Shown one piece after another: positions 1 through 40,752 of a stretch of 40,752 nucleotides of DNA. The notes beneath the pieces were generated by a model. The model worked only from the letters and a program-made list of their open reading frames with translations, did not search any database and was not told where the DNA came from. The stretch is from Candidatus Didemnitutus sp. (GTDB lineage: Bacteria; Verrucomicrobiota; Verrucomicrobiia; Opitutales; Opitutaceae). The stretch's first letter is position 1, and each line of letters opens with the position of its first letter. Location of the stretch: NCBI GenBank assembly GCA_023701285.1, contig JAMPXH010000026.1:1-40752 (forward strand), in the 5' to 3' direction. The position numbers and the translations under genes were made by a program.

Positions 1-419
1 CGGAGGAGGCGCTCAAGTCCGTGCCGAAGGGCTATCGCGAAGGCTCGCTCGCCCTCGGGGCGACGAAGTTGCAGACGATCCTGAAGAACGTGGTGCCCTA
101 CGCACTGCCGGGCATTCTCACGTCCTCGGTCCTGTCGATCGCCCGCGTGGCGGGTGAGACCGCGCCGATCATGTTCACCGCCGCCTTCGTCGTGCGCGAC
201 GAGTTACCTTGGCAGGTGGCGAAGTGGAACGACTTCTTCTTCCAGGGCGTGATGGCGCTGCCCTACCACATCTACGTCGTCGCCTCGAAGATCCCGCAGA
301 ACGAATACACCCGCGACGTCCAATACGGCACGGCCTTCGTCTTCCTCTTCACCGTCGCGGCCATCGCCGCCACCTCCGTCATCCTCCGCGTGCGCCTGCG
401 GAAGAAATACAAATGGTAA
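1..419 (+). CDS. pstA: Phosphate ABC transporter permease PstA, C-terminal part (5' truncated by window)
   Basis: The open frame enters from the left window edge (first full codon at base 3) and ends with TAA at 417-419. PstA is one of the two inner-membrane permeases of the high-affinity phosphate importer PstSCAB. The visible part has the ABC-permease EAA loop ([16 protein letters not shown]), followed by a membrane segment with the GETAPI motif typical of PstA and a last hydrophobic helix before a basic tail (RLRKKYKW). The stop overlaps the pstB start (ATGGTAA), so translation is probably coupled. The upstream part of the gene, and any pstS, pstC or Pho box, lies outside the window. The identification is firm because pstB and phoU follow directly. 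Confidence 0.95.
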
Positions 420-1273
420 CCCCGTCTTCCTTCATGTCCGAGCCCACCGTCATCCCCGCCTCCGTCCGGTCCGCCGCGCTGGCCGGCGCGCCCGCGGCCC
501 AGCCCGCGCCCGCCGCCCGCTCGATCATCGAGATCGACGACGTCGATTTCTGCTACGGCGCGACGCAGGCCCTGCACGACATCACGCTCGCCATCGAGGA
601 GCGCAAGGTCACCGCCTTCATCGGCCCCTCCGGCTGCGGCAAGAGCACGCTCCTGCGCTGCCTCAACCGCATGAATGACCTCATCGACGGCGCCCGCATC
701 ACCACCGGACAGATCCGCGTCGACGGCGTCGACATCTACGATCTGCGCGTCGACGTCATCGAACTCCGCAAGCGCGTGGGCATGGTTTTCCAGAAGTCCA
801 ACCCCTTCCCGAAGTCGATCTACGAGAACATCACCTACGGGCTCCGCATCCAGGGTGTGAAGAGCAAGCCGCGCCTCGACGAGGTGGTGGAAAAGAGCCT
901 GCGCGGTGCTGCGCTCTGGGACGAGGTCAAGGACCGCCTGCACCAGAGCGCGCTTGGCCTCTCCGGCGGCCAGCAGCAGCGCCTCTGCATCGCCCGCGCC
1001 ATCGCCGTGGAGCCCGACATCATCCTGATGGACGAGCCCTGCTCCGCGCTCGACCCCATCGCCACCGCCAAGGTCGAGGAGCTCATCCACGAGTTGAAGG
1101 CCCGCTACACCATCGTCATCGTCACGCACAACATGCAGCAGGCCGCGCGCGTCTCGGACAAGACGGCTTTCTTTTACCTCGGGCGTCTAGTCGAATATGC
1201 CGAGACCCGCACGATCTTCATGAACCCCTCCAACCCGCAGACCGAGGCCTACGTCTCGGGCCGCTTCGGCTGA
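413..1273 (+). CDS. pstB: Phosphate ABC transporter ATP-binding protein PstB
   Basis: Cytoplasmic ATPase that powers phosphate import through PstC/PstA. Visible motifs are the Walker A loop GPSGCGKST, a Q-loop in [18 protein letters not shown], the ABC signature LSGGQQQR, Walker B IILMDEP with the D-loop SALDP, and the switch histidine in VTHNMQQA. The start at 413 overlaps the pstA stop and has GGAAG at 400-404, 8 nt upstream; an internal ATG at 434 is the alternative. The product is about 286 residues, slightly longer than the usual ~250-260 because of an Ala/Pro-rich N-terminal extension of about 35 residues before the IIEIDDVDF strand. The frame stays open upstream to 209, but that part is a shadow of pstA. 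Confidence 0.97.
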
Positions 1274-1283
1274 GACCTTCCCG

Positions 1284-1994
1284 ATGCCCCACATGAAACG
1301 ATTCTTCGACAACGAGCTGGAAGCCCTGCGCACCAAGCTGCTCCAGATGGGCGACCGCGCCATCGACCAGGTGCGCCTCGCCGTGCACTCGCTCACCGAA
1401 GCCGACCTCGCCCTCGCGGACCGCGTCATCCAAGCGGACGACGAGCTCGACAAGCTTGAGGTGCAGATCGACGACGAGGCCATCCGCTACATGACACTGC
1501 GCGGTCCGATCGCTTCGGAACTCCGGCTCGTCATCGTCGGCATGAAGGCATCGCATGACCTCGAGCGCGTGGGCGACGAGGCAACCAGCATCGCCCGCCG
1601 CGCCCGCAAGCTCGCCATCGAGCCCAAGCTCGAGCTCTACGCCGACATCCCGCGCATGGCGCACATCGCGCTGGAGATGCTGCGCGACGCCCTCGACTGC
1701 TTCGTGCACGAGGACGAGCAGAAGGCGCTCGCCGTCATCCGCCGCGACGCGGAGGTGGATAACATCAACCGCCTCGTTTATCGCCGGCTCACCAGCTACA
1801 TGATCGAGAACCCCGACACGATCGCGCGGGCGCTCGAGCTCATGTTCATCTCGAAGTCCGTCGAGCGCATCGCCGACCACGCCACCAACATCGCCGAGGA
1901 GATGATCTACCTCGCGAAGGGCAAGGACGTGCGGCACAACGAGTCGATCAAGCAGCCGCAGCCTCCCGCCGGGGACGCCACGGCCGAGAGCTGA
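1284..1994 (+). CDS. phoU: Phosphate signalling regulator PhoU
   Basis: This 236-residue protein begins 10 bp after pstB, the usual pst operon order. PhoU is a cytoplasmic metal-binding helical-bundle protein that restrains PstSCAB and the phosphate sensor kinase when phosphate is ample. The sequence shows two PhoU three-helix repeats: the first runs through DELDKLEVQIDDEAIRYM and the second through DAEVDNINRLVYRRL. It has the metal-binding acidic patterns typical of the family (HDLERVGDEATSI and VERIADHATNIAEEMIYL). The length matches the family. No phoR or phoB is present in the window. A strong GC hairpin follows the stop codon, between this gene and the convergent pit gene. Confidence 0.96.
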   Translation: MPHMKRFFDNELEALRTKLLQMGDRAIDQVRLAVHSLTEADLALADRVIQADDELDKLEVQIDDEAIRYMTLRGPIASELRLVIVGMKASHDLERVGDEATSIARRARKLAIEPKLELYADIPRMAHIALEMLRDALDCFVHEDEQKALAVIRRDAEVDNINRLVYRRLTSYMIENPDTIARALELMFISKSVERIADHATNIAEEMIYLAKGKDVRHNESIKQPQPPAGDATAES

Positions 1995-1998
1995 CGCA

Positions 1999-2018
1999 CG
2001 GCCCGGCTGGCCGGGCCG
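1999..2018. terminator. GC-rich hairpin between convergent phoU and pit
   Basis: A near-perfect inverted repeat, CGGCCCGGC at 1999-2007 and GCCGGGCCG at 2010-2018, lies between the stop codons of phoU (plus) and pit (minus). A realistic fold has 8 paired bases and a 4-base loop. There is no U-run on either side, so it is not a textbook intrinsic terminator. It could still separate the two convergent transcripts or protect their 3' ends. Confidence 0.45.
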
Positions 2019-2019
2019 C

Positions 2020-3087
2020 TTACTGGTAGCCGAGCGAGACGCAGGCCTTCTCGACAAAGTAGCCGATCAGGCCGCAGACGGGCAGGGTGAGCACCCAGGC
2101 CCAGATGATGCGTTCGACCACGCCCCATTTGACGGCGCCGAAGCGTTTCACCGCGCCGACGCCCATGATGGAGGTCGAAATCGCGTGGGTGGTGGAGAGC
2201 GGGATGCCAACAGTGGAGGCGCCGTGGATGATCAGGGCGGCAGTCGTCTCGGCGGCGAAACCGTGCACCGGCTGCAGTTTGACCATCTTATGGCCCATCG
2301 TGCGGATGATGCGCCAGCCGCCGCCGGCCGTGCCCGCGGCCATCACGACGGCGCAGGTGATCATGACCCAGCGCGGCACGGTGAATTCGGGGGTGTAGAG
2401 GAAGTGCGCCCAGTGCGGCAGATTCTCGAACACGCCCGCCTTCGTGCCCGTGAAGAGGGCGAGGGCGATGATGCCCATGGTTTTCTGGGCGTCGTTGGAG
2501 CCGTGGCTGAAGCCCATGAAGGAGGCGCTCACGATCTGCAGTTTGCCGAAGACGCTGTTCACCGTCCGCGGGGTGAAGCGGTGGATGAGCATCATGAGCA
2601 AAAACATCAGCACCGCACCGCCGATGAAGCCGATCAGCGGGGAAGTCAGCATCGGCGCGACGACCTTGGGCCAGAGGCCGACCGCCGCGCCCTTGGCGTC
2701 GACCGCCGACCAAGTCATGACGCTCCAGTCGCCCTTGGAGGAGGCCAGCGCGGCGCCGCAGAGGCCTCCGATGAGCGCGTGGCTCGAGCTGGAGGGCAGG
2801 CCGAGCCACCAAGTGATGAGGTTCCAGATGATCGCGCCCATCAGACCGGAGAAGATGGTGATCATCGTCACGTGGTTCGTGTCCACGAGGCCCTTGCCGA
2901 TGGTGGTGGCGACCGCGGTGCCCATGAGGGCGCCGACGAGGTTGAAGAAGGCCGCCAGCATGATCGCCTGGCGGGGCGTGAGGACCTTGGTGGAGACGAC
3001 GGTGGCGATGGCGTTCGCCGCGTCGTGGAACCCGTTGATGTATTCGAACACCAGCGCCGCCAGGAGGACGATCAGGAAGATGGTCAT
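2020..3087 (-). CDS. pit: Inorganic phosphate transporter, PiT family
   Basis: Low-affinity phosphate (metal-phosphate/H+ or Na+) carrier of the inner membrane, 355 residues. It has the two PiT (PHO4) signature repeats. The N-terminal copy holds GFHDAANAIATVVSTK and the C-terminal copy holds GFSHGSNDAQKTMGIIAL; both contain the conserved (H/S)xxND/AAN core. About ten hydrophobic segments are visible, with a GLPSSSSHALIGG motif in the first half and a related PLSTTHAISTSIMG motif in the second, as expected for an inverted-repeat fold. It lies 19 bp downstream of the DUF47 gene, a standard pairing, and points towards phoU. The family assignment is strong; ion coupling cannot be read from the sequence. 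Confidence 0.95.
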   Translation of the reverse strand: MTIFLIVLLAALVFEYINGFHDAANAIATVVSTKVLTPRQAIMLAAFFNLVGALMGTAVATTIGKGLVDTNHVTMITIFSGLMGAIIWNLITWWLGLPSSSSHALIGGLCGAALASSKGDWSVMTWSAVDAKGAAVGLWPKVVAPMLTSPLIGFIGGAVLMFLLMMLIHRFTPRTVNSVFGKLQIVSASFMGFSHGSNDAQKTMGIIALALFTGTKAGVFENLPHWAHFLYTPEFTVPRWVMITCAVVMAAGTAGGGWRIIRTMGHKMVKLQPVHGFAAETTAALIIHGASTVGIPLSTTHAISTSIMGVGAVKRFGAVKWGVVERIIWAWVLTLPVCGLIGYFVEKACVSLGYQ

Positions 3088-3106
3088 GACTCGGGCGGGC
3101 GGGGGT

Positions 3107-3742
3107 TCAGGAATACTTCAGCATGATTTGGAAGACGATCTGGCCGGCGTCGCGGGCGCGGTCGACGGCGGCTTCGACCAAGTCGTAAAGCTCCATCAGG
3201 ATGACCACTTCCTTCGCGTCGTAGGGGCCGTTGTAGAGGTCCTTGACGAGGGAGAGCATGACCTTGTCGGCTTCGCCCTCGGCGAATTGGAGCCGGGACT
3301 GGGCGTCGGTGATGCGGTTGATCTGGGTGCCCTTGCGCAGCTGGCGCACCATGAAATTGACCTGTTCGACGGCGTCCTCGAGCAGGACGACCTGACGCTG
3401 GAGGCTCTCGCGCGGCACGCGGGCCGGGCAGATGGTGAGACGCTCGACGATCTTCTCGACGGTCTTGGGGATGCGGTAGAGGGCGACCGAGAGGGCCTCG
3501 ATGTCCTCGCGCTCCAGCGGGGTGACGAAGGTCTTGCAGAGCTCCTCGGTGATTTGCTGGGTGATGCGCTTGTCCTTCCGGCGGGTCTGGACGATGTCGT
3601 GGATGTTCGAGGCCTGGCCCGAGTCCGATTGCGCGAGGATCTTGGCCAGCAGGCCGGCCGCCATTTTCGCCTCCTCCGCGCTGGCCTCCAGCAGATCGTA
3701 GAACTTCTCTTCTTTGCCGAGCAGCTTCTTGAGCGAAATCAT
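3107..3742 (-). CDS. DUF47/PhoU-like Pit accessory protein
   Basis: A 211-residue, mostly helical cytoplasmic protein of the DUF47 family (distantly PhoU-like, sometimes called Pit accessory protein). Family-typical segments are FYDLLEASAEEAKMAAGLL near the N terminus, a charged centre with HDIVQTRRKDKRITQQI, and the C-terminal VILMELYDLVEAAVDRARD. It is the first gene of a two-gene minus-strand unit with pit. Members of this family are thought to modulate their partner Pit carrier; that role here is inferred from adjacency. Together with phoU (1284-1994), the region carries two PhoU-superfamily proteins, one per transporter. Confidence 0.9.
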   Translation of the reverse strand: MISLKKLLGKEEKFYDLLEASAEEAKMAAGLLAKILAQSDSGQASNIHDIVQTRRKDKRITQQITEELCKTFVTPLEREDIEALSVALYRIPKTVEKIVERLTICPARVPRESLQRQVVLLEDAVEQVNFMVRQLRKGTQINRITDAQSRLQFAEGEADKVMLSLVKDLYNGPYDAKEVVILMELYDLVEAAVDRARDAGQIVFQIMLKYS

Positions 3743-3852
3743 ACCCGTTCAGCCGAATACCTCGGGGCGGCGGAAGCGAGGCGAATTTTACATTGGTTAC
3801 GGCATCAATTTTTACGCCGCGAGACGCCATGCGCGCCTTTCGCTCTCAAAAA

Positions 3853-3930
3853 TGGGGCGGCCAACGGGACTCGAACCCGCGACCCCAAGATCCACAATCT
3901 TGTGCTCTAACCAACTGAGCTATGACCGCC
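3853..3930 (-). tRNA. tRNA-His (anticodon GTG), CCA encoded
   Basis: The minus strand folds into a full cloverleaf. The acceptor stem includes the extra G(-1), which pairs with C73, a hallmark of tRNA-His. The D arm is GCTC/GAGC. The anticodon arm is CAAGA-TTGTGGA-TCTTG with anticodon GTG. The variable loop has five bases and the T arm is GCGGG-TTCGAGT-CCCGT. The 3' CCA is encoded. The total is 78 bases including G(-1). It lies upstream of the DUF47-pit pair on the same strand. Confidence 0.97.
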
Positions 3931-4045
3931 GTGAGGAAGGGCCGAAAATCCAGAGTCAGCCCGCGCTGTCAACCTCTTCTTCGGTCCGGGGCGGCGCCGG
4001 GTATTTGCTTTCGCGGCGGCGCCTCGAGGGATATGAGCTAAGTCC

Positions 4046-4831
4046 ATGGCGCGGATTCGTCTGCTCACCTACAACATCGCGCATGCCCGCGGTCTCGGGT
4101 TGCACCAGACGCTGCGCACGCGCACGCGCATCCGCCATCAGTTGCTGCGCATCGCGCATCTCATCCACCGGCTGGACGCGGACGTGGTGGCCTTGCAGGA
4201 AATCGACGAGAATTCCCTCTGGAACGGCAGCTTCGACCACCTGGCCTACCTGCGCGACCACACCGGCCTGCCGCACGCCGTGCACGGGGTGAACAACCGC
4301 CTCGCCGGCCGCATCCACCTGAATTACGGCAATGCCGTCCTCTCGCGCTACCCGATCGTGCACCAGCAGAATGTCTCCTTCGGCAAGCGCCTGCTGGGCG
4401 AGAAAGGCATGCTCTTCACCGAAGTGGAGACCCCCGCGGGCCTCCTCCCGCTCGTGAATGTCCACATGCACCACAGCTCCCGCCCATCCCGGCTGCGGCA
4501 GGCGGAGCATCTCATGGCGTTCTTGGATGAGCAGCGGGCCGCGCGCGCCGCGCACTGGGCGGCCGGGCCGATCGTGTGCGGCGACCTCAACAATCCCTCC
4601 CACACCCCCGATGCCACGGCGATGCTGCTCGGCTATTTCGAGCAGTTCGACAACTACACGCTCATCCCCAAGGGCCAGGGCGGCCGGGCGCAGCACACCT
4701 TCCCGTCGTTCTTCCCGCGCCGCGCGCTCGACTACGTTTATCTGCCCAGCGGCTGCCAGCGCATCGAAGTGACGGTCGTGCGCAGCTACCTCTCGGACCA
4801 CCGGCCCGTGCTGGTCGAGTTTCACCTCTGA
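4046..4831 (+). CDS. Endonuclease/exonuclease/phosphatase (EEP) family protein
   Basis: A 261-residue protein of the EEP (DNase I-like) fold. Motifs in order are LLTYNIAHARG (conserved Asn), the metal-binding Glu in VALQEIDEN, NYGNAVLSRYPI, HMHHSSRPSRLRQAEHLMAF, the catalytic Asp/Asn motif CGDLNNPSH, RALDYVYLP, and the C-terminal catalytic His in YLSDHRPVLVEF. No signal peptide is seen, so it is probably cytoplasmic. Members hydrolyse phosphodiester or phosphomonoester bonds in nucleic acids, phosphoinositides or sphingolipids; the substrate cannot be told from the sequence. The start is the ATG at 4046, since MARIRLLTYNIAH begins directly with the first core strand. Confidence 0.88.
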   Translation: MARIRLLTYNIAHARGLGLHQTLRTRTRIRHQLLRIAHLIHRLDADVVALQEIDENSLWNGSFDHLAYLRDHTGLPHAVHGVNNRLAGRIHLNYGNAVLSRYPIVHQQNVSFGKRLLGEKGMLFTEVETPAGLLPLVNVHMHHSSRPSRLRQAEHLMAFLDEQRAARAAHWAAGPIVCGDLNNPSHTPDATAMLLGYFEQFDNYTLIPKGQGGRAQHTFPSFFPRRALDYVYLPSGCQRIEVTVVRSYLSDHRPVLVEFHL

Positions 4832-4889
4832 AATTCTGACACAATTCCGCGTTGGCGAACGGGTGCGCCTGTGTTCTCGTGGCCATTCC

Positions 4890-5687
4890 ATGGATCGTCT
4901 CGCCCACGCCTTCGCCTCCGCCCGCGCCCAGCAGCGCGCGGCGTTCGTGGCCTACCTCTGTGCCGGCGATCCGGATTTCGACACCTCCGTCGCCGTCTGC
5001 CGCGCCGTGATCCAGGCCGGCATCGACGTGCTGGAACTCGGCGTGCCGTTCTCCGATCCGCTGGCCGATGGCCTCACCAACCAGCTCGCCGCCCAGCGCG
5101 CCCTCGCGAGCGGCATGACGACCGCCCGCGTGCTCGAACTCGTGCGTCAGGTCCGCGCGACGACCGAGGTGCCCATCGTGTTCTACACCTACTACAACTT
5201 GGTGTTCGCCAACGGCGTGGACGAATCCGTCCGGGCCGCCCGCGCCGCCGGAGTGGATGGCATGCTCGTGCTCGACCTGCCTCCGGAGGAAGGCGCGGAA
5301 TTCGCCGCCGCCTGCGCGCGCCACGGCATGAAGACCGTGATGATCGTGGCGCCCACGACGCCCGACGCCCGCCTGCCCAGGATCTGCGCGGCCACCACCG
5401 GCTTCATCTATTACGTGTCGCGCGAAGGCGTGACCGGCGAACGCGCCGAGATGGCCGGCGGCATCCCCGAGGCCGTCGCCCGCATCAAGGCCCACACGCC
5501 GTTGCCGGTCGCGGTCGGCTTCGGCATCTCCACGCCCGCGCAGGTGCGCAGCGTCGGCGGCGCCGCGGACGGCGTGGTCGTCGGCAGCGCCCTCGTCAAC
5601 GTCATCAAGGCCCATCTCGACAACCCCGCCCGCATCGCCCCGGCCTTGCAGGCCAAGGCCGCCGAACTCGTCGCGGGGCTGCGTTGA
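4890..5687 (+). CDS. trpA: Tryptophan synthase alpha chain
   Basis: The alpha subunit cleaves indole-3-glycerol phosphate to indole and glyceraldehyde 3-phosphate and passes indole to TrpB. The 265-residue length is typical. The catalytic Glu49 lies in LELGVPFSDP and Asp60 in DPLADG, with the same numbering as the Salmonella enzyme. The usual Pro after ADG is Leu here (ADGLTNQ). The phosphate-binding region (GFIYYVSREGVTG, VGFGISTPAQV, GSALV) is intact. The start at 4890 gives the family N terminus; the open frame runs back to 4863 without a family match. No other trp gene is nearby. Two bases separate its stop from the diguanylate cyclase start at 5690. Confidence 0.95.
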   Translation: MDRLAHAFASARAQQRAAFVAYLCAGDPDFDTSVAVCRAVIQAGIDVLELGVPFSDPLADGLTNQLAAQRALASGMTTARVLELVRQVRATTEVPIVFYTYYNLVFANGVDESVRAARAAGVDGMLVLDLPPEEGAEFAAACARHGMKTVMIVAPTTPDARLPRICAATTGFIYYVSREGVTGERAEMAGGIPEAVARIKAHTPLPVAVGFGISTPAQVRSVGGAADGVVVGSALVNVIKAHLDNPARIAPALQAKAAELVAGLR

Positions 5688-5689
5688 CC

Positions 5690-6613
5690 ATGCCGAATTC
5701 CCAGCCCACGCGCATCCTCCTGATCGACGACGATCGCCTCCAGCATCACCTGATGCAGGGCTTCGTCGGACGTTTCCGTGGCGGCCCGTGGACGCTCGAC
5801 ACCGCGTCCGACTACACGACTGGCCTGAAGAAACTGCTCTCCGGCAAATACCAGGTCTGCGTGCTCGACTACCGGCTTGGCGACCGCGACGGCTTGGAAC
5901 TGCTCCGCGAGGCCCGCGCCGCCGATTCCACCACGCCGGTCGTCTTCCTGACGGCCGAGGCGAGCGAGGAGATCGACGAGGCCGCGATGGACGCCGGTGC
6001 GATGGATTACCTCGTCAAGAGCGAGCTCACGCCGCGCATCATCGAGCACTCCATCCGCTACGCGCGCAAACTCGGCAACACCCTCGAGCAGCTCAAGCGC
6101 CTCGCCACGCGCGACGGGCTCACCGGCCAGCTCAACCGCCGCGAGTTCGAGCGCATCCTCCACGAGGAATGGCAGCGCAGCGTGCGCTTCAACCACTCCT
6201 TCGCGCTCGTGCTCGCCGACATCGACCACTTCAAGCGCATCAACGACACACACGGCCACCAGGTCGGCGACGAGGTGCTGAAGCACGTCGCCAGCCTGCT
6301 CGGCGGCCAGTTGCGCACCGTCGACCGCCTCGCGCGCTACGGCGGCGAGGAATTCGCCATCGTGATGGTGGAGACGGATCGCAAGCAGGCCGTCGAGGCG
6401 ATGGAGCGTTTGTTCGCCTTGCTGGCCGAGACACCCTGCCAGATCAGCCCGACGCTCGCGTTGAGCGTGACCCTCAGCGCCGGCGTGGCCGAGATGCCGC
6501 ACGATGCGGCCTCGCCTTCGGAGCTGGTCGCCGCGGCCGACGAGGCGCTCTACGCCGCCAAGAAAGCCGGCCGCAACCGCGTCTTCACCGCGAAGCGCGC
6601 GCGGAAGGAATAG
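5690..6613 (+). CDS. Response regulator with GGDEF output (diguanylate cyclase)
   Basis: This 307-residue protein joins an N-terminal receiver domain (acidic pocket IDDD, phosphoacceptor Asp in VLDYRLGD, conserved Thr in FLTAEA, Lys in YLVKSE) to a C-terminal GGDEF domain. The active-site motif is GGEEF, so the cyclase should be active and make c-di-GMP from two GTP. An RTVD motif five residues before it matches the inhibitory product-binding I-site (RxxD). DGLTGQLNRREFE marks the domain start and DHFKRINDTHGHQVGDEVL holds the metal and GTP residues. The cognate histidine kinase is not adjacent. The gene starts two bases after the trpA stop and overlaps the convergent kinase gene at its end by 29 bp. 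Confidence 0.95.
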   Translation: MPNSQPTRILLIDDDRLQHHLMQGFVGRFRGGPWTLDTASDYTTGLKKLLSGKYQVCVLDYRLGDRDGLELLREARAADSTTPVVFLTAEASEEIDEAAMDAGAMDYLVKSELTPRIIEHSIRYARKLGNTLEQLKRLATRDGLTGQLNRREFERILHEEWQRSVRFNHSFALVLADIDHFKRINDTHGHQVGDEVLKHVASLLGGQLRTVDRLARYGGEEFAIVMVETDRKQAVEAMERLFALLAETPCQISPTLALSVTLSAGVAEMPHDAASPSELVAAADEALYAAKKAGRNRVFTAKRARKE

Positions 6614-7490
6614 CCGGTCGCGGCACCATCACGCGCAGGCTGCGCGGCAGCACGGAGATTTCCAACCGCGAGGTCTCCGCCCGCGGTTCGCCATCGGTGT
6701 GAATCCAGCCGGGTTGCGGGCGCTCGAGGACGAAGTGCGTGCCTTGGCGCCGCACCACGCCCCGCCCGCGGTCGAAGGAGCGCAACGCGAGCCGGCCGAC
6801 GAGGCCGAGCGCGGCGAACACGCCGACTTGCGGCACGGCGATGAGGTCGAGCTGGCCGTCGTCCACCCGCGCGCCCGGCGCGATCACCGCGTCGTTGCCG
6901 TATTGATCGGAGTTCAGCACCGCGAGGGTGAAGGCCTCGAGTTCGGTGCGTCCGGTGCCGTCCGTCAGGGTCACGCGTTCGGCCCGGTGAGAAAAGAATG
7001 CCGGCACGCCGACCCGCACGTAGCCTGCGAGGCCGCGGGACGTCAGCCGGCTGAACCGCACGGCGATGTCCGCCTCGAAGCCGAGGCCCATGGCGTTGAA
7101 GAAGGGGTTGCTGTTCACGCGGCCGGTGTCGATCGCGCGCACGCAGCCCTCGCTGAGCGTGCGAAATGCGCCCCGGCCTGCGCCGGGGATGCCGAGGTGC
7201 CGGCCAAGGCCGTTGCCGGAGCCGCAGGGGATGAGCCCGAAGGTGGCGGGCGTGTTCACCAGCGCGGTGGCGACCTCGTTCATCGTGCCATCGCCGCCGA
7301 TGGCGACGACCAGCTCGCACCCCTCGTCCACGGCGCGGCGGGCGAGCTCGGTGGCGTGGCGCGGGCGCTCGGTCGACACGACCGTGCCGTCCCAGCCGCA
7401 GTGGGCGATGAACTCCGCGGCGCGTTCGCGCAGCGAAGGATCGCGGCGGTTGCGGCCGGAGTGGGGGTTGAAGATGAACCGGACTTTCAC
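6585..7490 (-). CDS. Diacylglycerol/lipid kinase family protein (DagK/YegS-like)
   Basis: A cytoplasmic or membrane-associated kinase of the DAGK catalytic family, about 301 residues. Visible are the N-terminal strand FIFNPHSGR, the nucleotide-binding glycine motif VAIGGDGTMNEV, the second motif LIPCGSGNGLGRHLG, and NPFFNAMGLGFEADI. The C-terminal beta-rich half has DDGQLDLIAVP and WIHTDGEPR, as in DagK/YegS. It would phosphorylate diacylglycerol or a related lipid; the substrate is unknown. No ATG fits the frame; the GTG at 7490-7488 is the most reasonable start because the domain begins within five residues. The stop (TGA, 6587-6585) lies inside the 3' end of the GGDEF gene. It is divergent from miaA, with an 87 bp gap between them. 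Confidence 0.88.
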   Translation of the reverse strand: MKVRFIFNPHSGRNRRDPSLRERAAEFIAHCGWDGTVVSTERPRHATELARRAVDEGCELVVAIGGDGTMNEVATALVNTPATFGLIPCGSGNGLGRHLGIPGAGRGAFRTLSEGCVRAIDTGRVNSNPFFNAMGLGFEADIAVRFSRLTSRGLAGYVRVGVPAFFSHRAERVTLTDGTGRTELEAFTLAVLNSDQYGNDAVIAPGARVDDGQLDLIAVPQVGVFAALGLVGRLALRSFDRGRGVVRRQGTHFVLERPQPGWIHTDGEPRAETSRLEISVLPRSLRVMVPRPAIPSARASR

Positions 7491-7531
7491 GCGGACGGAG
7501 ACAGTCCATCCAAGACTCGCCGCGAGGCGAC

Positions 7532-7547
7532 GCAAAAGGAGTTTTGC
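7532..7547. repeat. Short inverted repeat in the miaA leader
   Basis: GCAAAA at 7532-7537 and TTTTGC at 7542-7547 flank GGAG. The repeat lies in the 87 bp divergent gap between the lipid kinase gene and miaA. AGGAG sits inside the loop region, 15 nt before an in-frame GTG at 7557. That GTG is a possible alternative miaA start, and the hairpin could then affect ribosome access. Function is unproven. Confidence 0.4.
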
Positions 7548-7577
7548 AACGATCAGGTGCCGCGCTTCGATGACGGC

Positions 7578-8486
7578 ATGTCGCGGGTCATCCACGTCCT
7601 CACGGGTTGCACGGCGGTCGGCAAGACCGAGCTGGCCCTGCGCTGGGCGGAGGCGAACGCGGCGGAGATCGTCTCCTGCGATTCGCTGCTGTTCTACCGC
7701 GGGATGGATCTCGGCACCGCCAAACCCACGCGCGCGGAGCTGGCGCGCGTGCCGCACCACCTGATCGACGTCTGCGCCGTCGATGAGCCGATGGATGTCG
7801 CGCGCTATGCCGAGCAGGCCCGCGCCGCGGTGGACGACATCGCCCGGCGCGGGCGCGCCGTGCTCGTGACCGGCGGCAGCGGTTTCTATCTCAAGGCTTT
7901 CCTCGGTCCCGTGGTCGACGACGTGGCCGTGCCCGAGGCGCTGCGCGACGAGATCCGCGCGCGTTTGGACGCTGAAGGACTGGCGCCGTTGGTGGAGGAA
8001 TTGCGCCGGCTGAACCCGGAGGGACTCGGCGCGCTGGACGTGCAGAATCCCCGGCGCGTCACGCGGGCCTTGGAGCGTTGCCGGGCGGCCGGGCGCACCT
8101 TGGCGGAATTGCAGCGGGAATTCGCCGCGCGGCCCGGGCCTTTCGCGGATTGTGACGTGCGGCTCTGCGAACTGGTGCGCGAGCGCGACGACTTGGAGCG
8201 GCGCATCGTGATGCGCGTGGAGCAGATGTTGCGCGATGGCCTCGTGGCGGAGGTGCGGCGGCTGCTCGATGCGGGATTGTTGCGAAATCCGAGCGCAGCC
8301 AAGGCCATCGGTTACCGCGAGACGGTCGATTGCCTCGCGGGGCGACTGGCGGAAAGCGAGCTGGCCGCGACCATCGCGCGCAACACCCGCGCCTTGGTGA
8401 AGAAGCAGCGCACGTGGTTCAAGACGCAGCTGCCGGAGCACCGCACGGTCGCGGCCGCGACGGCACGGCCGCAGGATCTGTTCTGA
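7578..8486 (+). CDS. miaA: tRNA dimethylallyltransferase MiaA
   Basis: MiaA transfers a dimethylallyl group from dimethylallyl diphosphate to N6 of A37 in tRNAs that read UNN codons. The 302-residue length is normal. The N terminus has the P-loop TGCTAVGKTELA, followed by VSCDSLLFYRGMDLGTAKP (catalytic Asp of the DSxxxYxxMDIGTAKP motif), the PHHLIDV motif, and VTGGSGFYLKAFLGP. The C-terminal part has AAKAIGYRE, contacting the tRNA. The start at 7578 gives the typical N terminus MSRVIHVLTG; the long upstream open frame is a shadow of the lipid kinase gene. GTG 7557 is a less likely start. Confidence 0.95.
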   Translation: MSRVIHVLTGCTAVGKTELALRWAEANAAEIVSCDSLLFYRGMDLGTAKPTRAELARVPHHLIDVCAVDEPMDVARYAEQARAAVDDIARRGRAVLVTGGSGFYLKAFLGPVVDDVAVPEALRDEIRARLDAEGLAPLVEELRRLNPEGLGALDVQNPRRVTRALERCRAAGRTLAELQREFAARPGPFADCDVRLCELVRERDDLERRIVMRVEQMLRDGLVAEVRRLLDAGLLRNPSAAKAIGYRETVDCLAGRLAESELAATIARNTRALVKKQRTWFKTQLPEHRTVAAATARPQDLF

Positions 8487-8545
8487 AGCTCAGCCGGGCT
8501 CATGCCGTTGGACGCGATTCCCGACTGATGAGCTCCTGACCATGG

Positions 8546-8602
8546 GGTGGTCGCCGCTGTCCCAGCGGCGACAGGCGTCGGTAGGGACACCGACGCCCAC
8601 CA
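8546..8602. repeat. Double-hairpin intergenic repeat
   Basis: Two perfect 9-bp hairpins sit side by side. GTCGCCGCT (8550-8558) pairs with AGCGGCGAC (8564-8572) around the loop GTCCC. GGCGTCGGT (8574-8582) pairs with ACCGACGCC (8589-8597) around AGGGAC. Outer GGTGG and CCACC bases can pair to close both into a three-way shape. It lies in the 132 bp gap between the convergent ends of miaA and the membrane-protein gene. The compact symmetrical form and complementary loops (GTCCC/GGGAC) look like a dispersed REP-type or MITE-like intergenic element. Confidence 0.6.
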
Positions 8603-8618
8603 TCTGCACGATCCCGGC

Positions 8619-9224
8619 TCAGGCGTCGGTCGATTCCGGTCGGGCGGCGGCTGCCTGGTTTTCGCGCTCGAGCCGGCGATGGATCAGGAAGTGCGTGACC
8701 AGCAGGAGCGGGAGCAGGAATTGCGGCAGGAGATTGAGCGGCAACTGGCCGAACAGCTGCGCGGCCGCTTCGTCGTCACCGGCCAGCCGGGTGACATTGT
8801 AGGTCAGCAACACGAGCCCGACGAAGCCGATGACGTTCCAGACGGCGAGGACGCGGCGGCGCAACGCGGGCTTGAACGGGGCCGCCGCGACGACCAGTGC
8901 GCTCGCGGCGATGAGGTTTTCGCTCCAGCCGGAGACGAACGCGAATTGCGCGGGCAGCTCGCCGCGGGCGAAGAGGTGCAGGAAATAGAAGCCGACGAAG
9001 CGCGTGACGCTCAGCAGCACGAGCGCGCGGAGTTCGACGCCGTCGAACCACTCGCGCACCAGCTTGATCCGGTCGCCGAGGAAGATCACGGCGCCGGCGA
9101 GGGCGACGCAGAGCAGCGGCAGCGCCCAGGCGGGCAGATGCGCCAGCCCCTGGGTGTGGCCGAGATAGACGGCGGCCAGCAGCCAGAGCCAGAGGAGTCC
9201 GCGGATGAAGAGGGGAGTGGCCAT
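8619..9224 (-). CDS. Unknown six-helix membrane protein downstream of tryptophanase
   Basis: I do not recognise this 201-residue protein. About six hydrophobic segments are visible, near residues 5-22, 32-50, 66-85, 96-113, 126-147 and 165-185, joined by short loops. The C-terminal tail is short and polar. It starts four bases after the tryptophanase stop on the same strand, so the two genes are almost certainly co-transcribed. It is far smaller than the usual tryptophan permeases (TnaB, about 415 residues) and shows no APC-family motif. A transport or membrane role linked to tryptophan or indole is possible but rests only on position. Confidence 0.75.
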   Translation of the reverse strand: MATPLFIRGLLWLWLLAAVYLGHTQGLAHLPAWALPLLCVALAGAVIFLGDRIKLVREWFDGVELRALVLLSVTRFVGFYFLHLFARGELPAQFAFVSGWSENLIAASALVVAAAPFKPALRRRVLAVWNVIGFVGLVLLTYNVTRLAGDDEAAAQLFGQLPLNLLPQFLLPLLLVTHFLIHRRLERENQAAAARPESTDA

Positions 9225-9228
9225 GCGA

Positions 9229-10620
<1,392 letters not shown>

Positions 10621-10673
10621 GGGGTTTGCCCTTCACGCTGCCGCGGAGGCGCCGGTGCGGCCAATCGAAACTG

Positions 10674-10693
10674 GTTAGTCCAAAAGCACTAAC
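10674..10693. promoter_or_regulatory. Inverted repeat in the tnaA upstream region
   Basis: GTTAGT (10674-10679) and ACTAAC (10688-10693) form a perfect 6-bp dyad with an 8-bp spacer, 54-73 bp upstream of the tryptophanase start. Because the TolC gene has its own terminator just beyond, tnaA must have a promoter here. The dyad is therefore a candidate operator. It does not match the E. coli TrpR operator. Confidence 0.35.
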
Positions 10694-10724
10694 ACGGAGC
10701 CGGGCACAACGGTGCCACGCGGGC

Positions 10725-10753
10725 AAAGAAAAGCCCCGCGGTGAGGCGGGGCT
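10725..10753 (-). terminator. Rho-independent terminator of the TolC-family gene
   Basis: On the minus strand, the 8-bp stem AGCCCCGC/GCGGGGCT (10753-10746 with 10739-10732, loop about 6 nt) is followed by the U-rich run TTTTCTTT (10732-10725). It lies about 55 bp after the stop of the TolC-family gene and before the tnaA leader. It should separate the two transcription units. Confidence 0.85.
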
Positions 10754-10806
10754 GGAAAACTGGCCGGTGCGGGCAGCGGGCGGCGCGGAAGGCAGGTGCG
10801 GGCTTG

Positions 10807-12261
10807 TTACAGCGTGATGCCGTAGCGTTGCAGGGCGCTGCCCTCGATGCGGTAGAGGGCGGTGTAGGAGTTGCGCAGGGCGATGCGGGATTGCAGCTCG
10901 TTCACGCGGGCGGTCTCGAGATCCTGCTGCGCTTCGAGCACGCGGCGGGAGGTGGAGAGTCCGGCGCGGAAGCGCGCTTCCTCGAGCTCGTATTGCTTCT
11001 CGCTCAGCTCGCGGGCGAGGGAGGAGATCTTCACACTCTCGGCGTTGGTCTCGACGGCGCGCACGGCGGCGCGGACCTGCACCTCGATGTCCTGCTCGAG
11101 CGAGCGGACGAGGATCTGCTGCTGGGTGAGGGACGCGATGGCCTGACGGTGGCGCGCCTTGTCGGCGACCTGGCCCCACGGAAGGGAAACGGAGAGATCG
11201 ATCTGCCACGAGGTGCCGTCGCGCTCGAGCGCGCCGCGGTAGGCGCGGGAACCGCTGGTGGCGGGGAAGGAATCGAAGCCCACGGCGCCGCCGACGCTCA
11301 CGTCGGGGCGGGCGTTGCTCTTGGCGACCTTGGCGTCGAGCTTCAGTTGCTCGATCGCGGTCTGGGCGGCGAGGTAGTCGGGCTGGTTGCGCTTGGCGGC
11401 GTCGTAGGAGGAGGCGAAGGTGGGCAGCTCCGGCGTGGCCGCCGGCAGGGCGACGGCGCCGACGGTGCCGTCGAGTTCGAACTGGCCGATGAGGGCGAGG
11501 AGGCTTTCGCGGTTGTCCTGGACGGTTTGCTCGGCGAGCAGCAGGCCGCGGCGGGCGTTGGCGACGCCGACGTCGGCTTGGAGGACGTCGAGGTCGGTGG
11601 CGACGCCGGTCTGCCGGCGGGTGCGGGCTTCCTCGAGGAGGCGCTCGGCGAGGACGAGGGAGAGGCGGCGGACTTCGCGTTGCTCGCGGGCGAAGGCGAG
11701 GCCGTAGTAGGCGTTCTCGGTGCGCTGGATGACGTCGAGGACGCTGGCCTTGTAGTTGAGGTTGGCGCGGTCGAGGCCGAGGCGGGCGCGGTCAAGCGGG
11801 GCGCGGTTCACCTCGCGGCCGGCGCCGGCGAGGAGGGGCTGGCGCACGGAGACGGTGAGGTCGGCGTTGTAGGCGGGGTTGAAGAGGGCGCTCGTGGCCT
11901 CGGTGCGGTCGAGGTTGGTGCTCACGGTGGCGACGGTGCCGGTGTAGAAGCGCTGGGTGACGCCGAGGCGGGCGTCGCCGGTCTCGAGCTTCGTGCCGGG
12001 CGTGACGCCGTTCTGATGCGTGCGGGTGGTGCCGCGCGAAAGGTCGAAGGTGAACTCCGGCAGGAATCCGCCGCGGGCGACTTCGACGGCGTCGCGCGCG
12101 ATCTCGGGGCTGAGGCGTTCCGCCTCGAGGCTGAAGTTGCGGCGCAGGGCCCGCTGGATGGCTTCCTCGACAGTGAGGGGCGCGGGGGCCTCCTGGGCGG
12201 AAAGGATGGCGCTGAGACCGGCTAGGCCGAGGGCGACGAGGGCGAGGCGGCGGAGTTGCAT
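10807..12261 (-). CDS. TolC-family outer membrane efflux protein
   Basis: An outer-membrane factor of about 484 residues that would form the periplasmic tunnel and outer-membrane pore of a tripartite export system. The N-terminal signal peptide is clear (MQLRRLALVALGLAG, cleavage near ILSAQ). It is followed by the family opening LTVEEAIQRALRRNFSLEAE and long helical coiled-coil segments in two structural repeats (for example AKVAKSNARPDVSVGGAVGF and LARELSEKQYELEEARFRAG). The start at 12261 is chosen because it begins directly with the signal peptide; the frame is open for 37 more codons. No membrane-fusion protein or inner-membrane pump gene is adjacent, so its partner must be elsewhere. The downstream terminator at 10725-10753 suggests a single-gene unit. 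Confidence 0.9.
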   Translation of the reverse strand: MQLRRLALVALGLAGLSAILSAQEAPAPLTVEEAIQRALRRNFSLEAERLSPEIARDAVEVARGGFLPEFTFDLSRGTTRTHQNGVTPGTKLETGDARLGVTQRFYTGTVATVSTNLDRTEATSALFNPAYNADLTVSVRQPLLAGAGREVNRAPLDRARLGLDRANLNYKASVLDVIQRTENAYYGLAFAREQREVRRLSLVLAERLLEEARTRRQTGVATDLDVLQADVGVANARRGLLLAEQTVQDNRESLLALIGQFELDGTVGAVALPAATPELPTFASSYDAAKRNQPDYLAAQTAIEQLKLDAKVAKSNARPDVSVGGAVGFDSFPATSGSRAYRGALERDGTSWQIDLSVSLPWGQVADKARHRQAIASLTQQQILVRSLEQDIEVQVRAAVRAVETNAESVKISSLARELSEKQYELEEARFRAGLSTSRRVLEAQQDLETARVNELQSRIALRNSYTALYRIEGSALQRYGITL

Positions 12262-12464
12262 GGGAAGAGTGGCGGGATCGTGAAAGCTAAACACACGCGG
12301 GAACGCCGGGAAGTTGGCGGAAATCACCGGGTGATACGCCGGAAGGAGCGAATCCACCCGGAGAAAACGCAAGGTGTCGCCGCCGCGCTTGAGCGCAGCG
12401 GGAAAACAGCCGGGCGGTCATCTGGCGGGATAGACGGCGCGCCCGGTCAGGGGTTACCGGCCCT

Positions 12465-14138
12465 TCAGGGCTGGGCTGCGGTCGCCGGCGCGGACTTGCG
12501 CAGCTCGGACTCGACGAGGGAGTTGAGCAGCGCGCTCTCGTTGGCGGAGGCGGTGTATTGCATCAACTGCTGGCGCACCTCGGCGTAACGGGGATTGCTC
12601 GGGCTGACGTCGGGGAGCTTCTTCTCGGCGGCGTAGACGAAGTGGCCCTTGTCGGACTCGGCGAGCATCTCGGAGACCTGGCCGGCCTCGAGGGTCTGCA
12701 GCGCGCCGTAGGCGGCGTAGGGCAGATCCTGCGGCGGCTGGCGGAGGGTGAAGCTGGCGTAGGGCTTGACGGTGAGCTTCTGCGCGGCGGCGGCATCGGC
12801 GAAGCTTTGGCCAGCCTTGACCGCGGCTTGGAGCTTCTCGCGGATGCTCTTGCCCTGCTCGTTGAAGCGGCGGCGCTTTTCGCCGTCGCGGTAGTCGCTG
12901 GCGACGCGCTCGCGGACTTCCGTGAACATCGGCTTGTAGGAGGGCAGGCTCTCGTTCCAGAGCAGCACGACGTAGCCGGACGGGGTGGGGAGCGGGTCGG
13001 AGAAGAAGCGCTCGTTGCCGAGGCGGCCGATCGGCTCGGCGTAGTTGGCCAGCCAGGGACGATCGGCGGGCGGCGAGTCGAAGGTGAAGGGGGCGATCGG
13101 GGTGGCGCTGCGGTTCTGCGCGGAGAGGAACTGGGTGAGCTCGGCGGAGTTCGCGGCGACCTTGCGCTCGAAGAGGGCGACGGTGAAGTCGTTGGCGGCG
13201 CGGGAAGCGAGGTTGCGGCCGGCGACTTCCTTCATGGCGGCTTCGACTTGGGCGCGGACCTTCGGGAAATTGTCGGTGACGGCTGGCTGGCCGTCGAGGC
13301 TGAGGGCGGGGGCGTCCTTCTTGTCGGCGTCGGCCGGGACGGGGAAGCGGGCGGCGTTGGCGTTGTAGAAGGTGCGCATTTCCTCCTCGGTCGGGGCGTT
13401 GGCGGGCGTGAAGTCCGCGCTCTTGAACTCGACGGCGCTCAGGCGCGGGCGGGCCGGGACCTCGTAGCGGAAGGAGTTGTCGTCGAAATATTTTTGGAGC
13501 ACCTCGTCGGTGGCGGCGATGTTCGGCTCGAAGGTGGCGTAGTCGAGGCTGGCGACGGCGAGGGTCCAGGAGGTCTCGATGCGCTTGAGCTGCTCGGCGA
13601 CGTCGGAGGGCAGCACGTAGCCGGGGCCGGAGACGACCTTGCTGAGGGCGTCGAGGCGGGCGTCCTCGCGGAGGACGCGGGTGGCGTCGGCGACGGAGAA
13701 TTGCGGGTTGTCCTTCAGGGAGTCGGCGAGGCGCTGGTAGGCCTGCTGGTCGAAGTTGCCCTGCTCGTTCTTGAAGGCGGGGAGCTGGGCGATGAAGGCG
13801 GAGACTTCCTTCTCGGAGGGCTGGGGCAGGCTGAGTTGGTCGGCGAGCGCGAGGCCGGCGACGCGGCTGAGGGAGTATTGCTGCACCTGGGCGCCGCTGG
13901 CCTGGTAGGCGCCGCGGAGCTGTGCACTGAAGCTGCCGTCGGTCATGATGCGGCGGGCTTGTTGCTCGTTGCCCAGGTTGTAGCCGAAGAACTCCTGCTC
14001 GAGCGTCTTGTGGCCGGCCTGGCCGATGCCCGGGGCCGCGCCGATGGTAAACACGAAGGGAATCGTGATGACGATCAGCAGGAACAGCAGAAAGAACTTC
14101 GTGTGCTTCTGGAAGGTGGTTTGGATCCAGGAAATCAT
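12465..14138 (-). CDS. PpiD/SurA-like periplasmic folding protein, parvulin active site not evident
   Basis: A 557-residue protein with one N-terminal membrane anchor (WIQTTFQKHTKFFLLFLLIV) and a large periplasmic part. The first ~200 residues resemble the SurA_N/PpiD chaperone fold (YNLGNEQQARRIM, AFIAQLPAFKNEQGNFDQQAY, LREDARLDALSKVV). The family name is peptidylprolyl isomerase, but the HILV-type and GGDLG-type parvulin motifs are not visible. The middle instead has features such as FPKVRAQVEAAMKEVAGRN and SGYVVLLWNESLPSYKPMF, so isomerase activity is doubtful. PpiD proteins assist outer-membrane and secreted protein folding near SecYEG. The start at 14138 gives the typical short basic/hydrophobic N terminus; the frame stays open 88 codons upstream with no protein-like content. 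Confidence 0.8.
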   Translation of the reverse strand: MISWIQTTFQKHTKFFLLFLLIVITIPFVFTIGAAPGIGQAGHKTLEQEFFGYNLGNEQQARRIMTDGSFSAQLRGAYQASGAQVQQYSLSRVAGLALADQLSLPQPSEKEVSAFIAQLPAFKNEQGNFDQQAYQRLADSLKDNPQFSVADATRVLREDARLDALSKVVSGPGYVLPSDVAEQLKRIETSWTLAVASLDYATFEPNIAATDEVLQKYFDDNSFRYEVPARPRLSAVEFKSADFTPANAPTEEEMRTFYNANAARFPVPADADKKDAPALSLDGQPAVTDNFPKVRAQVEAAMKEVAGRNLASRAANDFTVALFERKVAANSAELTQFLSAQNRSATPIAPFTFDSPPADRPWLANYAEPIGRLGNERFFSDPLPTPSGYVVLLWNESLPSYKPMFTEVRERVASDYRDGEKRRRFNEQGKSIREKLQAAVKAGQSFADAAAAQKLTVKPYASFTLRQPPQDLPYAAYGALQTLEAGQVSEMLAESDKGHFVYAAEKKLPDVSPSNPRYAEVRQQLMQYTASANESALLNSLVESELRKSAPATAAQP

Positions 14139-14283
14139 GGAATGAAACCGTGTTCGGTAGGGTGGCGCACCGGAGGTGTCAACAGGCGAAGCGTTTGCAG
14201 GCGATCGCCGAGGGCCGGCGTGCGGACGGGGCGGCGAATATTCGATTGGCGGCCCGGAGGCTTCGGCTAGGGGAATGGGTGCG

Positions 14284-15405
14284 ATGACGCCCGCCGGAGA
14301 ATCCTCAGTGCCGTTCCCGAATCCCCATCGGCTGTCTGACCGTGTGCTGGCCCGTTTCACGGAGAATCCGCCGGGTGGCCGGCTCGCGGCTTGGGTGACC
14401 ACGATCTTGGCGACGTTTTTGATCGGATGGATGGACTACCTCACCGGGCCGCGGATGTCTTTCGTCATTTTTTATCTCGTGCCGGTGGCGCTGGCGGTGG
14501 CGTGGCTGGGGCGGACGAATGGCACGCTGCTGGCGGGGGTGAGCGTGGCGATCCGCTTCATCGCGGACAGCTACGGAGATCCCACGGCGTTCCAGGAGGC
14601 GTGGCTGTGGTGGAATTCCATCGGCATGCTGCTGGTCTATCTCGTGGTGGTCTGGGTGCTGGACGCGCTGATCCGGCTGCATCGTCAGCTGAAGATGCGG
14701 GTGCGGGAGCGCACTGAGGATTTCGAGCGGGAGGTGCGCAAGCGGCAGGAGGTGCAACGCGAGCTGTTGGAATTGAGCACGAGCGAACGCAGTGCGATGG
14801 GGCGCGAGCTGCATGATCAACTGGGCCAGCATCTCGTGGGCACCGCGATGGCGGCGCAGGTCCTCGCCCAGCGTCTCGGCCTGCGTGACGAGGCGGCGGC
14901 GCGCGAGGCCCGGCACATCGCAAACCTGGTCGAGCAGGGAATCGGCGAGACCCGCCAACTGGCCCGCGGTCTCCTGCTCACGCACATCGAGCCAGCACGG
15001 CTGGGCGTCGAGATCGAGGAGCTGTGTGCGGGGCTGCGACAGCAGTTCCCCCAGACCGTTTGCGAGCTGCGTTGGGAGGAAACGCTGCCGGTGGCCGATG
15101 CCGGCGTGGCGGCCCAGGTTTTCCGCATCGTGCAGGAAGGACTGCGCAATGCGCTGCGCCACAGCGGCGGCACGCAGGTGCGGGTCGAGTGCCGGGCCGA
15201 CGACGCGGCGCTGCATCTGACGATCGAGGACAACGGCCGCGGCCTGCCGCCTGAAGGCGAGCGCGGGCTCGGCATGGGGCTCGGCATCATGCGGCACCGG
15301 GCCGACCACATCGGGGCCCGGCTGGAAATTTCCTCTCGACCGGGCGGCGGCACGCGCATCACCTGCGATTTGCCGCTGCACGGACACCCTTCCCATGAGC
15401 CCTGA
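14284..15405 (+). CDS. Membrane sensor histidine kinase, HisKA_3 (NarX/DesK-like)
   Basis: A 373-residue inner-membrane kinase. About four hydrophobic segments (residues ~35-125, including ILATFLIGWMDYLTG and FVIFYLVPVALAVAWLG) form a MASE-like N-terminal sensor region without a large periplasmic loop. A coiled coil of about 40 residues (RLHRQLKMRVRERTEDFERE) leads to the HisKA_3 dimerisation helix with phospho-accepting His177 in GRELHDQLGQHL. The HATPase_c domain shows NALRHSGG (N box), EDNGRGLPP (G1) and GLGMGLGIMRHRA (G2). The start at 14284 has AGGGGA about 10 nt upstream; the ATG at 14275 lies directly on that motif. Its stop overlaps the regulator start by 11 bp, a coupled pair. Confidence 0.93.
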   Translation: MTPAGESSVPFPNPHRLSDRVLARFTENPPGGRLAAWVTTILATFLIGWMDYLTGPRMSFVIFYLVPVALAVAWLGRTNGTLLAGVSVAIRFIADSYGDPTAFQEAWLWWNSIGMLLVYLVVVWVLDALIRLHRQLKMRVRERTEDFEREVRKRQEVQRELLELSTSERSAMGRELHDQLGQHLVGTAMAAQVLAQRLGLRDEAAAREARHIANLVEQGIGETRQLARGLLLTHIEPARLGVEIEELCAGLRQQFPQTVCELRWEETLPVADAGVAAQVFRIVQEGLRNALRHSGGTQVRVECRADDAALHLTIEDNGRGLPPEGERGLGMGLGIMRHRADHIGARLEISSRPGGGTRITCDLPLHGHPSHEP

Positions 15406-16051
15406 GCCGATCCGCATTTTCCTGGTCGACGACCACCCGCTGGTCCGCGAATGGCTGGGGCAGTTGTTGTCGAGCGAGCCCGGCTTCGAGGTGATCGGAC
15501 AGGCGGACGATGCGGCGCCCGGTCTGGCCGCCATGACCGGCAACCCGCCGGACATCGCGATCGTCGACCTGTCGTTGCGCAACGGCAGCGGGCTCGATCT
15601 CATCAAGGAACTGCGCGAGAAGCTCCCGGCCGTGCAGGTGATCGTGCTCTCCATGCACGAGGAACTGGCCCACGTCGAACGCGCGCTGCGCGCCGGTGCG
15701 GCCGGCTACGTGATGAAGCGCGAGTCCACGACCCGCATCGTCGAGGCGATCCGTGCGGTGCGCGCCGGCCGGGTCTATGCCAATCCCGAGGTGCTGGCGC
15801 GCCTCGCGGAGCGGATGGTCGGGCGCCGGCAGGGCGGCGCCGCCGGCACCGTCGACACGCTGAGCGACCGCGAGCTGGAGGTTTTCCGCCGGATGGGCGA
15901 GGGGCACGCCACCAAGCGCATCGCCAGCGACCTCGGGGTCAGCATGAAGACCGTGCAGGAATACCAGGCGCGCATCAAAGAGAAGCTCGGCTTGGCGGAT
16001 GCGACCGAACTCATGCGGGCGGCGGTGCGCTGGACCGAAGGGGTGCTTTGA
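15395..16051 (+). CDS. NarL/FixJ-family response regulator (REC + LuxR HTH)
   Basis: A 218-residue transcription factor, partner of the kinase at 14284-15405, with which it overlaps by 11 bp. The receiver domain has acidic residues in FLVDDHPLVREW, phosphoacceptor Asp58 in IAIVDLSLRNGSG, the Ser/Thr switch in VIVLSMHEE and the conserved Lys in GYVMKRES. A linker leads to a LuxR-type helix-turn-helix with TLSDRELEVFRRMGEG, IASDLGVSMKTVQ and the recognition-helix end YQARIKEKLGL. It should bind DNA as a dimer after phosphorylation. Targets are unknown; GTCGGGC heptamers lie just downstream at 16060-16207. Confidence 0.94.
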   Translation: MSPEPIRIFLVDDHPLVREWLGQLLSSEPGFEVIGQADDAAPGLAAMTGNPPDIAIVDLSLRNGSGLDLIKELREKLPAVQVIVLSMHEELAHVERALRAGAAGYVMKRESTTRIVEAIRAVRAGRVYANPEVLARLAERMVGRRQGGAAGTVDTLSDRELEVFRRMGEGHATKRIASDLGVSMKTVQEYQARIKEKLGLADATELMRAAVRWTEGVL

Positions 16052-16059
16052 TAATCATT

Positions 16060-16207
16060 GTCGGGCGCGGGAGGACAGCGGTTTACCCCGGAGCCCGACA
16101 GACATTGCCAAAAATTTGCCCTATAGTCGGGCGTGTTGGTTCTAAGGCACCAAGCAACTTAGGTTCAGTTCAACAAGGCTATGCTGCACGTCTGACTCAG
16201 GTCGGGC
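16060..16207. repeat. Four GTCGGGC/GCCCGAC heptamers with 33 bp spacing
   Basis: GTCGGGC occurs at 16060-16066, 16126-16132 and 16201-16207, and its reverse complement GCCCGAC at 16093-16099. The first three sites are spaced exactly 33 bp apart. The last two sites share the 10-mer GTCGGGCGTG. The 170 bp gap is less GC-rich than its surroundings and lies between the convergent ends of the response regulator and yihY genes, so it is not an obvious promoter region for either. Confidence 0.55.
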
Positions 16208-16221
16208 GTGCAGTCCTGTTT

Positions 16222-17754
16222 TCAGGCCCCGCCGGGTGCGGCGGCGAAGGGGGCGCGGGTGACGTTCGAATCGAAATCGTCCAGCAATTCGTCGAGGGTG
16301 CGGCCCCCCAGCGCCTCGGGCAACGCGGTGGCGAGGCGCGCGTGATAGTGCGCGAGGATGGGATCGACGCTGTCGAGCATGTCGCCGCTCGGCGAGGCGC
16401 CGTAGTGGGCGAAGAGCTGCTGGAATTCGAAGAGCGTGATGCGGTTCAGCGGCCGCGCGGGCTGGTAGCGGTAGTCGTTCGGGTCGCGGCTCTCGGACGA
16501 AGGCAGCTGGGCGATGAGTTGCAGGTCGCAGAGGCGGTTGAGGCTCTCGTTCAACACCTGCGAGGGCACGCGGATGCGGTGGGAAAGCTGCGTCACCGAA
16601 TAAGGCGGCAGGCACTCCTTGAAGCGGCGGGCGACGAGCAGCAGCACGAGCAGCGAGAGGCTTTCGCGGGCGAAGGCGTTGAGGCTGTGCCACGCGGTCT
16701 GGCTGCTGCGATAATGGACGTTCTGCACCGCGTAGGTGATCTGCCCGCCCACGAGCACGAAGAACCAGAAGATGTAGAGGCCGAGCATCAGGATCGGCAG
16801 GATGCCGACGGAGCCGTAGAGGCTCTTGGAAAGCACGACGCGTTTGAAATAGAGGAAGGCGAGAGTGTTGTTCAGCAGCAGCAGGGCCGTGACGATCACG
16901 GCGCCGATGAAGGCAGCGCCCCAGCGCACGCGGGTGTTCGGGATGGAGCGGTAGAAAAGCGTGAGCATGACCGCCAGCAGCACGGCGGACGACGAGGGCA
17001 GCATCCACGTGAACAGCGCCTGCAGATGCCCGCCCAGCGGCAGCTTGTCGAAGAAGAGGGTCATGACCGCGCCGGCCGAGAGCAGCGTCAGCGAAGTGAA
17101 AAACAGCAGCGCTCCGAGCGTGATGACGGTCCAGTAATAAACGATGCGCGTCACCCAGCTCCGCCCGCGGCGCACGCCCCAGATGTCGTTGAACGCATTC
17201 TCGATCGTGGTGAACAACTGCACTGCGATGACGAGCAGCGTGAGCAGGCCCACGGCGCCGGCCGTGCCGGAGCGGGAGCTCTCGATGAAGTGGTTGATCA
17301 GCTTGACGAGTTCCGGGTCGGGCGCGGTCTGCGTGCGCACCGTGCCGTCGGGTGCCGTCGTCGCCACCGGGGCCGGCGCGGGGGCTTCGGGCTTGGTCTC
17401 GGGGTGCGTCGGCACGTGGGCTTGGTCGTATTGCGCGACTTGTGGAGCGATGAAGGCGATGACGCTGTTCAGGCTGCGCGCAAGGATGGCGGGGTCGCGG
17501 TCGCCGAGGGCGAAGCCCGCGATCAGCACGGCGAGCGCGATCATCGGGCCGAGACCGAGGAGCGAACTGTAGCTGAGCGCCGCGGCGCGCGCCGCGACCT
17601 TGATCTCCTGCAGGCCGGAGAGGGTGATGGAGATGACGCGGAGGATGGCGAAGAAGCGGCCGCGCAACGACCGGTCCCGCGCCGTGGCGGCGGCCCAGAT
17701 GTCAACGGTCCAGAGACGGTGGAGCCGGGCGACGTAGGCTTTGAGCGGATTCAT
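16222..17754 (-). CDS. YihY/BrkB-family inner-membrane protein
   Basis: A 510-residue integral membrane protein of the YihY/virulence factor BrkB family (older databases call it ribonuclease BN, which is wrong for this family). The core is visible in ARAAALSYSSLLGLGPMIAL, ENAFNDIWGVRRGRSWVTR, and several transmembrane segments from residue ~60 to ~340 ending at FWFFVLVGGQITYAVQNV. A Pro/Ala-rich loop near residues 115-135 interrupts the first half. The C-terminal ~150 residues are soluble and resemble a winged-helix-like segment (YSVTQLSHRIRVPSQVLNESLNRL), common in longer members. Function is unknown. The gene follows the GYF_2 gene by 33 bp and is probably co-transcribed with it. Confidence 0.9.
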   Translation of the reverse strand: MNPLKAYVARLHRLWTVDIWAAATARDRSLRGRFFAILRVISITLSGLQEIKVAARAAALSYSSLLGLGPMIALAVLIAGFALGDRDPAILARSLNSVIAFIAPQVAQYDQAHVPTHPETKPEAPAPAPVATTAPDGTVRTQTAPDPELVKLINHFIESSRSGTAGAVGLLTLLVIAVQLFTTIENAFNDIWGVRRGRSWVTRIVYYWTVITLGALLFFTSLTLLSAGAVMTLFFDKLPLGGHLQALFTWMLPSSSAVLLAVMLTLFYRSIPNTRVRWGAAFIGAVIVTALLLLNNTLAFLYFKRVVLSKSLYGSVGILPILMLGLYIFWFFVLVGGQITYAVQNVHYRSSQTAWHSLNAFARESLSLLVLLLVARRFKECLPPYSVTQLSHRIRVPSQVLNESLNRLCDLQLIAQLPSSESRDPNDYRYQPARPLNRITLFEFQQLFAHYGASPSGDMLDSVDPILAHYHARLATALPEALGGRTLDELLDDFDSNVTRAPFAAAPGGA

Positions 17755-17787
17755 GCGGTCGCGCCGTTCGGCGCGGTCGGGGCGGCT

Positions 17788-18558
17788 TCAGAACAGGGAC
17801 ATGCTCGCGAGGGCGGCCATGCCGCCCACGCCGGCGAGCACCGCGACGCCGAGCGGGATGTAATTCAGGAAGATCGTGCTGAAATAGAGGCCGGCCGAAC
17901 CGGCCAGCAGCGCGAGCACGGCGGTCGGGTTGCCCTGCGTCCAGAGGATGAAGCCGAGGAAGCCGAGCCCGAACACGGCGCGGAAGCGCACGAAAGGATA
18001 GAGCGTGATCACGCCGAGGAGCAGGAGCACGCCGATGACGAGGTCGAGCACGCCGAGGAGGATGAGCGGTTTCTCGATCAGCTGCATGTAGTCCATCGCC
18101 ATGAGCGCATCCACGCCGGGGAGCACGAGCGCCACGGCGCTGAGGAGCATGATGACGGCGGCGCCCTTGGTGCCGAGCATCGCGGCGCGCATCATCTCAA
18201 GGCTCTTGTCCTTCTTGTTGCGGGTGTCGTCGGTGTTGCCTTCGGCGGCATCGAGGAATTGCTGGACGGTGATGGGCGGCGCGCTGTCGGTCGTGGCCTG
18301 GTTGACGGGCTTGAATTCCTTCTCCTTGAAACCAAGGCGCTTTTTCTGCGGCCAGATGATCGCCTTCAACTCGGCGTTCGATTCGAGCGTGAGCCACTGT
18401 TCCGTGGTCGCGTCGTAATAATAGGTTTCGGGCGTGATCTGGTCGGCCTCGGCGAGGGAGGCGAGCTGGTCGGTGTTGAACGGGCCGCGCGCTTCGGCGT
18501 CATTGATGCCGCGCACGTAATACTCGGGGCCGGAGGAAGGGGAAGCGCCGCTCGACAT
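17788..18558 (-). CDS. GYF_2 (DUF4339) domain membrane protein
   Basis: About 256 residues. The N-terminal GYF_2 domain is clear: EYYVRGINDAEARGPF, then LASLAEADQITPETYYYD and EQWLTL. A linker rich in charged residues follows. The C-terminal half has four or five hydrophobic segments (AAVIMLLSAVALVLPGV, LGVLDLVIGVLLLLGVITLY, VLALLAGSAGLYF, LGVAVLAGVGGMAALASM). GYF_2 domains are frequent in Verrucomicrobiota and Planctomycetota and are thought to bind proline-rich peptides, so the cytoplasmic part may recruit a partner. The exact role is unknown. An ATG three codons earlier (18567) is an equally open start. The gene lies 33 bp upstream of yihY. Confidence 0.82.
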   Translation of the reverse strand: MSSGASPSSGPEYYVRGINDAEARGPFNTDQLASLAEADQITPETYYYDATTEQWLTLESNAELKAIIWPQKKRLGFKEKEFKPVNQATTDSAPPITVQQFLDAAEGNTDDTRNKKDKSLEMMRAAMLGTKGAAVIMLLSAVALVLPGVDALMAMDYMQLIEKPLILLGVLDLVIGVLLLLGVITLYPFVRFRAVFGLGFLGFILWTQGNPTAVLALLAGSAGLYFSTIFLNYIPLGVAVLAGVGGMAALASMSLF

Positions 18559-18661
18559 GGTGAGCATATGTTGGCCCCGGGGTGGGCACCGGCAAGAGTG
18601 AAGTGGTCGGCCAAACGGCCCTGCGCCGACGCGGGACGCGAATCGCGTGCCGGCGGCTTGG

Positions 18662-18690
18662 CGCGCGAGCGGAGGATGTCCGCTCGCGCG
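18662..18690. repeat. 12-bp perfect hairpin downstream of argS
   Basis: CGCGCGAGCGGA (18662-18673) pairs perfectly with TCCGCTCGCGCG (18679-18690) around the loop GGATG. It sits in the 159 bp gap after the argS stop and before the GYF_2 gene. No U-run follows on the minus strand, so it is more like a REP-type stem-loop than an intrinsic terminator, although it may stabilise the argS mRNA end. Confidence 0.55.
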
Positions 18691-18717
18691 ATGGACGGCC
18701 GACGCGCACGGCGCGCG

Positions 18718-20505
18718 TCACATGCGCTCGAGCGTGCGCAGGCCGAGCAGATGCAGGCCCGACTCGAGCACGATGAGCGTGCGATGACAGAGCAGCAGGC
18801 GGCGCGCCCGCACGGCGGGATCGTCGACGATGACCTTGTCCGCGGCGTAGAACGCGCTGTAGGCACCGGCGAGCTCGAAGAGATAGAGGCAGAGGAAGTG
18901 CGGGCGGAGCTGCTGCGTGGCGGCGCGGACGGCGTCGGCGAACTGCACGAGCTTGCGCGCGAGGGCGAGTTCCTGCGGCGTCTCGGGCGGCGTGGCGCCG
19001 GCGGTCGGCGGCTGCGCGGGATCGAGGCCGGCCTTGCGGAAGATCGAGCGCACGCGCGCGACGGCGTAGAGCAGATACGGCGCGGTGTTGCCGTCGAGCG
19101 CGAGCATCTTGTCCCAGGAGAAGACGTAGTTGCTCGAGCGATTTTGCGAGAGATCGGCGTATTGCACGGCGCCGATGCCGACGGCGCGGGCGATGTCGCG
19201 GCACTCGGCGTCGGTGAAGCGCTCGGCCTCGGGGCGCTCGGCGTTCTTCGCGGTGACGATCGCGTAGGCGCGCACCTCGGCCTCGTCGAGGAGCGCCTTG
19301 AGCTTGATGGTGCCGCCGTCGCGCGTCTTGAGCGCCTTGCCGTCCTCGCCGGTCACGGCGCCGAAGGTGACGTGGTGCAGCTCGGGGCGCCGGTAATTTT
19401 TGGCCGCAAACCATTTTCCGACGGTAAGGAAGAGCTGCTCGAAGTGGTCGCTCTGGCGGAAGTCGGTGACGATGACGATGCCGTCGGCCTGGAAGTGCTC
19501 GGTGCGGTAGAGCGCGGTGGCGAGATCGGTGGAGGCGTAACCGCTCGCACCGTCGGCCTTGCGGACCATGAAGGGATTCGGGCGCTCGGCGTGGCGGCTG
19601 AAGCGCGGGTGCTCGTCGTGGAAAACGACGAGGGCGCCGGCGCTGTCCTCGGCAAGACCGGTCTCGGTGAGCTCGCGATAGACGCGGTCGACCTTGTCGT
19701 TGTAGAAGGATTCGCCGAGGTTGTGGTCGAAGCGGATGCCGAGGCGGTCGTAGATCTGTTGAAACGCGGCGAGGCTGACCTCGCTGAATTTCTTCCACAG
19801 GGCGACGTTCTCGGGGTCGCCGTTCTGCAGCTTCACGAGTTCGGCGCGCGCTTCGTCGAGCTCGGGCGAGCCTTCGGGCGTGGCGTTGTGCCCGAGTTTG
19901 TAGAGACGCTCGAGCTCCTCGATCGCGTCGCGTTCGAGCGCGGCGGGATCGGCCCAGCGCTTGTAGCCGTAGATGAGCTTGCCGAATTGCGTGCCCCAGT
20001 CGCCGAGGTGGTTGTCGCGGATGACATGGGCGCCGTTGAACGCGAGCAGGCGGCAGAGCGCCTCGCCGATGACGGCGGAGCGGAGATGGCCGACGTGCAT
20101 CTGCTTCGCGGTGTTGGGTGACGAGTAATCGACGACCCAGTGCTGGCCGCGGCGGGCGCCGGCGGCGGCCTCGCGCAGGTGCGCCTCGCTGTCATGTTGC
20201 GCGAGCCACGCGAGCAGCGCGGCGGGCTTGAGGCGGAAGTTGATGAAGCCCGGGCCGGCGAGCGAGCAGTCGAAGGTGGCGGCGGTTTCGGCGTCGAGCT
20301 GGTCGACGATCTGCTGCGCGACGGCGCGCGGGTTCTGCTTCTCGCGCTTGGCGAAGGCGAGGGCGCCGTTGGCTTGGAAGTCGCCGTGGGCCGGATCGGC
20401 CACGCGCACTTCCGGCTCAAATCCTCGGTCGCCGAACCCCAGGCGTCCAGCGGCCGCGCGGAGGGCCGAGTCGAGGTGATTGGCGAGGTGGAACGGCAGG
20501 TGCAT
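18718..20505 (-). CDS. argS: Arginyl-tRNA synthetase
   Basis: A 595-residue class I aminoacyl-tRNA synthetase that charges tRNA-Arg. The N-terminal tRNA-binding Arg_tRNA_synt_N domain occupies about residues 1-95 (GFINFRLKPAALL). The catalytic domain starts with VVDYSSPNTAKQMHVGHLRS, which holds the HIGH-class motif HVGH and the conserved SPNxAKxxHVGH context. DNHLGDWGTQFGKLIYGYK follows. The KMSK region is replaced by EDGKALKTRDGGTIKL, usual for many ArgRS. The C-terminal DALR anticodon-binding domain ends in LLLCHRTLIVLESGLHLLGL. Length and order match the family. It is divergent from the nucleoside phosphorylase gene with 215 bp between the start codons. Confidence 0.97.
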   Translation of the reverse strand: MHLPFHLANHLDSALRAAAGRLGFGDRGFEPEVRVADPAHGDFQANGALAFAKREKQNPRAVAQQIVDQLDAETAATFDCSLAGPGFINFRLKPAALLAWLAQHDSEAHLREAAAGARRGQHWVVDYSSPNTAKQMHVGHLRSAVIGEALCRLLAFNGAHVIRDNHLGDWGTQFGKLIYGYKRWADPAALERDAIEELERLYKLGHNATPEGSPELDEARAELVKLQNGDPENVALWKKFSEVSLAAFQQIYDRLGIRFDHNLGESFYNDKVDRVYRELTETGLAEDSAGALVVFHDEHPRFSRHAERPNPFMVRKADGASGYASTDLATALYRTEHFQADGIVIVTDFRQSDHFEQLFLTVGKWFAAKNYRRPELHHVTFGAVTGEDGKALKTRDGGTIKLKALLDEAEVRAYAIVTAKNAERPEAERFTDAECRDIARAVGIGAVQYADLSQNRSSNYVFSWDKMLALDGNTAPYLLYAVARVRSIFRKAGLDPAQPPTAGATPPETPQELALARKLVQFADAVRAATQQLRPHFLCLYLFELAGAYSAFYAADKVIVDDPAVRARRLLLCHRTLIVLESGLHLLGLRTLERM

Positions 20506-20566
20506 CCGGCGATTGAGAAATTGCGCTTGGGCCTGAGCAAGAAGGATTTTTGCGGTTCGGTTGGGT

Positions 20567-20604
20567 GGGGCAGGTGAAGTCCCCTCGCAGGGGGCAGGTG
20601 AGGT
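20567..20604. repeat. Direct repeat and small hairpin in the argS/phosphorylase divergent gap
   Basis: The 14-mer GGGGCAGGTGAAGT at 20567-20580 is repeated as GGGGCAGGTGAGGT at 20591-20604 (one mismatch, 24 bp period). Between them CCCCT and AGGGG can form a short stem. The pair lies 62-100 bp upstream of argS and about 120-150 bp upstream of the phosphorylase start. It might be a regulator binding site; nothing identifies the protein. Confidence 0.4.
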
Positions 20605-20720
20605 GTCCAGTCTGTCACGGCGACACTTTAGGCTTGCTAAATTCGACGAAACTCTTTGTCTCTTCGAGCTTTGCGCCGTCCAGCCACCGGCTGGACCTCC
20701 TTACACACGTGACACCTTCC

Positions 20721-22061
20721 ATGAGAAAACGTCCCATTCCGACGCGCCGATTCATCAAGCCGTCGTTTACTTCGTTGATCGAAAAGAAGCGCGATAATGG
20801 CGAATTCACCCAAGAGGAAATTCGTTACATCATCGACTCCACGCTCGATGGCGAGATGCCCCAGCACCAGCTGGCCGCGCTCCTGATGGCGATCTACTTC
20901 GCCAACATGTCCGCGCAGGAGACCGCGATTCTCACGGAGGAAATGATGCTGTCGGGCGAGGTCATCGATCTCTCGCACATCTCCAAGCCGAAGATCGACA
21001 AGTATTCCACCGGCGGCGTCGGCGACAAGACCGCGCTCGTGCTCGCGCCGCTCGCGATGGCCAGCGGCGTCGTCGTGCCGATGATGGTCGGCGTCGAACA
21101 GCAGTTCGTCATCAACGCGCTCGACAAGCTCTCCGCCGTCCCCGGCTTCAAGAGCCATCTCAGCATCCAGCAGTTCACCGACCAGCTCGCCCGCGTGGGC
21201 GGAGCGATCGTCGAGCAGAGCAAGGAACTCGCTCCTGCGGACCAGAAATTCTACGACCTCCGCCTCGACACCGGCACGATCCCGAGTCTCCCGCTCATCA
21301 CCGGCAGCGTCCTCTCGAAGAAGCTCGCCGAAGGCGCCGAGGGCCTCGTGATCGACGTGAAATGGGGCAACGGCTCCTTCATCAAGGACCTCGAGCAGGC
21401 CAAGCAGCTCGCGCGCTCCATGACCCGCGTCGGCCGCTCGATGAAGCGCCGCTGCGTCGCGCTCGTCACCGACATGAACCAGCCGCTGGGCGACTCCGTT
21501 GGCACCTCGCTCGAGATCAAGGAGGCGATCCAGCTCCTCAAGGGCGAAGGCCCCGAGGACATGAAGGAACTCGTCCTCAAGCTCGGCATGGAAATCGTCC
21601 GCCTCGCCGGCGTCGCGGGCTCCACGCTCTCCGCCAAGCAGACCGTGCAGCGCCACCTCAGCGACGGCTCCGCGCTCGAGAAGTTCAAGGACATGATCCG
21701 CGCGCAGGGCGGCGACACGTCCTTCATCGATCATCCGGAGAAATTCCCGACGGCCCGCCACATCCGCAAGCTGCCCGCGCCCAAGCGCGGCTACGTGCAC
21801 ACCATCAACGCCGCCTTCATCGCCAAGGGTGTCTCCATCCTCGGCGCCGGCAAGGACTCGCACGGCAAGATCGACCACGCGGTCGGCGTGTCCGAGATCA
21901 AGAAGGTCGGCACGCAGGTGAAGCAGGGCGAGCCGCTGATGATGATCCATTACAACGACGAGGCGAAGCTCGAGCAGGCGCTCGATTACTTCAAGGAAGC
22001 CTACCGCCTCGCGCCGAAGCGCCCGATCCCACCGCCGTTGGTGGTCGAGCGCGTCGCCTGA
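20721..22061 (+). CDS. Thymidine/pyrimidine-nucleoside phosphorylase
   Basis: A 446-residue glycosyltransferase-family phosphorylase (DeoA/Pdp). It converts thymidine or uridine plus phosphate into the base and (deoxy)ribose 1-phosphate in nucleoside salvage. The N-terminal alpha domain has LIEKKRDNGEFTQEEIRYII and MPQHQLAALLMAIYF. The phosphate-binding motif is KYSTGGVGDKTALVL. Catalytic-region residues lie in DLRLDTGTIPSLPLITGSVLSKK split by the family's hinge, and VTDMNQPLGDSVGTSLEIKEA is also typical. The C-terminal PYNP_C domain is present (GVSILGAGKDSHGKIDHAVG). The start at 20721 gives a short basic N terminus; the frame upstream is open but not family-like. Specificity between thymidine and uridine cannot be decided, so no symbol is given. 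A strong terminator follows. Confidence 0.93.
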   Translation: MRKRPIPTRRFIKPSFTSLIEKKRDNGEFTQEEIRYIIDSTLDGEMPQHQLAALLMAIYFANMSAQETAILTEEMMLSGEVIDLSHISKPKIDKYSTGGVGDKTALVLAPLAMASGVVVPMMVGVEQQFVINALDKLSAVPGFKSHLSIQQFTDQLARVGGAIVEQSKELAPADQKFYDLRLDTGTIPSLPLITGSVLSKKLAEGAEGLVIDVKWGNGSFIKDLEQAKQLARSMTRVGRSMKRRCVALVTDMNQPLGDSVGTSLEIKEAIQLLKGEGPEDMKELVLKLGMEIVRLAGVAGSTLSAKQTVQRHLSDGSALEKFKDMIRAQGGDTSFIDHPEKFPTARHIRKLPAPKRGYVHTINAAFIAKGVSILGAGKDSHGKIDHAVGVSEIKKVGTQVKQGEPLMMIHYNDEAKLEQALDYFKEAYRLAPKRPIPPPLVVERVA

Positions 22062-22089
22062 GAATTCGCCGCCATTGCTTTCGGCACCC

Positions 22090-22122
22090 AGCCGGCCCTT
22101 CCCCTGAGGGCCGGCTTTTTTA
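22090..22122 (+). terminator. Rho-independent terminator after the nucleoside phosphorylase
   Basis: AGCCGGCCC (22090-22098) pairs with GGGCCGGCT (22108-22116), extendable by one T-A pair, and is followed by TTTTTTAT through 22122. It lies about 30 bp after the phosphorylase stop and shows that the methyltransferase gene downstream has its own promoter. Confidence 0.9.
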
Positions 22123-22282
22123 TGCCCGTGCGCAGGCTTCGCCGTCCGACGTTGCACAGCTGCGTGCCCGACCACGCGTCTGTCGGGGAATGAGCGCCGC
22201 GGTTGCGCGTGCCGTCCCGGCTGATGAGTTGTCCCGCAAATTCTAGTCGCCCGCGCGCGCCCGCTGCGTTTCCGTCGGGGCG

Positions 22283-23572
22283 ATGGCCGAAGAATTCGAC
22301 GAAGACCTGCAGGAAACGCCCGCCGCCCCGGAGCCGAACGCGCTCATGCGCGAGAAGGCGCGACCGGCCACGCCCGAAGAGAAGGCGCAGTGGCCGCGGC
22401 CGTGGGCGCAGCTGAAGTTCGTGACGTTCCAGCCGGCGATCTTCCCCCGCATGCTCGGCGAGGTGTCGCGCGACGCGCGGCCGGGCGACTTTGTCAGCGT
22501 TTACGACAAGTTCGGCAACCGGATCGGCGCGGGACTCTTCAACCCGCGGGCGAAGATGCCGCTGCGCGTGGTGACGCACGCGGCGGAGGCGGTGGGCGAG
22601 GACTACTTCGAGACGGCGCTGCGGCGCGCGGTGGCGCTGCGGCGCGAGTTGTTCAAGCTCGACGAGGTGACGGACGCCTATCGGGTGGTCGGCTCGGACG
22701 GCGACGGGATCAGCGGGCTGACGATCGATCGCTACGCGGACACGCTGTTCTGCGACGTGTATTCGCTCGGGATTTTCCTGCGGCTGCCGAAGTGGCTGCC
22801 GTTGCTCCACGAACTGCTCGGCACGAAACACGTCCGTGTCCACGTCGATCACGACCTCGGCAGCCTCGAGGGCATCAAGCCGTCGATGATGCGCGAGATC
22901 ACGGCGAGCGCGCCGGACAAGGTGCGCATCCGCGAGCACGGCGTGAAGTTCGAAGTCGATTTCGCGGAAGGGCACAAGACGGGTTTCTTCTGCGACCAGC
23001 GCGACAACCGCCGGCGCTTCGGCCAGCTGGCGAAGGGCGCGCGCGTGCTCGACCTGTGCAGCTACACGGGCGGTTTCTCGATCAACGCCGCGCTCGGCGG
23101 CGCGAGTGAGATCACCGCGGTCGATCTCGACGAGAAGGCGGTGGCGCAGGGTCGGCGCAACGCGAACCTCAACCAGGTTTCCCCGAACAAACTGAAGTGG
23201 GTGCACGCCGACGCGTTCGCCTACGCGCGGCAGATGCAGAAGAACGGCGAGCAGTTCGACCTCGTGCTGTGCGATCCGCCGAAGTTCGTGATGACGCGCG
23301 AGCCGGCCGGCGCGGCCGAGGGCATGAGGAAATACGCCGACCTGAACACCATCGCCGCAAGCCTGGTGAAGCCGGGCGGGCTGTTCGTGACCTGCTCGTG
23401 CTCGGGCCTCGTGTCGCTGGAGGATTTTGAACAGGTGGTGATCAAGGGCGTGCACCGATTGAACCGGCGGCTGCAGATCTTCGACCGCACGGGCGCGGGT
23501 ATCGACCATCCGGTGTATTCGAACTGTCTCGAAAGCCGTTACCTGAAGCTGCTCTGGGCGCGCGTGATCTGA
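22283..23572 (+). CDS. rlmI: RlmI-type class I SAM-dependent rRNA (cytosine-C5) methyltransferase
   Basis: A 429-residue protein of the RlmI/YccW family, whose E. coli member makes m5C1962 in 23S rRNA. A PUA-like RNA-binding domain lies in the N-terminal third (GEVSRDARPGDFVSVYDKFGNRIG split over two strands). Next come the EEHG-like linker strand GVKFEVDFAEGHKTGFFCDQRDNR and the Rossmann SAM site VLDLCSYTGGFSINAALGG. Later motifs are TAVDLDEKAV, the CDPPKF motif and the catalytic cysteine motif TCSCSGLVS. The first ~45 residues (acidic, Pro-rich) are an extension not seen in the E. coli protein. Family membership is firm; the exact target base is inferred. Confidence 0.88.
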   Translation: MAEEFDEDLQETPAAPEPNALMREKARPATPEEKAQWPRPWAQLKFVTFQPAIFPRMLGEVSRDARPGDFVSVYDKFGNRIGAGLFNPRAKMPLRVVTHAAEAVGEDYFETALRRAVALRRELFKLDEVTDAYRVVGSDGDGISGLTIDRYADTLFCDVYSLGIFLRLPKWLPLLHELLGTKHVRVHVDHDLGSLEGIKPSMMREITASAPDKVRIREHGVKFEVDFAEGHKTGFFCDQRDNRRRFGQLAKGARVLDLCSYTGGFSINAALGGASEITAVDLDEKAVAQGRRNANLNQVSPNKLKWVHADAFAYARQMQKNGEQFDLVLCDPPKFVMTREPAGAAEGMRKYADLNTIAASLVKPGGLFVTCSCSGLVSLEDFEQVVIKGVHRLNRRLQIFDRTGAGIDHPVYSNCLESRYLKLLWARVI

Positions 23573-23607
23573 GCGCGCAAAGCGACCGGCTCGCGCACCG
23601 GCCTGAG

Positions 23608-23982
23608 CTAAATTGTGACGCGCACCGGATGGCGGCGCGGCGGGTGCAGCAGGTTTTTTTCGCGTGCGATGGTCATCAGCGCCTCGATGCCCTGCGGCAG
23701 GAGCATGCCCTTGCCGCGGACGCTGCCTTGCACGACCGTCCAGAAGCCGGTGCGTGATTCCGGCGAGAATACGAAACGGTGCCCTTCCTCGTCCTCGCCG
23801 GTCAGCAGCGGCGCCGTGGCGTGCGCGCGCAGAAAATCCGTGAAGCGTTCGTCCCAGCACGTGGGGACCAGTATCCCGCTGAATTGCTGGAACTCATGCT
23901 CCGCCTCGGCGGCCGTGACCGGCCGCATCGACTTGATGGCCGCCCGGCGGCGGCGCTCGGCGCTGTTTTCCCATTGCTCCAT
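23608..23982 (-). CDS. Small hypothetical protein
   Basis: I do not recognise this 124-residue protein. It is soluble, with no signal peptide or membrane segment. The N terminus is basic and helical (SAERRRRAAIKSM), the middle is mixed alpha/beta with GILVPTCWDERFTDFLRAH and HRFVFSPESRTGFW, and the C terminus is basic (PPRRHPVRVTI). It is convergent with rlmI, 35 bp away, and divergent from the carbonic anhydrase gene. The balanced composition and GGGGAAAA upstream of the ATG support a real gene. A later in-frame Met (residue 19) is an alternative start. Confidence 0.65.
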   Translation of the reverse strand: MEQWENSAERRRRAAIKSMRPVTAAEAEHEFQQFSGILVPTCWDERFTDFLRAHATAPLLTGEDEEGHRFVFSPESRTGFWTVVQGSVRGKGMLLPQGIEALMTIAREKNLLHPPRRHPVRVTI

Positions 23983-24159
23983 CCGTATTTTCCCCGCGGC
24001 TGCCGCACCACGCGGACAAGCCGGACCTTAATGAAGTCACAAACCACTCAGCGGCCAGAAGGAACGGCCATTGACACGCACGCGACCGGCGCGGATGCCA
24101 CGGGGCAGGGCGGAGGTTTGGCTTTCCTCACGCTGCGGGATGCCCCAATTTTGCCGGGC

Positions 24160-24807
24160 ATGAAGAAACTGTCCCGCCTCTTCGAACAGAACAAAGCCTG
24201 GGCCGAGGCGATCACCGGCCGCGATCCGCAGTTTTTTCCCAAGCTCTCGCGCCAGCAGAATCCCGAGTATCTCTGGATCGGTTGCGCCGACAGCCGCGTG
24301 CCGGCCAACGAGATCGTCGGTCTGCTCCCCGGCGAGGTGTTCGTGCACCGCAACATCGCGAACGTCGTGGTGCATGCCGATCTCAACGCCCTCTCCGTCA
24401 TCCAATACGCGGTCGATGTCCTCCAGGTGAAGCACATCATGGTGGTCGGCCACTACGGCTGCGGCGGCGTGCAGGCCGCGTATGCGTGCACGCGTGTGGG
24501 ACTCGCCGACAACTGGCTGCGCCACGTGCAGGATGTCCGCAACAAGCACGAGCAGTGCCTCCATTTCCTGCCCGATGACACCGCGCGTTCGGCGCGCCTG
24601 TGCGAACTCAACGTCATCGAGCAGGCGGTGAACGTCTGCCAGACCACCATCGTGCAGGATGCGTGGGCGCGCGGGCAGGAATTGACGGTGCACGGTTGGA
24701 TCTACGGCTTGCGCGATGGCTTGCTGCGCGACTTGCAGATGACCGCGAGCAGCGCCGAGGAAGTCACTGCCGCGCAGCGCAACGCCGTCGCTTTGCTCAG
24801 CACGTAA
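24160..24807 (+). CDS. can: Beta-class carbonic anhydrase
   Basis: A zinc enzyme of 215 residues that interconverts CO2 and bicarbonate in the cytoplasm. The four zinc/active-site residues are visible: Cys and Asp in WIGCADSRVPA (CxDxR motif), then His and Cys in VGHYGCGGVQAA (HxxC motif). FVHRNIANVV, LSVIQYAVDVL, LCELNVIEQ and VHGWIYGLRDGLLRDL closely follow the E. coli Can pattern. The start at 24160 (MKKLSRLFEQNKAWAEA) matches the family N terminus. An ATG at 24031 would add 43 low-complexity residues and is less likely. A weak hairpin with a T-rich tail follows at 24807-24825. Confidence 0.94.
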   Translation: MKKLSRLFEQNKAWAEAITGRDPQFFPKLSRQQNPEYLWIGCADSRVPANEIVGLLPGEVFVHRNIANVVVHADLNALSVIQYAVDVLQVKHIMVVGHYGCGGVQAAYACTRVGLADNWLRHVQDVRNKHEQCLHFLPDDTARSARLCELNVIEQAVNVCQTTIVQDAWARGQELTVHGWIYGLRDGLLRDLQMTASSAEEVTAAQRNAVALLST

Positions 24808-24826
24808 CCCGTCATCGGGTGATTTT
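24807..24826 (+). terminator. Weak terminator-like hairpin after carbonic anhydrase gene
   Basis: ACCCG (24807-24811) pairs with CGGGT (24816-24820) around TCAT, followed by GATTTT. The 5-bp stem is short, so termination would be weak. Confidence 0.35.
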
Positions 24827-24892
24827 GTCAGGCGCGGTCCTACGCCGCGTCTGCATCCTCGCGCTCATCGTTTGCAGCAACGGTGCTTGGGC

Positions 24893-24946
24893 TTGGCACA
24901 GCGGGAGCGAAAATTTCAACTATGGACAGTAAGTTCATTAGTGAAC
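24893..24946 (+). promoter_or_regulatory. Candidate promoter and operator upstream of the giant lyase gene
   Basis: TTGGCA (24893-24898) is followed after 17 bp by TCAACT (24916-24921), a weak sigma-70-like pair. Just downstream, GTTCATTAGTGAAC (24933-24946) is a dyad with 5-bp arms and a 4-bp centre, placed where a repressor would cover the transcription start. It lies about 50 bp before the ATG at 24998. The promoter match is poor; the dyad is clear. Confidence 0.3.
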
Positions 24947-24997
24947 GACTCGCGAATCCCCAATCGCGATCCTGGTCATCCCCCAACACCCCTGCTC

Positions 24998-27900
24998 ATG
25001 ATTGCTTCGCCCCGCTGCGAACAAACTGCCCGCCTGCTGGCGTGCCGCGCCGCTCTTGCCTTTGCCTTGCTTCTGGCCGGCCTGCTTCTCGGGCCCGCCG
25101 CGCGCGCCGCCGAGATTGCGATCGTCAACTCGGGCACGACTTCGGCCACCAGCTACAGCCTCGGCGGCACTGCCTATACGCAGAGTTTCGACACCTTGCC
25201 GGGCAGCGGCACGGTAGCTTGGGCCAATGACACCACGATTCCGGGATGGAGCGTCGCGCTCACCTCCGGCGCGCTGACCAATGCGACGATCGTCATCACC
25301 GATGGCGCCAGCAACCTCGGCGACCTCCGCGTCGCGAGCGCCGGCACCGCCGGTGCGGCCGATCGGGCGCTGGCGCTCCACACGCAGGTGGATGTTGCGC
25401 CGACCTACATCGGGGTCGGCTTCCAGAACACTTCCGGCCGCGTGCTCGAGCGTTTCTCGCTGGCCTACACGGCGGAGCAATGGAAGGAGAGCGGCAGCGC
25501 GCGCAACCTCACCTTCACGGTCCAGTATCGCATCGGCGCCACCGCTGCCGATCTGAACGCCACCTCCGGTTGGACGACTCTCGCCCCGCTCACCGCCACC
25601 ACCTTGAGCGGCTCCGCTGGCGCCGCCACCACGCTCGCGGCGAACGACGTCGCGGTCACGATTCCCGCCGGCACGTCCATCTGGTTCCGCTGGCGCACCT
25701 CCAACAGCGCCACCAGCGCGACCTCGTCCAACGACATCTTGGCAATCGACAACGTCAGCGCGTCCTTCGTCGCCGCGCCCGACGGCAGCCCGTTGATCAC
25801 CACCCAGCCCGAGGCGCAGAGCGTCAACCTCGGCTCCGGCGTGCCGACCGGTGCCACGTTCAGCGTCGTCGCCACCGGTGACGCCCCGCTCGCTTATCAA
25901 TGGCGCAAAAACGGCACGGAGATTCCCGGTGCCACGTCCACCACCTATGGCATCGCTACGGTGCAGGCCGCTGACGCGGGTGACTACACCGTTGTCGTCA
26001 CCAACGCCAAAGGCTCGGCCACCAGCGCCGTCGCGACGCTCACGGTCACGAACACCGTCGAGGCGCCCGAGATCACCACGCATCCGCAATCCCAGACCGC
26101 TGACCTCGGCGCCACGGTGCAGTTCTCCGTCGTCGCCACGGGCGGGTTGCCCCTCGCTTACCAATGGCACAAGAACGGCGCGCCCATCGCCGGCGCCGAT
26201 TCCGCCACCCTGACGCTCACCAACGTCGCCGCGAGCGCCGCCGGCTCCTACAACGTCGTCGTCTCCAATTCCGCCGGCTCCTTCACGAGCCTGTCCGCCA
26301 CGCTGTCGCTGAACGGCGTCATCACACCGCCCTTCATCGTCGAGCAGTCCGGCTCGCAATCCGTCGTGGTCGGCGGCGCGGTCTCCTTCACCGTCACCGC
26401 GGCCGGCAGCGCGCCCTTCACCTACCAATGGAACAAGAACGGCACGCCGATCAACGGCGCCACCTCCCTGGTGTTGGCTCTGTCCAACGTGACCCTCGCC
26501 GCGGCTGGCGATTACACCGTCACGGTGAGCAATGGCGGCGGCTCCGTCACGAGCGAACCGGCCACCCTCACGGTCACCGAGCCGCCCGCCGGCTCGGATT
26601 CCGCCCTCTTCGTCGCCCCCGACGGCCTCGCCGGCAACCCCGGCACCTACGCGCAGCCCACGACGCTCGCCAACGCCATCGCGATCGTCCCGGCCGGCGG
26701 CACCATCTACCTGCGCGGCGGCATTTACACCTACAACACGCAGATCACCATCGCGCGCGGCAACAACGGCGCCGCGGGCCTGCACAAGCGCATCTTCGCC
26801 TACACGCCCCCGGGCGGCACCGCCGAGAAGCCCGTGCTCGATTTCTCGTCCCAGCCCTACGGCAGCACCTCGCAAGTCAGCAACCCGCGCGGCGTCTTCA
26901 TCGGTGGCAATTACTGGCATCTCAAGGGGCTTGAGGTGAAGGGCGCCGCCGACAACGGCATCTTCGTCGCCGGCAACTACAACATCGTCGAGCTCTGCGT
27001 CACCCACAAGAACCGCGACTCCGGCCTCCAGATCGCGCGCTATTCCTCCTCGGCCCCGAAGTCCGAGTGGCCCTCCTACAACCTCATCCTCAACTGCGAG
27101 TCCTACGACAACTACGACTCCGCGCCCAACGGCGGCGAGAACGCCGACGGCTTCGCCTGCAAGCTCACTTCCGGCCCGGGCAACATCTTCCGCGGCTGCA
27201 TCGCCCACCACAACATCGACGACGGCTGGGACCTCTACACCAAGAGCGACACCGGCGCGATCGACCCCGTCGTGATCGACCAGTGCATCGCCTACAGCAA
27301 CGGCACGCTCACCGACGGCACGCAGAACTCCGCCGGCGACCGCAACGGCTTCAAGCTCGGCGGCGAGAAGATCGCCGTCGCCCACTACGTCTCGCGCTCC
27401 ATCTCCTTCGGCAACGGCAAGAACGGCTTCACCTGGAACAGCAACGGCGGCCCGATCCAGATGGTGAACAACCTCGCGTTCGACAACGCCGAGGGGAATT
27501 TCAAATTCGATCTCGGTGAGGCGAAGTTCTTCAACAACGTCTCGCTGTGGACGGCGAGCAACGGTCCCGGCAACCGCGTCGGCGTCAGCGATCGCTACAT
27601 CGGCAACAGCGGCGCCCCCACCGGAGCGACCAATGTTTTCTGGTTCACCGGTTCCTCCAGCCGCGGCCCGAGCATCAACGACGCCGGCCTGACCGCCTAC
27701 CGCACCGGCTTCGTCACGCTCACGCTGCCCGCCAACGGCTTCGCCCGGCGCGCCGACGGCAGCATCGATCTCGGTGACTTCGCCCGTCCCGTCGCCGGCA
27801 GCCCGCTCCTCAACGCCGGTGCCCTCCCTCCCGCCGAAGTCATCGCCTGGCTGCCCTACAACACCGCGACCTATTACGAGAATGCGCCGGACATCGGCGC

Positions 27901-30900
27901 CGTGGAAACTTACCTCGCCTCGCCGCCGGTCATCGTCTCCGCCCTCGCGGACCAGAGTGCGCTGCCGGGCACCAGCGTCACCTTCTCCGTCTCCGTGCAG
28001 GGCACGGCGCCGTTCACCTATCAGTGGACGAAGAACGACGTCGCCATCTCCGGCGCCAGCACGGGCACACTGACGCTCGCTTCGACCCAGCTGTCCGACT
28101 CCGGCACTTATCGCGTCACCGTCACGAACGATTTCGGCTCCGCCACTTCCAGCGCCACGCTCACCGTCGATGCGCCGCAAGGCCCGTCCATCACCACGCA
28201 ACCGCAGTCCCTGACCGTCACCGAGGGCGGCTCCGCCCAGTTCTCCGTCGTCGCCACCGGCACGCCCGTGCTCGCCTACCAGTGGCGCAAGAACGGTGCC
28301 GCGATCTCCGGCGCCACCGCTGCCACCTACACGATCCCCGCCACGCAACTCTCCGACGCCGGCACCTACAGCGTGCTGGTCACGAATGCCTATGGCTCCG
28401 CCCCGAGCGCGGACGTGATCCTGACCATCGACGCCGCTCCCGCCGCCCCCGTCGCCGCCACGGCCTCCGAGGTCGGCAACACCGGCTTCACCGCGTCGTG
28501 GTCCTCCGTTTCCGGTGCGCTCGGTTACCGGCTCGACGTTTCGACGCACAGCGATTTCGCGACCTTCCTCGCCGGTTATCAAAACCTCGACGTGGGCACG
28601 GCGCTGAGCCGCTCCGTCACCGGCCTCACTTCGGGCACCGCCTATTACTATCGCGTGCGCGCCATCCACGCCGCGGGCGCGAGCCCGTCGTCCAACGTCG
28701 TCGCCGCGCTCACGACCGGTGCCGCGGCCACCACGGTCGATGTCTCGCAACTCACTTGGTATAAGTCGCGCTCGGCCGACACCGTCGCGGCCAACGCGAC
28801 CGCGAAGACCGTCACCTTCACCGAAGGCCAGACCTCGTCGTCGATGTATGTCGCGAACCTGCCCGCGTCCGTCACGATCGCCGCGGGCCAGAAGGTGACG
28901 TTCACCTTCACGCTGCAGAGCGGCTCGAACGTCCCGAGCACCGCGAACGCCCTGCGCATCGGTCTCTACAACAACAACGGCACCGCGCTGAGTGCCAATC
29001 CCAGCGGCGACAGCAACTCCGCCTTCACCGACGACACCGGCTACATGGCCAGCTACGTGTTCAACACCGGCGCCGGCTCCCTTTACGGTCGCACGCCGTC
29101 TTCCGGCAACTCGAACCAGCAGCAGCTCATGGGCACGACCGGCGAATACACCGCCCTGGGCGCCGCCGCGGCCACGGGCACGCCGGCCGCGTTCGCCGCG
29201 TCGACCAGCTACTCGGTCGCGATCACGATCACGCGCCTCGCCGCGTCGACCGAGGTGTCCTATGCCATCAACGGCGGCTCCACGACGAACTACACCGTCA
29301 CCGCCACCGATTCCGCCAGCGGCTCGCTCGGCACGGTCTCGTTCAATCAGTTCGGCATCCGCGTCGCCGGCGGCTCGAACTCGATCAACAACTTCACGCT
29401 CGGCAACCTCGGTTACATCATCGAGTCCGCCGCGCCGACCGCCCCCGCGATCACCACGCAACCTATCGCCCAGGACGTGCCGATCGGCGGCAACGCCACC
29501 TTCACCGTCGTCGCCTCCGGCACCGCGCCGCTCAGTTACCAGTGGCGCAAGGGCGGCACCGACATCCCCGGCGCCACCGCGTCCACGCTCACGCTCACGG
29601 GCGTTTCCGCCGCCGATGCCGCCGACTACTCGGTTGTCGTCACCAACAGCGTCGACTCCGTCACCAGCAACGCCGCCGCGCTGACCGTCTTCACGCCGGT
29701 GTTGCCCTCGATCACCGCCGGGCCCCAGTCGCAGACTGTGAACGACGGCGCCACCGTCACCTTCAGCGTCACGGCCACCGGCACGCAGCCTTTCAGTTAT
29801 CAGTGGAAGAAGAACGGCACCGACATCTCCGGCGCCACTTCCGCCACGCTCACGCTTAACGCGGTCTCACTCTCCAGCGCCGGTAATTACACCGTGGCCG
29901 TCACCAATGTGGCCGGCTCCGTGACGAGTGCGACCGCTCTTCTCACCGTCAACGCCGTGGCGCCGTCGATCACGACCCCGCCCGCCGCGCAGACGGTCAA
30001 CGTCGGCAGCAACGCCACCTTCAGCGTCGTCGCCACCGGCACCGCGCCGCTCGCTTACCAGTGGCAGAAAGGCACCACCGATATCCCCGGCGCGACGTCC
30101 GCCAGCTACACGGTCGCCAACGCGCAGACCGCCGATGCCGGCAACTACCGCGTCGTGGTTTCCAACTCCGCCGGCTCCGCCACCAGCGCGGCGGCCGCGC
30201 TCACCGTCGTCACGCCCCAGGCCCCCACGATCACGGCCCAGCCGCAAGCGCAGACCGTGTCCGACGGCGGCAGCGTCACCTTCAGTGTCACGGCCACCGG
30301 CACGCAGCCTTTCAGTTATCAGTGGAGGAAGAACGGCACCGACATCTCCGGCGCCACCTCCGCCTCGCTCACGCTCACCGGCGTCACCCCGGCCAGCGCC
30401 GGCAGCTACAGCGTCGTCGTCACCAACCTCGTGACGTCCGTCACCAGCACCGGAGCCACGCTCACCGTGCAGGCCGTCGCGCCCGCGATCACGACGCAGC
30501 CGATGGCGCAATCCGCGCCGCTCGGCGGCAGCGCGACGTTCACCGTCGTCGCGACCGGCACCGCGCCGCTCGGCTACCAGTGGCAGAAGAACGGCACCGA
30601 TATTCCCGGCGCCACTTCCGCTTCCTACACCATCACCGGCGTGCAGGCGGCCGACTTCACCACCTACCGCGTCGTCGTCACCAACAGCGCCGGCTCCGCG
30701 ACGAGCAGCGCCTTCGCGCTCTCGCTCGCCAGCGGCCTGCCGGTCACGGCCTTCAACCTCACCGGCTTCGCCACCGTCGGCACCGGCACCACCGGCGGCG
30801 GCGTCATTCCCGATACCGATGTCGCTTACCGCAAGGTCACCACGCCGCTCGAGTTCGTGCAGGCGATCATCGATTCGAACAAGACCGCCGGCAAGGTGAA

Positions 30901-33900
30901 GGTCATCGAGATCATGAACGACCTCAACCTCGGCTGGACCGAGGTGGGCACCGCCGTGCAAACCCTGGCCAGCAACGCCCTGCGCGAGCACGCGGCCCCC
31001 AAGCTCCACCCCGTGCTCAAGGCTTCTGGCGTCAGCATCCTCGACATCAAGTCGAAGAGCCCGCTCACCATCTTCTCGGCGAACGGATCGGCCATCCGCC
31101 ACTGCAATTTCAACATCAAGGGCACGTCCAACATCATCATCCGCAATCTCAAGTTCGACGAACTGTGGGAATGGGACGAGGCCTCCAAGGGCGATTACGA
31201 TTCCAACGACTGGGACTTCATCACCATCGGCAACGGCGGCGCCGTCTCCAATGTCTGGATCGACCACTGCACGTTCACGAAAGCCTACGACGGCACGATC
31301 GACATGAAGGTCGGCACCAAGAACGTCACAGTCTCGTGGTGCCGCATCGTCGGCGATGACGAGGCCACGAACCCCAACAGCTTCGTGCGCCAGCAACTCG
31401 CCGCCCTCGAGGCGACCAAGAGCTCCCACGCCGGCTACCGTTTCCTCCGCGACACCGTCGGCTACACGATCGACGAGATTGCCGAGATGATCCAGGGGCA
31501 CGACAAGGGCGCGCTGATGGGCGCCACGTCGCTCAATTCCGGCAACGCCACGCTCACCGGCACGTTCCACCACGTGTGGTTCCAGAACGTCTGGGACCGC
31601 GTCGTGCCGCGCCTGCGCGGCGGCAATGTCCACAACTACAACATCTACGTCGACGACGTCGTCGGCCTCCAGGCCCGCCGCATGCGCGACGCCAAGGCCA
31701 CCGCCGCGCTGACCACGAGCGCGCTCAACTCGTTCAACAACGGCAGCCCCTACAAGCTTCGTCCGTTCCTCAACGGCACCATCTCCACCGAGGGCGGCGC
31801 CATCCTCGTCGAGAAGTCGATCTACTCCGACTGCCTCACGCCGCTGCGCAACAACCAGACGGACCCGAGCAACGCCGTCTACACCGGCAAGATCCTGGCC
31901 CTCGACACCATCTACCGCTTCAACAACCCGGACGGCTCCGTCATCCAGGTCCGCGGCAACAGCACCGACCCGAACAACCCGCTCGGGCCCTTCCAGGCCG
32001 CGGTGATCCCGTTCTCTTGGACGAATCTCCCCAACAACCAGCTCCCGTATGCGGTGCCGGCGATGGACGATCCTGCCGAGCTGCCGCAAATTCTGACGGC
32101 CGGCGCCGGCGCCGGCGTGCTCACATGGAGCAAGGACAACTGGCTCCGCACGGCCTACGTTGAGGATGCCACGATCCCGCCGTCCATCGTCGCGCAGCCG
32201 CAAGCGGTGACCACCACCGCGGGCGCCGACACCACCTTCACCGTCCAGGCCGCCGGCAGCGCCACGCTCCTCTACCAGTGGAAGAAGGGCGGCGTGAACC
32301 TCGTCGACGGCGCGCGCATCTCTGGTGCTAACTCCGCCGTGCTCACGATCTCCGGCACCGAAGCCGGAGACGCCGGTGATTACTCCGTCACGGTCTCCAA
32401 TGCCAACGGCAACGTCACCAGCTCCGTCGCCACCCTCACGGTCGGCGCCCCAGTCGCGCCCGGCATCGCCACGCAACCCGCCGACCAGAGCGTGATCGCC
32501 GGCCAGGGCGTGCAGTTCTCCGTCGTCGCGACGGGCAGCGCGCCGTTCAGCTACCAGTGGAAGAAGGACGGCGTCGATATCGTCGGCGCCACCGGTGCGC
32601 TCTACGAAATCGAGTCCGCCCGGGTCGATGACACCGGTGCCTATTCCGTCACCGTCACCAACCTCGCGGGCAACGTCACCAGCTCCAGTGCGACGCTCAC
32701 CGTGGCGCCTTCGACTGCCGCTCCAGTGGCCGCCGCCGCGACGGCGGTCGGCAACCAGGGCTTCACCGCTAACTGGGCCGCGGTGGACCGCGCCGACGGC
32801 TACCGCCTCGACGTCTCCACGAGCAACACGTTCGCGAGCTTCGTCCCGGGTTACCAGGACCTCGACGTCGGTGCCGTCGTGAGCCACGCCGTCACCGGCC
32901 TCAGCACGGGCACGACCTATTACTACCGCGTCCGCGCCTACGGCACCGGCGGCACCAGCGTCTCGTCGTCGGTCATCACGGTCGCCACCACCGGCACCGC
33001 GGCCACCAACGTCGACCTCTCGCAGCTCACCTGGCTCCGCAGCCGCACCGCGGACACCGTCACGGCCAACACCACGACGCAAACCGTCACCTTCGCCGAA
33101 GGCCAGACCTCCGCTTCGGGCTACATCGCGCACCTCGCGGCGCCGATCAACGTCGCCGTCGGTCAGACCCTCACGCTCACGCTCACCTTCGAGACCGGCA
33201 CCGTGAAGACGGTCGCGAATGCGCTCCGCTTCGGCTTGTTCAACACGCAGGGCACCCGGGTCACCGACTTCGGCAACACCGAGACGACCAACCTCGTCAC
33301 GGACGACACCGGCTACATGGCGTCCTACAACCTCGACACCGGCAACGGCTCGCTGCTGGGCCGCATCCCCGGGAGCACGAACACGACCCTGATGAGTTCC
33401 ACCAACGCCGCGCTCTACACGAGCACGGCGCCGGCCCGCCTGAGCGGTGCCCCTGCGCCGTTCGCGTCGGCGACGTCGTATGCGCTTACGCTGACCCTCA
33501 CGCGACGCGAGGGTGGCAACGTCTGGTCCGCGCGCCTCCACGGCGGCGCCACCGCCGACTACGTGCTGACCGGCGTCGACACCACCACGCCGTCCGTCGC
33601 CACGCAGAGTTTCGACGAGTTGGCGTTGCGCATCGCCGGTGGCACCAACTCGCTCGACACGCTCAAGCTCACCTCGCTGCAATTTACCGTCGCGGCCACG
33701 CCTGCGGAACTCGCCGCACCCACGATCTCCGCCCAGCCCCAGCCGCGTGCCGTCGCGCTCGGTGCTGCCGCCAACTTCGCGGTGACGGTCGCCGGCCCCG
33801 GATCTTTTGCCTACCAGTGGCGCAAGGGCGGCGTTGCCATCCCGACCGCGACCGGCGCGACTTACACGATTCCCGCCGTCGCCGAGACGGATGTGGGCAG

Positions 33901-34360
33901 CTACGATGTCGTGATCACCGGCCCCGGCGGTCGCATCACGAGCTCGGCAGTCGCGCTGACGATCGCCGCCGATGCCTATGCCGGCTGGCTGGAGCAGTAT
34001 TTCACCGCGGACGAGCGCGCCAACGCCGCCCTCAGCGGCCCCAGCGCCTCCGCCGCCGGCGACGGCGTGGCGAACCTCTTCAAGTATGCGCTCGGCCTGA
34101 ATCCCCGCGCGCCGATGCCCGGCGGCTGGCACGAGATCGAAACCGTGCAAGGCGGCTGGGTCTTCGTCTATCGTCGCCCGGCGGACCGCGCGGATGTCGG
34201 CTTCGTTGTCCAAGTGTCGGGCAACCTCGTCGATTGGACCGACGCCACCGTCGTCCACGAACTCGAGTCGACCGTCGATGGCGTCGAAACTTGGCGCGCG
34301 ATCCACGTCCCGCCCGCCGGCACGACGAAGGTCTTTTTCCGCCTGCAGGTCACCCGCTGA
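24998..34360 (+). CDS. Giant secreted pectate lyase with PL9 and PL1 domains, Ig-like and FN3 repeats
   Basis: About 3,120 residues. The start at 24998 opens a Sec signal peptide (hydrophobic LAFALLLAGLLLGPAARAA); the frame is open 42 codons upstream without protein-like content. Approximate domains: beta-sandwich 40-260; Ig-like 1-3 (264-528); PL9 lyase 533-974; Ig 4-5 (975-1145); FN3 1148-1241; beta-sandwich module A 1242-1478; Ig 6-10 (1481-1911); PL1 lyase 1913-2390; Ig 11-12 (2392-2569); FN3 2571-2665; module B 2667-2905; Ig 13 (2906-2990); C-terminal tail with GDGVANLFKYALGLNPRAP. PL9 has the Pel9A-like acidic set Asp717, Asp741, Asp742, Asp745 and candidate catalytic Lys786 in NGFKLGGE. 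PL1 has VWIDHCTF (2086-2093), DGTIDMK and VPRLRGGNVHNYN with Arg2205/Arg2207. Both lyases cleave polygalacturonate by calcium-dependent beta-elimination. It has no PEP-CTERM or LPXTG end. Confidence 0.92.
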   Translation: MIASPRCEQTARLLACRAALAFALLLAGLLLGPAARAAEIAIVNSGTTSATSYSLGGTAYTQSFDTLPGSGTVAWANDTTIPGWSVALTSGALTNATIVITDGASNLGDLRVASAGTAGAADRALALHTQVDVAPTYIGVGFQNTSGRVLERFSLAYTAEQWKESGSARNLTFTVQYRIGATAADLNATSGWTTLAPLTATTLSGSAGAATTLAANDVAVTIPAGTSIWFRWRTSNSATSATSSNDILAIDNVSASFVAAPDGSPLITTQPEAQSVNLGSGVPTGATFSVVATGDAPLAYQWRKNGTEIPGATSTTYGIATVQAADAGDYTVVVTNAKGSATSAVATLTVTNTVEAPEITTHPQSQTADLGATVQFSVVATGGLPLAYQWHKNGAPIAGADSATLTLTNVAASAAGSYNVVVSNSAGSFTSLSATLSLNGVITPPFIVEQSGSQSVVVGGAVSFTVTAAGSAPFTYQWNKNGTPINGATSLVLALSNVTLAAAGDYTVTVSNGGGSVTSEPATLTVTEPPAGSDSALFVAPDGLAGNPGTYAQPTTLANAIAIVPAGGTIYLRGGIYTYNTQITIARGNNGAAGLHKRIFAYTPPGGTAEKPVLDFSSQPYGSTSQVSNPRGVFIGGNYWHLKGLEVKGAADNGIFVAGNYNIVELCVTHKNRDSGLQIARYSSSAPKSEWPSYNLILNCESYDNYDSAPNGGENADGFACKLTSGPGNIFRGCIAHHNIDDGWDLYTKSDTGAIDPVVIDQCIAYSNGTLTDGTQNSAGDRNGFKLGGEKIAVAHYVSRSISFGNGKNGFTWNSNGGPIQMVNNLAFDNAEGNFKFDLGEAKFFNNVSLWTASNGPGNRVGVSDRYIGNSGAPTGATNVFWFTGSSSRGPSINDAGLTAYRTGFVTLTLPANGFARRADGSIDLGDFARPVAGSPLLNAGALPPAEVIAWLPYNTATYYENAPDIGAVETYLASPPVIVSALADQSALPGTSVTFSVSVQGTAPFTYQWTKNDVAISGASTGTLTLASTQLSDSGTYRVTVTNDFGSATSSATLTVDAPQGPSITTQPQSLTVTEGGSAQFSVVATGTPVLAYQWRKNGAAISGATAATYTIPATQLSDAGTYSVLVTNAYGSAPSADVILTIDAAPAAPVAATASEVGNTGFTASWSSVSGALGYRLDVSTHSDFATFLAGYQNLDVGTALSRSVTGLTSGTAYYYRVRAIHAAGASPSSNVVAALTTGAAATTVDVSQLTWYKSRSADTVAANATAKTVTFTEGQTSSSMYVANLPASVTIAAGQKVTFTFTLQSGSNVPSTANALRIGLYNNNGTALSANPSGDSNSAFTDDTGYMASYVFNTGAGSLYGRTPSSGNSNQQQLMGTTGEYTALGAAAATGTPAAFAASTSYSVAITITRLAASTEVSYAINGGSTTNYTVTATDSASGSLGTVSFNQFGIRVAGGSNSINNFTLGNLGYIIESAAPTAPAITTQPIAQDVPIGGNATFTVVASGTAPLSYQWRKGGTDIPGATASTLTLTGVSAADAADYSVVVTNSVDSVTSNAAALTVFTPVLPSITAGPQSQTVNDGATVTFSVTATGTQPFSYQWKKNGTDISGATSATLTLNAVSLSSAGNYTVAVTNVAGSVTSATALLTVNAVAPSITTPPAAQTVNVGSNATFSVVATGTAPLAYQWQKGTTDIPGATSASYTVANAQTADAGNYRVVVSNSAGSATSAAAALTVVTPQAPTITAQPQAQTVSDGGSVTFSVTATGTQPFSYQWRKNGTDISGATSASLTLTGVTPASAGSYSVVVTNLVTSVTSTGATLTVQAVAPAITTQPMAQSAPLGGSATFTVVATGTAPLGYQWQKNGTDIPGATSASYTITGVQAADFTTYRVVVTNSAGSATSSAFALSLASGLPVTAFNLTGFATVGTGTTGGGVIPDTDVAYRKVTTPLEFVQAIIDSNKTAGKVKVIEIMNDLNLGWTEVGTAVQTLASNALREHAAPKLHPVLKASGVSILDIKSKSPLTIFSANGSAIRHCNFNIKGTSNIIIRNLKFDELWEWDEASKGDYDSNDWDFITIGNGGAVSNVWIDHCTFTKAYDGTIDMKVGTKNVTVSWCRIVGDDEATNPNSFVRQQLAALEATKSSHAGYRFLRDTVGYTIDEIAEMIQGHDKGALMGATSLNSGNATLTGTFHHVWFQNVWDRVVPRLRGGNVHNYNIYVDDVVGLQARRMRDAKATAALTTSALNSFNNGSPYKLRPFLNGTISTEGGAILVEKSIYSDCLTPLRNNQTDPSNAVYTGKILALDTIYRFNNPDGSVIQVRGNSTDPNNPLGPFQAAVIPFSWTNLPNNQLPYAVPAMDDPAELPQILTAGAGAGVLTWSKDNWLRTAYVEDATIPPSIVAQPQAVTTTAGADTTFTVQAAGSATLLYQWKKGGVNLVDGARISGANSAVLTISGTEAGDAGDYSVTVSNANGNVTSSVATLTVGAPVAPGIATQPADQSVIAGQGVQFSVVATGSAPFSYQWKKDGVDIVGATGALYEIESARVDDTGAYSVTVTNLAGNVTSSSATLTVAPSTAAPVAAAATAVGNQGFTANWAAVDRADGYRLDVSTSNTFASFVPGYQDLDVGAVVSHAVTGLSTGTTYYYRVRAYGTGGTSVSSSVITVATTGTAATNVDLSQLTWLRSRTADTVTANTTTQTVTFAEGQTSASGYIAHLAAPINVAVGQTLTLTLTFETGTVKTVANALRFGLFNTQGTRVTDFGNTETTNLVTDDTGYMASYNLDTGNGSLLGRIPGSTNTTLMSSTNAALYTSTAPARLSGAPAPFASATSYALTLTLTRREGGNVWSARLHGGATADYVLTGVDTTTPSVATQSFDELALRIAGGTNSLDTLKLTSLQFTVAATPAELAAPTISAQPQPRAVALGAAANFAVTVAGPGSFAYQWRKGGVAIPTATGATYTIPAVAETDVGSYDVVITGPGGRITSSAVALTIAADAYAGWLEQYFTADERANAALSGPSASAAGDGVANLFKYALGLNPRAPMPGGWHEIETVQGGWVFVYRRPADRADVGFVVQVSGNLVDWTDATVVHELESTVDGVETWRAIHVPPAGTTKVFFRLQVTR
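28722..29430 (+). repeat. FN3-linked beta-sandwich module, copy A (inside giant lyase)
   Basis: Residues ~1242-1478. It starts with VDVSQLTWYKSRSADTV, has ANALRIGLYNNNGT, DDTGYMASYVFNTGAGSLYGR split by strands, and ends with FNQFGIRVAGGSNSINNFTL. An FN3 domain (28440-28718) sits directly before it. It is closely matched by copy B and, more distantly, by the next gene. It looks like a carbohydrate-binding or lectin-like jelly roll, but I cannot name a family. Confidence 0.75.
29755..29856 (+). repeat. 102-bp near-identical direct repeat, copy 1
   Basis: Within Ig repeat 7. It matches 30274-30375 with only four mismatches by eye, offset by 519 bp (173 codons, two Ig units). The conserved stretch encodes TFSVTATGTQPFSYQW and the following KNGTDISGAT strand. 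Confidence 0.85.
30274..30375 (+). repeat. 102-bp near-identical direct repeat, copy 2
   Basis: Within Ig repeat 9; partner of 29755-29856. Even third codon positions are kept, which points to a recent duplication of a two-Ig unit or to gene conversion. Confidence 0.85.
32998..33710 (+). repeat. FN3-linked beta-sandwich module, copy B (inside giant lyase)
   Basis: Residues ~2667-2905, preceded by an FN3 domain at 32710-32992 as in copy A. It opens with VDLSQLTWLRSRTADTV, has ANALRFGLFNTQGT and DDTGYMASYNLDTGNGSLLG, and ends with FDELALRIAGGTNSLDTLKL. The FN3 plus module unit thus appears once after each catalytic half of the protein. Confidence 0.75.
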
Positions 34361-34395
34361 CCTTGGACGGCGTTACGTTAACACCCCAGCACCCC

Positions 34396-35364
34396 ATGAA
34401 AAACCAGCAATCCTCCGCCGGCGGGACCATTCCCGCGCGGCTTACCCTCCATCACGTCCTCCTCGGTCTTGCCCTCACTGCGCCGCTCGGTGCGTGGGGG
34501 CAAATCGTCCTGGTGAACGACAATTTCGCCGACACGGACCGCATCGGCGGCTTGAACGGCTCTTCCACCACGAGCAGCTCGCCGACCATCGCCACCGCGA
34601 CATCGACGAACATGCAGTGGGTGGTGAACGGCACGAGCCAGCTGACCGCCTCCGCCTCCGGCATGCTCTGGAACATGAACTCGACGAGCAATCGCATGGC
34701 CATCGGCTACTTCCCGACCGTCACGGTCGGCAGCCAGGCGGTGACCTTCGCCTTCACGTTCACCACCGGCAACTCCGGGGCCACGGCGAACAATCTGCGC
34801 TTCGCGCTGGTGAACGGCTCGGCCGCCGGCTACCGCACGACTGACGGATTCAGTTCCACGGACGCCAGCTATGTCGGCGACACCGGCTACGGCTTCTTCT
34901 CCAGCGGCTCGACGGTGGGCGGTGGCAACACGACCAACCTCGGTCTCAACACCTATGAGCGCGTGACGACCAGCAGCAACGACCTGCTCGGCACGGCTTC
35001 GGTGTGGGGCACGGCGATCGGTTCGAGCAGCGGCGCCACGGGTTACTTCGCGGCCAACACCACCTACACGTTCTCGGTCCAGATGTCGCATAACGCCGGC
35101 ACGCTGAGCATCACGACCTCCCTCACGGGCGGTAACTTCAGCGGCATGAACTACACCACGTCGGACTCCACCAGCCCGGTGTTGAGCTTCGATACGCTGG
35201 CAATCCGCGTGGGCGGCGGCTCGAATCAGTTCAGCAACTATAACTTCGAGAGCTTCACCGTCTCGCAGATCCCCGAGCCCTCGACCTATGCGGCGTTCGC
35301 CGGGCTCGCGGCGCTCGGGCTCGTGGCGTATCGCCGCCGTCGCGCGGTCGCGCCTGCCAACTGA
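34396..35364 (+). CDS. PEP-CTERM sorting-domain protein sharing the lyase's beta-sandwich module
   Basis: A 322-residue exported protein. The N-terminal signal region is HHVLLGLALTAPLGAWGQ. The C terminus from residue 292 has the PEP-CTERM signature: IPEPSTYAAFAG, a hydrophobic helix (LAALGLVAY) and RRRR, so it should be processed by an exosortase and retained at or released from the cell surface. The body (residues ~40-290) is Ser/Thr/Gly-rich and beta-predicted, with motifs ANNLRFALVNGSA, GDTGYGFFSSGST and FDTLAIRVGGGSNQFSNYNF that parallel modules A and B of the upstream lyase. It starts 35 bp after the lyase stop and is likely co-transcribed. No exosortase gene is in the window. A bidirectional terminator follows. 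Confidence 0.88.
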   Translation: MKNQQSSAGGTIPARLTLHHVLLGLALTAPLGAWGQIVLVNDNFADTDRIGGLNGSSTTSSSPTIATATSTNMQWVVNGTSQLTASASGMLWNMNSTSNRMAIGYFPTVTVGSQAVTFAFTFTTGNSGATANNLRFALVNGSAAGYRTTDGFSSTDASYVGDTGYGFFSSGSTVGGGNTTNLGLNTYERVTTSSNDLLGTASVWGTAIGSSSGATGYFAANTTYTFSVQMSHNAGTLSITTSLTGGNFSGMNYTTSDSTSPVLSFDTLAIRVGGGSNQFSNYNFESFTVSQIPEPSTYAAFAGLAALGLVAYRRRRAVAPAN

Positions 35365-35392
35365 ACCGCGGCACGTTTCACCTTCTGCAAAC

Positions 35393-35423
35393 AAAAGCCC
35401 GCGACTCACGTCGCGGGCTTTTT
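35393..35423. terminator. Bidirectional rho-independent terminator
   Basis: AAAAGCCCGCGAC (35393-35405) pairs perfectly with GTCGCGGGCTTTT (35410-35422) around TCAC. T-runs on both strands let it end the PEP-CTERM transcript on plus and the efp transcript on minus. Confidence 0.92.
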
Positions 35424-35445
35424 CATTCCGAAAATTTACGCCAAC

Positions 35446-36003
35446 TCAGGCTCGGCCCATGTAGCTGCCGTCGATCGTGCTGACGCGCACGATCTCGCCT
35501 TCCTTGATGAAGAGCGGCACTTGGATGACCAGGCCGGTCTCGCAGGTGGCGGGCTTCTGCACGTTGGAGGCCGTGTCGCCCTTCACGCCGTCGGCGCTCT
35601 CGATGATCTTGAGGTTGACGGAGGAGGGCAGGTCGATGGTGACCGGGACCTCGTTGATGAAGAGCACCTCGGCCTTGCCGCCCGCGACGAGGTAGTTCTT
35701 CGAGTCGCCGATCATGCCGGCGGTCAGCTCGAAGGTCTCGAAGCTCTCCGGGTCCATGAAGGAGAAATTCTCGCGGTCGGCGTAGCTGAACTCGAGCGTG
35801 CGGCGGTCGGTCGGCAGCACCTCGACGGGGTCGGGGGAGTTGAAACGCTGCTCAAGCGTCTTGCCGTAGCGCAGGTTGCGCATCTTGATTTGCACAAAGG
35901 CGCGGAGGTTCCCCGGCGTGCGGTGCTGGGTCTCCATGACGAGGTGCGGCTCACCGTTGAACTTGATGACTTGGCCTTTGCGGATGTCGTTGGCTGCGGG
36001 CAT
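35446..36003 (-). CDS. efp: Translation elongation factor P
   Basis: A 185-residue EF-P that relieves ribosome stalling at polyproline stretches. The three beta-barrel domains are visible: a KOW-like N domain (IRKGQVIKFNGEPHLVME), a central OB domain, and a C-terminal OB domain with the EF-P signature DGVKGDTASNVQKPATCETG and VPLFIKEGEIVRVST. The loop that enters the peptidyl-transferase centre reads TPGNLRAF, so the residue equivalent to E. coli Lys34 is Asn32. That differs from the lysine or arginine modified by EpmA, YmfI or EarP. The position of efp, alone and opposite lpxC-fabZ, suggests its own promoter (see 36043-36072). Confidence 0.96.
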   Translation of the reverse strand: MPAANDIRKGQVIKFNGEPHLVMETQHRTPGNLRAFVQIKMRNLRYGKTLEQRFNSPDPVEVLPTDRRTLEFSYADRENFSFMDPESFETFELTAGMIGDSKNYLVAGGKAEVLFINEVPVTIDLPSSVNLKIIESADGVKGDTASNVQKPATCETGLVIQVPLFIKEGEIVRVSTIDGSYMGRA

Positions 36004-36042
36004 GACGGAGCGGAATCGAAGTTTGAGTTGGGAAAGGGGTTA

Positions 36043-36072
36043 GAATTACCGAGCGCCTTTCCGGGGTGTCAA
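36043..36072 (-). promoter_or_regulatory. Sigma-70-like promoter of efp
   Basis: On the minus strand TTGACA (36072-36067) is followed after 18 bp by TAATTC (36048-36043), about 40 bp upstream of the efp ATG. The -35 box lies inside a 7-bp hairpin (CCGGGGT/ACCCCGG, 36061-36078), a possible operator. Confidence 0.55.
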
Positions 36073-36221
36073 CCCCGGTCTCAGGATTGGGCAAATGACT
36101 TCCTCTCCCGCCGGACGCCGGGGTGCGGCGCGCCTTCGCCACGCCCGCGGTCGGGTGGGTGGGGAACTATCTCCAAGCTTGTCATTTCCAAGTGCTTTCA
36201 GACACTGCGCCTTCACTCTCA

Positions 36222-37553
36222 ATGAAGCAGCGCACCCTCTTGCGCGAGGTCTCCATCAAGGGCAATGCCCTGCACACCGGAGACGCCGTGCACATGACTT
36301 TCAAACCCGCGCCGGTGAATCACGGCATCGTGTTCAAGCGGACGGACCTCCACGGCCACCCGGAGATCAAGCCCCGCGTGGACCTCGTCACCGACCTCGT
36401 GCGGGCGACGACCATCCAGCAAGGCCACGCCAAGATCCACACGGTCGAACACGTGCTCAGCGCCCTCAGCGGCTGCGGCGTCGACAACCTCCTCATCGAG
36501 ATGGATGCCGGCGAGCCTCCCATCATGGACGGCTCCGCCCGCGAGTTCGTGAAGCTGATCCAGCAGGGCGAGCCCGTCGAACAGGACGCCGAGCGCGAAT
36601 ACTTCTCGCTCACCGACACCGTCTCCGTCTCCCGCGGCAATTCCTCCATCATCGCGCTGCCTTACGACGGCCTGAAGATCACCTGCACCAGCGCCGACGA
36701 CCGCGGCATCCACACCCAGCACCTCTCGCTCACGATCGATCCCGACGTCTACGTCACGCAGGTCGCCGCCTCGCGCACGTTCACGGTTTACGAGGACATC
36801 GAGGAGCTCATCAAGCTCGGCAAGATCAAGGGCGGCTCGCTCGACTGCGCCGTCGTCATCAAGGGCGACAAGATCATCTCCAAGGAACCGCTCCGCTTCG
36901 CCGACGAGTTCGTCCGCCACAAGATCCTCGATATCATCGGCGACATCGTGCTGCTCGGCATCCCGCTGAAGGCCCACATCGTCGCCACGCGCCCCGGGCA
37001 CGCGCTCAACGCCGAACTCACCAAGCAGCTGCTCGAGCGATACGAGGCTTGGAAAAAAGGCGGCAAGAAGCCCGCCAAGCCCGCCACCCCCAAGGCCGAG
37101 GTCACCACCGAGACGACCCTCGATATCCGCCGCGTCCTCGACACGGTGCCGCACCGCTACCCGTTCGTGATGATCGACCGCGTGGTCGAGATCACCCCCG
37201 AGACGCTCACGGCGATCAAGAACGTCACCATCAACGAGCCGTATTTCCAAGGCCACTATCCCGGCAACCCCGTCATGCCCGGCGTGCTCCAGATCGAGGC
37301 CATGGCCCAGGCGGCCGGCATCCTCCTGCTGCGCCGCACCAACACCGAGAACAAGACCGCGCTCTTCATGAGCTGCAACAACGTGAAGTGGCGCAAGCCC
37401 GTGCGCCCCGGGGACCAGATCAGCATCCAGGTGAAGATGACCAAGCTCCGCGGCACCATCGCCTGCGCCGAGGGCGAGTGCACCGTCGGCGGCCAGGTGG
37501 TCTCGTCCGGCGAGCTCATGTTCGCCCTCGTCGACAACAGCCAGCTCGACTGA
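36222..37553 (+). CDS. lpxC-fabZ: Fused LpxC-FabZ: UDP-acyl-GlcN deacetylase plus hydroxyacyl-ACP dehydratase
   Basis: A 443-residue bifunctional protein. Residues ~1-275 are LpxC, the zinc deacetylase that commits UDP-3-O-acyl-GlcNAc to lipid A. Zinc-site residues lie in [10 protein letters not shown] (Glu76, His77) and [10 protein letters not shown], with the catalytic GHALN near residue 265. A Lys/Pro/Ala-rich linker (~277-298) leads to FabZ (300-443), which removes water from 3-hydroxyacyl-ACP. FabZ has [12 protein letters not shown] and catalytic His345 and Glu359 ([20 protein letters not shown]), 14 residues apart as in other FabZ. The fusion joins two enzymes that compete for 3-hydroxymyristoyl-ACP and is known from several Gram-negative lineages. 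It is followed by lpxA with three bases between. Confidence 0.95.
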
Positions 37554-37556
37554 CCC

Positions 37557-38342
37557 ATGGCGGTCCGCATCCATCCCACCGCCATCATCGAGTCCGGCGC
37601 CCAGCTGGGCACGGACGTCGCCGTCGGCGCCTATGCCTACGTCGGCCCGCAGGTCGTGATCGGCGACGGCACCGTGCTGCACCACCACGCCAACGTCGAG
37701 GGCAACACCGTGCTCGGCCGCGCCTGCGAGGTTTTCCCCTTCGCCTGCATCGGCATGAAGACGCAGGACCTCAAGTTCAAGGGCGGCAACCCCGGCACGC
37801 GCATCGGCGACCGCAACGTCTTCCGCGAATACGCCAGCGTCCACGCGGCGACGAATGACGGTGAGTTCACCACGCTCGGGGACGACAACCTGCTGCTCGC
37901 CTACTGCCACGTCGCGCACGACTGCCAGATCGGGAATCACCTCATCGCCAGCAACGAGGTCGGCATCGCCGGCCATTGCATCGTCGAGGATCACGTCACG
38001 CTCGGTGCCAAGTGCGGCATCCACCAGTTCTGCCGCATCGGCGCGCACGTGATGGTCGGTGCCATGTCGAAGATCGTGCAGGATGTGCCGCCCTTCATCA
38101 TCGCCGACGGCAATCCGGCCATCGCGCGTTCGATCAACAAGGTCGGGCTCGAGCGCAAGGGCTTCAGCCCCGAGCGGCTCGAGGCGATCAAGCAGGCCTT
38201 CCGTCTTTTCTACCGCACCGGTTTGAACCGCACGCAGGCCTTCGAGCAGATGCACGCACACGCCTTCGCCGGATCGCCCGAATTCACGCACTTCCTGCAG
38301 TTCGTCGAGAAGAGCGAGCGCGGCGTCGTCGCCGGCAAGTGA
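37557..38342 (+). CDS. lpxA: UDP-N-acetylglucosamine acyltransferase LpxA
   Basis: First enzyme of lipid A synthesis: it transfers a 3-hydroxyacyl chain from ACP to the 3-OH of UDP-GlcNAc in the cytoplasm. The 261-residue length is normal. The N-terminal left-handed beta helix shows hexapeptide repeats (IHPTAIIESGAQLGTDV, VIGDGTVLHHHANVEG). The catalytic histidine lies in LAYCHVAHDCQIGNHLIAS, followed by GGxHQF-like CGIHQFCRIGAHVMVGAMS. The C-terminal helical domain is present (LNRTQAFEQMHAHAFAGSPE). It follows lpxC-fabZ directly, an operon for lipid A and fatty-acid flux. Confidence 0.96.
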   Translation: MAVRIHPTAIIESGAQLGTDVAVGAYAYVGPQVVIGDGTVLHHHANVEGNTVLGRACEVFPFACIGMKTQDLKFKGGNPGTRIGDRNVFREYASVHAATNDGEFTTLGDDNLLLAYCHVAHDCQIGNHLIASNEVGIAGHCIVEDHVTLGAKCGIHQFCRIGAHVMVGAMSKIVQDVPPFIIADGNPAIARSINKVGLERKGFSPERLEAIKQAFRLFYRTGLNRTQAFEQMHAHAFAGSPEFTHFLQFVEKSERGVVAGK

Positions 38343-38349
38343 ACCGCCG

Positions 38350-38370
38350 GCCGGCGCGTCAGGCGCCGGT
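38350..38370. other. Hairpin between convergent lpxA and phosphatase genes
   Basis: CCGGCGC (38351-38357) pairs with GCGCCGG (38363-38369) around GTCAG, with one more G-T pair outside. It covers the stop codon of the PAS-SpoIIE gene. There is no T-run, so a terminator role is uncertain. Confidence 0.35.
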
Positions 38371-39981
38371 GTCCGCTTGCGGGTCCGTCGGGGCGACTTC
38401 CATCGCGACGATGCACACATCGTCCGCCAGCGCCCCGCTGGCACCGGAGTAATCGCGCACCGCGCGCAGCAGCTGCGTGCAGATGCTCTCGAATTTCAGC
38501 GATTCGCACTGGCCGAGCAGGAAGCAGAGCCGGTCCTCGCCGAAGTAGGCGCCGCGCGAGTCGGCGGCCTCGATCAGTCCGTCCGTATAGGCGATCAGGC
38601 GGTCGCCTGGCGCGAGCGTGATCTCGCTGGCGGAGTAGGTGAATTGCGGCAGCAGCCCGGTCGCCGGCTCGGGATCGGGTAGCGCGAGGCGTTCGATCTG
38701 CCCGTCGCTGGCACGCATGACCAGCGGCGGCGGGTGGCCGGCGTTGGCGTAGCGCAGCGTCGATGTTTCCAGATCCACGAGGGCGAAGAACGCGGAGGCG
38801 AACATGGTCTGCCCCGTGTGCTCGACCAGCGGGCAGAGCGTGTCGTTGATCTCGGCCAGCACGAGCGCGGGATCGGCGGCGCGGGCGCCCATCTCCTGCA
38901 CGACACCGCGGATCATCGCGGTGAGCAGGCCGGCGCGCACGCCGTGACCCATCACGTCGCAGATGATGAGGCCGCAGCGCGTGTCGGAGAACTGGATGAC
39001 GTCGAAGAAGTCGCCGCCGAGCGTCGTCGCCGGCACGTAGCAGTGGGTGAAGCGCAGCGCGCTGGCTGCGGGCGGGGCACCGCGGGGGAAGACGGGGTAG
39101 GGGCGCGAGAGGAACGCCTCCTGGAGCTGGCGCGCCATGAACACGTCGGCCTCCATCTCGGCGTTGCGCCGGGCCAGTTCCTGCTCGGCCTCCTTGCGCT
39201 GCGTGATGTCGAGGCTGATGCCGACGAGGCCGGCGACCTGGCCGCGCGTGTCGCGCAGGGGCACCTTGGTGGTGAGCGACCAGCGCGTCTTGCCGTCGTC
39301 GAGCACGGCGGATTTTTCGGCGCTGAGGATCGGCGTCTCGGTGGCCATGACCTGCTGGTCGTCGGCCATGGCGAGCTCGGCGCGCTCGCCCGGCACGAGT
39401 TCGCGCAGCGTGTGGCCGGTGGCTTCCTCTTGGGTGGCGACACGCAGCGTCTGCAGGTGGGTGCGGTTGTTGAGCAGGTAGCGCGAGTCGCGGTCCTTGA
39501 CGTAGATGCGGCAGGGCAGGTGATCGATGATCGTGCGCAGGAGGTTGCGCTCCTCGGTGAGTTTTTCCTCGGCGACCTTGGTGGCGGTGATGTCGCGGGT
39601 GAGGCCGAAGGTGCCGATGATGCGGCCGCTGGCATCGCGCCAGGGCATCTTCGTGGTCGAGACCCAGGAGGCGGAGCCGTCGCGGAGCGTGATGTGCTCG
39701 ACCTTGCCGACGATCGCGCGGCCGGTGCGGATGATCTCCTGCTCATCCGCGCGGGCGCGGGCGGCGTGCTCGGGCAGAAAGTAGTCGGAGTCGGATTTGC
39801 CGACGCACGCGTCGGGCGAGGCCGCGCCGAGCAGCCGGGCTTGCGCGAGGTTGTTGCGGACGAACCGGCTCTCCAGATCCTTGAAGTAGATCCGGTCCGG
39901 CACCGCATCCATGAGCATCCGCACGATCGAGGCATCGATCGATTCTTCGCTCGCAGGGGACGGAGGCGGCGCGTCGCTCAT
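38359..39981 (-). CDS. PAS-PAS-SpoIIE (PP2C-type) serine phosphatase regulator
   Basis: A 540-residue soluble signalling protein. The first PAS domain (~residues 20-150) contains MDAVPDRIYFKDLESRFVRNN as two adjoining strands and ends FGLTRDIT. The second (~155-280) contains IIDHLPCRIYVKDRDSRYLL and ends GISLDIT. A short coiled coil (KEAEQELARRNAEMEAD) leads to the phosphatase domain. There ATTLGGDFFDVI and ICDVMGHGVRAGLL supply metal-binding Asp residues, then YANAGHPPPLVM, LIAYTDGLIEA and ADDVCIVAME. It would dephosphorylate an anti-sigma-factor antagonist in a partner-switching pathway; no such partner is nearby. No membrane segment is seen. Start 39981 is preferred; 40017 is possible. Confidence 0.92.
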   Translation of the reverse strand: MSDAPPPSPASEESIDASIVRMLMDAVPDRIYFKDLESRFVRNNLAQARLLGAASPDACVGKSDSDYFLPEHAARARADEQEIIRTGRAIVGKVEHITLRDGSASWVSTTKMPWRDASGRIIGTFGLTRDITATKVAEEKLTEERNLLRTIIDHLPCRIYVKDRDSRYLLNNRTHLQTLRVATQEEATGHTLRELVPGERAELAMADDQQVMATETPILSAEKSAVLDDGKTRWSLTTKVPLRDTRGQVAGLVGISLDITQRKEAEQELARRNAEMEADVFMARQLQEAFLSRPYPVFPRGAPPAASALRFTHCYVPATTLGGDFFDVIQFSDTRCGLIICDVMGHGVRAGLLTAMIRGVVQEMGARAADPALVLAEINDTLCPLVEHTGQTMFASAFFALVDLETSTLRYANAGHPPPLVMRASDGQIERLALPDPEPATGLLPQFTYSASEITLAPGDRLIAYTDGLIEAADSRGAYFGEDRLCFLLGQCESLKFESICTQLLRAVRDYSGASGALADDVCIVAMEVAPTDPQADTGA

Positions 39982-40161
39982 GCCGGCAAACTTGGTCCGG
40001 GGCGTGGTCGGGTGCAACGCGGGAGCGGAGCTTGACGCACGGGCGCGGGCGGGATGGCTTGCGGGTGCTGGACGTGGGCGCGGTTGCGTGGTGCTCGCGC
40101 TGTGCGCGGGCTGCTGATCCTCAACAGCTCCGCGTGCCGGCCCAGAGCGGCGCAGACGGGC

Positions 40162-40752
40162 TCAGTTGTTGAAACGGAAGAGCGCGACGTCGCCGTCCTG
40201 GAAGACGTATTCCTTGCCTTCGAGCCGGTATTTGCCGGCGTCGCGGGCGGCGGCGGTCGAGCCGAGGCGCACGAGGTCCTCGTAGCTGACGACTTCGGCC
40301 TTGATGAAGCCCTTTTCGAAATCGGTGTGGATGACGCCGGCGGCTTGCGGGGCCTTCCAGCCTTTGACGATGGTCCAGCAGCGAACTTCCTTCTCGCCGG
40401 CGGTGAAGTAGGTCATCAGGCCGAGGAGATCGTAGGTGGCCTTGATGAGGGAGGAGACGCCGGAGTCGTCGACCCCGAGGTCCTTGAGGAAGGACTTGGC
40501 TTCCTCGGGCGTGAGGTCAATGAGCTCGGACTCGATCTTGGCGCTGATCGGGACGTAGGCGGCGTCGTGGTGCGTGCGGACGTAGCCGGCGACTTGCTGG
40601 ACGAATTTGTTCTGCTCGGCGGTGGCGAGGTCGGACTCGGCGACGTTGCAGGCGAAGAGCACGGGCTTGGCGGTGAGGAGCTGGAAGAGCTTCATCTGCG
40701 CCTTTTCCTCGGGCGTGGCGTCGAGGACATTGGCGGTCTTGCCGGAGTTCAA
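40162..40752 (-). CDS. ychF: Redox-regulated/ribosome-binding ATPase YchF, C-terminal part (5' truncated)
   Basis: The frame enters from the right window edge; its first visible codon is TTG (Leu), not a true start. About 196 residues remain of the ~365 typical for YchF, an Obg-family P-loop ATPase that binds 70S ribosomes. Visible parts are the end of the GTPase-like domain (KPVLFACNVAESDL, VPISAKIESELIDL, the last being the G5-like SAK motif), the helical insert end and the TGS domain (LMTYFTAGEKEVRCWTI, GVIHTDFEKGFIKAEVVSYEDL, DVALFRFNN). The C terminus matches the family closely. The Walker A and B motifs lie outside the window. Confidence 0.95.
   Translation of the reverse strand: MNSGKTANVLDATPEEKAQMKLFQLLTAKPVLFACNVAESDLATAEQNKFVQQVAGYVRTHHDAAYVPISAKIESELIDLTPEEAKSFLKDLGVDDSGVSSLIKATYDLLGLMTYFTAGEKEVRCWTIVKGWKAPQAAGVIHTDFEKGFIKAEVVSYEDLVRLGSTAAARDAGKYRLEGKEYVFQDGDVALFRFNN

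Follow-up and report, generated by a model that had tools for sequence, protein, structure and literature searches.

A predicted secreted pectate lyase of Opitutaceae that carries PL9 and PL1 domains on one chain

One open frame with two lyase families

Does the long open frame at 24998-34360 encode one enzyme with two catalytic domains from unrelated pectate lyase families, and, if so, are both likely to be active, and is such an arrangement new? The window, by which we mean the whole stretch of DNA analysed (40,752 nucleotides from Candidatus Didemnitutus sp.), contains 0 N bases, and translation from an ATG at 24998 to 34360 on the + strand ran through 3,120 aa uninterrupted by stops, in agreement with the single frame of ∼3,120 codons that had been predicted. 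Begun at a TTG, the open frame spans 24872-34360 (+) and 3,162 aa. The protein comprises one frame with two lyase families recognized by homology, their active-site positions are intact, and the fusion recurs in other genomes. We read it as a secreted single-chain two-enzyme pectate lyase (PL9 plus PL1) on an Ig/FN3 rod, with a probability of roughly 0.78; within this reading, export, activity, binding, and synergy are predictions.

All features of the protein and its downstream neighbor lie on the + strand. The start ATG and a Sec-type signal peptide (aa 1-37; 24998-25108) were read by eye from the translation, which shows a hydrophobic stretch and an ARA-A cleavage-like site; the chain would be exported through Sec with removal of aa 1-37, leaving a computed mass of ∼315 kDa. 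A Pfam search of the whole protein returned 13 Ig_3/I-set stretches, two fn3 stretches, a beta-helix, and a PF00544 pectate lyase, and the modules accompanying the two lyases are thirteen Ig, two FN3, and three unclassified. An unclassified N-terminal module (aa 37-262; 25106-25783) is followed by three Ig domains (25781-26584), the PL9 catalytic domain (aa 536-955; 26603-27862), two Ig domains (27926-28432), an FN3 domain (28445-28717), the unclassified module X1 (28715-29407), five Ig domains (29441-30727), the PL1 catalytic domain (aa 1915-2391; 30740-32170), two Ig domains (32180-32707), a second FN3 domain (32720-32992; best fn3 stretch 2578-2661), the module X2 (32990-33667), a last Ig domain (33719-33952), and a C-terminal domain ending in the stop codon (33965-34360), with the Ig and first FN3 boundaries, taken from Pfam, being approximate. 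The lyases are therefore separated by Ig and FN3 modules, as had been proposed, and no dockerin was present among the Pfam matches to the window protein at E 0.01.

Active sites of the two halves

The PL9 half was assigned by a PDB sequence search, residue checks, and alignment. Its nearest solved structure is Pel9A (1ru4; E 1.2e-37, covering aa 32-347 of a 487-aa query), whose Asp and Lys positions align with D717, D741, D742, D745, and K786; these are the very residues named in the original prediction, and all five are invariant in the aligned PL9 rows (7/7). The spacings between the four aspartates (24, 1, and 3) were confirmed by position, and they equal those of Pel9A. By correspondence with Pel9A, we presume that these four aspartates hold calcium. 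K786 would act as the base, consistent with a lysine being the catalytic base of PL9 in the available part of PMC4319962.

The NCBIfam exo-PATE PelX model (NF041903) matched the PL9 half at E 7.7e-48 over profile positions 360-731 of 734, a partial match whose 163.3 bits lie far below the cut-off of 1,490, and PelX (exo-polygalacturonate lyase) membership was rejected on that score. The Pfam Pel9A-like family PF22842 did not match the window protein at E 0.01; on the fused protein of a relative (G006), the PL9 domain of which is 83% identical to that of the window, it scored 56.3 bits against a cut-off of 25.2.

The second PDB match to the PL9 half is a rhamnogalacturonan lyase of family PL9 (5olq; E 1.4e-18), and the half might accordingly be a rhamnogalacturonan-I lyase, joined to a homogalacturonan lyase in a protein that attacks both smooth and hairy pectin. 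This alternative draws some support from the PL9 of Clostridium thermocellum ABN53381.1, for which the accessible part of PMC4319962 gives 30-40% relative activity on rhamnogalacturonan. However, Pel9A is clearly nearer to the window domain, which matches it at the Asp and Lys positions and in the spacing of the aspartates, and we consider a rhamnogalacturonan-I lyase unlikely. As judged from sequence, the PL9 half should be a Pel9A-type lyase, with predicted activity.

For the PL1 half, which was assigned by Pfam, a PDB sequence search, and alignments, the nearest solved structure is PelN (5gt5; E 3.9e-121 over 469 aa), and PF00544 scored 50.1 bits against a cut-off of 24. Both predicted motifs are present, WIDH at 2087-2090 and VPRLRGG at 2203-2209. 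The residues listed for PelN in the available part of PMC8091735 are (i) the catalytic K245, R276, and R281, which align with K2170, R2201, and R2207 of the window protein, and (ii) the calcium-binding D152, D174, and D178, which align with D2073, D2098, and D2102; these six positions are invariant in all ten PL1 rows (10/10). The PL1 half should thus be a PelN-type lyase of predicted activity, in which the Lys and the two Arg would be catalytic and the three Asp would hold calcium. The reservation that searches might fail to support one of the two lyase domains did not hold for either, given 1ru4 and, under its cut-off, the PelX model for PL9, and 5gt5 and PF00544 for PL1.

Both lyases of the window protein are, on the strength of these residues, probably active. 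One half could instead be catalytically dead and act as a pectate-binding module, but the checked active-site positions are intact and invariant in PL9 and PL1 alike, which makes this very improbable. As two working enzymes, both halves would cut de-esterified homogalacturonan by calcium-dependent beta-elimination at two sites, and the Ig/FN3 rod would keep these sites together, yet apart, on the same polymer mesh. The conserved active-site positions are shared with Pel9A (1ru4) and PelN (5gt5; Paenibacillus sp. 0602), whereas the solved chains of these two enzymes (400 and 446 residues, respectively) contain one catalytic domain each, unlike the window protein.

Recurrence, origin, and known counterparts of the fusion

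A search at E<=1e-5 with the PL9 and PL1 segments covered 189 genomes, among them that of the window. PL9 was found in 36 and PL1 in 19, and intersection of the two lists left 15 genomes with both; 10 of these 15 have them at different places, unfused, and five, from three genera and including the window's own, have them in one open frame, as inspection of the frames confirmed. Besides the window frame (G000), the fused frames comprise 3,197 codons in G012, 2,516 in G006, 4,439 in G060, and 8,554 in G076, the lengths for G060 and G076 being stop-to-stop, with the true starts somewhat inside. All five (5/5) share the module order Ig-Ig-FN3-X-Ig(3 to 5) between PL9 and PL1. Among 12 further genomes from the window's genus, two (G012 and G006) have the fusion, and 10, several of them incomplete, gave no PL9 match.

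This recurrence bears on whether the frame is an assembly chimera or a frameshift join of two genes, a concern raised together with the original prediction and lent some substance by the window being one contig of a 220-contig assembly. It did not hold: the same fusion, with the same module order, is present in G012, G006, G060 (a single-contig genome of 4.32 Mb), and G076, and GC3 stays at 0.86-0.94 across every 900-base block of the lyase frame, so uniform that there is no compositional break. We reject a join, which keeps a next-to-nil probability. Around the lyase gene, G012 retains the pyrimidine phosphorylase, methyltransferase, carbonic anhydrase, and EF-P genes, and the examined flanks of G006 also contain those for the methyltransferase (cut by the end of the stretch), carbonic anhydrase, and EF-P. 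Elsewhere in the window, a 1,556-aa frame at 15451-20121, with no Pfam match at E 1e-4, is 86% identical over 1,195 aa to a counterpart in L076, a locus of the G012 organism.

When 387 genomes drawn more widely from the phylum were searched with a PL9 profile (E<=1e-10), 34 had PL9, with the G000 and G060 frames as the only PL9 frames of >2,000 codons; among the shorter ones, PL1 was sought only in that of G014, where Pfam detected none. Among the best 80 PL9 loci in named genomes, some of which end at contig ends, PL1 (blastp, E<=1e-6) was in the same frame in one (L076) and absent in 79. These loci are mainly from Actinomycetota and Bacteroidota, and clostridial fusions are not among them, so that absence elsewhere is not to be deduced from this count. 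The 17 records with a PL9 match in a plasmid search, all at <60% identity, were uninformative on fusion.

In G118, Hymenobacter negativus, Longitalea luteola, and Streptomyces sp. NP-1717, PL9 and PL1 occupy adjoining, separate frames on the same strand; a Verrucomicrobiia MAG (L077) also has separate same-strand frames, with PL1 upstream. That other bacteria keep the two enzymes as adjoining separate frames, and that long inter-domain rods would be plausible protease targets, suits a scenario in which the window protein is cleaved after export into separate enzymes and the fusion secures co-production only. We hold this to be improbable, since the module order between the lyases is the same in all five fused proteins, and we retain the intact two-enzyme chain.

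For the PL9 tree, 62 rows, largely from actinobacteria, were reduced to 11, so that 56 of 107 rows went into it; there, the PL9 domains of the five fused proteins group as a single clade with 99/88 support, recovered in 100% of 200 bootstrap trees, and L077 adjoins this clade. A PL1 tree of 19 rows places all five fused PL1 domains on one side of a branch, but with weak support (50/40; 54% of 200 bootstrap trees). A single fusion event is likely. In relatives, the N-terminal module also occurs in proteins that have only PL1 or only PL9: it precedes the PL1-only protein L074 (G085) and the PL9-only frame of L077, and it is found in L211 (G003), a contig-end fragment that has PL1 with no PL9 before it. 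The C-terminal domain, which contains ..NLFKYALGLNP.., is common to several other large proteins of relatives and had no match in Pfam or NCBIfam. Modular proteins that already existed were probably combined to give the two-lyase chain.

Two published proteins also have PL1 and PL9 on one chain. In C. thermocellum, ABN53381.1 has the architecture PL1B-dockerin-CBM35-PL9; its PL1B and PL9, expressed apart, were both endo-pectate lyases with differing preferences, PL1B being the more active on highly esterified pectin (available part of PMC4319962). Ruminococcus flavefaciens FD-1 encodes the secreted ORF00696, PL1-PL9-X215-Doc (available parts of PMC2930009 and PMC4081043). An enzyme combining PL1 and PL9 is hence an already known kind, and the views that pectate lyases are normally single-catalytic and that a PL9-PL1 combination is unusual were overstated, the proposed rarity being only partly right. 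ABN53381.1 resembles the window protein in that its halves are active on polygalacturonate, but it is cellulosomal, has PL1 first and its two lyases separated by a dockerin and CBM35, and, by the sum of its listed domains, is far smaller; moreover, its PL1B was aligned with 3VMV, 3ZSC, 2QX3, and 1VBL in the part of the paper available, whereas PelN is the closest structure for the PL1 of the window protein. ORF00696 likewise differs in having PL1 first and a dockerin, and Ig modules are not listed for it in the source parts available. As far as we found, the published PL1-PL9 chains are cellulosomal Firmicutes proteins, from which the window protein differs in lineage, domain order, absence of a dockerin, size, and the existence of larger relatives.

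Opitutaceae strain MRC-7 is reported to encode PL1 and PL9_1 (PMC12613999), and in enrichments of lake sediment Didemnitutus was one of the MAG assignments that expressed most lignocellulose CAZymes (PMC13386854), with a fusion unmentioned in the available parts of either paper. The portions available of these two, and of PMC4319962, PMC12037645, PMC4081043, PMC2930009, and PMC8091735, describe no verrucomicrobial PL9-PL1 fusion, nor did the literature searched, in which subscription journals are little covered. As far as searched, a dockerin-less PL9-PL1 chain in Opitutaceae, with CE8-PL9-PL1 and CE8-CE8-PL9-PL1-GH28 relatives, is new.

Accessory modules and larger relatives

X2 is 46-48% identical to X1, and neither these two nor the N-terminal module matched a Pfam family above cut-off; the N-terminal module had no PDB sequence relatives at E<=1. 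Structure models reached a mean pLDDT of 56.4 for X1 (four rows) and 53.4 for the N-terminal module (three rows). Among the Foldseek matches listed for the X1 model, most are legume-type and Emp46p/ERGIC-53 lectins, with GH131, galectin, and Ash2L chains also present (best E 7.0e-4), and the best 50 rows have query TM-scores of 0.24-0.49 and rmsd values of 6.9-13.7 Å; we treat this faint lectin-like hint from the model as a lead only. Foldseek matches of the N-terminal module were a mixture of phage tail, virus capsid, receptor, and CBM folds and were discarded. In our scheme, X1, X2, and the N-terminal module would provide attachment, probably by binding carbohydrate or a neighboring X1-like protein, although for X1 and the N-terminal module a binding role is a guess because the models are poor.

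That neighbor, defined by profile searches and flank comparison (34396-35364), begins 35 bases past the lyase gene and combines an X1-like module with a PEP-CTERM sorting tail (PF07589, 22.9 versus 20.7 bits; TIGR02595, 19 versus 16 bits). It is kept beside the lyase gene in G012 (93%) and G006 (61%). X1 modules might conceivably bind sugars or each other, and the PEP-CTERM protein could perhaps keep the enzyme on the surface of the cell.

Larger versions of the chain occur in two other genera. The G060 frame has a predicted CE8 pectinesterase before PL9-PL1 (PF01095, E 1.5e-27), and the G076 frame (L067 2185-19899 plus L068, G076:C117) is predicted to be CE8-CE8-PL9-PL1-GH28 (PF01095 in two stretches; PF00295, E 1.4e-51), with eleven He_PIG stretches by Pfam and with PL9 and PL1 domains that are 76% and 73% identical, respectively, to those of the window. 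The window genome has a separate CE8-PL1 giant gene on contig C159, whose CE8 region shares 45% identity with the N-terminal portion of the G076 frame over 981 aa and with that of the G060 frame over 893 aa, as well as a CE8 on C116 and GH28 on C220 and C131; the giants of the relatives therefore unite blocks that are kept apart there. This series is to us the most interesting aspect of the locus, for the window type, CE8-PL9-PL1, and CE8-CE8-PL9-PL1-GH28 offer a natural set for testing the synergy of tethered pectinases, with unclassified candidate binding modules added.

A bolder and distinctly tentative reading is that Opitutaceae possess a scaffold-free, single-chain "pectinosome" of CE8, PL9, PL1, and GH28 blocks on Ig rods, with up to five catalytic domains in the 8,554-codon frame. 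Its order of esterases first, lyases next, and polygalacturonase last would suggest that pectin is demethylated, cut, and trimmed at one spot, while a dedicated partner, the PEP-CTERM X1-like protein, would join the lectin-like X1 modules in docking the chain at the cell surface. If this were true, covalent linkage would do the job of the cohesin-dockerin pairs of cellulosomes.

Esterase and lyase also share a chain in CE8-PL1 proteins, namely the C159 product, a CE8-PL1-Doc protein of R. flavefaciens FD-1 (available parts of PMC4081043 and PMC2930009), and a CE8-PL1-PL1 protein of G016 (L072:6213-13298; a 2,362-codon frame), but these, unlike the window protein, are without PL9. On C220 of the window genome, L209 (G000:C220) is a 2,476-codon Ig/FN3/X1 protein with NHL-like repeats and, by eye, a GGGGG-transmembrane-basic tail; its neighbors are a TonB-receptor-like frame (by eye) on one side and a GH28 frame on the other, and the region looks like a pectin-use locus. 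Two further frames, L070:7214-18352 (G062; 3,713 codons) and L217 from 2293 (G057; 3,675 codons), carry PL1 with FN3, He_PIG, and NHL modules and continue in frame, with no stop codon, into a TonB-dependent receptor (Pfam Plug), passing a GGGGG-transmembrane-basic tail and then another signal-peptide-like stretch on the way (both by eye). They are possibly lyase-transporter polyproteins, or else two genes that merely have no intervening stop, and the two frames, from two genera, are 65% identical over 3,285 columns.
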